A stretch of DNA of 41,365 nucleotides from Terriglobia bacterium (GTDB lineage Bacteria; Acidobacteriota; Terriglobia; Terriglobales; Acidobacteriaceae), in the NCBI GenBank assembly GCA_020073015.1, contig JAIQFZ010000040.1, positions 1-41,365 of the forward strand. The letters run 5' to 3'. Of the stretch, positions 1 through 41,365 are shown piece after piece (positions within the stretch are counted from its first letter, which is position 1; each line of letters begins with the position of its first letter). A program made the translations under genes and the position numbers. The notes under the pieces are model-generated. The model did not search any database and was not told where the DNA came from. It saw nothing but the letters and a program-made list of their open reading frames with translations.

Positions 1-6
1 CACCGG

Positions 7-1113
7 TTATTCGTAGGCCAAGGCGTCGATGGGATCTTTCTGCGCGGCTTTGAAGGCGGGATAGAGTGCTCCTCCGACGGCGCTGGCAATGGCAATGAAG
101 GTCGCCCGCACAATCCAGGTGCCTGCCACGATCACCTGCAGCAGGGGCAGTTTCTGGGCAAGAACCGCGCGTGCGGCCAGGCTGAACGCGACCCCCAGCA
201 CGATGCCCCCCAAAGCCAGCAGCACGGTTTCCCGGAGCACCACGTTCACGATGTACAGCCGTGAAGCGCCCATCGACTTCAGGATGCCGATCTCCCGCGT
301 TCTTTCCATCACGGCGGTGTACATCGCCTGAAAAATCACCAGGACCCCAATCACCACGGCAATCCCGATCACGACCCGGAGAAACGTGGACAGGTAGGGA
401 TAGTTCGTCGGCGTCATCATGGAAAGGTAGGTGGCCATCGAACTGGCCACGTAGCGTTCCATGCCCGGCACGTGCTTGATCTCGTCCACCACGGCGTCGG
501 CGTTGGCCGGATCGTCCAGTTTGAGATACATCATCGAGGCCTTATCCTTGGCCCCGGTCAGATCCTGCATGGTGCTGAGAGGAAGAAACTTACGCCCGCC
601 TTTGCCGCGCTCGACCACGCCGCAGATGCGGAAAGCGTTATTGAGAATCTCAATCGTGTCGCCGACTTTGGAATGCTTGGACTGGGCGAAAAGATCGTCG
701 ACCAGCACATCGTTCGGACCTTGGAACGGGCCGCCCTTCAGATAGTGGAAGCCTCCCGACAAGCTTTCGTAACTTTGCAGATCGATTCCAGTGATGATCT
801 CCAGTGTTCCGGCGGTAGAGATCTGCGTAATGACCGGGGCGACACTTTCCACGTGCGGCAGTTTGGCCAGAATGCCAGACACCTTGATCGGCATTGGGCT
901 GCCGGTTAGACCCGCAATGAAGGATGATCCCGGCGGCAGCACGATCACATCGGCACCAATGCCCGCGGCCCGCGTGCGCTGATCCTGCACCATCCCCAGC
1001 GAAAGGCCTACGATCAGCAGGATCAGCGTGACCTCCAGCGCTACGGCCACAATGCTGATCAACGAGCGCACCGGCCGGTGCACCAGGTTTCCAACGATCA
1101 TTCGGTTAATCAT
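7..1113 (-). CDS. ABC transporter permease, FtsX/MacB (LolC/DevC-like) family
   Basis: Inner-membrane permease half of a type VII (MacB/LolCDE-like) ABC transporter, 368 aa. The topology is the family's: one membrane segment near residues 17-42, a large periplasmic domain, then three segments near 241-265, 291-317 and 326-350. The conserved cytoplasmic coupling stretch TREIGILKSMGAS follows the second segment. Such proteins couple cytoplasmic ATP hydrolysis to mechanical work on periplasmic or outer-membrane lipoproteins or small molecules. It lies 9 bp downstream of a LolA-like lipoprotein gene on the same strand, so the two are probably co-transcribed. The ATPase gene would be expected beyond the left edge. 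The substrate cannot be told from sequence. Confidence 0.88.
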   Translation of the reverse strand: MINRMIVGNLVHRPVRSLISIVAVALEVTLILLIVGLSLGMVQDQRTRAAGIGADVIVLPPGSSFIAGLTGSPMPIKVSGILAKLPHVESVAPVITQISTAGTLEIITGIDLQSYESLSGGFHYLKGGPFQGPNDVLVDDLFAQSKHSKVGDTIEILNNAFRICGVVERGKGGRKFLPLSTMQDLTGAKDKASMMYLKLDDPANADAVVDEIKHVPGMERYVASSMATYLSMMTPTNYPYLSTFLRVVIGIAVVIGVLVIFQAMYTAVMERTREIGILKSMGASRLYIVNVVLRETVLLALGGIVLGVAFSLAARAVLAQKLPLLQVIVAGTWIVRATFIAIASAVGGALYPAFKAAQKDPIDALAYE

Positions 1114-1122
1114 TTTTTGGGG

Positions 1123-2055
1123 CTACTTTCCGTGGCCATCGCCGTTTTTCGCGGCAGAGGAATTGGATTGGTTCAGGCGCACGACTTCCGCCCCGGGGGG
1201 CTGCTCCAGGGCAAACTGGTCATCGGCGAGCGCGCGATTCAGTTCCAGCTTCAAAATATTCAGGGTGATATCGTACCCCTCCCGCGGACGCTCGATCTCA
1301 ATGCTACTCGGGAACTCGATCCCGGAGTAGTCTTTGTAGTCGTGATAGCGTGCGTCGGTGACGACGTTTCCCTGCTGGTCATAGATCTGCTGCCGGTGGG
1401 GCATCAGGTCACTCCGGCTGAACTCAATCTTACGCGACAGGAACCAGCCGTTCGAACCTTTGCAGATGACAGCCAGTTCGTAATCCGGCTGCTCGACTCG
1501 ATGTTTCTTCGCGTCCAAAACCGTCTCGTACCCGTTTTCGAGCACTGCGATTTCGTCCGATCCGATCTCGCGCAACAGCAGCGCGTCGTAAATATGCTGC
1601 GGCCGCAGGTTTTCGAGACGCTTTTCCGGCCGGTAGTTATCGATGCTATTTGTGCCCGTGACGAACTTGTTCTTCGGAGGAATCCAGAGCTTGAACTCAT
1701 GGCCGTCACTGACCATGTCAAACGCCGTATTCCTTACAAGCGGCATCAGCCCCTTCATTCGTAGCATGGCCGGCTTGCGCGCCAGCACGTAGCCGCGAAT
1801 CTCCTTGTAGTCGGTGATCTCCCCGTTCTTGGGGTCGCTCGACGAGGTGTCGATGTCGACGGTCGCCTGCAACGAGCGGGTCGCGCCGGCCTGGGAGTTG
1901 AGGTAGTCGATCAATTGCTCCTGGGTCGCGCTTTTCAAGGGGGCGTCGGAAAACTGCCGGTCCAATTTGCGGGTCCGGAACAGGCAGCCGCTGGTAGGAA
2001 AGGTCACCGCAGCCAGAAGCAGCAGAAGACGCAGACGTTGATGAAGGCGACGCAT
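1123..2055 (-). CDS. Outer-membrane lipoprotein, LolA/DUF4292-like
   Basis: 310 aa. A basic N-terminus and a hydrophobic run end in TSGC, making Cys24 a probable lipidation site (the -3 residue is Thr, which is not ideal). The rest is beta-rich with no enzymatic motif. Its pattern (average residue, R-G-x-V-L-A-R-K-P-A-M-L-R, then a segment on inability to be altered by substrate) resembles DUF4292/LolA-fold lipoprotein-sorting proteins. The protein ends in a hydrophilic tail. It sits between mltG and an FtsX-type permease on the same strand, consistent with an envelope lipoprotein trafficking role; that role is inference from fold-like pattern and context. Confidence 0.7.
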   Translation of the reverse strand: MRRLHQRLRLLLLLAAVTFPTSGCLFRTRKLDRQFSDAPLKSATQEQLIDYLNSQAGATRSLQATVDIDTSSSDPKNGEITDYKEIRGYVLARKPAMLRMKGLMPLVRNTAFDMVSDGHEFKLWIPPKNKFVTGTNSIDNYRPEKRLENLRPQHIYDALLLREIGSDEIAVLENGYETVLDAKKHRVEQPDYELAVICKGSNGWFLSRKIEFSRSDLMPHRQQIYDQQGNVVTDARYHDYKDYSGIEFPSSIEIERPREGYDITLNILKLELNRALADDQFALEQPPGAEVVRLNQSNSSAAKNGDGHGK

Positions 2056-2122
2056 TCCGATATCAATACCCAGGAGAGCTCTAACTCTTGATCTGATTAT
2101 AAGGCAGCAAAAGGTTCACCGC

Positions 2123-3103
2123 TCAGTGTAAGCCGAGCGTGTGACGATAGGCAGCTACGTTGCGGTTGTGCTCCTGGAGGCTGCGGGCGAAGCGGTGGTG
2201 CCCGTTGCCATCACTGACAAAATAAAGGAATTTCGTGTTCTCGGGGTGCATGGCGGCGGCCAGCGCGCTCCGGCCCGGATTGCCGATCGGCCCGGGCGGC
2301 AATCCCGGGAACCGGTACGTATTGTAGGGCGAGTTTACCGACAAGTCGGCGTGGTGCAGGCTTCCCGTGTAGGTGCCGGCCAGCAACTCGGCATAGATCA
2401 CGCTGGGATCGGCATCCAGTGCCATCTTCAGCGCCAGCCGGTTGTAGTAGACGCTGGCCACCCGCGGCCGCTCCTCCGGAGCCGCCGTCTCTTTTTCGAC
2501 AATCGAGGCCATCGTCACGGTGCGGTGCACGTCGCTGTTCAACCCGATCTGCTGCGCTACTTGCCGGAACTGATGGACCATTGCCCCCACCATCTCTTCT
2601 GGTGTCTGGGTCCGCGTGAACTCGTAGGTATTGGGGAACAGGTAGCCCTCGAGCGACTTCCCTTCCGGAGCCAAGTCGGCGATCAGCCTGGTTCGCGTCT
2701 CGGCGATCCCGACAAAATCGTCCGCCGATCCAAGCCCCGCGTCTTCCATGGCCTTGGCGATGTCGAACATCGTGTAGCCTTCCGGGATCGTAACCGTGTG
2801 GAAGTAGATGTCACCGCGTGCAATGCGGTCATAGACTTGCGGCAGGCTGGCCTGGCGTTCAAAAAGATACTCGCCCGCCTTCAGGGAAGGCTTCGGGTGC
2901 ATCGAGTGCCAGAGCCGAAAGGCGAGTGCGCTGCGGATCACGCCGGCCTTCTTGAGTTCCGCAGCAATGCGCCGCGTGGAATACCCGGTGTGCAGCAGCA
3001 CCGACTGAGTCTGAGCCGGGGGGACCGGAGCATACACTGCCCACCAGATCCACCCTCCAACGGCCAGGGTGGCGAGCAAGAACAATGTGAAGAGTGTCCG
3101 CAA
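2123..3103 (-). CDS. mltG: Endolytic peptidoglycan transglycosylase MltG (YceG-like)
   Basis: Membrane-anchored lytic transglycosylase that cuts nascent glycan strands and so sets their length. 326 aa, the usual size. One N-terminal membrane segment (residues about 4-24) is followed by a LysM-like region (residues 35-110, ending TIPEGYTMFDIAKAM) and the YceG catalytic domain. EGYLFPNTYEF is near residue 152. The catalytic-Glu motif ASIVEKET is at 199-206 and the late motif SPYNTYRFPGLPPGPIGNPG is present but longer than can be quoted whole. The start is TTG; no in-frame ATG offers a better signal anchor. In many bacteria mltG is next to ruvX; here ruvX lies 1.4 kb away on the other strand. 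Confidence 0.95.
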   Translation of the reverse strand: MRTLFTLFLLATLAVGGWIWWAVYAPVPPAQTQSVLLHTGYSTRRIAAELKKAGVIRSALAFRLWHSMHPKPSLKAGEYLFERQASLPQVYDRIARGDIYFHTVTIPEGYTMFDIAKAMEDAGLGSADDFVGIAETRTRLIADLAPEGKSLEGYLFPNTYEFTRTQTPEEMVGAMVHQFRQVAQQIGLNSDVHRTVTMASIVEKETAAPEERPRVASVYYNRLALKMALDADPSVIYAELLAGTYTGSLHHADLSVNSPYNTYRFPGLPPGPIGNPGRSALAAAMHPENTKFLYFVSDGNGHHRFARSLQEHNRNVAAYRHTLGLH

Positions 3104-3185
3104 GTCTCAGGTTTCGATGCTCACTACAGAATGCAACAAAGAAGGGCCGCAGGGAAGCTTCCGAGAGTAACGCCCTAAGCCATGT

Positions 3186-3330
3186 CACCGCCGAGACGCA
3201 GAGAGCGCCGAGAAGATCTTTCTGTGGTTGTCGAATTGCCCGGACGGAGCTGTGTCATCCATGAAGTTCCGCCCGTCCGGGTTCTGACATTCCAAATGGT
3301 TTTCTCGGCGCTCTCTGCGTCTCGACGGTG
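3186..3330. repeat. Long intergenic inverted repeat (about 145 bp hairpin element)
   Basis: Arms 3186-3214 and 3302-3330 are reverse complements over 29 nt with one mismatch (core GAGACGCAGAGAGCGCCGAG). A nested inner stem is formed by CCCGGACGG and CCGTCCGGG. The element fills almost the whole gap between mltG and the AI-2E permease gene. Related words recur at 22828-22897 and more loosely at 5021-5117. No coding potential was seen. Confidence 0.85.
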
Positions 3331-3338
3331 CAATGGTT

Positions 3339-4382
3339 CTATTCCCCTAGCCAGTCCGCATATGGCTTCATCGACTCAACGTGATCAAACACAATCTTGA
3401 TCGCTCCGGTGATGGGGATGGCCAGCACCAGCCCGATCGCGCCCCAGATCCATCCCCAGAACAGGAGCGCAATCGTGACGGCCAGCGGGTTTAGGCGCAA
3501 ACGGCTTCCGAGCAGCTTCGGATAGAGAACGTTCAGAGCCAGAAGATGCAGCCCGACGACCACAAAGACCACCAGCACCAGGTCACCCGCTTCCAACTGT
3601 CCTAGCCCGACCAGGATCGGAGGCACCATGGCCAGTACCAGCCCAAGGTAGGGCACGACGCTCAGGAAGCCGCTCAGGAATCCCACGAAATAGAAGAACG
3701 GAACGTGCAGCATCCCGAAAATCGCCACGCTCACGGCCGAAATCAGCAGGCCGATCAGCAGATTCCCGACAATGAAGCTCTGCAGCATTTTGCCAATCAG
3801 CCCAAGCGTCACGAATGCCGTGTGCCGATGCTGTAAAGGGAACAGCATGACGGTGGCCGAGCGCGCATGGTGCCGCCACGTCAGCAGAAAATACGCCAGA
3901 AACGGAATGAACGATGCCGCCAGCAGGATGTCGGTTACCGTCCCGACTCCGTGGGTCAGCACGTCGGTCCAGCTCGAGACCGGACGGACCGTGACCACGT
4001 TGGCGGGCGGTGGTTCGCCCACGGCTTCCCCGGTCTTCTGGAATTTTTCGGCTTGCTGCCGGAAGGGCTGCAGAATCGAGCGGATCTTCTGGGAATACTT
4101 CGGTACCGTGTCGATGAAGATGACGGCCTGGTTGTAGGAGGCCGCGGCAATGCCGTAGAGCAGCGCCACCAGCAGAACCACGGCAATCAGGGCCGCCAGC
4201 CCCCGTGGAATATGAAAATATTCCAGCGCCCCGACCACCGGAGACAGCACAAAACTCAGCAGGACCGAAAAGAACAGCACCGCCAGCACCGACTCGCCGT
4301 AGTAGGCAAACACCACGATCAATCCGATGCCAAGCAGGGTCAGCGACCAGTGAGGCTTGCGGAGTGTCTCGGCGGTTTCCAT
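3339..4382 (-). CDS. AI-2E family transporter (PerM/YdiK-like permease)
   Basis: Polytopic inner-membrane protein of 347 aa, the usual family length. It has about eight hydrophobic segments: an N-terminal pair near residues 13-45, one near 60-80, then a soluble stretch (about 85-145), and a C-terminal block of closely packed segments. The C-terminal half carries family-typical GFLSGFLSVVPYLG and PKLLGSRLRLNPLAV. Named for the E. coli TqsA autoinducer exporter, the family also includes Na+/H+ antiporters and general permeases, so the substrate is not assignable. It is flanked on both sides by long inverted repeats and has no obvious operon partner. Confidence 0.88.
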   Translation of the reverse strand: METAETLRKPHWSLTLLGIGLIVVFAYYGESVLAVLFFSVLLSFVLSPVVGALEYFHIPRGLAALIAVVLLVALLYGIAAASYNQAVIFIDTVPKYSQKIRSILQPFRQQAEKFQKTGEAVGEPPPANVVTVRPVSSWTDVLTHGVGTVTDILLAASFIPFLAYFLLTWRHHARSATVMLFPLQHRHTAFVTLGLIGKMLQSFIVGNLLIGLLISAVSVAIFGMLHVPFFYFVGFLSGFLSVVPYLGLVLAMVPPILVGLGQLEAGDLVLVVFVVVGLHLLALNVLYPKLLGSRLRLNPLAVTIALLFWGWIWGAIGLVLAIPITGAIKIVFDHVESMKPYADWLGE

Positions 4383-4435
4383 CTTCGGACCGGCCCATCA
4401 TTCTGCCTGAGACAGAGCTGATTTGCACGGGGATT

Positions 4436-4540
4436 GAGGAGGGCAGAGGTTCGAGGTCAGATTGCAGAGGTTAAAACCTCAACCCATACACTGTTGATTG
4501 ATGGCTTGGGTTTACCTCTGCAATCTGACCTCTGCCCTCT
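4436..4540. repeat. Intergenic inverted repeat with reiterated CAGAGGT/GTCAGATT words
   Basis: Perfect 19-nt arms (GAGGTCAGATTGCAGAGGT at 4453-4471; its complement at 4514-4532) sit inside longer imperfect arms that begin GAGGGCAGAGG. The loop is about 42 nt. It lies between divergent perM-like and ruvX genes. The same core, GTCAGATTGCAGA, recurs at 10634-10737. Confidence 0.85.
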
Positions 4541-4585
4541 GCAATTCAATTGACTCGCCCGCCCACCCGCGTCAATGATCATCCC

Positions 4586-5011
4586 ATGCCCGAATCCGGC
4601 CGCGTCCTCGCCCTCGATGTCGGCTCCAAGAGAATCGGGGTTGCCGTTACGGACCCGCTGGGAATCACTGCGCAGGGGTTGGAAACCATCCAGCGGCAGA
4701 ACAAACGGAAAGACCTGGAAACCCTGGGACGGCTGCTAAAGGATTATGAGGTGCGCGAAATCGTGGTCGGACTTCCCCTCCGCCTGAGCGGAGCTGAAGG
4801 AACGCAGTCCGAGAAGATGCGCCGCTTCGCCAGGGACCTGGAATCGCATTTCGGCTTGACCGTGCATCTGTGGGACGAACGCTGGACCTCAACCGAAGCC
4901 AACCGGCTCCTGCGCGAAACTGAACTCTCAATTGAGAAGCGAGGCCGCGCCGTCGACCGGATGGCGGCAATCCTGATTCTTCAGTCCTGGATGGAGGCGC
5001 ATCCTCGTTAG
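4586..5011 (+). CDS. ruvX: Putative pre-16S rRNA nuclease / Holliday junction resolvase, YqgF family
   Basis: Small RNase-H-fold nuclease; the E. coli homologue YqgF helps mature the 5' end of 16S rRNA. 141 aa from the ATG at 4586. It shows the N-terminal catalytic-Asp strand LALDVGSKRIGVAVTDPLG, the middle motif EIVVGLPLRLSGAEG, and the C-terminal WDERWTSTEANRLL followed by DRMAAILILQSW, which supplies the last acidic residue. An upstream in-frame TTG at 4550 would add 12 residues lying in the neighbouring repeat, so the ATG just before the conserved strand is preferred. Confidence 0.93.
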   Translation: MPESGRVLALDVGSKRIGVAVTDPLGITAQGLETIQRQNKRKDLETLGRLLKDYEVREIVVGLPLRLSGAEGTQSEKMRRFARDLESHFGLTVHLWDERWTSTEANRLLRETELSIEKRGRAVDRMAAILILQSWMEAHPR

Positions 5012-5020
5012 TCGCTTCTT

Positions 5021-5117
5021 AACCACAGATGCAGAGAGAAGAGCATCTCGAAAATCTGTGCCGAGAAGTGATGTGTCCACCAAACTGATAGGAGGATTTC
5101 TGTGTGTCTCTGTGGTG
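5021..5117. repeat. Imperfect intergenic inverted repeat (ACCACAGA arms)
   Basis: The left arm (5021-5040, ACCACAGATGCAGAGAGAA) and right arm (5098-5117) pair over about 15 of 19 positions. It separates the convergent ruvX and carD genes. The words resemble the GACGCAGAGAG arms of the 3186-3330 element but are too diverged to call one copy family with certainty. Confidence 0.6.
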
Positions 5118-5125
5118 AAAGATCT

Positions 5126-5659
5126 TCAGGAAGCCAGTTCCCCCAACTCAGGGAACCGCAGGTTGCACTTGATCAGAGCCTTGGTCAAAACCTGCTCGAT
5201 CTCGGACTCCTGGCAGTTGCGCGAGATCGCCAGCTCGCTCACCAACAGGTAGCGCGCCCGCTCCAGCATCTTCTTCTCGCGGAACGACAGCGACTTACCC
5301 TGGTTCAGGACCAGCAGGCTCTTCAGCACCGCCGCGACGTCTACCAGCGAGCCGGTGCGCATGCGGTCGGAATTCTCCTTGAACCGGTCTTTCCAGTCCG
5401 CCGGGTTGCTGCATTCTCCGGAAGAGAGGTAGTCCACGATCTTCTGGACCTCGCCATTTCGCACCACCGGGCGCAGTCCAACGTTGCCCGCGTTGTGGAA
5501 CGGGATCATTACCTTCAGACTGCTGGCTGCGATTTTCAGAAGATAGAACTTTTCGACCGCTGAACCAATGGTACGGCTGCTGATCTGTTCGATGACTCCG
5601 ACACCATGGTTGGGATAGACGACCTTATCGCCGATGTGGAAAACCCGTTCACCGTTCAT
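5126..5659 (-). CDS. CarD/CdnL family transcriptional regulator
   Basis: RNA polymerase-binding protein that stabilises the open complex at promoters, chiefly rRNA and housekeeping ones. 177 aa from ATG 5659. The N-terminal RNAP-interaction Tudor-like domain is plain (FHIGDKVVYPNHGVGVIEQI, then FYLLKI, and MIPFHNAGNVGLRPV). A helical C-terminal DNA-binding domain follows (WKDRFKEN, SLSFREKKMLERARYLLVSE, ELA), as in CdnL. A GTG at 5674 would add five residues. The ATG is preferred because a GGTGGGG purine run lies 9 nt upstream and the family usually begins just before FxxGDxVVYP. It is transcribed divergently from greA, another RNAP-binding factor. Confidence 0.93.
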   Translation of the reverse strand: MNGERVFHIGDKVVYPNHGVGVIEQISSRTIGSAVEKFYLLKIAASSLKVMIPFHNAGNVGLRPVVRNGEVQKIVDYLSSGECSNPADWKDRFKENSDRMRTGSLVDVAAVLKSLLVLNQGKSLSFREKKMLERARYLLVSELAISRNCQESEIEQVLTKALIKCNLRFPELGELAS

Positions 5660-5698
5660 GGAGGGAGGCCCCACCCGAGGGCTCGGAGAACTGACCTC

Positions 5699-5727
5699 AG
5701 TCTAGCCGACCCGCGTTTCCAAGGCAA
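5699..5727 (-). promoter_or_regulatory. Probable housekeeping promoter of carD
   Basis: On the minus strand TTGCCT (5727-5722), a 17-nt spacer and TAGACT (5704-5699) give a -35/-10 pair, each with four consensus matches. It is placed about 40 nt upstream of the carD start. No -35/-10 score was computed. Confidence 0.5.
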
Positions 5728-5879
5728 CTAAAGAGGTGTTGCCAGGGGCGTGGCCCATACACGGCTCCGTACAGAATTCGAGCCGCTCAAGCTAAGTTAT
5801 TCTGAACAAATGCCTTGCACCCCGGTCTTCCATGCTGTTTGTGCGGCTCGATGAGGCCCCAATCCCCTGCGCCTGGGTT

Positions 5880-5885
5880 TATAAT
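5880..5885 (+). promoter_or_regulatory. Consensus -10 element before greA
   Basis: A perfect TATAAT lies 11 nt before the greA ATG, with no good -35 box at the right distance. If used, transcription would begin about 5 nt before the start codon and the greA mRNA would be nearly leaderless. Confidence 0.4.
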
Positions 5886-5896
5886 GCCGGAACGGC

Positions 5897-6394
5897 ATGA
5901 CGGAGCACATCAAGAAGAAGTTGCGGGACGAGCTTACCACGCTCGAGTACGAACTAGCCCACGACATCCCCCGAGAGTTGAAGAAGGCAGTCGCGATGGG
6001 CGATCTCAGCGAGAACGCCGAATATCACATGGCTAAGCAGCGCCAGGAGTATCTCAAGGCGCGCATCCGCCAACTTGGTAAGCGCCTGGCCGACCTGTCG
6101 CTGATCAACATGAGCAACATCCCCAAGGACAAAGTCGGGCTGGGGTCCACGGTCAAGATCTACGACAGCACCAAGGATGAGGAAATCGAGTACAAGCTGG
6201 TGACGAGCGAAGAGGCGGATGTAGCGTCAGGAAGGATTTCGACTACCTCGCCGATCGGTCGCGCCCTCCTCAACAAGAAAGTGGGAGACAGCGTCGTCGT
6301 TGTCTCACCGAATGGCAACCGCGAATTGGAAGTCCTGAAATTGTCCACCATCCACGACGAGGTTGACGACCAGCCGGAGGCGAAGGCGCAATGA
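5897..6394 (+). CDS. greA: Transcription elongation factor GreA
   Basis: Binds the RNA polymerase secondary channel and stimulates cleavage of backtracked RNA. 165 aa. An N-terminal antiparallel coiled coil (residues 1-78) carries the acidic tip AMGDLSENAEYH, with Asp36 and Glu39 as the catalytic pair. The FKBP-like C-terminal domain includes VGLGSTVKIYD, ISTTSPIGRALLNKKVGD and a VVSPNGNRELEVL strand. It ends with a short acidic tail. Its stop overlaps the next gene's start by 4 nt (ATGA), so the two are translationally coupled. No clear ribosome-binding site is visible. Confidence 0.95.
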   Translation: MTEHIKKKLRDELTTLEYELAHDIPRELKKAVAMGDLSENAEYHMAKQRQEYLKARIRQLGKRLADLSLINMSNIPKDKVGLGSTVKIYDSTKDEEIEYKLVTSEEADVASGRISTTSPIGRALLNKKVGDSVVVVSPNGNRELEVLKLSTIHDEVDDQPEAKAQ

Positions 6395-7023
6395 CCTGGA
6401 CCAGCGGGGTCGGCCGGGTCTGCGGGGTGCTGCTCGACGCGATCGTGCGCATGCTGGCACTGGCCCGCATCAACCCGAACCTGCTGACGGTGATGGGACT
6501 GGTGGTCAACACCTACGCCGCGTTTCTGTTTGGTTACGCCACCGGAGAAAACCAGCGCCGCATGTTCCTCTACGCCGGGCTGGTCATCATCGGCTCAGGA
6601 TTCTTTGATCTGGTGGATGGCCGGGTGGCCCGCGCTTCGAACAAGGTGAGTCTGTTCGGCGGCTTCTTTGATTCCGTCGTCGACCGCTACAGCGACGCTT
6701 CGCTCTTCTTCGGCCTGATCGTCTACTACGCGCGCGGCAACCGCTTTTTCTACGTTGTACTCACCGCGCTGGTCATGATCAGCTCCATCATGGTGAGCTA
6801 CGCTCGAGCCCGCGCCGAGTCGCTCATTGGCACGTGCCGGGTCGGCTTTCTGGAACGCCCCGAGCGCCTGGTGCTGCTGATCATCGGAGCCCTGTTTAAC
6901 GTGATGGCCCCCGTGCTGTGGGTGATCGCAGTGCTCTCGACCATCACCGTCATCCACCGCATCGTCTACACCTGGCAGCGGACGAAAGAGATGGAAGCCT
7001 CCGCCGCCGGCCGCGCCGCATAA
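6391..7023 (+). CDS. CDP-alcohol phosphatidyltransferase family membrane enzyme
   Basis: Transfers a phosphatidyl group from CDP-diacylglycerol to an alcohol or sugar-alcohol phosphate in the cytoplasmic membrane. 210 aa with about five or six hydrophobic segments. The signature D-G-x2-A-R-x8-G-x3-D-x3-D is complete (DGRVARASNKVSLFGG then FFDSVVDR, from residue 76). A second enzyme of this fold, the PgsA-like protein at 23406-24107, lacks the short N-terminal insertion seen here. This protein looks closer to phosphatidylinositol-phosphate or archaetidylinositol-phosphate synthases, but the acceptor cannot be fixed by eye. It overlaps greA by 4 nt. Confidence 0.85.
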   Translation: MTWTSGVGRVCGVLLDAIVRMLALARINPNLLTVMGLVVNTYAAFLFGYATGENQRRMFLYAGLVIIGSGFFDLVDGRVARASNKVSLFGGFFDSVVDRYSDASLFFGLIVYYARGNRFFYVVLTALVMISSIMVSYARARAESLIGTCRVGFLERPERLVLLIIGALFNVMAPVLWVIAVLSTITVIHRIVYTWQRTKEMEASAAGRAA

Positions 7024-7053
7024 AGCAGTCTGCTCCTGCCGCGATTCCGCAAC

Positions 7054-7170
7054 ATTTGTCATCCGAGCGAAGGGCGCAGGCGCGGAGCCCCCGACGGACC
7101 CGGTTTTGGCCCGTTGGGGTGGAGGAGCGAAGCGACTGAGCACGAGTCGAGGGACCTTGCGTTTCGAGCG
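7054..7170. repeat. Degenerate copy of the TTTGTCATCCCGAGCG intergenic element
   Basis: It begins TTTGTCATCCGAGCGAAGGG and ends with GCGAAGCGACTGAGCACGAG and GTCGAGGGACCTT. These words resemble the much better-paired element at 16427-16514. Here the arms no longer pair well, so it looks like an eroded copy in the 223-bp gap before the asparaginase gene. Confidence 0.4.
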
Positions 7171-7246
7171 GCGTCCCGTACCATTCCGCCGCCGAGCTCG
7201 CCGCCAATGCTAGACTATTGCCCGCAACTTCCTGCAAGGACTGAAA

Positions 7247-8158
7247 GTGCCGACAAATCCTGTTCTGGTCGTTCATGGCGGGGCGTGGGCAATTCCCGAT
7301 GACATGGTCGAGGCGCACCTGAACGGCGTGCGCAATGCCCGCACCGCCGGATGGCGTGTGCTTGAACGCGGCGGCTCCGCTCTCGATGCAGTCGAGGAAA
7401 CGGTCGTCGTGATGGAAGACGACGAAACCTTCGACGCCGGATGCGGCAGCTTCCTCAACCGCGACGGCAGAGTGCAGCTTGACGCCTTTATTATGGACGG
7501 CGCCACCCTGCGCGGAGGTGGCGTCGGCTGCGTCGAGCGTCTGCGAAATCCCGTGCGCGCTGCCCGCAAAATTCTGAGTGACAGTCCTCACGTCTACTTC
7601 GTCGCCGAAGGCGCCGAGCGCTTCGCCGCTGAGCACGGCATCCCGCTCTGCTCCAACGAGGACCTGATCATTCCCCGCGAAGTCGAGCGCCTGCGGGAGT
7701 ATCAGTCGCACCTGGAAGAACACCGGGCCGATCTGTTCGCGCCCACCATCTCGCATGACACCGTGGGAGCGGTCGCGCTCGACCGCGACGGCAACATTGC
7801 GGCAGCGACCTCCACCGGCGGCACGCTCAACAAAGATCCCGGCCGCCTCGGCGACTCCTCGCTCATCGGCTGCGGCTGCTATGCCGACAATGCCAGCGCG
7901 GCTGCATCCACGACCGGTTGGGGCGAGCCGATCATGAAACTCGTGCTCGCCAAATGGGCGGCCGACCGCGTCGAGTCCGGCAGTCTGCCCGAGTGGGTCG
8001 CCAAGGAAGCGATGAGCTATCTGAAGCAGCGGGTCAACGGCCACGGTGGCATCATTTTGCTCGACGCCGAAGGCCGCTTCGGAATCGCGCACAACACACC
8101 CCGCATGGCTTGGGCGTTTCAGACCATGCATCAGCAGGAAGCCGGAATCCAACGGTAA
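7247..8158 (+). CDS. Isoaspartyl peptidase / L-asparaginase (plant-type Ntn hydrolase)
   Basis: Autoprocessed N-terminal-nucleophile hydrolase that removes isoaspartyl residues from dipeptides and hydrolyses asparagine. 303 aa. It opens with VVHGGAWAIP. The self-cleavage site is HDTVGAVALD, making Thr172 the nucleophile after cleavage, as in E. coli IaaA. GNIAAATSTGG, the oxyanion and substrate-binding stretch, and the GDSSLIGCGCYADN loop follow. The start is GTG with AAGGA 6 nt upstream. No signal peptide is apparent, so it is likely cytoplasmic. It stands alone, with no asparagine transport or regulatory gene next to it. Confidence 0.93.
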   Translation: MPTNPVLVVHGGAWAIPDDMVEAHLNGVRNARTAGWRVLERGGSALDAVEETVVVMEDDETFDAGCGSFLNRDGRVQLDAFIMDGATLRGGGVGCVERLRNPVRAARKILSDSPHVYFVAEGAERFAAEHGIPLCSNEDLIIPREVERLREYQSHLEEHRADLFAPTISHDTVGAVALDRDGNIAAATSTGGTLNKDPGRLGDSSLIGCGCYADNASAAASTTGWGEPIMKLVLAKWAADRVESGSLPEWVAKEAMSYLKQRVNGHGGIILLDAEGRFGIAHNTPRMAWAFQTMHQQEAGIQR

Positions 8159-8523
8159 GGGAGAACGGTAGCGCCGTCGCAGCGGCTTGTTCGCGTGGTT
8201 GACGGACGTCAGCACCGGATCAAAGCGCGTCCGAATGTAACAGAAACCAAAAAGGACAGCCTGGAGCCCCCCAAGACTGTCCTGATGAACCCTCCCGGTT
8301 AGAAGGGCGATCTGAAGTCAGGCTAGCGGCGCGAGATTGCAGGAGTGTTGCGATTTCATGAAAATCTGGTGAATTCGAGGCCCTCCCCGGCCATGTTCCG
8401 TCCGCCAGCGCCTTGTGCGGAGCGTCACTCGATGCTGTGACTCACTGCGCTGCGGGCCGTCCCAGCCCCGCTGTTATATTGATTAGAAGCTAAGGACTGA
8501 GTTACGGCTTCTGTGGAGGAGCT
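8159..8523. other. 365-bp intergenic region before hemL
   Basis: No gene was found. It contains a minus-strand terminator-like hairpin (8249-8283), a perfect 10-nt palindrome TTTCATGAAA at 8354-8363, and GGAGGA at 8515-8520, three nt before the hemL ATG. A TATATT at about 8474 could serve as a -10 but lacks a convincing -35. Confidence 0.5.
8249..8283 (-). terminator. Terminator-like hairpin reading on the minus strand
   Basis: AGGACAG (8253-8259) pairs with CTGTCCT (8277-8283) around a 17-nt loop. Read on the minus strand, the hairpin is followed by TTTTTGGTTT. No minus-strand gene lies upstream of it, so what it would terminate is unknown. Confidence 0.4.
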
Positions 8524-9822
8524 ATGGCCCGGAAAACCGAGCAATCCCGCAAACTCCAGAAACGTGCAGAGCAGTTGATCCCCGGCGGGGTGAATTCTCC
8601 GGTGCGCGCCTTTCGCGCGGTCGGAGGCGAGCCTTTGTACATCGTGCGCGGCCAGGGTCCCCGCATCTGGGATGCCGATGGCAACGAGTATGTCGACTAT
8701 GTTTGCTCCTGGGGACCGCTCATTCTCGGTCACGCCGCCCCCACCGTGATCGAGGCAGTGATTTCGGCCGCGCGCAGCGGCACCAGCTTCGGAGCCTCCA
8801 CGCCCACCGAAGCCGATCTGGCCGAACTGGTCATCTCCGCCTTCCCGCACATGCAGAAAGTGCGCTTCGTCAGTTCCGGCACCGAAGCAACCATGTCGGC
8901 CATCCGCCTGGCGCGTGCTTATACCAAGCGCAAATACATCGTGAAGTTTGAAGGCTGTTATCACGGACACGCCGACGCGCTGCTGGTGAAAGCGGGATCG
9001 GGCGTTGCGACTCTCGGCATTCCCGGCTCAGCCGGCGTTCCGGAAGAGTTCACCCAGTTCACGCTGGCACTTCCATTCAACGACACCGACGCGCTCGAAC
9101 ATGCCTTCAAGAAGTTCAGGCACCAGATTGCCTGCGTGATCGTAGAGCCGGTAGTCGGCAACATGGGCTGTGTTCCGCCCGCTCGTGGATACCTCGAAGC
9201 TCTACGCGCCATCACTTCGCGCGACAAGGCACTGCTGGTCTTCGACGAAGTGATGACCGGGTTCCGTCTCGCCTTTGGTGGAGCGCAGGAACTCTACGCC
9301 ATCCAGCCCGACCTAACTACCATGGGCAAGATCATTGGCGGAGGCTTGCCGGTTGGCGCCTATGGCGGTCCCAGCGAAATCATGGATCTGGTTGCGCCCC
9401 TCGGTCCCGTGTACCAGGCGGGCACGCTCTCCGGCAATCCGCTGGCCATGGCCGCTGGCTATGCCACTCTGCGCTACCTGCGCGAGCACAAAGACGTTTA
9501 CCCGAAGCTCGACAAGCTTGCCGCCGAAGTGGTCGCCGGTGTTGCCGGCGCCGCGAAAGATGCGGGCGTCAACATGTGTCACAACCGAGTCGGCTCGATG
9601 TTTACCTGGTTCTTCGCGCCCGGACCCGTGACCGACTGGACCTCCGCCGCCAAGTCTGACACCGAGGCCTTCGCGCGATTCTTCCGCTCGATGCTCGAAA
9701 ACGGCATCTACCTGCCACCCTCGCAGTTCGAATCGGCCTTCCTGGGCGCCGCGCATACCGAGCACGACGTGCAGCAAACCATCGCCGCCGCGAAACAGGC
9801 CTTCGCATTGGTGCACGCGTAA
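8524..9822 (+). CDS. hemL: Glutamate-1-semialdehyde 2,1-aminomutase
   Basis: PLP enzyme that converts glutamate-1-semialdehyde to 5-aminolevulinate, the last step of the C5 route to tetrapyrroles. 432 aa, full length. Family landmarks are [18 protein letters not shown] near the N-terminus, the PLP-phosphate site [22 protein letters not shown], the DEVMTGFR aspartate that contacts the pyridine nitrogen, and the Schiff-base lysine in [18 protein letters not shown] (Lys269). GGAGGA lies just upstream of the ATG. The gene is monocistronic here, with no hemA or hemB nearby. Confidence 0.97.
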
Positions 9823-9828
9823 GCAGTT

Positions 9829-9933
9829 CTCAGTTTCCGGCTGTCAGCTTTCGGCAACGCCTGCGTAGGGACAGCCGCGTTCGGCTGTCCGGCGGAGCGA
9901 AGCTCGCTCACAGATTAACTGACGGCTGATGGC
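9829..9933. repeat. Intergenic repeat with a perfect 9-bp hairpin, overlapping the deacetylase stop
   Basis: The outer arms are imperfect (left words CTCAGTTT and GGCTGTCAGC; right words AACTGACGGCTGA). Inside is a perfect hairpin, GGACAGCCG-CGTT-CGGCTGTCC at 9869-9890. The right arm runs into the last codons of the deacetylase, whose terminal residues Pro-Ser-Ala-Val-Ser and stop come from repeat sequence. Confidence 0.6.
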
Positions 9934-10597
9934 GGATGGTTGACGCCTGCTCCCACGGTCACAAATTCATACCCCTGATCCTTGTGCCGCCGGATCAGAT
10001 TGTCGGTCGCAATTACCGTCTGCGTACGATCCGCCCCCATCGCGCGATGCCCGCCATCATGCAGCAGGATCACGTCGCCACCACGCATCTGTCGAACGAC
10101 CTTTCTCTGGATTTCTGAAGCCGGAGGCGCGCTCCAGTCATGTCCCGTCACATTCCACATCACCGTCTCAAGCCCAAGCTCGCGCGCAACGCGCAGCGTA
10201 GCCGGACGCCGCCCGCCAAACGGCGGCCGAAACAGATTCGAATGCTCCCCGATTGCATCCTGTAGGGCCGACCGGCACTCCAGCAACTGCGAGTAAAGGT
10301 GTGATTGCCAATCACGTGCCCCGCGCGCGCCACCTCGCGAACAATATCGGCTCGTTGTCGCACGAAGCGTCCAATCATAAAAAACGTCGCGCGCACATCG
10401 TGCTTCGCTAGCACTTCCAGGAGCTTCAAAGTATGCGGATCATTGGGCCCATCGTCATAGGTAAGCGCAATTTGTTTGCTGCCGCGCCCGAACCCCGTGA
10501 AGGTGCGCCCGAACCACTGCCCAGTCGGCGCCATGGACTGGTAGCCTGCAGCCGAAGCAGCGGCCGCAGCAGCAAATCCAATCAGAGCCGGGAGCAT
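9915..10597 (-). pseudogene. Polysaccharide deacetylase (NodB/CE4 family), frameshifted
   Basis: Read across two frames this is one CE4 deacetylase. The N-terminal part has a signal-like hydrophobic start (MLPALIGFAAAAAASA), the first catalytic motif ALTYDDGPNDPHT and the metal-binding His of GHVIGNHTFT. Frame is lost near 10290. It resumes one frame over with LLECRSALQ, FRPPFGGR, ETVMWNVTGHDW and DVILLHDGGHR, all family motifs. One missing base (or two extra) explains the break, exactly where the second His of H-x3-H is expected. ATG 10597 is preferred over a TTG at 10636 that lies inside a repeat. A sequencing error is possible. If real, the enzyme would lose half its active site. Confidence 0.8.
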
Positions 10598-10633
10598 GGG
10601 GAGATTGTAAACGGAAGCCCAAAACCTCAACGT

Positions 10634-10737
10634 CAAAAGTCAGAAGTCAGATTGCAGAAGTAAAGCTCCAGCTACCGGAAGCGGGGCTGATAGGCTGGTT
10701 TAACTTCTTCAATTTGACTTCTGACTTCTGCCTTGCT
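10634..10737. repeat. Intergenic inverted repeat with reiterated GTCAGAA words
   Basis: The left arm 10638-10663 (AGTCAGAAGTCAGATTGCAG then AAGTAA) pairs with the right arm 10700-10726 with only about two or three differences. The loop is about 36 nt. It shares the GTCAGATTGCAGA core with the 4436-4540 element. It fills the gap between the divergent deacetylase remnant and the deoxynucleoside kinase gene. Confidence 0.85.
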
Positions 10738-10797
10738 GTTGACTTTTCCCACAATTGCGTCTGAAGGCGAAGCAATATATTCTGCTCACGTCCTCCC

Positions 10798-11463
10798 ATG
10801 GCCAAGCTTTTCGAGCTTCCCCGTTATATTGCGGTTGAAGGTCCCATCCGAGTCGGCAAGAGCACCCTGGCCCGGGTTCTCGGAGAGCGGCTCGCGGCCC
10901 AGCGCGTCATCGAACCGGAAGACAATCCCTTCCTCAAGGCATTCTACGAAGGAGAACCCGGCGCCGGCTTTCAGGCGCAGCTCGCGTTCCTGATCCGCCG
11001 CTTCGAACAATTGCGCGCGCTCGATCTCGGGCCCCGCTCGAACAAGACGGTCGTCGCCGACTACATCTTCGAAAAAGACAAACTCTTCGCCTGCCTCAAC
11101 CTCAACGACCAGGAACTGGAAACCTACAACCGCTATTTCAATTATTTCCGCGAGCAGATCCCCACGCCCGACCTGGTCATTTACCTGCAGGCCACGCCGG
11201 AAGTCCTGAAGAAGCGCCTGAAAAAGAAAAATGCCCCCGGTGAAAAAGCCATCAGCGAAGACTACCTGATGGAAGTTGTCAAAGCCTACGAACATTTTTT
11301 CTTCCACTACACGCAGTCTGACCTGCTGATCGTGAACACCTCCGAGATCGACTTCGTCGACCGCAACGAAGACCTGCAGGAGCTGCTGAAAAAAGTCTCC
11401 GCCCCCATCAAGGGCACACAATACTTCCTGCCGCTAGGGGGCCAAGACGCGGCCAGCGCGTAG
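10798..11463 (+). CDS. Deoxynucleoside kinase (dAdo/dGuo kinase family)
   Basis: Cytoplasmic salvage enzyme that phosphorylates deoxyribonucleosides. 221 aa. The P-loop is EGPIRVGKST (residues 14-23). The ADYIFEKDKLFA segment (Asp-x-x-Phe, where the family has the catalytic D/E-R-S-like substrate-binding motif) and the lid region LKKRLKKKNAPGEKAISEDY follow; these match the dNK fold. PDLVIYLQATPEVL is the Walker-B-like strand. Arginine replaces one of the usual glycines in the P-loop (GPIRVGKS) yet the loop is canonical in length. Specificity for adenosine or guanosine cannot be decided by eye. It starts a plus-strand cluster but has no tight operon partner. Confidence 0.85.
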   Translation: MAKLFELPRYIAVEGPIRVGKSTLARVLGERLAAQRVIEPEDNPFLKAFYEGEPGAGFQAQLAFLIRRFEQLRALDLGPRSNKTVVADYIFEKDKLFACLNLNDQELETYNRYFNYFREQIPTPDLVIYLQATPEVLKKRLKKKNAPGEKAISEDYLMEVVKAYEHFFFHYTQSDLLIVNTSEIDFVDRNEDLQELLKKVSAPIKGTQYFLPLGGQDAASA

Positions 11464-11526
11464 AGGCGGTCGTTGGTCGATAGTCTTTGGTCGCTTGCCC
11501 GTCGGTTAGTCTGATGTGAGTACTTT

Positions 11527-11964
11527 ATGAAAGAGCTTCGCCTCGGCGATCAGGTTATTCGCTACGACAGGGAAGCCACAGCGGTCGCATACAGCGTCGT
11601 TCCATCTGGCGATGCGGATCATTGTGCCTGCATCTACTGCCGTAACTTTGCGGCTCTGCGAGCCAATGTCTATCCACCGCCCTTTCGGGCGCTCCTGGAC
11701 CAACTCGGAATTGATCCCAGCAAGGAAGCGGAAGTTTATGATGCGGCTGGGCCATTTGAACTCAAGATCCGCCCCACAGGAGGTTGGTTCTATTTTGTGG
11801 GCGAGTTGATCGAGACCGGGGAGAGATTAATGCAGACTGGCGACTTCCAGTACTGGGTCCAACCATCCTTTCCTCGCCCTCCCGCCTGCTTCGGCGAGCG
11901 CGTGGCGGCAATCGAGTTTGCGGCGCAGATTCCCTGGGTCTTGGAGGAGGGTCCAGGGAGCTGA
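11527..11964 (+). CDS. Hypothetical protein with an N-terminal CxCxxC motif
   Basis: 145 aa, soluble, not recognised. The N-terminal third reads RLGDQVIRYDREATAVAYS and then HCACIYCRNF, giving Cys33, Cys35 and Cys38. This could bind a metal or form part of a redox site. The C-terminal half is hydrophobic/aromatic (GGWFYFVGELI, WVQPSFPRPP) and ends with QIPWVLEEGP. It resembles uncharacterised proteins of environmental bacteria in my recollection, but no function can be given. The 60 bp upstream carries a reiterated TTGGTCG word and no strong promoter. It is convergent with the vapC-like gene, 14 bp apart. Confidence 0.65.
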   Translation: MKELRLGDQVIRYDREATAVAYSVVPSGDADHCACIYCRNFAALRANVYPPPFRALLDQLGIDPSKEAEVYDAAGPFELKIRPTGGWFYFVGELIETGERLMQTGDFQYWVQPSFPRPPACFGERVAAIEFAAQIPWVLEEGPGS

Positions 11965-11978
11965 TTTTTCGTTGTCGC

Positions 11979-12422
11979 TCACTTCTCGTACCGCGGCAAA
12001 GAATATACGGCCAGCGCTTTCCCAACTTTCTGAAACTCAGGATCCGCCGTGGCCAGCCAGGCGCCTCGTTCAATGGCCAGCTCGGCGGCAAAGGCGTCGG
12101 CATATCCGAGACCGTGCCTTTGCTTTAGTGCGCCCGCCCGAGAGGCGCGTTCCTGATCCACGCCGATGATCGCGATGGGCATCGCACGCAAACTTGCCTC
12201 GGCTTGGCGAGCCTTTGCTTCGCCGCGATACCGCCACTCCATGTAGAAGACTTCACTCCAGTTCACTGCCGACATCAAGAGTGGCAAATCCTGGCGCAGG
12301 GCCTCGGCCAGCAGGTGTTCAATCTTCCCGGCGGTACCTTCGCGGTCCTCGAAGAAGCCAATCAACGCGTTGGCGTCGAGCACGTATCGCCGCGCACGTC
12401 CACGGGGAAAGACAGCGGTCAT
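11979..12422 (-). CDS. PIN-domain ribonuclease toxin, VapC-like
   Basis: 147 aa PIN-domain protein, the toxin half of a type II toxin-antitoxin system. VapC toxins are Mg2+-dependent RNases, often cutting tRNA or rRNA. The acidic active-site residues are in place: Asp16 in YVLDANALIGFFED, Glu in VNWSEVFYMEW, and two Asp in GLGYADAFAAELA and WLATADPEF. It follows the AbrB-type antitoxin gene with a 4-nt ATGA overlap, the standard gene order. The target RNA cannot be predicted. Confidence 0.88.
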   Translation of the reverse strand: MTAVFPRGRARRYVLDANALIGFFEDREGTAGKIEHLLAEALRQDLPLLMSAVNWSEVFYMEWRYRGEAKARQAEASLRAMPIAIIGVDQERASRAGALKQRHGLGYADAFAAELAIERGAWLATADPEFQKVGKALAVYSLPRYEK

Positions 12423-12673
12423 TGATTCTCTCGTTTGCGCTCTCGCTCGCGTTCTTCAAAGAGCGCCTCGAATGCCGAAGGCTCGCCCGGAGCTGGCTTC
12501 AGAAATCCCCTGATCTCCCGAATTCGCCGCTCGGTCATGGGAGTCAGCACCAACCTGCCCTCTTCTTCCGTCCACGTCGCGGGGGTTCCCTGATCGAGCC
12601 CGAACTGCTCGCGCAACTCGGCTGGGATCACCACTTGTCCTTTTGAGCTGATGACGGTACGATAACTCTGCAT
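12419..12673 (-). CDS. AbrB/MazE-type antitoxin paired with the PIN toxin
   Basis: 84 aa. The N-terminal swapped-hairpin DNA-binding domain is clear (TVISSKGQVVIPAELREQFG, then L-x-x-G-T-P). The charged C-terminal tail (SAFEALFEERERERKRENQ) is the expected toxin-wrapping segment. ATG 12673 is chosen because it directly precedes the conserved domain and lies downstream of a -35/-10 pair. A longer frame from 12748 would run through that promoter. It likely autoregulates the pair together with the toxin through the palindromes at 12682-12718. Confidence 0.87.
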   Translation of the reverse strand: MQSYRTVISSKGQVVIPAELREQFGLDQGTPATWTEEEGRLVLTPMTERRIREIRGFLKPAPGEPSAFEALFEERERERKRENQ

Positions 12674-12681
12674 GAACCAAA

Positions 12682-12718
12682 TCTTACCACTATGTAAGAC
12701 TGGAATCAATTGTCTTAC
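12682..12718 (-). promoter_or_regulatory. Promoter-operator of the toxin-antitoxin pair
   Basis: Three half-sites alternate in orientation: TCTTAC (12682-12687), GTAAGAC (12694-12700) and GTCTTAC (12712-12718). On the minus strand TTGATT, a 17-nt spacer containing a half-site, and TAAGAT form a plausible -35/-10 pair ending about 10 nt from the antitoxin ATG. This is a typical layout for autorepression. No binding data exist. Confidence 0.55.
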
Positions 12719-12845
12719 TAAGCGACCTTGGCCGCGACGCCCACCCATCGACGAACGCCTCTTTTGCGGCTACAATACCTCTCACAGCATCCAAGGCTGT
12801 GGACAGGCTCTATCCGGCCGAGCCGGAGGGGCACTGGAGGACATC

Positions 12846-13736
12846 GTGAGTTTCACCCCGATCGGCGAACCTCGCCGCAAGATCACCGCCGCCACCATCC
12901 GCGAAAAAAAGTTTCAGCGCGATCCCATCACCTGCCTGACTGCCTACGACTACGCGACTGCGCGCCTGATTGACGAGGCCGGCATCGACATCGTGCTGGT
13001 CGGCGATTCGCTCGCCATGACCATGCTCGGCTACGAGAACACGCTTTCGGTCACGGTCGACGAGATGCTGCACCACGTGCGCGCCGTGCGCCGCGGCACC
13101 AAGGACGCGCTCCTGATCGCCGACATGCCCTATGGCTCCTACCACGCCACGTCCGAAGAGGCGATTCACAACGCCGCCCGCTTCGTGAAGGAAGGCGGCG
13201 CCGAGGCGGTCAAGATGGAAGGCGGTGAGAAGCGCGTGGACGTGATCCGCCGCGTCATCGACGCCGAAATTCCGGTCGCCGGACACATTGGCCTGACGCC
13301 GCAGTCGGTCAACATGATGGGCGGCTACAAAGTCCAGGGCAAGACGCTGAATGCGATCGAGCAACTCATGCGCGATGCCGTTGCGCTCGACCGCGCTGGG
13401 GTGGCCTGCATTTATCTCGAAGGCATTCCCCGCGAAGTTGCCGCCATGATCACGGCCGAAGTGGAGACGCCGACCATCGGCATCGGCGCTGGTCCCGAAT
13501 GCGATGGCCAGGTGCTCGTCTTCCACGACCTCGTCAACCTGACGTTCGGCCATTCGGCAAAGTTTGTGCGCCACTACGGAGACGCCGCTGCTCTGATCAC
13601 CCAAGCGGTCCTGACCTTCAAAGCCGACGTGGTTTCGCACCAGTTTCCGAACGACAGCGAGTCGTACCATTTGCCCAAAGACACGCGGGCCGCACTCGAA
13701 ACGGTACTCCACCGCAAGCACGCCCTGCAGCGATAA
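12846..13736 (+). CDS. panB: 3-methyl-2-oxobutanoate hydroxymethyltransferase
   Basis: First committed step of pantothenate synthesis: transfers a hydroxymethyl group from methylene-THF to 2-oxoisovalerate, giving ketopantoate. 296 aa from GTG 12846, which has GGAGG 6-7 nt upstream. An ATG at 12672 in the same frame would add 58 residues, overlap the antitoxin gene and is rejected. Motifs are CLTAYDYATARLIDEAGID, VGDSLAMTMLGYENTL, the metal-binding DMPYGSY, GHIGLTPQSVNMMGGYKVQG and PTIGIGAGPECDGQVLVFHD. It forms a short operon with a lipoprotein gene and panC. Confidence 0.96.
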   Translation: MSFTPIGEPRRKITAATIREKKFQRDPITCLTAYDYATARLIDEAGIDIVLVGDSLAMTMLGYENTLSVTVDEMLHHVRAVRRGTKDALLIADMPYGSYHATSEEAIHNAARFVKEGGAEAVKMEGGEKRVDVIRRVIDAEIPVAGHIGLTPQSVNMMGGYKVQGKTLNAIEQLMRDAVALDRAGVACIYLEGIPREVAAMITAEVETPTIGIGAGPECDGQVLVFHDLVNLTFGHSAKFVRHYGDAAALITQAVLTFKADVVSHQFPNDSESYHLPKDTRAALETVLHRKHALQR

Positions 13737-13756
13737 TGGCGGGCGGAGAGAACGCC

Positions 13757-14182
13757 GTGCGAACTATCGTCATCTTGATCCTGCTGGGGGGTGTGGTCGC
13801 CTGCTCCAAAGCCCCGCAGACGGAAACCACGGAAACGCCGCAACCGACCGGTCTCGAGTCCATTCCGCCACCAGACCCCTCGCAGTATCCAAGCTTCCGC
13901 AACATGAGCGACTGGAAAAATCCATATCTGGTCGTCCGCGAAGATGGGATTGGCTTCGTCGATCTGTCGAATCACGAGGTCCACATTCTGAAGCCGGAAG
14001 AGATCCCGGCCGAACTGGTCTCTCTTCCATCGAGCGCGTGGCCTTACGGACGCGTCGTGCTGGTCGCCGAAGCCGCTCCCAAGATTCCTACCGATCAGGC
14101 GAAAGCCGAAGTGCGCAAGAACCGCGCCCTGCTGGTGGGAACTCTCAAAGAATTGGACGTTCAGATCCGCGAGGCTCCCTAA
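13757..14182 (+). CDS. Small lipoprotein of unknown function in the pan operon
   Basis: 141 aa. The N-terminus MRTIVILILLGGVVACSKAP is a signal peptide with lipobox VVAC, making Cys16 the lipidation site. It is followed by a Thr/Pro-rich linker and a compact domain (YPSFRNMSDWKNPYLVVRED, GIGFVDLSNHEVHILKPEEI, then WPYGRVVLVAEA). GTG 13757 is preferred because GGCGGAGAG lies 6 nt upstream. An ATG at 13736, overlapping the panB stop, is the alternative. No family was recognised. It is wedged between panB and panC, but a link to pantothenate synthesis is doubtful since it appears to be exported. Confidence 0.72.
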   Translation: MRTIVILILLGGVVACSKAPQTETTETPQPTGLESIPPPDPSQYPSFRNMSDWKNPYLVVREDGIGFVDLSNHEVHILKPEEIPAELVSLPSSAWPYGRVVLVAEAAPKIPTDQAKAEVRKNRALLVGTLKELDVQIREAP

Positions 14183-14201
14183 GCGCCCAAGTGCGCTGCC
14201 C

Positions 14202-15044
14202 GTGAAGATATGTGCCACCATCCCGGAAGCTCGCGCGGCCGGCCGCGATGCGCGGGCGAGTCGCCAACGGCTGGGCCTAGTTCCCACCATGGGGGCGCTC
14301 CATGAAGGCCACCTGTCACTGGTGCGCGCTGCCAAAGCACATTGCGACGCGGTTGTTGTTTCCATCTTCGTGAACCCAACGCAGTTCGGCCCCACGGAAG
14401 ATCTGGCGAAGTATCCACGCCAGTTCGAGCGCGATTGCGCGCTCTTGGAACGAGAGAACGTCGACATTCTTTTCGCCCCATCCGTCGACGAGATGTACCC
14501 GAAAGGAGAGGCCACGTGGGTCATGGTCGAAGGCTTGAGCGACAGACTCGACGGCCGCTCGCGGCCTGGCCACTTTCGCGGCGTGACCACGGTGGTGGCC
14601 AAGTTGTTTCACGTGATTGAGCCTGACGTTGCCTTCTTCGGACAGAAAGACGCGGCGCAAGTGGCCGTCATCCGCCGCTTCGTGCGCGACCTGAATTTTC
14701 CGGTCGAGATTGCGGTTTGCCCGATCGTGCGCGAAGCGGACGGCCTGGCCATGAGTTCGCGCAACGCGTATCTGAATCCCGAAGAGCGGCAACGCGCGCT
14801 CGTGCTGCAACGCTCCTTGCGGTGCGTCGAAGAAAAGCTCCGCACGGGGGAGAAAAGCGCGACGAGGCTCATCACCGCGGCAAGAGAAGTCTTTGCGCAT
14901 GAGCCGCAAGTCCGTCTGGACTATTTCGAAATCGTCGACCCCGACACCCTCGACCCCATCGAGCTCATCACCGGAAAAACGCTCGTAGCCGTGGCCGCCT
15001 ACGTCGGCACCACACGCCTCATCGACAACCTTTTACTGGCTTGA
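14202..15044 (+). CDS. panC: Pantothenate synthetase (pantoate--beta-alanine ligase)
   Basis: ATP-dependent joining of pantoate and beta-alanine to make pantothenate. 280 aa. Motifs: LVPTMGALHEGHLSLVRAA, containing the HxGH nucleotide-binding element; VSIFVNPTQFGPTEDLAKYP; PGHFRGVTTVVAKLF; FFGQKDAAQ; and the KMSKS-like MSSRNAYLNPEER. The start is GTG, 19 nt after the lipoprotein stop. The operon has panB and panC; no panD or ketopantoate reductase (panE) gene is in the window. A short GACGGGCG palindrome follows the stop by 10 nt. Confidence 0.96.
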   Translation: MKICATIPEARAAGRDARASRQRLGLVPTMGALHEGHLSLVRAAKAHCDAVVVSIFVNPTQFGPTEDLAKYPRQFERDCALLERENVDILFAPSVDEMYPKGEATWVMVEGLSDRLDGRSRPGHFRGVTTVVAKLFHVIEPDVAFFGQKDAAQVAVIRRFVRDLNFPVEIAVCPIVREADGLAMSSRNAYLNPEERQRALVLQRSLRCVEEKLRTGEKSATRLITAAREVFAHEPQVRLDYFEIVDPDTLDPIELITGKTLVAVAAYVGTTRLIDNLLLA

Positions 15045-15054
15045 ATAATGGAGA

Positions 15055-15074
15055 GACGGGCGTCCCCGCCCGTC
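15055..15074. repeat. REP-like palindrome GACGGGCG-TCCC-CGCCCGTC, copy 1
   Basis: Perfect 8-bp stem with a 4-nt loop, 10 nt after the panC stop. It is identical over all 20 nt to the copy at 41083-41102. No U-tract follows, so it is not a standard intrinsic terminator. Confidence 0.8.
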
Positions 15075-15107
15075 CGCCGCGTCACTTCTTACACCGCTGC
15101 GGGCCGA

Positions 15108-15746
15108 CTACGTAGCTGATATTTGGCCGCCCCGCCCGGAGACGAAGAGATTTCCGGCGATGAAGTAGCGCAACGGCTGCCCTGCTGATTTCGTAATGCC
15201 AATTCGTGGCGTGACCATCACACGACGCACGCGATATCCATCGTCAACCAGTTGCAGGTCAGATTTCGCACTCACCAGGTTCTTTCCGTTGTCGCGGTCA
15301 CGCGTGATGTCGAGCGCTTCCGACATGCGTCCGGGGCCGGTAGAAATCTTCTTGAGATCACTTTTCTTGGCGATCGTAATCCCGCGCGCCTTGGCCATCT
15401 CTTCGATGCCCGCCACGGGCTCCAAAGCGCGAAACAGCACACATCCGGGCACGCCGTCGGGAAGGCAGGAAACATTCAGGCAAAAATGATTGCCGTAGAT
15501 GAAGTACACGTAAGCATGGCCGGACGGACCAAACAGGACGAAGTTTCGCGCCGTCTTGCCCGCGACCGCATGGGCGGCTGCGTCTCCTTCGCCGAGATAC
15601 GCCTCGGTCTCAACCACGCGCCCGGCGAGAATTCCACGCGGCGTTTTGCGGATCAGCAATTTTCCCAGCAGGGCGCGCGCGACCTGGCGGGGATCGCGAT
15701 CGAAGAAGGCCGTCGGCAACAGCTTGACTTGGTCTAAGGTAATCAT
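15108..15746 (-). CDS. 3-methyladenine DNA glycosylase (AAG/MPG type)
   Basis: Base-excision repair glycosylase that removes alkylated purines, including 3-methyladenine and hypoxanthine. 212 aa from ATG 15746; a longer in-frame start at 15845 would add unlike sequence. Motifs: FFDRDPRQVARALLGKLLIR, GRVVETEAYLGEGDAAAHA with the catalytic Glu, FGPSGHAYVYFIYGNHFCLN with the DNA-intercalating Tyr region, GCVLFRALEP and STGPGRMSEALDI. It resembles the human AAG family rather than E. coli Tag or AlkA. It is convergent with panC. Confidence 0.93.
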   Translation of the reverse strand: MITLDQVKLLPTAFFDRDPRQVARALLGKLLIRKTPRGILAGRVVETEAYLGEGDAAAHAVAGKTARNFVLFGPSGHAYVYFIYGNHFCLNVSCLPDGVPGCVLFRALEPVAGIEEMAKARGITIAKKSDLKKISTGPGRMSEALDITRDRDNGKNLVSAKSDLQLVDDGYRVRRVMVTPRIGITKSAGQPLRYFIAGNLFVSGRGGQISAT

Positions 15747-15848
15747 GCGCAACGGCAGCCGTCGTCTACAATTGTTGCGATCGATAGCAGGCGCTCCAGC
15801 GACGCTGGCAAGGCAGAAGCGGCGGAACCTGCACTCAGGAGGCATATC

Positions 15849-16415
15849 ATGCTACGCAGAATTTTACCGATCGTCACCGTACTACTGGCAACAGCTCTTG
15901 CCCTCGGGCAGATGCCCGCTGGAACTCATCTGACGGTTCGCATCGGATCTGAGATCAGTTCGGGCACGGCCAAGGTGGGGCAGAGCTTTGAAGGCACGCT
16001 CGCAAAAGACGTGGTCGTGGGCGGGAAGACGGTGGCCAAAGCCGGCAGCCCAGTGCGCGGCAAGGTGACGCTCGCCAAGTCGAGCGGCCGCCTGCATGCG
16101 CCCGGTCAGTTGTCGATCCGCCTGACCTCGGTGGAAGCGAATGGCCACGCCACCACGGTTGCGACCAATTCGTATCATGTGCAAGGCAAGAGCCACACAA
16201 AAAGTAATGCCACCAAGATCGGCGGCGGCGCTGCGGCCGGAGCGATCATCGGCGCGCTGGCGGGTGGCGGCAAGGGTGCGGCCATCGGGACGGTGGCTGG
16301 AGCGGGCGCAGGAACCGGTGTGGCGGCTGCGACCGGCAAAGAAGAAGCGGTGATTCCGTCGGAGAAGGTCGTGACGTTCACGACCACGGCCGCGAGCAAG
16401 GCGAAAGCAAACTAA
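15849..16415 (+). CDS. Exported glycine-zipper protein
   Basis: 188 aa. A signal peptide (MLRRILPIVTVLLATALALG) is followed by a beta-rich domain (THLTVRIGSEISSGTAKVGQ, FEGTLAKDVV, KAGSPVRGKV, LSIRLTSVEANG) and, from about residue 123, a glycine-zipper run (GGGAAAGAIIGALAGGGKGA and AIGTVAGAGAGTGV). Such zippers pack in membranes, as in SlyB- and OmpA-like outer-membrane proteins. The tail is Lys/Thr-rich. Likely envelope-associated, of unknown function; this repeat arrangement recurs among exported proteins of environmental bacteria. It follows the glycosylase gene divergently. Confidence 0.72.
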   Translation: MLRRILPIVTVLLATALALGQMPAGTHLTVRIGSEISSGTAKVGQSFEGTLAKDVVVGGKTVAKAGSPVRGKVTLAKSSGRLHAPGQLSIRLTSVEANGHATTVATNSYHVQGKSHTKSNATKIGGGAAAGAIIGALAGGGKGAAIGTVAGAGAGTGVAAATGKEEAVIPSEKVVTFTTTAASKAKAN

Positions 16416-16426
16416 TTCGCTAGCCT

Positions 16427-16514
16427 TTGTCATCCCGAGCGAGGGGAGGGATCTGCCGTTCGCGGCAAACTGCAGATCCCTCCCCTTCAACTTCGCTCAG
16501 GGTCGGGATGACAA
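16427..16514. repeat. Intergenic inverted repeat, TTGTCATCCCGAGCG type
   Basis: The left arm begins TTGTCATCCCGAGCGAGGGG and the right arm ends GGTCGGGATGACAA. The inner part AGGGATCTGC pairs with GCAGATCCCT. A partly similar, eroded copy lies at 7054-7170. It separates the glycine-zipper gene from the peroxiredoxin gene, which are convergent, so it could also slow transcription from both sides. Confidence 0.8.
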
Positions 16515-16605
16515 TTCATGAAAGGTGCCGCGCGCGACCCCGCTCCGCACCCGGCTTTCACGACGGCCTGCTGGCCTCTGACGTCTGCGACGGGCTGCAA
16601 ACCCT

Positions 16606-17064
16606 TCACGCGCTCTTCAGGTAGGCCAGCACTTCCTCCGCGTGGCCTTCGGCTTTCACGTTGCTGAAGATGTGCTTGATCTTGCCGTCGGGGCCAATCA
16701 CGAACGTGGTGCGGGCGATGCCTTTAAAGATTTTGCCATACATGTTTTTGTCTTTGATCACGCCGAAAGCATTGCAGATTTTCTTGTCGGTATCGGCCAG
16801 CAAGGTGTAGGGCAGGTCGTACTTGTCCTGAAACTTCTTCTGTTTCTCCGAGGCGTCGGCGGAGATGCCGAGCACGACGGCGCCGGTTTTCTGCATCTGC
16901 TTGTATGCGTCGCGGAACCCGCACGCTTCTTTGGTTCAACCGGGTGTGTCGGCCTTGGGATAGAAAAACAAGACCACCATTTTGCCGCGGAAGTCCTTCA
17001 GCGAAACTTCTTTTCCATTCTCATCCACCGTTGTGAAGTCGGGGGCTTTATCATTGACTTGCAT
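16606..17064 (-). CDS. bcp: BCP-type peroxiredoxin, probable selenoprotein (UGA = Sec43)
   Basis: Peroxide-reducing thiol peroxidase of the BCP/PrxQ class. 152 aa including one in-frame TGA at 16936-16938, codon 43. Upstream it reads MQVNDKAPDFTTVDENGKEV and FFYPKADTPG; after the TGA comes TKEACGFRDAYKQM. BCPs have TPGCTKEAC, so the TGA takes the place of the peroxidatic Cys, and Cys48 is the resolving Cys. The rest is intact to the stop (GISADASEKQKKF, PYTLLADTD, ARTTFVIGPDGKI). A SECIS-like hairpin follows the TGA. ATG 17064 has GAGGAGAAGAGA upstream. A nonsense mutation or sequencing error is the alternative, but the exact position and hairpin argue against it. No selenocysteine machinery is in the window. 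Confidence 0.88.
16907..16926 (-). promoter_or_regulatory. Bacterial SECIS-like hairpin in the peroxiredoxin mRNA
   Basis: Nine nt after the UGA the mRNA reads GCGUGCGG-GUU-CCGC-G-ACGC. This folds into an 8-bp stem with one bulged G on the 3' side and a GUU loop whose first base is G. The loop starts 18 nt after the UGA, inside the distance range used for bacterial SECIS elements. It overlaps codons for Ala-Cys-Gly-Phe-Arg-Asp. Confidence 0.75.
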
Positions 17065-18364
17065 GGGATTCTCTTCTCCTCGCCGTTCATCGTTATATCG
17101 CAACGTCATGGTCGCCGTCACGCTGCTCGGTTGCACGTGGGGCGCATGGACATGGATTTTCGCGCAGGGCACCATCGCGCAGTACGGACGCCGGGCGCCT
17201 GCTTCGAAAGGGCCACGCGCGCTCGGACTGGTGATGCTTTCGCCGAAGGGGAAAGCGCGTCTCACGCCCATCGCGATCATGGTTGACGGAAAGTTTTACG
17301 ACGCGGGCTCCTATAAGGGGAAGCCCGTTCCCATGGCGCTGGATTTCGGCGTCGTGTACGAAGGCTTTCGCACCGGTGTGTCGCAAGGCATCTTCACGAT
17401 CACACAGCCCGGACAGCTCAACCACAACTGGATCGCGGAAGGCACATGGCTTCCCGCCGGAGCCAAACCGCCGGAGACGAGCAAGAAGTATGAGACTCCG
17501 GTGATCGAAGACACGGATGCCCCGCCAAAACTCCATCGCGGAAGCGACAAGCCGGCGGCAGGCACAAGCGACAAGCAAACGCCCGTGCCTGCTTCCACTC
17601 CGCCGCCGAGCACGCCGGCTACTCCTCCTGCTCCTCCCGCCGCAAAAACGCCTCCCGAGCCGCAGTCGATCGACGATCCGAATCGGCCGCTCTTGCGGCG
17701 CGGGAAGCCGGATCCGAATGCGCGACGGGAAGCCACGAAGACCTTCGACGAGGATGAATTCGCGACCAAGAGCAAAGCGGCGACGACCACGGCGGAGGCT
17801 GCGATCCAGATCATTCCGGCGATCTCGGATGCGGGCGGTCCGGATCCTAGAACCTACACCTATGAGGTGAAACCGCAAGAAGAGGCTTCGTATCGCGCGA
17901 AGATGCTGGAGCTGGCTGCGGCCGAACTGCGTGCGAAGACGAAGACCGAAGGACCCGCGAACGCGGCGGCAAAGCGCAGATCTCCAGTGGTCGCCCAGCC
18001 ACCCAAGCCAGCGTTGGACGAGGTGCGGCTGCGCATTTTTGATCTTTCGAATTCGAACGAGCCGGTGCTGGTGCTTTCTGCCAGGACGCACGTGCCCGCC
18101 GGCGACGATATGCGCGAGCCGGAGGAGATCACGCTGGTTGCCCGGACCAATCTCGAAGGCGAGTTGCGCAGGCTGTTCTTCTCGGAAACGGACTCGCGGC
18201 ACCTCGACATCGAACCCAGGATGGAACTGATCGACGCGGTGGACGCGGACGGAGACGGGCGCGGCGAGCTGCTGTTTCGACGGACTTCGGATTCGGGTAG
18301 CGCGTACGGCATCTATCGGGTCACGGCCGATCAGCTTTGGCCGTTGTATGAAGGGACGCCGTAG
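17063..18364 (+). CDS. Exported Pro/Lys-rich protein of unknown function
   Basis: About 433 aa from ATG 17063. That start gives an Arg-rich n-region (MGFSSPRRSSLYRN), then a hydrophobic stretch with LLGC, so it may be lipidated; ATG 17108 is the alternative. A folded region (about 55-130: ALGLVMLSPKGKARLTPIAI, MVDGKFYDAGSYKG, NHNWIAEGTW) precedes a long Pro/Ala/Thr linker (about 150-270). The C-terminus holds a calcium-loop-like DADGDGRGELLF in a VCBS/FG-GAP-like segment (residues about 395-425). No family was recognised. The first ATG overlaps the peroxiredoxin ATG on the other strand, so the two divergent promoters must lie inside coding sequence. Confidence 0.65.
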   Translation: MGFSSPRRSSLYRNVMVAVTLLGCTWGAWTWIFAQGTIAQYGRRAPASKGPRALGLVMLSPKGKARLTPIAIMVDGKFYDAGSYKGKPVPMALDFGVVYEGFRTGVSQGIFTITQPGQLNHNWIAEGTWLPAGAKPPETSKKYETPVIEDTDAPPKLHRGSDKPAAGTSDKQTPVPASTPPPSTPATPPAPPAAKTPPEPQSIDDPNRPLLRRGKPDPNARREATKTFDEDEFATKSKAATTTAEAAIQIIPAISDAGGPDPRTYTYEVKPQEEASYRAKMLELAAAELRAKTKTEGPANAAAKRRSPVVAQPPKPALDEVRLRIFDLSNSNEPVLVLSARTHVPAGDDMREPEEITLVARTNLEGELRRLFFSETDSRHLDIEPRMELIDAVDADGDGRGELLFRRTSDSGSAYGIYRVTADQLWPLYEGTP

Positions 18365-18376
18365 CGGGCAGACCGG

Positions 18377-18396
18377 TGACGGGCGGAGGCGCCCGT
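18377..18396. repeat. REP-like palindrome GACGGGCG-GAGG-CGCCCGTC, copy 2
   Basis: Perfect 8-bp stem, loop GAGG, 12 nt after the stop of the exported Pro-rich gene and 2 nt before the trpE stop. The stem is identical to the copies at 15055 and 41083. Confidence 0.75.
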
Positions 18397-18398
18397 CT

Positions 18399-19892
18399 CT
18401 ACTGGCCTCTCGCCATCTCCACCGCCCGCAGGACGGCCTTGGATTTGTTTTCCGTTTCCTCGAACTCGCGTTGCGGATCGGAATCGGCAACGATGCCTGC
18501 GCCGGCTTGCAGGTAGGCTTTCTTGCCTTGCATCAGGAGCGTTCGGATGGCGATGCAGGAATCGAGATTGCCGGCGAAGTCAGCGTAGAGCACCGAACCG
18601 CCGTACACGCCGCGCCGCGCTGGTTCCAGTTCTTCGATGATCTGCATGGCGCGAACCTTGGGGGCACCGCTGAGCGTGCCGGCAGGAAAACAGGCGGCGA
18701 ACGCATCCATGGCATCGAGTTCGGGACGCAAGCGCCCTTCCAGCGCCGATACCAGATGCATCACGTGCGAGTAGCGCTCGACAAACATCAGGTCCCGTAC
18801 TTTCACCGACCCGTACTCGCTGACACGGCCCAGGTCGTTGCGTCCGAGATCGACGAGCATCACGTGTTCGGCGCGTTCCTTCTCGTCTTCGCGCATCTTC
18901 CTTTCAAGCGCCGCGTCTTCGGCTTCATCGCGTCCACGCGGATGCGTGCCGGCGATCGGCCGGTATTCGAGCTTGCGGCCGCCAACCCGGACCAGCATCT
19001 CGGGAGAGGATCCGAGCACGTGCATGGGTCCGGATTTTTTCCCGTCGCGGCCGAAACGCAGGAAGTACATGTAAGGCGACGGATTCACTGTGCGCAAGGC
19101 GCGGTACAAATCGAACGGAGCGACGCCGGGCTCGAAGTCCCAGCGCTGCGAAAGCACGACCTGAAAGATGTCCCCGGCGGCAATGTATTCCTTGGCCTGC
19201 AGCACGCTCTCCAGAAACTTCGCTTTTGGGGTGCGCGCGCGGACGGCGAGCTTTGACTTAGCGCTCGCTTTGCGCCAGTAGGCCGGCTTCCACCCGGCGG
19301 CCAGCTTTTTTTCGATGCGGCCGATGTCGGCGACGGCCCGCTCGTAGGCCGCGCGCGTCGCGCCTCCGCTCACATCGACGGAGGCAACAATGTGGATCTG
19401 GTGGTGCAGGTGATCGAAGGCCAGCACTCGGTCGAAGAACATCAGGACGCAGTCGGGAACGTTGAGGTCATCCACCGCATACGCGCCGATATTCTCGAGG
19501 CGCCGCACGATATCGTACGCGCAGTATCCGACTGCACCCGCGGTGAAGGGTGGCAGGCCTTCCATGGTTGCAGGGCGGTGCTGACGCAGCAGTTCCTTGA
19601 TGACCTGGAAGACGTCTCCCGCGCGCCGCTCGACTTTCCGTCCACGTTCGATCTTGATCTCGGAGCTGCGCGACTCGAGTCGCAGGAACGGCCGCACTCC
19701 GAGGAACGTGTAACGGCCGATTCTCTCTCCGCCCTCGACCGATTCCAGCAGGAACGCGTCGGGCTCGCCGGCGGCGATGGCGAGGAACGCGGAGACCGGG
19801 GTGAGCAGGTCGGCAGAGATCGACTTGACCACGGGAACCAGGGTGGCTCCGCGCGCCAGCCGGGAGAACTCTTTGAAGTCGGGTCGGATCAT
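18399..19892 (-). CDS. trpE: Anthranilate synthase component I
   Basis: Converts chorismate to anthranilate, using ammonia from the glutamine amidotransferase subunit TrpG. About 497 aa from ATG 19892, preceded by AGGA; an upstream frame adds ten residues. The N-terminal Trp-feedback motif LLES is present (FLLESVEGGERIGRYTFLG). The C-terminal chorismate-binding domain has FQVVLSQRW, NPSPYMYFLRF, SSPEMLVR, IAGTHPRGRDEAED, VDLGRNDLGRVSEYGSV, PAGTLSGAPKVRAM and GAGIVADSDPQREFEET. No trpG, trpD or other trp gene is adjacent. It is divergent from glutamate dehydrogenase across a 336-bp gap. Confidence 0.96.
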   Translation of the reverse strand: MIRPDFKEFSRLARGATLVPVVKSISADLLTPVSAFLAIAAGEPDAFLLESVEGGERIGRYTFLGVRPFLRLESRSSEIKIERGRKVERRAGDVFQVIKELLRQHRPATMEGLPPFTAGAVGYCAYDIVRRLENIGAYAVDDLNVPDCVLMFFDRVLAFDHLHHQIHIVASVDVSGGATRAAYERAVADIGRIEKKLAAGWKPAYWRKASAKSKLAVRARTPKAKFLESVLQAKEYIAAGDIFQVVLSQRWDFEPGVAPFDLYRALRTVNPSPYMYFLRFGRDGKKSGPMHVLGSSPEMLVRVGGRKLEYRPIAGTHPRGRDEAEDAALERKMREDEKERAEHVMLVDLGRNDLGRVSEYGSVKVRDLMFVERYSHVMHLVSALEGRLRPELDAMDAFAACFPAGTLSGAPKVRAMQIIEELEPARRGVYGGSVLYADFAGNLDSCIAIRTLLMQGKKAYLQAGAGIVADSDPQREFEETENKSKAVLRAVEMARGQ

Positions 19893-20228
19893 TGAGAGGA
19901 CTCCTATTCTATCCAAACCCACTCATCGCAGAGTGCACGAACAGTGGAGCACCTGGCCCCCAGCAGCTTGCGGAAGACTCCCTTGCAACCTGCATCTTGA
20001 CTTCTGTGGCTAAAGGCGCTACTAAAAACGAACCGGTTATCGCAGCTGTAAGCGCTGGGCCACCCAAAATCAGGGTGCAACAGCGAAGTTTTCCGCAGCC
20101 TGCTCGATGTTCCTCGCCTGCTACCCCACTCGCTTGCCTAGCCCGCGGGCGGGCAATATACTTTCGAAGTTTGCCTGCTGTGAAGGGGGCGACTGCCATC
20201 GCTCGAACAGCCATCCTCGGAGACTCTT
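19893..20228. other. 336-bp divergent intergenic region between trpE and gdhA
   Basis: No gene was found. No Trp-rich leader peptide, attenuator hairpin pair or convincing T-box was seen ahead of trpE. A GGGTGGCCCAGCG string on the minus strand (about 20060) resembles a T-box core but has mismatches and no specifier helix was found. CCGCGGGCGGGC near 20150 is a GC-rich palindrome-like patch. Two divergent promoters are expected but none is clear. Confidence 0.4.
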
Positions 20229-21494
20229 ATGAAAACGGTCGATCTGGAACAGGAAACTAATCCGTGGGAGGCGCAAGCTGCGCGGTTCGACCTTGCGGCC
20301 CACAAACTCAATTTGGATGAAGGCCTCTGGAAGGTTCTGCGCAGTCCCAGCCGCGAGATTATTGTTCACATTCCCGTGCAGATGGATGATGGCCATCTGG
20401 AAGTATTCACCGGTTTTCGCGTGCAGCACTCGATCGCGCGCGGCCCGGCCAAGGGCGGCCTGCGCTACTCGCCCGACGTGAACCTGGACGAAGTCCGCGC
20501 CCTGGCGAGCTGGATGACGTGGAAGTGCGCAGTGGTGAACATTCCCTTCGGCGGCGCCAAGGGCGGCATCATTTGCGATCCGCACAAGATGTCGATGGGT
20601 GAGCTGGAGCGCATGACGCGCCGCTACACGGCAGAGCTATTCGAATTCATTGGTCCTGAAAAAGACGTGCCTGCGCCGGACGTGAACACCAACGAGCAGG
20701 TGATGGCCTGGATAATGGACACGTATTCCATGCACATGCGCCAGACTTGCACCGCTGTGGTCACCGGTAAGCCGATCAATATTGGCGGATCACGCGGCCG
20801 CCGCGAGGCCACCGGGCGCGGAGTGCAGATTGTCTGCGACGAGGCGGTCAAGAAGCTTCACCTCAACCGCGAGAGTACGCGCGTCGTGATCCAGGGATTT
20901 GGCAATGTCGGCTCGCACGCAGCCCGCCTGATGGCGGAGGCCGGCTACAAAATCATCGGCATCGTCGAAGTGGGCGGCGGGCTCTATAACAAGAATGGGA
21001 TCGACATGGCCGCGCTCTGGGACTTCCGCCAACGCAACGGCACGGTGCACGGTTTCCCGGGAGCGGACAAGTACGATCCGGCCGAACTGCTGCTGGTGGA
21101 TTGCGACATTCTGATTCCGGCCGCGACCGAGAATCAGATCACCAGCCAGAACGCGGATCGGGTGAAGTGCAAGATTCTTGCCGAAGGAGCAAACGGTCCG
21201 ACCACGGCCGCAGCGGATGAAATTCTTGCTGAGAAGAAAGTGTTCATCATTCCCGACATTCTGGCCAACGCCGGCGGCGTTACAACTTCTTATTTTGAGT
21301 GGGTGCAGGATCGCCAAGGGTATTTCTGGAAGGAATCCGAGGTGAACGAACGTCTCGAGCACATCATGATCACGTCGTTCGATGATGTGGTCCGTTATGC
21401 GGAAACGCACGGCGTCAATAACCGCATCGCTGCTTACATGCTGGCGATCGATCGTGTGGCCTACACGATTCGCCAGCGCGGAATCTACGCGTAG
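20229..21494 (+). CDS. gdhA: Glutamate dehydrogenase (Glu/Leu/Phe/Val family)
   Basis: NAD(P)-dependent hexameric dehydrogenase interconverting glutamate and 2-oxoglutarate plus ammonia. 421 aa, the length of the short GDH class. Motifs: [20 protein letters not shown], the substrate/catalytic segment [13 protein letters not shown] containing the active-site Lys, [19 protein letters not shown], the nucleotide-binding [20 protein letters not shown], and AAATENQIT followed by [28 protein letters not shown] is near the C-terminus. Close relatives include leucine dehydrogenases, so substrate should be confirmed; the arrangement favours glutamate. A hairpin terminator-like structure follows. Confidence 0.94.
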
Positions 21495-21511
21495 GCAGAT
21501 TCCTTTCCCGA

Positions 21512-21535
21512 GCCTCCTTAAGGGGAGGCCCTTGT
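21512..21535 (+). terminator. Weak intrinsic terminator after gdhA
   Basis: GCCTCC pairs with GGAGGC around a TTAAGG loop, followed by CCTTGTTTCT. The stem is six pairs with a weak U-tract, so efficiency is uncertain. Confidence 0.5.
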
Positions 21536-21542
21536 TTCTAAT

Positions 21543-21569
21543 TTGACCCCCGATTGCCCCCGGTGTAAT
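21543..21569 (+). promoter_or_regulatory. Candidate promoter for the Lys/Ala-rich protein operon
   Basis: TTGACC (21543-21548) and TGTAAT (21564-21569) with a short 15-nt spacer. TGTAAT matches five of six -10 bases, TTGACC four or five of six -35 bases. The short spacer and distance of about 100 nt to the ATG make this tentative. Confidence 0.35.
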
Positions 21570-21668
21570 CATGCTGGCGTCTCAGCACAGCTTCTATTCG
21601 TACGGACATCCCATAGCTAGTGATTCCTAAAAACGGGGCTCCGAGCCTCTTACTTCGAGGAAACGATA

Positions 21669-22478
21669 ATGATGCATTATTCCAGGCACAAACTAATGCT
21701 GTGGATCCTCGCTTACTGTCTGGTACTCACGGTGGCGATTTCGCCAGCTCTCACGAAGGCGCAAACGGGTTCAAGCGACACGTCGAGTTCGGAAACCAAG
21801 AAGTCCAAGAAGAAAGCTAAAAAGGACAAGGCTGCGGCGGGCGATAAGGCTGCCGCCGGCGACACGGCCTCGACCACGAAGAACCCCAGGAAGAGTAAGA
21901 AGGCGGAAAGTGCATCGGCCGCAGCGGCCGCCGATACTGCGGCTCCCGCAGAGGCCGGCAAGATGTCGAGGAAGAGCAAGAAGTCGGCGGAAGCGTCGGA
22001 AGCCAAAGCTCCCGATACTGCTGCTCCGGCCCCGTCGGGCAAGAAATCGAAGAGGGGTAAGAAGACAGCCGACGCGTCCACTCCTGCTGCTGCTGATACT
22101 TCCGCTGCGGCGGACAGTGGCAATAAGAAGAGCCGCAAGAAAAAGGGTGCGGCCGCAGCCGACAGCACAGGGGCAGCTTCTGCTTCCAGCGCTCCCAGCA
22201 AGCCGGCGGCGTCCAGTACGCCCGCGGCTTCGACCCCGGCCGGCTCCAGCAACATGGCTCCCGCTTCGGAGGCACCCAAGAGGGCCAAGGCCGCTGCCAG
22301 CGGCGCGGCTTCCAGTCCTGAGATCACGGCTGCGCAAGCCAGCGGCAAAGTCTGGGTGAATCTTGACAGCGGCATTTATCACAAGGGTGGGCGCTGGTAC
22401 GGCAAGACCAAGAATGGCAAGTTCATGACTGAAGCCGAAGCGAAAGCGGCGGGTTATAAAGAGTCTCAGAAAAACTAA
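21669..22478 (+). CDS. Exported Ala/Lys-rich histone-like repeat protein
   Basis: 269 aa. A signal peptide (MMHYSRHKLMLWILAYCLV and SPALTKAQ) is followed by about 190 residues of low-complexity basic repeats, with reiterations of K-K-S-K-K, R-K-S-K-K and D-T-A-A-P-A. The C-terminal 50 residues form a different, aromatic domain (KVWVNLDSGIYHKGGRWYG and KTKNGKFMTEAEAKAAGYKE), of the sort found at the ends of secreted acidobacterial proteins in my recollection. The Lys/Ala tract resembles linker-histone tails, though here on an exported protein. It has a GAGG site before the ATG and is followed by a second exported basic protein, 20 nt downstream. Confidence 0.72.
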   Translation: MMHYSRHKLMLWILAYCLVLTVAISPALTKAQTGSSDTSSSETKKSKKKAKKDKAAAGDKAAAGDTASTTKNPRKSKKAESASAAAAADTAAPAEAGKMSRKSKKSAEASEAKAPDTAAPAPSGKKSKRGKKTADASTPAAADTSAAADSGNKKSRKKKGAAAADSTGAASASSAPSKPAASSTPAASTPAGSSNMAPASEAPKRAKAAASGAASSPEITAAQASGKVWVNLDSGIYHKGGRWYGKTKNGKFMTEAEAKAAGYKESQKN

Positions 22479-22498
22479 GGACGAAGGAGAGATGACTT

Positions 22499-22819
22499 AT
22501 GCGTAAGAGCCTTGTTGCCAGAATCCTGATTGCACTATTCGCTCTGACTCTGATGAGCGGCATGGCCGTGGCGCAGGACAAAGCTGCCAAGAAGCCAGCC
22601 AAGGCAGCCGCCGCGGCCGCTCCGGCTGCCGATTTGCTCGACATCAACTCGGCCACCAAAGACGAGCTCGATGCTCTGCCCGGCATCGGCGCCGCTTATT
22701 CGCAGAAGATTATGGATGGGCGTCCGTATGCGAAGAAGACCGATCTGGTGAGGAAGAAAATTCTTCCCCAAGCCACCTACAACAAGATCAAGGACAAGAT
22801 CATCGCGAAACAGAAATAA
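22499..22819 (+). CDS. Exported helix-hairpin-helix protein, ComEA-like
   Basis: 106 aa. A signal peptide ([21 protein letters not shown]) is followed by a Lys/Ala linker ([18 protein letters not shown]) and a helix-hairpin-helix domain: [20 protein letters not shown] then [20 protein letters not shown]. This is the ComEA DNA-binding type, LDINSA being diagnostic. In competent bacteria ComEA binds incoming DNA in the periplasm. AAGGAGA lies just before the start. It is probably co-transcribed with the Lys/Ala-rich exported protein. No other competence gene is nearby. Confidence 0.85.
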
Positions 22820-22827
22820 CCATCCCT

Positions 22828-22897
22828 CCGCCGAGACGCCGAGTTCTCCGAGAAGAATCTGAACGAGCTCTTCGGGGCTCTGCGTTCTCTGCGGTAG
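22828..22897. repeat. Imperfect intergenic inverted repeat related to 3186-3330
   Basis: Left CCGCCGAGACGCCGAGTTCT and right TTCGGGGCTCTGCGTTCTCT pair with several mismatches. The left words match the 3186-3330 arms (GAGACGC, GCCGAG). Confidence 0.6.
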
Positions 22898-22917
22898 CTT
22901 TTTATGGGGAGGCACTC

Positions 22918-23326
22918 ATGGGTTGGGTCGACAGTCTCGAAGGTTAGGCGCTCAGCGGGTTGCTGGACGGCAGTTCCAGTCCGCTCATATCCAGCCTTTT
23001 GCGAATGATCCAGAATCAACCCGGCCGTTTGCAGGGGCTGGTGCAGAATCCATGACCAGGCCTTGGGTGGGCTGGTGTCTTCCTGGGTCTCAACCGGATA
23101 AAATCTGCCGATCTCGGCGGGCCAGATTCATCAGGCGCTGGGGAGCGACGAGGTCAAGGCGCTGGCCGCGAAAGCTGGGATTTCGCCCGATATGGCGGGG
23201 TCGGCGATCGCTCAGTTGCTGCCGACGCTGGTGGACAAGCTCACGCCGAATGGACAGGTTCCCGCTCACAACGACGTGATGGAGATGGTGGGCGGCTTGC
23301 TTAAGAATCTGGAGAGGGCGTCGTAG
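22918..23326 (+). pseudogene. Decayed yidB/DUF937-like gene
   Basis: A GGGAGG site precedes an ATG that opens as MGWVDSLEG, then an in-frame TAG (22945-22947). Reading on in that frame gives ALSGLLDGSSSPLISSLLRM and GRLQGLVQN. One base is lost near 23052. The next frame gives HDQALGGLVSSWVSTG, a TAA (23099-23101), then NLPISAGQIHQALGSDEVKA, LAAKAGISPDMAGSAIAQLL and PTLVDKLTPNGQVP to the end at 23326. That is a full-length YidB-like (DUF937) protein with two stops and one frameshift. YidB is of unknown function. Confidence 0.8.
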
Positions 23327-23405
23327 TTCTTGCGCTGATCCGTCTTCCGAGAACGGGCGGCAATCGTTCCCGCCCGATGTTTTCCCTCCGTTGCCTTGGC
23401 CAGCG

Positions 23406-24107
23406 ATGTGGAGGATAATCAGCTTGGCCGCTTCTCGGGCGTTGGCCTTGTATCGCGTGAATCTTCCCAACTCCATCACGCTTACGCGGATCGCCAGTGT
23501 TCCGCTGCTGATCTGGATTCTCTGCAGCCCGCGCTTTTCCAGCGAGCATGGGGAGAGAGAACTGCTGGCCTCCACCGTTTTCATCCTGGCTTCGATCACC
23601 GACGGCATTGACGGCTATCTGGCGCGCAAACGCGGCCAGATCACGACCATGGGGATGCTGCTTGATCCCCTGGCCGACAAGCTGCTGATTGCCGCGGCGT
23701 TCGTTACGCTGGTGCAGTTCAATCCGGTGCTGGTGCCAGCATGGATGGCGGTGGTCATCATTGGCCGCGAGTTTCTGGTCAGCGGTCTGCGCTCAATCGC
23801 CGCTTCGGAAGGATTCACGATTCAGGCCAGCGAACTGGGCAAGTTCAAGATGCTGGTGCAGATCATTTCGGTGGTGGCCGTCATTCTTGCGCGCCGCTGG
23901 CACGAGTGGCCGTTGTTCAGCATCTACATTTTCCCGGTGTACTGGATCGCGTGGCTCGCCATCTGGTTCATGGTTCTGCTGTCTCTAGTATCTGCGCTCG
24001 ACTACTTCATCGCTTTCTGGTCGCGGATCGACCGGCAATCGGAACGCCGGCGGCGCCGGTCGTTCGTCCTTGCCCGGCGGAGAAAACGCGATGTCCAGGC
24101 TGTCTGA
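23406..24107 (+). CDS. pgsA: CDP-diacylglycerol--glycerol-3-phosphate 3-phosphatidyltransferase
   Basis: First step of phosphatidylglycerol synthesis, in the inner membrane. The signature D-G-x2-A-R-x8-G-x3-D-x3-D is complete (DGYLARKRGQITTMGMLLDP then LADKL), with further segments ASELGKFKMLVQI and IIGREFLVSGLRSIA, typical of PgsA. About six hydrophobic segments are visible. ATG 23406 gives 233 aa; GTG 23457 (MNLPNSITLTRIASVP) gives 216 aa and matches the usual PgsA N-terminus, so the true start may be there. Neither has a good ribosome-binding site. The last 17 nt overlap the AMMECR1 gene. Confidence 0.87.
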   Translation: MWRIISLAASRALALYRVNLPNSITLTRIASVPLLIWILCSPRFSSEHGERELLASTVFILASITDGIDGYLARKRGQITTMGMLLDPLADKLLIAAAFVTLVQFNPVLVPAWMAVVIIGREFLVSGLRSIAASEGFTIQASELGKFKMLVQIISVVAVILARRWHEWPLFSIYIFPVYWIAWLAIWFMVLLSLVSALDYFIAFWSRIDRQSERRRRRSFVLARRRKRDVQAV

Positions 24108-24696
24108 AAATCGGACGGTACGCGAACGCTCAGGATCCGGCCCACCATCCGCAGAGTTCTCGATCGAAGAGCGGGGCATTTTGCTTGCCATTGCTCATGA
24201 GGCCATTTTTTCCGCCTTCACGGGACGGGTGCCGGAAGCGGCGTTCTCCCCTCACCTGTCCGATCCTCGGGGTGTCTTCACCACTCTCTATCTGGATGGC
24301 GATCTGCGCGGTTGCGTCGGCTACGCGATGCCGATTGCCCCCCTTTATCGCGCGGTCTCCGAGACGGCCCGCGCCGCCGCTTTCGAAGACTCCCGCTTCT
24401 TGCCGGTGACCGAAGAGGAGGCTGCGCGGCTGGAAGTTTCCTTGAGTGTGCTCTCATGCCTGTTTCCGATTCAGGCTGAGGAGGTTGAGGTCGGCCGCCA
24501 CGGGCTCGTCGTTTGCATGGGTGGGCGCCGCGGTCTCCTCCTGCCGCAGGTGCCCGCCGAATATGACTGGGACCGGGAGACCTTCCTCGAGCAGACCTGC
24601 CGCAAGGCGGGCCTGCCCTCCGATGCGTGGCGAAAGGGTGCGACCCTGGACGCTTTCACCGCCGAAGTCTTTGGCGACGGCGATCTCTCGTCCTGA
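24091..24696 (+). CDS. AMMECR1-domain protein (AmmeMemoRadiSam system protein A-like)
   Basis: 201 aa. The AMMECR1 domain is clear: GVFTTLYLDGDLRGCVGY near residue 60, then YRAVSETARAAAFEDSRFLP, LEVSLSVLS, GLVVCMGGRRGLLLPQVPAE and WRKGATLDAFTAEVFG. The human protein is a developmental disorder gene of unknown biochemical role. In bacteria and archaea it often pairs with a Memo-like and a radical SAM protein; neither is in the window. The ATG at 24091 has GGCGGAGAAA upstream and lies inside pgsA, so translation is probably coupled. Confidence 0.87.
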   Translation: MSRLSENRTVRERSGSGPPSAEFSIEERGILLAIAHEAIFSAFTGRVPEAAFSPHLSDPRGVFTTLYLDGDLRGCVGYAMPIAPLYRAVSETARAAAFEDSRFLPVTEEEAARLEVSLSVLSCLFPIQAEEVEVGRHGLVVCMGGRRGLLLPQVPAEYDWDRETFLEQTCRKAGLPSDAWRKGATLDAFTAEVFGDGDLSS

Positions 24697-24710
24697 ACGG
24701 CTCCGCTGCG

Positions 24711-24741
24711 CACAAAAGAAAAGGGGAGATGGTCTCTCCCC
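24711..24741 (-). terminator. Intrinsic terminator for the minus-strand exported gene
   Basis: GGGGAGA (24723-24729) pairs with TCTCCCC (24735-24741) around TGGTC. On the minus strand it is followed by TTTTCTTTTG, so it ends the exported-protein gene at 24770. Reading plus, a shorter T-run also follows, so it may serve both convergent genes. Confidence 0.7.
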
Positions 24742-24769
24742 TCGTTTCCAACCGGATTGTTTTGGGTGA

Positions 24770-25750
24770 CTACTGCGCGGGCTCGTCCAGTTCGACGTTA
24801 TCGCCCGCGTAGACATCCTCCAGAGCAAATACCACCATGGCGCTCGACGTGGTCGGCGTGACGTTCAGTACTACGACTTCGCCCACGGCCCGCCGCGGCA
24901 GGTCCGCCACGTGGATGTTCGGTCCTTTCGTCTTGGTCAGATAGTTGGGGGTGAAGAGACCGCCTTCATATGTGGGGGGACGCATCTGGGTGTCTTCCGA
25001 GGTCTGGGCCTTGAACGAGAGTGAATCCACCGGATCGTTCAGGGTGGCCGTATATGATCGCAAAACTCGGAAATAGTCGCCCACCTTTACGCCCTGGTTG
25101 GAACCCATGTTCATGTAGAGCTTCATGCCTGTGCCCATGATGTCGTCGAAGTCTTTGCCGAGGACGATTCGTCCCGACAGTTTGCCGCTCGACGGGGCGA
25201 AACGGTCGAAATGGCCCGGAACATGGAAGCTAACCATGGGCTTTTCCGAGAAAGGCACAGCCACGTCGCCCGGGTTGATGGGATCGCAACTGTAGACAAC
25301 CTGGGCGATCGCGCTATGGCTGCGGATATCGAGCACCCGCACGCGTCCGATTTCTCCGTACGGATGCCCTGTAGCCTTCAGCAACTTCCGTTCGCCCGGA
25401 TAGATTTCGTATTCATTGGCGTCGTGCAGTTCGCGCACGATCGCGTACAGTTGCCCCGCCTGGTAGCTTCTGCCAGCCAGGTAGACGAGTTCGCCCGTCT
25501 CGAACTTAGTCGAGGTCGGGCTCTGCAAGCCGCCGTTGACGTAGTTGGCGTCCGGCAGGCGTTCCTTGCTGATAAATCCAGCGCAATAAATGTCGGCGGC
25601 GGTGGGCGTCTGGTACCGCACGAAAGGCACATTGACCGACGTGCTCACGATTCCGGATGCATCCGGCGTCGCTGCCATGGTGGCGGTGAGGTTGGGCTGG
25701 GCCGCTGCCAGGCTCGCCAGCAACACCAATAACAATCCTGTTTTCTTCAT
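24770..25750 (-). CDS. Exported protein with two similar C-terminal-like modules, unknown function
   Basis: 326 aa from ATG 25750, which has GGAGGT just upstream. A signal peptide (MKKTGLLLVLLASLAAAQ) precedes a Thr/Ala-rich stretch. Two regions show the same pattern (GELVYLAGRSYQAGQLYAIV, then IGRVRVLDIRSHSAIAQVVY and GDVAVPF; and GVKVGDYFRVLRSY, then VGEVVVLNVTPTTSSAMVVF and GDNVEL). That pattern resembles the FlgT C-terminal barrel module, suggesting an internal duplication; this is inference. It lacks a recognised enzymatic motif. It is monocistronic with its own terminator. Confidence 0.65.
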   Translation of the reverse strand: MKKTGLLLVLLASLAAAQPNLTATMAATPDASGIVSTSVNVPFVRYQTPTAADIYCAGFISKERLPDANYVNGGLQSPTSTKFETGELVYLAGRSYQAGQLYAIVRELHDANEYEIYPGERKLLKATGHPYGEIGRVRVLDIRSHSAIAQVVYSCDPINPGDVAVPFSEKPMVSFHVPGHFDRFAPSSGKLSGRIVLGKDFDDIMGTGMKLYMNMGSNQGVKVGDYFRVLRSYTATLNDPVDSLSFKAQTSEDTQMRPPTYEGGLFTPNYLTKTKGPNIHVADLPRRAVGEVVVLNVTPTTSSAMVVFALEDVYAGDNVELDEPAQ

Positions 25751-25922
25751 GTTACCTCCGACTCGAAACCAACCGAACTGACCACGCTGCCCGGCTATCT
25801 CTTTCTTGAGACAAGGGTTACAGCCGGAAGGTAACAAGCGCCGGGGGGTGGGTCAAGGTTACGAGGGTGTCCAGCCGCTCTGCTCCCAAAGTGCTTCCTG
25901 CCTCGATATTGTCAATCCATTG

Positions 25923-25951
25923 TTGCATCTGAGCTTACGCCCCTGTAATAT
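25923..25951 (+). promoter_or_regulatory. Candidate promoter of aroDE
   Basis: TTGCAT (25923-25928), a 17-nt spacer and TAATAT (25946-25951) end 19 nt before the aroDE ATG. The spacing is ideal but the -35 is weak. Confidence 0.4.
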
Positions 25952-25970
25952 CGCGCCGTCCTAGAAACTA

Positions 25971-27536
25971 ATGCCATTGGCTTTACCCACCATTGCCGCT
26001 CCCCGCTTCCTGCCGTTGCGCTTGCCCAAAGTTTGCTTGGCGCTGAGCGGGGAATCCGCCGAGGATATGCTCGATACGGCCGAGTCGATGGCTCGGGATA
26101 ACCCCTTCCTGGAGTTCCGCTTAGACTACCTGAAGCAGCCCGTTGCGGCCCTGCCCAAGATCCGGCGGTTTCTTGAGACTCACCAGTACGTGACCGCCAT
26201 CGCCACCTGCCGCCGGGTGGACAACGGAGGCAAGTTCAAGGGGTCGCTGGCGGCGCAGTTGGACGTGCTCGCCAAGGCCACTGCGGCCGGTTGTCAGATC
26301 ATTGACGTCGAGCTGGAGAGTGCTCTGAGGGCGAAGCCGGACGCCCTGGCTCGCCTGCGCAGCCGGGCCGGACTGATTCTTTCGTTCCATGATTTCCGGG
26401 CGACGCGCAATCTGGAAAAGACGCTCGAGAAAATGCTCAAGATCCCGGCCGACTTTTACAAGGTCGTGAGCACCGCCACCACACTCTCAGACAATGTGAC
26501 CATGATGAAGTTTCTCCAGACCGAGAGCGAGAAGCATGCCCTGATCGGTTTGTGCATGGGAGAGCAGGGAATTATCAGCCGCGTGCTGAGCGTGCGGGCA
26601 GGCAGCGTCTTCACCTTTGGCGCGGTCAGTGCAGATCAGAAGACTGCGCCAGGCCAGGTGAGCGCGCAGCAGCTTCGGAGCATCTACCGCATCGAGCAAG
26701 TCGACGCAGCCACGCGCGTCTTTGGTGTCGCCGGCGACCCCGTCGAGCATTCGCTTTCGCCCATCATCATGAACACGGCGCTGCGGCGCGAGAATGTGAA
26801 CGGCGTTTATCTGGCGCTGCACGCCAAGACGCTGAAGGATCTGGTCTACTGCCTGCGCGAGATTCCGCTGCATGGGCTCAGCATTACCATGCCGTACAAG
26901 CAGGCCATTCTCGAATACCTCGACAACACCGACGCCCACACCTCGAAAATTGGCGCCTGCAATACGGTGGTTCGCGGGCAGGAGGGCAAGCTCTACGGTT
27001 TCAACACCGATACATCCGGGGTCGTTCGCCCCCTGGAGCAACGCTTATCTCTCGAGGGCGCCAAGGTGCTTGTGGTCGGAGCCGGGGGCGCGGCGCGGGC
27101 CGCCGTTTTCGGGCTGAAAGAGCGCGGCGCGGAGGTCTGGATCCTGAACCGCAGTTCCGCCAAGGCGCAGAAGTTAGCGCGGCAGGCCAAGGCGCGCGCC
27201 ATCAAGCGTGCCGATCTCCGCAAGGTCGCCTTCGACGTGATCATTAACGCCACCCCAGTCGGCATGGGAAACACTCGCGACTGCCCGCTCAAGGACGACG
27301 AGATTCAAGCGCGGGTGGTTTTCGACATGGTGTACGACCCGGTCGAGACGCACTTGCTACAGGTGGCCCGGGCGAAAGGGTTCGCGGTCATCCCCGGGGT
27401 TGAGATGTTCGTTCACCAGGCTGCGCGCCAGTTTGAAATCTGGACAGGCAAACCCGCTCCTGCCGGCGATATGCTACGTGCGGTGACCATTGCCTTGCAG
27501 GAACGCGATGCCGCCCGCAGCCACGCAAAACTCTGA
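25971..27536 (+). CDS. aroDE: Bifunctional 3-dehydroquinate dehydratase (type I) / shikimate dehydrogenase
   Basis: 521 aa fusion of two consecutive shikimate pathway enzymes: dehydroquinate to dehydroshikimate, then NADPH reduction to shikimate. The AroD part (about 17-240) has ATCRRVD, LILSFHDF (His140) and FYKVVSTATT (Schiff-base Lys164). The AroE part (about 247-515) has VFGVAGDPVEHSLSPIIMN, MPYKQAI (Lys310), GACNTVV, GFNTDTSG, the nucleotide site VVGAGGAARA, and NATPVGMG. The shared order matches plant and some bacterial DHQ-SDH fusions. No other aro gene is adjacent. A candidate promoter lies just upstream. Confidence 0.94.
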   Translation: MPLALPTIAAPRFLPLRLPKVCLALSGESAEDMLDTAESMARDNPFLEFRLDYLKQPVAALPKIRRFLETHQYVTAIATCRRVDNGGKFKGSLAAQLDVLAKATAAGCQIIDVELESALRAKPDALARLRSRAGLILSFHDFRATRNLEKTLEKMLKIPADFYKVVSTATTLSDNVTMMKFLQTESEKHALIGLCMGEQGIISRVLSVRAGSVFTFGAVSADQKTAPGQVSAQQLRSIYRIEQVDAATRVFGVAGDPVEHSLSPIIMNTALRRENVNGVYLALHAKTLKDLVYCLREIPLHGLSITMPYKQAILEYLDNTDAHTSKIGACNTVVRGQEGKLYGFNTDTSGVVRPLEQRLSLEGAKVLVVGAGGAARAAVFGLKERGAEVWILNRSSAKAQKLARQAKARAIKRADLRKVAFDVIINATPVGMGNTRDCPLKDDEIQARVVFDMVYDPVETHLLQVARAKGFAVIPGVEMFVHQAARQFEIWTGKPAPAGDMLRAVTIALQERDAARSHAKL

Positions 27537-27810
27537 AAAATGACGACCGCGGGTCACTTGCGTCGCTTGCTGTTGCGCCCGTAACCGTCTTGCTAGCCGC
27601 GAGTTGACGGAGAATGGGACCTCTCGCCGATGCATGGATCGCAACAAAGGTTGCAAATTGTCCGTGCCCGATTTACTATTGACGTGGGCGCAACATTTCG
27701 CGTCCATCTCGTCGCGAAGCCACCTTTCTTCCAGGTAAAGAACAAGCAGCCCTACGTTTAGAAAAAATCTAAAGGGTCCCCCAAGGCCCGGTGCAATTCG
27801 GAGAGAATGC

Positions 27811-28557
27811 ATGGCGTGGTACGCGTACTGCCTCACGGAACACCAGACCCTCCCAAATGGCGTTCGAGCTCGCAGGCCCTTTGTCCTGGAAGGCGTGCAA
27901 GGTGTAAACGGCGCCCCGGTCATGAGCTATCCGAGCGGAGAATTCGCGGTTATCGTCAGTGAATACGACCGGACAACTTCCAAACTCGACGAGAAGTCGG
28001 TGCTGGAGCATGCCCGGGTGGTCAGCCAGAGTTTCCGCACAGCGACTGTGCTGCCTTTCCGCTTTGGGACGATCTTCGACACTGAAGACGCCATCCGGCA
28101 AGCCGTTCGCTCTAACCGGCGCACCTTTTGCGAGAGTGTCGCGCGGCTGCGTGGGAAGGCCGAGATGCGGATTAAGCTCGTCGTGCGCGACGGCTCGCTG
28201 CGCGAGGCGATGGAGGAAATCGTACTGCCCGACACGGTGGGCCGCGAATACCTCGCCAAGCTGCGGGAGAAAGCTTCCCGCGATCGCGAGCGCCAGACTA
28301 AGGCGCGGGCCCTCTCCGTGCAAGTTCACAAGCTCTTCAATCCCCTCGAAGAAGAAATCAGCTGTAAGAAGGTGTACGCCGACGGCATGCTGCTCGACAT
28401 CGCTCACCTGATCGACAACAAGTCCATCGAAAAATATCAGAACCGCTACAACACCGCCGCCAAGCAGCTCAAGAACTGCGAGCTGGTCGTGACCGGCCCG
28501 TGGCCCCCATACCATTTTCTGCCGGAAAAATTGCGTACGGTTGCCGGCAACAGCTAG
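27811..28557 (+). CDS. GvpL/GvpF-family gas vesicle protein
   Basis: 248 aa, clear GvpL/F family: the N-terminus MAWYAYCLTE, the central VLEHARVVSQSFRTATVLPF with RFGTIF (the conserved H-x-x-V, L-P-x-R-F-G core), ARLRGKAEMRIKLVVRD, and the C-terminal LLDIAHLIDNKSIEKYQNRY. In gas-vesicle operons GvpF/L are minor shell or assembly factors. No gvpA or other gvp gene is nearby, so this is an orphan and may have a different job. A TTTAGA-AAAAA-TCTAAA palindrome (27757-27773) lies upstream. It has a strong terminator. Confidence 0.85.
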   Translation: MAWYAYCLTEHQTLPNGVRARRPFVLEGVQGVNGAPVMSYPSGEFAVIVSEYDRTTSKLDEKSVLEHARVVSQSFRTATVLPFRFGTIFDTEDAIRQAVRSNRRTFCESVARLRGKAEMRIKLVVRDGSLREAMEEIVLPDTVGREYLAKLREKASRDRERQTKARALSVQVHKLFNPLEEEISCKKVYADGMLLDIAHLIDNKSIEKYQNRYNTAAKQLKNCELVVTGPWPPYHFLPEKLRTVAGNS

Positions 28558-28571
28558 GAGTCCACTCCTCA

Positions 28572-28598
28572 AAGCCCCTTCGCGAGAAGGGGCTTTTT
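28572..28598 (+). terminator. Strong intrinsic terminator after gvpL/F
   Basis: AAGCCCCTTC and GAAGGGGCTT form a perfect 10-bp stem closed by a GCGA tetraloop, followed by TTTTT. This is one of the clearest terminators in the window. Confidence 0.9.
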
Positions 28599-28924
28599 CA
28601 TTTGCCCAGAGGTCACGGCCTGTGCCTCCCATGTGCAGGTTTGTGCATTTCCCACTGCCAACTAGCAGGTATTCACGGTGTTCGGCTCCTAAGGGGTTCA
28701 CCCTAAGGGCATGATTCTGCTGGGATTTCCCAGTCCGGCGCGGTTCGGGGTCGCTAATTACCATTTTGGTTCGGCAAGTGCTCAATTTCTTGACAACGAA
28801 GAGGCCGCAACTGTTGGAACGACTCTCACTGAACTCGACTCACTCGTTGCCGTCTCCTGTTTTCGGAGCGGCGTCAAACTTCGTCTCCTCTTGATTCCTG
28901 CCACTTTGCCTCTTTGAAAAGGGT
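28599..28924 (+). other. 326-nt leader or unannotated transcript between two terminators
   Basis: No recognised gene or RNA family. A 68-codon frame runs from 28711 to 28917 but has no ribosome-binding site or family match. A second strong terminator follows at 28925, so something must be transcribed here. TTGACA at 28790-28795 is a -35 candidate without a clear -10. Confidence 0.4.
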
Positions 28925-28950
28925 GGCCCCGAAATGGGGCCGCTTTTTTT
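28925..28950 (+). terminator. Intrinsic terminator just upstream of the tldD-like operon
   Basis: GGCCCC and GGGGCC pair around GAAAT and are followed, after CGC, by seven Ts. It ends 33 nt before the first start codon of the operon. CGGGGTC at 28746-28752 could pair with GGCCCCG at its 5' side, a possible antiterminator. Whether it is a leader attenuator or the end of a small RNA is open. Confidence 0.8.
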
Positions 28951-28983
28951 GTTGCTGCCAGTCCTGTAAACTCACCGTTTCCC

Positions 28984-30702
28984 ATGAAGTCCGCAAGAAA
29001 TTCCACCCTCCTCGTGCTCCTGGTGACGTTTGCCGTTTCGGTTCAGCAACCGGTTTGTGCCCAACCGCCGGCGGGCGGAAGCGATGTCCTCCTCACCGCG
29101 ATGGAAAAGGAGTTGCATCGAGGCCAGTCCGAACTCGCCAAGCAGGATCCCGCACCGTACTTCACCAGCTATAACGTTACTGACTCAGAGTCGATGGTGG
29201 TGGTCAGCGCCCAGGGTGGCATTCTGAACTCCAGCCGGGCGCGGCGCCGGATCGCGGATGTCAGCATGCGCATTGGCACCCCCGCTCTGGACAATACGCA
29301 CGATGAGGAGCGCCGTTCCGGTATCAGTTCCGGCCAACTGCCACTGCGCGACGACCCGGACGCGATCGCGCGCGTCCTCTGGAAGCTCACCTACGAGCAG
29401 TACCGGAAAGCGCAGCAAGCCTATACCAACGTTAAGACCAAGACTGCGGTGCGCGCCAAAGACGAAGACGACTCGCCCGATTTTTCCCAGGAGCAGCCCT
29501 CGACCTATGAGGAAGCGCACTCCCTGCCATTCCCCGAGCAGCGGGTGTGGGAAGATCTGGCGCGCCGCTATTCCGCTTCCTTCCGGCAATATCCCCAGAT
29601 CGAGCAATCCGTGGCGCTGCTCCTGGCCGACCGCACCAACAGCTACCTGGTTTCGACCGAAGGGACGAAGATTGCGACCGCAGACGCCATTTTTCGCATC
29701 ATGATCGAAGCGGAAACACGCGCTGATGACGGCATGCAACTGATGCGCGTCGAAACCTTCCAATTCTCCGATCCTGCCAAAATTCCTTCCGAAGCCCAGA
29801 TTGCGGCCAGAGTCAGGAAGATTGCGGACGACTTAGACACGCTGCGCAAAGCTCCGCTAGCCGAGCCCTATAGCGGACCAGCGTTACTGTCCGGCCGGGC
29901 CGCTGCCGTTTTTTTTCATGAGGTACTGGGACATCGGGTCGAAGGACAGCGCCAGCGCGGCCGCGAAGAAGGCCAAACTTTCACCAAGAAAATCAACGAG
30001 AAGATCATGCCCGAGTTCCTGAGCGTGACCGACGATCCCACGCTGCACACGCTGGCGGGTGTGGAGCTTTCGGGTTGGTATCGCTATGACGACGAGGGCA
30101 TGCCAGCCTCGCGCGTTGAAATTGTAAAAGACGGTGTGCTGAAGAACTTTCTCATGGGACGTTTGCCAGTGAAGAATTTCAGCAATTCCAACGGACACGG
30201 CCGCGCCCAGGCTGGACAGATGCCGGTGGGCCGCCAGGGCAATCTGATTGTGACTTCCAGCAAGACCGTGCCGGATGCGCAATTGCGCGAACGCTTCATC
30301 GAAGAAATCAAGAAGCAGGACAAGCCCTATGGACTCTACTTCGAAGACATCCAGGGTGGTTTCACCCTGACCGCGCGGGCGCTCCCGCAGGCATTCCAGG
30401 TGTTGCCGGTGATGGTCTGGCGCGTGTATGCGGACGGCCGCCCCGATGAACTGGTGCGCGGAGTCGATATCGTCGGCACTCCACTGACCGTCCTTGCACA
30501 GATCGCGGCGACGGGTGACACGACCAGCGTCTTCAATGGCATCTGCGGCGCCGAATCGGGCAGTGTCCCGGTGGCTGCCGCTGCTCCGGCCATGCTGTTC
30601 TCCGAGATGGAAGTCCAGAAGCGGAAGTACGGCGACACGCGGCCGCCGATTCTTCCGCCGCCGCCGCCGGGCGCCACGGCCGGAAAGGAAGGTGCCCGAT
30701 GA
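28984..30702 (+). CDS. Exported TldD-like metalloprotease (HExxxH present)
   Basis: 572 aa. A signal peptide (MKSARNSTLLVLLVTFAVS, ending VCAQ) is followed by the TldD/PmbA N-terminal region and then the catalytic core. The metal site HEVLGHRVEG lies at residues 312-321 (His312, Glu313, His317), the TldD-type H-E-x3-H. The C-terminal half has GWYRYDDEGMPASRVEIVKD, GRLPVKNFSNSNGHGRAQAG and a GICGAESGS loop (Cys521). E. coli TldD is a cytoplasmic protease for microcin B17 and other peptides; here the signal peptide places it outside. It overlaps a sister gene by 4 nt (ATGA). Confidence 0.86.
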   Translation: MKSARNSTLLVLLVTFAVSVQQPVCAQPPAGGSDVLLTAMEKELHRGQSELAKQDPAPYFTSYNVTDSESMVVVSAQGGILNSSRARRRIADVSMRIGTPALDNTHDEERRSGISSGQLPLRDDPDAIARVLWKLTYEQYRKAQQAYTNVKTKTAVRAKDEDDSPDFSQEQPSTYEEAHSLPFPEQRVWEDLARRYSASFRQYPQIEQSVALLLADRTNSYLVSTEGTKIATADAIFRIMIEAETRADDGMQLMRVETFQFSDPAKIPSEAQIAARVRKIADDLDTLRKAPLAEPYSGPALLSGRAAAVFFHEVLGHRVEGQRQRGREEGQTFTKKINEKIMPEFLSVTDDPTLHTLAGVELSGWYRYDDEGMPASRVEIVKDGVLKNFLMGRLPVKNFSNSNGHGRAQAGQMPVGRQGNLIVTSSKTVPDAQLRERFIEEIKKQDKPYGLYFEDIQGGFTLTARALPQAFQVLPVMVWRVYADGRPDELVRGVDIVGTPLTVLAQIAATGDTTSVFNGICGAESGSVPVAAAAPAMLFSEMEVQKRKYGDTRPPILPPPPPGATAGKEGAR

Positions 30703-32351
30703 TCCGCCGAACCGTGATCGGGCAATGCCTGTTCGCTGCGACGCTACTCAGCATGTCGTTGCTCGCGCAGGCCTCCGATGTCGCGGCCGAGGATATTGTC
30801 TTGCGCTCGCTTCGGGCAGAAATGGAGCGCTCGAAGGCCAACCTCAAGTTGGAAAACGTGCCGGCCCCCTATTTCATCGAATACCGCGTTACCGACCATG
30901 ATGGGTTCGAAGCCAGCGCTGTCTTCGGCGCGCTGCGCAGCCAGCAGCGGCAGCGCGGCCGCTTACTGCGGGTGGTGGTCCGGGTGGGCGATTACAAGCA
31001 GGACAGCTTCTACGGCATGGGCGAAGGCGTCGTTGACCTGGTGCCGCTGGACGACGATGAGTACGCCATCCGCCACCGCGTCTGGCTCGCCACCGATCGC
31101 GCCTACAAAGCGGCCGGGGAAGCGCTCTCCGCCAAGCAAGCGGCCTTGAAGCAGCTGAAAGTAGACGAACCGGTCGATGATTTTGCCAAGGCCTCCCCGG
31201 TCGAGTTGATTGAGCCGGTGGTGCGGTTGTCGCCGGCTGATTTCACTCCGTGGCGGAATCTGCTCGAACGGGCGTCCAGGAAATATCGCGACGATCCGCA
31301 ACTGGAATCGTGGGAGGCATCGCTAAGTTTCGTCGCCGAAAACCGCTACCTTGTGAATTCCGAGGGAACAGTGGCCCGCACGGGAGTTGCGCACTATGCC
31401 CTGTTCCTGAGCGGTTCGACGCAGGCTGCCGACGGGATGCTGCTCCAACGCTCGCGCAGCGCCGTGGGAAGCGATCTGAAGGAAGTGCCCACGCCTGACA
31501 AGTTCCTGGAGACGGCGGGCAAACTGCTCAGCACACTGAAGCTGCTGCGGGACGCGCCGGTGGTGGACGAAGAATACCGTGGCCCGGTTCTGTTCTCGAA
31601 CAACGCAGCATCCACCGTCGTCGCCGAACTGGTGGAGCCCAATCTACTGGGCAAGAAGCCGCGTCTGGGAGAAAATGCGCGCACGACCGGGCAGTGGTCC
31701 AGTAGTTACAAGAGCCGCGTCCTGCCGGATTTCATCAATGTTTTCGACGATCCAACCATCTCGAGCCTTTCCGGCAAGCGCCTGTTCGGGAGCTATAGTC
31801 TCGATGATGAAGGCGTGAAAGCTCAGCGCGTTGCGCTCGTCGAAAAAGGACAACTGCTGTCGTACCTGGTCGGGCGTCGGCCGATTCGGGATTTTCCGGT
31901 TTCGAACGGCCACGGCCGCAGCGCAGCGAACGTTGCGCCCGAACCCCTTCCCGGCAATCTGATCTTGCAGTCGTCCGATCCGCAGCCCGATGCCGAGCTT
32001 AAGAAAAAGCTGGTTGAACTATGCAAGCAGCGCGACCTGCCCTACGGCTTGTACGCGGAAACCATGGGAACGAAACTCTCGCCCCGGCTTCTTTATCGAA
32101 TTTGGGTTAAAGACGGCCGGGAAGAGCTGGTGCGTGGCGCGGTCTTTGGAGACCTCGATATTCGCTCGCTGCGCAGCGATCTGATTGCCGCGGGAAACGC
32201 GCTCGATGTCGAGCACCGCTTCGAGCCCGTCGCCTACAGTGTCGCTAGTCCGGCGCTGTTGTTTGACGAACTGGAAGTGAAGCGCTCAGAGACCACGAAA
32301 CAGAAACTGCCGGAGTATCCTGCGCCGTCGCTGAGCGGTGGCCGTGAATGA
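30699..32351 (+). CDS. Exported TldD/PmbA-like protein lacking the HExxxH site
   Basis: 550 aa. A signal peptide (MIRRTVIGQCLFAATLLSMS, ending LLAQA) is followed by a protein collinear with the preceding TldD-like protein. It lacks the metal site: NAASTVVAELVEPNLLGKKP stands where H-E-x3-H would be. GSYSLDDEGVKAQRVALVEK, GRRPIRDFPVSNGHGRSAAN and other C-terminal motifs are shared. This fits a TldD/TldE-type pair in which only one subunit holds the metal, but here both are exported. The start overlaps the upstream stop by 4 nt. Confidence 0.84.
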   Translation: MIRRTVIGQCLFAATLLSMSLLAQASDVAAEDIVLRSLRAEMERSKANLKLENVPAPYFIEYRVTDHDGFEASAVFGALRSQQRQRGRLLRVVVRVGDYKQDSFYGMGEGVVDLVPLDDDEYAIRHRVWLATDRAYKAAGEALSAKQAALKQLKVDEPVDDFAKASPVELIEPVVRLSPADFTPWRNLLERASRKYRDDPQLESWEASLSFVAENRYLVNSEGTVARTGVAHYALFLSGSTQAADGMLLQRSRSAVGSDLKEVPTPDKFLETAGKLLSTLKLLRDAPVVDEEYRGPVLFSNNAASTVVAELVEPNLLGKKPRLGENARTTGQWSSSYKSRVLPDFINVFDDPTISSLSGKRLFGSYSLDDEGVKAQRVALVEKGQLLSYLVGRRPIRDFPVSNGHGRSAANVAPEPLPGNLILQSSDPQPDAELKKKLVELCKQRDLPYGLYAETMGTKLSPRLLYRIWVKDGREELVRGAVFGDLDIRSLRSDLIAAGNALDVEHRFEPVAYSVASPALLFDELEVKRSETTKQKLPEYPAPSLSGGRE

Positions 32352-32376
32352 CTCCCCACTCCCGGATAAGGCACTT

Positions 32377-33810
32377 ATGAAGAAACTGATCCTGACGATT
32401 ACGCTCCTCGCTTCCGCGAGCTCTCCCGTTTGGCCACAAGCCCGGCGAGCCGCCCAACCGCCCGCTCCGCCGCTACCCAAAGAACTGAGCGAGCAATTGC
32501 TGACCGTGCGCGATGCCGCGCTCTCGAGCGACTACGCGTGGCGCCAGCTTGCGCACCTGACCGAGAACATCGGGCCTCGCCCGGCCGGATCGCCGCAGGC
32601 GCAGGCCGCTTCCGAATACGTTGCCGCCGAGATGCGCAAACTCGGACTCGACGTTCACCTCGAGCCGGCAATGGTCTCGCACTGGGTTCGTGGGGAGGAG
32701 AAAGCGGAACTGGTGGAGTTTCCCGGACAGTCTTCGCAGACGACGCAGCGAATCGTGCTCACGACACTGAGCGGCAGTTCCGCGACTCCGGCTGACGGAC
32801 TGACTGCCGAGGTAGTGGTCGTGCACAACTTTGACGAACTCGTAGCCCTCGGCCGCGACAAAGTCGCAGGCAAAATCGTGCTCTTCAATGTTCCGTACGA
32901 CGAGCGTAAAGCGCTGGCAGGTTATGCGTTCGAGGCCTATGGAGAAGCCGTGGTCTATCGTGGCCGCGGCGCGAAAGCTGCCGCCGACCTGGGGGCGATT
33001 GCGTCGCTCATTCGTTCGGTCGGAGGAGCGGACTACCGCCTGCCACACACCGGATGGAGCCAGCCCGCCCCGATTCCCGCGGCTGCGCTGGCGGCCGAAG
33101 ATGCGGACCTGGTCGATCACCTGGCGGCGGAGGGCCGCGTTCGTATGCACCTGACGCTGACTCCGCAGCGACTGGCGGACACGACGGGTTACAACGTCGT
33201 CGCCGACTTGAAGGGGAGCGAACGCCCGGAACAGATCGTGGTTGTCTCAGGCCATCTTGATTCGTGGGACCTCGGGCGTGGCGCGATCGACGACGGCGCG
33301 GGGGTCGTCATCTCGATGGCCACCGCGGAGTTGCTGCAGCGCCTGCATCTCCGGCCGCGCCGCACGCTGCGCGTGATCGCGTGGATGGACGAAGAGAACG
33401 GCGGGGGTGGCCACGACGCCTATGCGAAAGCGCACGAAGCGGAGATCGGCAACCACGTCGCCGCGATTGAGAGCGATGCCGGCGCTGGACATCCTCTCGG
33501 CTACGCGATGAAGTTATCGCCATCTGCGATTACCGCTTTGCAGCCTTTGCTCGAGATTCTGCGTCCCGTTGGCTGCACGATTTTCCGCAGCACCAATCAC
33601 AGTCCTGGCTCCGACATCGATCCGCTGGTCGAGGCGGGCGTGCCCGGCATCGGCATCATCCAGGACGGACGCAAGTATTTCGACTACCACCACACCGCCG
33701 CCGACACACTCGACAAAGTCGACCCACGGGATCTGCGGGAAAACGCGGCTGCCATGGCCGTGATGGGATACGCGCTCGCGGCGATGCCGGACGCGCTGCC
33801 GCGGCAGTGA
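32377..33810 (+). CDS. M28-family metallopeptidase (carboxypeptidase Q-like), exported
   Basis: 477 aa from ATG 32377, giving the signal peptide MKKLILTITLLASASSPVWP. An in-frame GTG at 32338 would overlap the previous gene. The M28 zinc motifs are complete: GHLDSWD (His293), IDDGAGVV (Asp305), MDEENGG, IESDAGAGHPLG and the C-terminal YHHTAADTLDKVDP. The inserted PA-like segment lies near residues 130-250. The overall layout matches carboxypeptidase Q. It is the third gene of the exported peptidase operon, 25 nt after the TldD-like gene. Confidence 0.92.
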   Translation: MKKLILTITLLASASSPVWPQARRAAQPPAPPLPKELSEQLLTVRDAALSSDYAWRQLAHLTENIGPRPAGSPQAQAASEYVAAEMRKLGLDVHLEPAMVSHWVRGEEKAELVEFPGQSSQTTQRIVLTTLSGSSATPADGLTAEVVVVHNFDELVALGRDKVAGKIVLFNVPYDERKALAGYAFEAYGEAVVYRGRGAKAAADLGAIASLIRSVGGADYRLPHTGWSQPAPIPAAALAAEDADLVDHLAAEGRVRMHLTLTPQRLADTTGYNVVADLKGSERPEQIVVVSGHLDSWDLGRGAIDDGAGVVISMATAELLQRLHLRPRRTLRVIAWMDEENGGGGHDAYAKAHEAEIGNHVAAIESDAGAGHPLGYAMKLSPSAITALQPLLEILRPVGCTIFRSTNHSPGSDIDPLVEAGVPGIGIIQDGRKYFDYHHTAADTLDKVDPRDLRENAAAMAVMGYALAAMPDALPRQ

Positions 33811-33902
33811 GGTGCGCGGTTCGAAGGTTTAGTATGGAAGAGGTGAAAGCGATCCAGTTTGTTTTCTGCTGCAATCGGATTTTTCTTCTACCGTTACGCT
33901 AG

Positions 33903-33932
33903 TTGACGCATCCTCTCGTGGGCGCTTACCAT
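33903..33932 (+). promoter_or_regulatory. Candidate promoter of the dksA/traR-like gene
   Basis: TTGACG (33903-33908), an 18-nt spacer and TACCAT (33927-33932) lie about 70 nt before the start. Five of six -35 and four of six -10 bases match. Confidence 0.4.
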
Positions 33933-34001
33933 AATTGTTTGGCCTCAACCGAACTTAGGGCTCTGGGAAGCGGCAGTTATGCTTCAGAGCGGGTTTTGAT
34001 C

Positions 34002-34367
34002 ATGGACAAGAAGAAGCTGGAGTACTTCAGAAAAAGGCTGGAAACACGGCAGCAGGAACTGCGCCACATGGTTTCCCGCAATCAACAGGACGGTCGCAGC
34101 GCCGACGAAGAGGCGACGCAGGATATCGCCGATCGTGCGGCCAGTTCTTACAACAAGGAATTCCTGTTCAGCCAGAGCAACAACGACCGCCAGTTGCTTC
34201 TGCTGGTGGACAGCGCACTCGCCCGGCTGCACGAAGGCAGTTTCGGGGAATGCGTTTCCTGTGGCAAAGAGATCAACGCCAAGCGCCTGGAAGCCGTGCC
34301 TTGGACTCGCCATTGCATCGAGTGTCAGGAGAAGGCCGAGAAGGGCCAACTCGAAGCCGCGCGTTAA
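34002..34367 (+). CDS. DksA/TraR C4-type zinc-finger protein
   Basis: 121 aa from ATG 34002. A long N-terminal coiled coil (MDKKKLEYFRKRLETRQQEL to about residue 70) is followed by a four-Cys zinc finger (Cys84 and Cys87 in ECVSCGK; Cys105 and Cys108 in HCIECQE). The DQDxA-like tip residues of E. coli DksA correspond to EEATQDIADRAAS. DksA binds RNA polymerase with ppGpp. It is short and more TraR-like in its finger. An upstream ATG-like start at 33903 is rejected as it lies in the promoter. Confidence 0.88.
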   Translation: MDKKKLEYFRKRLETRQQELRHMVSRNQQDGRSADEEATQDIADRAASSYNKEFLFSQSNNDRQLLLLVDSALARLHEGSFGECVSCGKEINAKRLEAVPWTRHCIECQEKAEKGQLEAAR

Positions 34368-34391
34368 TTGACTACCTCAGTTGCTGGATCA

Positions 34392-34417
34392 CCCGTCGCG
34401 CAAGGCGACGGGCTTTT
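34392..34417 (+). terminator. Intrinsic terminator after the dksA/traR-like gene
   Basis: CCCGTCGC pairs with GCGACGGG around GCAAG, followed by CTTTTTC. It lies 24 nt after the stop. Confidence 0.85.
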
Positions 34418-34603
34418 TCTGTGCGGAGATGGACGCCCCTTCGTGCGACGGAGTTTCGCTTGCCCTGTGTGGTTCCAGAGTGCGGCTCGCCGAAACAGGC
34501 GCCGATACGCTTGGCGCGCTGGGCGGGCGTTCGCACACCGCCTTGCCATCTTGTAAGAGGACAAGGAACGGACCAGTAACGTTGGAATGCAGCTAATTTC
34601 CAC

Positions 34604-34632
34604 TTGCCAGACGGTACTACTCTGGTTACTAT
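34604..34632 (+). promoter_or_regulatory. Promoter of the XRE-family regulator
   Basis: TTGCCA (34604-34609), a 17-nt spacer and TACTAT (34627-34632) form a good -35/-10 pair. An in-frame ATG at 34631 sits inside the -10, which decides the start for ATG 34667. Confidence 0.55.
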
Positions 34633-34666
34633 GCACGCATCTTTTCAGGTTCCTTTTTTCGTTCTT

Positions 34667-35011
34667 ATGAATATCGGCGAAACCATTCGCAACTACCGGC
34701 TTCAGAAAGGCATGTCGCAAGGCGACATCGAAAAGCGCACCGGACTGTTGCGTTGCTACCTCTCCCGAGTCGAAAACGGCCACACCATCCCATCCCTCGA
34801 TACCTTGTCCAAGATCGCCGGAGCAATGGACTTAGCTTTGTCCCAGTTCTTCTCGGAAGGGCATTCCAACGGACATAAGGGACTGCCCCAGCTTTCCGAC
34901 GATGAGGTGCGGTTCCTCAGCCAGATCCGCCGCTACGCGACCAATCTGAACGATAGTGACCGCAAGTTAGTTTTGGCCATGGTCAAGAAAATGGCCGCCA
35001 GCACGAAATAG
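34667..35011 (+). CDS. XRE-family helix-turn-helix transcriptional regulator
   Basis: 114 aa from ATG 34667. The N-terminal HTH is textbook: IGETIRNYRLQKGMSQGDIE, then LRCYLSRVENGHTIPSLDTL and LSKIAGAMDLALSQFF. The C-terminal 45 residues are acidic and helical (LPQLSDDEVRFLSQIRRY), a possible dimerisation or effector region. This closely resembles a group of small XRE regulators I recall from Acidobacteria, but the target genes are unknown. No good ribosome-binding site is visible, and the predicted mRNA leader would be about 28 nt. A long inverted repeat begins at its last base. Confidence 0.9.
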   Translation: MNIGETIRNYRLQKGMSQGDIEKRTGLLRCYLSRVENGHTIPSLDTLSKIAGAMDLALSQFFSEGHSNGHKGLPQLSDDEVRFLSQIRRYATNLNDSDRKLVLAMVKKMAASTK

Positions 35012-35138
35012 GCTCTCGGCATTGGGCTCTAGGCTTTCGGATCTCGCTGCTGGCGCTCCTGCCTCATTTCAACAAAGCAATTCGAATAAACGCCTTGAAA
35101 TCCTAAGGACTAGAGCCGAGCGCCTAGAGCCAAGAGCC
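35011..35138. repeat. Intergenic inverted repeat with reiterated GGCTCT words
   Basis: The left arm (35011-35040, GGCTCTCGGC, GGGCTCTAGGC) pairs imperfectly with the right arm (35111-35138, TAGAGCCGAGCGCCTAGAGC). An inner stem is formed by ATTTCAA and TTGAAAT. Each arm contains its own short tandem words. The element begins at the last base of the XRE stop codon. Confidence 0.8.
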
Positions 35139-35222
35139 TGGTTTTATGTACCATTGGCCCCTGTCCTGCAGGAACCTCGCGGTTGGCCCCGGCCCAAGCT
35201 AATCTGATACCAGGGGCGATCT

Positions 35223-35843
35223 GTGACCATTGATGAAGAACTGAATCTACTCGACCAGCAACTCCGCCGGCTGAAGATCGAGTACGAGATTTTCTTTAAC
35301 AATCCGGCCAAACGGCCCCCGACGGACGTCGAGTGGAAGGTGCTCACCTTGATCCGCAAGTACAGCGACGGTTCGCGGATGAGCTTTTCCCAACGTTTCC
35401 GGTACAACGAGATGGCCCAGCGCTACGCTGTCCAGGCCGATCTCTGGCGCAAGAAATTGCGGATTCGCGAAGAGGGATACCGCCGTCCGCAGGACGCTAT
35501 TCTTTCCGTGCAAGGCGTGCGCCCCCCCGAGGAACGCGAGACGAAGCATCGTCCGGTGTATGGCGTGGGCCGCAATGCCGACGGCTCCGCCAGCGATCAG
35601 CCCTTCACTGTGCAGTGCTCCGACGCTGCCTCCGAAAAAGAGAAAGTAGAATCCCTCTACAAAGCGCTGACCGCAGCCAAACAGAAGTCGGGAGAAAAGG
35701 TTTCCGGCAGCTTCGATTCGTTCGCGGCCTTCGTCCAGAAAAAAACCAGCCAGCTTCGCAAGGAGTATGGCTGCGACAGTGTGGTGTATTCGGTCGAGAT
35801 GCAGGACGGCCAGGTGAAGCTGAAGGCGAAAGCGAAGCCGTAG
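35223..35843 (+). CDS. MXAN_5187 C-terminal domain-like protein
   Basis: 206 aa, soluble, GTG start. Residues about 1-90 read LDQQLRRLKIEYEIFFNNPA, PPTDVEWKVLTLIRKYSDGS, MSFSQRFRYNEMAQRYAVQA, and WRKKLRIREEG, the pattern I associate with the MXAN_5187 C-terminal domain of myxobacteria and acidobacteria. The rest is a linker and a second domain (SDAASEKEKVESLYKALTAA, EYGCDSVVYSVEMQDGQVKL). The function is not known. No operon partner is obvious. It is flanked by long inverted repeats on both sides. Confidence 0.7.
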   Translation: MTIDEELNLLDQQLRRLKIEYEIFFNNPAKRPPTDVEWKVLTLIRKYSDGSRMSFSQRFRYNEMAQRYAVQADLWRKKLRIREEGYRRPQDAILSVQGVRPPEERETKHRPVYGVGRNADGSASDQPFTVQCSDAASEKEKVESLYKALTAAKQKSGEKVSGSFDSFAAFVQKKTSQLRKEYGCDSVVYSVEMQDGQVKLKAKAKP

Positions 35844-35956
35844 CCGGTAGTCAGTACCCAGTACCCGAGTGTCAGAACTTCCAGCTGATCCCTTTCGGAG
35901 CTTCCGAAATACGATTCAAGAAAACTGGGTACTGGGTACTCGATACTGAGTACTGG
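35844..35956. repeat. Intergenic inverted repeat with reiterated GGGTACT words
   Basis: The left arm (35844-35875, GGTAGTCAGTACCCAGTACC) pairs with the right arm (35925-35956, with tandem GGGTACT-GGGTACT-CGATACT-GAGTACT). A perfect inner hairpin, TTTCGGA-GCT-TCCGAAA, is at 35893-35909. It begins at the base after the stop codon of the upstream gene. Confidence 0.85.
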
Positions 35957-36003
35957 TCCACTGCTGCTAGAATTCCTGTTCACTAATCTGCAGCGAGGCC
36001 CTC

Positions 36004-37560
<1,557 letters not shown>

Positions 37561-37730
37561 GTGCTGGGCCCGGGACCCCCAGATCCAACGCTTCCGCCCC
37601 TGTACTTCCGGGCTTGCTGTCCTCTGCCGCTTTCTCTGTGTCCCGAGCCCGGTCAAGGGTAGAATAAGAACACCTGCGGGTGGCGTTTCGGCATCCAAAT
37701 CGGTGGAAGGCTGCAATCCTTAGGATTTTC

Positions 37731-39815
37731 ATGAACAAACAGCTTTGGCTTGTCTGGTGTCTCATATTCACGGGGTCGATTTTGCTGGCCCAAAATCAGC
37801 CCGCTCCCGCTGGGGATGCTTCCGCCGCCGCGGGAGTCCAGTCCGCCGCCAAAACGAAAGTTCCGGATCGCGCTGCCGCTTACTACCACTTCGCCCTCGC
37901 TCACATGTACGAGGAGCAAGTGGCGACTTACGGCCGCAGCGAGCTGGCCAACAAGGCGATCGAAGAGTACCGCGCCGCCATCGATGCCGATCCCACTTCC
38001 GCCTATCTCACGTCTGGTCTGGCCGAACTCTATGCCAAGACGGGCCGCATTCGCGACGCCGTTGTGGAAGCGCAAGACATCATCAAGCGCGATCCCAATA
38101 ACCTGGAAGCACGCCGCCTGCTGGGCCGAATTTATCTGCGCTCGCTGGGTGACATGCAGGCGGGTAACGGATCGCAGAATGTTCTGAAACTGGCCATCGA
38201 GCAGTACGAGCAGATCGTCCGCCTGCAGCCCGATAGCATGGACGACCACCTGCTGTTGGGCCGCCTCTACCGCCTGAACAATGATCTGCAAAAGGCGGAG
38301 AACGAATTCAAGACCGCGGTGAAACTGCAGCCCGGATCCGAAGAAGCGGTCACCACCCTGGCCTACCTCTACAACGAACTGGGCGATACATCGCGGGCCA
38401 CGCAGGTGCTGAGTTCGGTGCCCAACGTCGCCCGTTCCGCCAAGCTTTACTCCGCGCTCGGCTACACCTACGAACAGCAGAAGCAGTACAAGAACGCGGT
38501 GGAAGCCTACCGGCACGCCATCGAACTCGACCGCGACAATCTGGACGCGATTCGCGGTCTGGCGCAGAATCTGCTGAACGATGGCCAGACCGATGCTGCC
38601 CTCGAACAGTACAAAGTCATCGCCGATGCGAATCCCGAAGACGCGCAGACCTACGTCCGCATCGCAGAGATTTACCGCAAGCAGGGCAAGTTTGATCCCG
38701 CGCTCGAGAATCTGAAAAAAGCTGAGTCCATGGTGCAGGACTCGGTCGAGGTTCCCTACAACATCGCCGCGATCTACCAGGCTCAGGGCCGCTACGACGA
38801 AGCGATCCAGATCATGAAGGACCTGCTGAAGAAGTCGGAGAAGCCCGACAATAGCTACACCCAGGGGGAGAAGAGCAATCGCGCCGTTTTCCTCGAGCGT
38901 CTGGGCTCGACCTACCGCGACCAGGGCAACAACCAGGCCGCCAACGATACCTTCCGCCAGATGGTCGCGCTCGGTGGTGAGGATAACGAGGAGCGTGGCT
39001 ACCAGCAGATCATCGACACCTGGCGTGAAGCCAAGGAATGGCAGAAAGCCACGGACGTCGCGAAGGAAGCCGTTCAGAAGGTTCCGAAAAGCATCGATCT
39101 GAAGATGGTCCTGGCCGCGCAGCAGGCAGACATGGGCGATGCCGACCGGGCGCTCAAGGACGTTCGCGCCTTGCTGAAAGGCGACGCGAGCGACCGCCAG
39201 ATCTACATCACCCTGGCGCAGATGAACACGCGCTTGCGCCGCTTCAGCGACGCGGAGCAGGCTCTCGACAAGGCCGAGCAGCTCTCCACCAAGCCCGACG
39301 ACAAGGAGTACGTCTGGTTTCTCCGCGGCTCGACGTTCGAGCGCGAGAAACACTACCCTGAGGCCGAGGAGCAGTTCAAGAAGGTTTTGGCCAGTGATCC
39401 GCAGCATGCTTCCGCGCTGAACTATCTCGGCTACATGCTGGCCGACCAGAACACCAAGCTCGAAGAAGCGCTCGGTTACATCAAGAAAGCTGTCGAACTC
39501 GATCCTGTCAACGGCGCCTATCTCGACTCGCTGGGCTGGGCGTATTTCCGCCTGGGAAAATACGAACTGGCGGAAGAGAACCTGGTGAAGGCTTCACAGA
39601 AAATCAATACCGATCCCACCGTCCACGATCATCTGGGTGATCTCTACCAGAAAACCGGACGCCTGAAGCTCGCTGCTACCAATTGGGAGCGCGCTCTGAA
39701 CGAGTGGAATCGCACGATCGCCACCGAAGTCGATCCGGCCGATGTAGCCCGTGTGCAGAAGAAGCTTGATTCCGCCAAGATCAAGCTGGCGCGGGAAGAA
39801 CCGCAGAAACAGTAG
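37731..39815 (+). CDS. Exported TPR-repeat protein
   Basis: 694 aa from ATG 37731, which has AGGA upstream and starts a signal peptide (MNKQLWLVWCLIFTGSILLA). The rest is a long series of tetratricopeptide repeats: tandem units of about 34 residues such as AIEEYRAAIDADPTSAYL, AIEQYEQIVRLQPDSMDDHL, LLGRLYRLNNDLQKAENEFK and ALDKAEQLSTKPDDKEYVWF, filling most of the chain to about residue 650. TPR proteins scaffold complexes; secreted ones often act in polysaccharide or outer-membrane assembly. No enzymatic domain was seen. A REP-like palindrome follows the stop. Confidence 0.9.
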   Translation: MNKQLWLVWCLIFTGSILLAQNQPAPAGDASAAAGVQSAAKTKVPDRAAAYYHFALAHMYEEQVATYGRSELANKAIEEYRAAIDADPTSAYLTSGLAELYAKTGRIRDAVVEAQDIIKRDPNNLEARRLLGRIYLRSLGDMQAGNGSQNVLKLAIEQYEQIVRLQPDSMDDHLLLGRLYRLNNDLQKAENEFKTAVKLQPGSEEAVTTLAYLYNELGDTSRATQVLSSVPNVARSAKLYSALGYTYEQQKQYKNAVEAYRHAIELDRDNLDAIRGLAQNLLNDGQTDAALEQYKVIADANPEDAQTYVRIAEIYRKQGKFDPALENLKKAESMVQDSVEVPYNIAAIYQAQGRYDEAIQIMKDLLKKSEKPDNSYTQGEKSNRAVFLERLGSTYRDQGNNQAANDTFRQMVALGGEDNEERGYQQIIDTWREAKEWQKATDVAKEAVQKVPKSIDLKMVLAAQQADMGDADRALKDVRALLKGDASDRQIYITLAQMNTRLRRFSDAEQALDKAEQLSTKPDDKEYVWFLRGSTFEREKHYPEAEEQFKKVLASDPQHASALNYLGYMLADQNTKLEEALGYIKKAVELDPVNGAYLDSLGWAYFRLGKYELAEENLVKASQKINTDPTVHDHLGDLYQKTGRLKLAATNWERALNEWNRTIATEVDPADVARVQKKLDSAKIKLAREEPQKQ

Positions 39816-39834
39816 ATGGAATGCGTGATGGAGC

Positions 39835-39853
39835 GGCGGGCGCCACGCCCGTC
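39835..39853. repeat. REP-like palindrome GGCGGGCG-CCA-CGCCCGTC, copy 3
   Basis: Near-perfect member of the GACGGGCG family, with G in place of A at the second stem position and a 3-nt loop. It lies 19 nt after the TPR gene stop. Confidence 0.65.
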
Positions 39854-39950
39854 GTGCCGGCGCTACAATTCCGATTCCCGGTCCGCCTCTGTACGCCAGG
39901 CTGTTCAACGATTTTCAACAATCAAAAATCAACAATGCTAGACTTTTTCC

Positions 39951-41066
39951 ATGCTCGCCGACTATGCGGTGCGCGTCGAAGATTCCCGTGGACGCCGCTA
40001 TCCCGAGCCGCCCCATCCCTATCGCAACGACTTTCAGCGCGACCGCGACCGGGTCGTCCATGCCCGTGCCTTCCGCCGCCTGGAAGCCAAGACCCAGGTT
40101 TTCACGCGCCGTTATTCCGACCACTTTCGCAACCGCCTGACCCACACCATCGAAGTCGCGCAGATCTCGCGCACCATCGCCGCCCAACTCGGATTGAATA
40201 GCCACCTGGTCGAAGCGCTGGCGCTGGTGCACGACATCGGGCATCCTCCCTTCGGCCATGCGGGAGAGAAAGCGCTCGACGCCGCCATGCGCCAGCACGG
40301 ATTTTCGTTTGACCACAATCTGCATGCGCTTCGCATCGTCGAAGACTTCGAACTTCGCTACGCGTCGTTTCGCGGGCTCAATCTGACGTTCGAAGTTCGC
40401 GAGGGAATCATCAAGCATTCGCACGACTACCGCGCCGAGGATCATCCGGAACTCGCGGAATATCTCTTAGACCAGCGGCCGCCGGTTGAAGCGCAACTCA
40501 TTGACTTGACCGACGAGATCGCCTACAACACCGCCGACCTCGACGACGGCTACGAAGCGCACCTGCTGACGGTAGAGCAGATTTCGACCAGCGTCGCCCT
40601 GTTCCAGGGCTGTTTTCGGGAAGTGCAGACGCTGTATCCGCAGGCGGTCGAGAAGTTGCAATTCAACGAGACGCTGAAGCGGATTTTCGACCGACTGGTG
40701 GGCGACCTGATCAGCAACACGCAGCAAGGCCTAAAGAGCGCAGGCGTTCGCTCGCTGGAAGATATCCGGCGCCACCGGCAGCGGCTTGCTGCATTCAGTC
40801 CACCGGTCGAACAAGAGCGGCGGCAGCTCAAGGATTTTCTCTACGAGAATCTCTATTTCAGTCCCGCGCTCGCAGGCGAGAAAGAAGACGCCGAACGCAT
40901 CATCGGAGAACTCTTCGCGCACTGGATGGAGGAACCCGACGATCTTCCCCGCACCTACCGCGAAAAATCCGCACAGGAGCCCCTGCCGCGCGTGATCTGC
41001 GACTACATCGCCGGCATGACCGACCCGTTTATCTACCAGCAGTACGAGAAGTATTGCGGGGAGTGA
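39951..41066 (+). CDS. dgt: dGTP triphosphohydrolase-like HD protein
   Basis: 371 aa HD-domain phosphohydrolase of the dGTPase-like class that removes triphosphate from dNTPs. The start is followed by FQRDRDRVVHARAFRRLEAK, a family signature. The metal motif is RLTHTIEVAQISRTIAAQLG with LALVHDIGHPPFGHAGE (His-Asp pair). LIDLTDEIAYNTADLDDGYE supplies the final Asp. It resembles the shorter dGTPase-like proteins rather than E. coli Dgt, which is longer. Specificity cannot be told by eye. A REP-like palindrome follows the stop. Confidence 0.9.
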   Translation: MLADYAVRVEDSRGRRYPEPPHPYRNDFQRDRDRVVHARAFRRLEAKTQVFTRRYSDHFRNRLTHTIEVAQISRTIAAQLGLNSHLVEALALVHDIGHPPFGHAGEKALDAAMRQHGFSFDHNLHALRIVEDFELRYASFRGLNLTFEVREGIIKHSHDYRAEDHPELAEYLLDQRPPVEAQLIDLTDEIAYNTADLDDGYEAHLLTVEQISTSVALFQGCFREVQTLYPQAVEKLQFNETLKRIFDRLVGDLISNTQQGLKSAGVRSLEDIRRHRQRLAAFSPPVEQERRQLKDFLYENLYFSPALAGEKEDAERIIGELFAHWMEEPDDLPRTYREKSAQEPLPRVICDYIAGMTDPFIYQQYEKYCGE

Positions 41067-41082
41067 GGGTTTCTGATGGAGC

Positions 41083-41102
41083 GACGGGCGTCCCCGCCCG
41101 TC
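41083..41102. repeat. REP-like palindrome GACGGGCG-TCCC-CGCCCGTC, copy 4
   Basis: Identical in all 20 nt to the 15055-15074 copy, including the loop, and 16 nt after the dgt stop. It lies between the convergent dgt and sugar dehydrogenase genes. Confidence 0.8.
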
Positions 41103-41117
41103 CTCGGCCGCGCAAGG

Positions 41118-41365
41118 CTACTTTCCGTACGTCACCCGGTAAATCACGCCCCCCGAATCGTCGCTCAAGTACATCGACCCATCGCTACCGAATACGATCC
41201 CCACCGGCCGCCCCATCCAGCGCCCTTTCTTCGTTTCGCCGGGCGCGAGCCATCCGGTAATGAAATCTTCCGCGCCGCCCTGCGGCTGACCCTTGTCGTC
41301 GAGTTTTACGCGGACGATTTTGTATCCCGTCGGCACACTACGATTCCACGATCCGTGGAGGGCTA
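41118..41365 (-). CDS. PQQ-dependent sugar (sorbosone) dehydrogenase, C-terminal part
   Basis: Partial; the frame is open to the right edge and reads through to it. Visible C-terminal residues are ALHGSWNRSVPTGYKIVRVK, then EDFITGWLAPGETKKGRWM, GRPVGIVFGSDGSMYLSDDS and GGVIYRVTYGK. HGSWNR, GRPVG and the final D-S-G-x-I-Y-R motif are typical of the beta-propeller sorbosone/glucose dehydrogenase family, which is periplasmic and uses PQQ. About 80 residues are visible, and the N-terminal part and any signal peptide lie beyond the window. Confidence 0.88.
   Translation of the reverse strand, partial: ALHGSWNRSVPTGYKIVRVKLDDKGQPQGGAEDFITGWLAPGETKKGRWMGRPVGIVFGSDGSMYLSDDSGGVIYRVTYGK

Follow-up and report, generated by a model that had tools for sequence, protein, structure and literature searches.

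A gene on the reverse strand of the analysed DNA (a 41,365-nt contig of a Terriglobia bacterium, the whole of which is referred to as the window) very likely encodes a peroxiredoxin of the BCP/PrxQ type with selenocysteine (Sec) as its peroxidatic residue, inserted at codon 43 by means of SelB and a hairpin. This reading, made from nucleotide sequence, draws on the codon itself, the surrounding motif, the predicted fold, the Sec-decoding genes of the genome, the selection acting on the part that follows the UGA, and a hairpin that is conserved along with synonymous codons specific to Sec forms. The positions of the identified features are given in Table 1.

Table 1. Features of the peroxiredoxin gene and copies of the REP-like palindrome (window positions unless a contig is named).
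Feature	Position	Strand	Basis
Sec-containing BCP/PrxQ-type peroxiredoxin gene (probable)	16606..17064	-	read-through frame, family matches, predicted fold
In-frame UGA, codon 43, peroxidatic position, probably read as selenocysteine	16936..16938	-	row alignment
Terminating TGA of the same gene	16606..16608	-	translation
AGGAG, likely Shine-Dalgarno sequence, 12-16 nt upstream of ATG	17076..17080	-	upstream sequence
Codon 48, likely resolving cysteine	16921..16923	-	translation (position); role putative
SECIS-like hairpin GCGU-GCGG-GUU-CCGC-G-ACGC, 9 nt after UGA	16907..16926	-	fold
Hairpin loop GUU, 17 nt after UGA	16916-16918	-	fold
Codon 49, Gly = GGG, part of hairpin loop and stem	16918..16920	-	codon comparison
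REP-like palindrome copies	window 9869-9890; C189:73074-73095; C136:1-22		

The gene is a single frame of 152 codons plus a stop codon, which reads, in reverse complement, M...FFYPKADTPG-UGA-TKEACGF...LKSA-stop; the TGA at codon 43 is its sole interruption. The read-through protein matches the Pfam family AhpC-TSA (148 bits, cut-off 26) and, over residues 2–151, the NCBIfam BCP model NF006960 (172.7 bits, cut-off 140), which places it in the BCP family. Translation and family scores thus bear out the preliminary description, which had reported one in-frame TGA in an otherwise intact BCP-type peroxiredoxin, with its coordinates and motif. That description had also likened the protein to PrxU, an enzyme of Eubacterium acidaminophilum that is said to be a peroxiredoxin with a peroxidatic Sec. 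The likeness holds for Sec at the peroxidatic position, but it is otherwise loose: the score with the NCBIfam model peroxi_PrxU (NF040737) is 56.8 bits against a cut-off of 270, and this model spans 233 positions, compared to 152 residues here. The score with the PrxQ model NF053650 is likewise below the cut-off (166.2 bits vs 260). The protein belongs to the BCP/PrxQ branch and, by cut-off, not to the PrxU subfamily.

An AlphaFold2 model built from a 32-row alignment had a mean pLDDT of 96.3, and its ten best structural matches, with TM-scores of 0.90–0.97, were BCP/PrxQ chains (Cys was modelled instead of Sec in both the prediction and the structure comparison). Fold and catalytic motif are like those of BCP/PrxQ thiol peroxidases such as the enzyme of Burkholderia ambifaria (5enu) and PrxQ of Xanthomonas campestris (5iiz/3gkm), whereas the solved chains, which show 37–42% identity, contain Cys where the window gene has UGA. 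In the predicted model residue 43 lies near the start of a helix (residues 41–59), beside Pro36, Thr40 and Arg118. The PxxxTxxU motif and the catalytic Arg are both present, and none of Pro36, Thr40, residue 43 and Arg118 varies among the 32 rows. Mechanically defined ORFs do follow the TGA in the same or another frame (16606–16896 and 16724–16939), which would fit translation as a 42-residue peptide plus a second protein that restarts downstream. Such a division would cut one high-confidence predicted fold in two and part the invariant Pro36 and Thr40 from Arg118, and its probability is considered negligible.

Relatives of the gene were gathered by (i) a search of 297 genomes of the phylum, which gave a protein match at E ≤ 1e-30 in 187, and (ii) a scan of named genomes, which gave 70 loci. 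The 36 phylum loci used are a selection out of the 187 matching genomes, namely the best 29 and 7 more, 5 of which were picked for a TGA or for their genome. Together with the window gene this made 107 rows; L155 and L156 yielded no row at the alignment threshold, which left 68 of the named loci and a total of 105 scored rows (the window gene and 104 relatives). Aligning homologs for Cys or Sec at codon 43, as the preliminary description had recommended, revealed TGA in 25 of the 105 rows and TGC or TGT in 78; in the remaining two the alignment is off by one codon, and both read TPGC. In each of the 25 TGA rows the stretch used is interrupted by a single in-frame TGA and by no further internal stop, and 24 of these rows are distinct (L104 is on the same contig as L039). 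Relatives of the peroxiredoxin were also looked for on viral contigs, where none were found.

The TGA is present in the closest relatives, which come from other assemblies: L087 (Terriglobia bacterium SRVP_12; 96% identity), L088 (88%), L089 (84%) and L090 (83%). Metagenome bins of Terriglobia or Acidobacteriaceae, named for instance palsa or groundwater, make up the closest named relatives. The one named acidobacterial row without a MAG label, KBS 83 (L120), is a Cys form. The same TGA recurs in relatives down to 44–47% identity. A chance origin of the TGA at the peroxidatic codon is excluded. An error of sequencing or assembly that turned TGC or TGT into TGA would need to alter a single base; since L087–L090 share the TGA, a base-calling error is very unlikely, and because the four also share GGG49 and the hairpin, the probability of an error of either kind is put at close to nil.

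A nonsense mutation that ended a former Cys-type BCP gene, now decaying, would account for a TGA one base away from the TGC/TGT of most relatives, in a genome that also uses TGA as a stop. Persistence of the TGA down to 44–47% identity and the lack of any other internal stop in all 25 TGA rows argue against such a pseudogene, as does the rate of substitution. Between the window gene and nine Sec homologs, dN/dS was 0.07–0.20 for codons 44–152 and, for the same nine pairs, 0.05–0.34 for codons 1–42 (one value undefined, dS saturated); these values are rough, several dS values exceeding 1. By these estimates the sequence after the TGA is under purifying selection. Sec-specific synonymous codons clustered directly after the UGA (see below) are a further argument against decay. 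The conservation found speaks strongly against a pseudogene, which is regarded as highly improbable.

The Sec/Cys comparisons of codons, hairpins and energies that follow are based on non-redundant acidobacterial rows, 23 Sec and 49 Cys forms, with rows from L125 on left out. Of the association tests reported here, the independent-pairs tests alone correct for kinship. From these comparisons and from the tree, L104, L045 (as far as shown, its protein is identical to that of L044), L123 and L151 (slipped alignment) and L152–L154 (distant) were dropped, the last five through codon or identity limits in the synonymous-codon test and by name elsewhere; the tree retained L125, L127 and L139. The last of these (4001–4453), from a bin of Sporomusaceae, outside the phylum, is a Sec form whose position 48 is Arg; SelB is present in that bin.

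The bacterial SECIS consensus has been described as a loop of 3–9 nt with G in its first two places, a spacing of 16–37 nt, an upper stem of 4–16 bp and an energy of ≤ −7.5 kcal/mol (PMC13188914). Downstream of the UGA, the window gene has a predicted hairpin composed of a 4-bp stem, a one-base bulge, a second 4-bp stem and a GUU loop, with a predicted energy of −10.0 kcal/mol for the hairpin alone (20 nt). In loop, spacing (17 nt), upper stem (4 bp) and energy it agrees with every point of the published model as excerpted from that source. The 54 nt following the codon folded no better than shuffled sequences (z −1.02; 28 of 200 as good), and Rfam gave no match in the window at gathering thresholds.

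Comparison of the two forms revealed that a predicted loop GUU, GUA or GUUC at 17 nt is found in 23/23 Sec forms vs 3/49 Cys forms. The region of codons 46–54 reaches ≤ −7.5 kcal/mol in 21/23 Sec and 16/49 Cys forms (Mann-Whitney p = 1.7e-8). Under the analysis's own version of the published rule, as excerpted (PMC13188914), rule-abiding hairpins of ≤ −7.5 kcal/mol occur in 19/23 Sec vs 3/49 Cys forms, and those of any energy in 21/23 (14.5 expected) and 39/49 (26.6 expected), respectively. L094 and L095 do not satisfy the strict stem rule, and the hairpins of L059 and L060 are weak. The synonymous-recoding test gave 0.06 for the window hairpin, with medians of 0.06 for Sec and 0.41 for Cys forms.

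The synonymous-codon test, applied to codons 30–74 with plain p values that ignore kinship, pointed to the same region. Gly49 is encoded by GGG in all 21 Sec forms with Gly at this position, compared to 1 of 35 Cys forms (p = 1.6e-14), while at the remaining Gly positions of these Sec genes the share of GGG is 20%. Codons 42, 47 and 53 also differ between Sec and Cys forms (p = 9.2e-7, 1.1e-5 and 3.2e-6, respectively), the lowest p in codons 54–74 being 0.006 and that of upstream codon 32 being 8.2e-4. When GGG49 was compared over independent pairs on starred branches of the tree, on average 3.7 agreed, 0.0 opposed and 1.2 showed no difference (median p 0.125; the pairs are few).

The genome contains the genes required for decoding UGA as Sec. 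The tRNA-Sec gene (C159:3025–3117) scores 71 bits (Rfam cut-off 47), with anticodon UCA according to ARAGORN, and SelB (C189:52826–54700) scores 374 bits (cut-off 242.25). SelD, on contig C228, scores 270 bits, or 360 including a second piece (cut-off 125). SelA is in two pieces, of 417 bits (C136) and 120 bits (C189), against a cut-off of 267.9. All four genes for which a search had been advised (selA, selB, selC and selD) are thus present, selA being divided at a contig break, and the lack of selB or selC, which the preliminary description had named as evidence against a selenoprotein, did not occur.

At the break in selA, the C189 piece leads into a short palindromic repeat, and a nearly identical repeat opens the C136 piece. 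In the genomes of four of seven relatives (L087, L089, L090 and L091) SelA is one open frame with an insert at the break site; in the other three it is a match without a gap (L094), two frames (L115) or a C-terminal piece at a contig edge (L088). Considering the shared repeat and SelA of the relatives, the split of selA is taken to be an assembly effect of the repeat. The REP-like palindrome (GTAG followed by GGACAGCCGnnnnCGGCTGTCC) occurs, with up to 2 mismatches, at 68 places in the genome, compared to 1 for the reversed control; one copy is located within selA, and in L159 it is in the opposite orientation. GTAG-tagged REPs, REPs within genes and acidobacterial RAYT transposases have been described (PMC3733652).

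Other in-frame UGA codons were observed in the same genome. The SelD gene (L035, C228, 3505–4599, reverse strand) has an in-frame UGA within KAAGUASKL and, after it, a hairpin whose loop is GGU; this SelD is probably itself a selenoprotein, a known situation. Two thioredoxin-fold genes have one in-frame UGA each, in likely active sites FTGGUTAQM (L036, C161, 3572–4132, forward strand) and GTWUPNCGK (L037, C69, 3151–3627, reverse strand). Both are below every NCBIfam cut-off listed and showed no clear SECIS on quick folding, and they are considered only candidate selenoproteins. Two formate-dehydrogenase-like matches in the genome have no internal stop and are below the family cut-off.

Reading of the TGA as another amino acid, through a reassigned code or a general suppressor, would equally produce the full-length protein. 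The gene itself and several relatives, however, terminate in TGA, and the tRNA genes scanned (eight loci, covering part of the genome) include tRNA-Trp (CCA) and tRNA-Cys (GCA). The presence of tRNA-Sec (UCA) with SelB, and a hairpin with a GU loop specific to TGA forms, likewise argue for Sec, and such an alternative reading is judged extremely improbable.

The distribution of SelB was compared with that of the TGA form. SelB scored over the cut-off in 194 of the 297 phylum-sample genomes. At least 11 phylum-sample genomes have this TGA, and SelB was found in 11/11 among the matches listed. In the window's family, 31 genomes contain the gene; selB is present in 6/6 with TGA vs 2/25 without an internal stop (p = 3.8e-5, ignoring kinship). 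Among the 36 named acidobacterial genomes (L087–L122), 12/13 TGA and 16/23 Cys genomes are selB-positive, a difference that is not significant (p = 0.21). The exception is L115, a Sec form in a 2.6 Mb bin in which SelA was found and SelB was not. This locus (3145–3600) groups with Cys forms L111 and L113 (support 100/99), but 25 nt across its hairpin are identical to those of Sec form L097; this may reflect recombination, a mixed bin or a switch to Sec.

In BCP enzymes, the peroxidatic residue attacks the peroxide, the Cys five residues further on, where present, performs the resolving step, and thioredoxin carries out the reduction. For the window gene we infer that Sec is inserted and that the protein acts as a peroxidase, with resolution and reduction as follows. 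SelB with Sec-tRNA(Sec) would bind the short hairpin right after the UGA, Sec would be inserted at codon 43, and the ribosome would continue to the real stop at codon 153. Since the protein contains both U43 and C48, its catalytic cycle likely passes from selenol to selenenic acid, on attack of Sec43 on the peroxide, and then to a selenenylsulfide, formed as Cys48 resolves the selenenic acid and reduced by thioredoxin.

Among the acidobacterial rows, Cys48 is replaced by Ser or Arg in 9/23 Sec forms vs 0/49 Cys forms (p = 9.6e-6, a plain count that ignores kinship). On the tree, Sec/Cys changes occurred at least 6 times, as did changes of Cys48. Over 5 independent pairs (starred branches), loss of Cys48 agreed with Sec in 3.4 on average, opposed it in 0.0 and showed no difference in 1.6; the pairs are too few for significance. 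Outside the phylum some Cys forms, e.g. L126 and L128, also lack Cys48, so its loss only in Sec forms is not a general rule. Sec forms L059 and L060 (G121 and G073) contain UNxEAS instead of UTxEAC, and the protein has no Cys at all, which would rule out an internal resolving Cys there. It is tentatively proposed, with a little short of an even chance of being correct, that this family switches between Sec and Cys in Acidobacteriota and that only its Sec forms lose Cys48; selenium would free the enzyme from internal resolution, turning an enzyme of the two-thiol type into a one-Sec peroxidase, and the GU-loop hairpin would be fixed alongside.

A Sec-to-Cys reversion in the window's clade was considered and set aside: in the best tree a Cys clade of 11 rows sits within Sec rows on a starred branch, but a single clade of the 11 Sec rows concerned was not rejected by an AU test (p = 0.379). 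For peroxiredoxins, 5 Cys-to-Sec and no Sec-to-Cys events are tabulated in a published survey (PMC1794560, Table 1).

Sec-containing peroxiredoxins with a TxxU motif are listed as COG1225 (Bcp) in one review (PMC9312934) and, with PxxxTxxU, as PF00578 in another (PMC13188914); 91 Sec peroxiredoxins have been counted in 78 organisms (PMC5029168). For Acidobacteria, 4 selenoproteins of 3 families were reported (PMC1794560), and the acidobacterium Occallatibacter riparius has 3 known selenoprotein genes (PMC12013277). The window gene resembles the TxxU peroxiredoxins of the two reviews in its peroxidatic Sec in TPGU, its Bcp type, its Cys homologs and the SECIS-like hairpin after the UGA, and in the excerpts of these sources nothing sets it apart as a kind. 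In the excerpted literature, neither the hairpin sequence nor the absence of a resolving Cys from related Sec forms was described. A title search of open-licence PMC found neither a paper dedicated to acidobacterial Sec peroxiredoxins nor one on the loss of their resolving Cys, a weak indication that none exists.

Sec-containing Bcp-type peroxiredoxins are already known as a kind, and it is well supported that the window gene would add a member to it. It is of interest for its series of closely related Sec and Cys forms, some of which have lost the resolving cysteine. Routine annotation would be expected to split the gene, which very probably encodes a selenoenzyme, and the same applies to at least 23 further distinct rows. 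The finding points to a selenium-based peroxide defence in Terriglobia-type acidobacteria, and the close mixture of Sec and Cys forms constitutes a natural series for asking what selenium gives the enzyme and what becomes dispensable.
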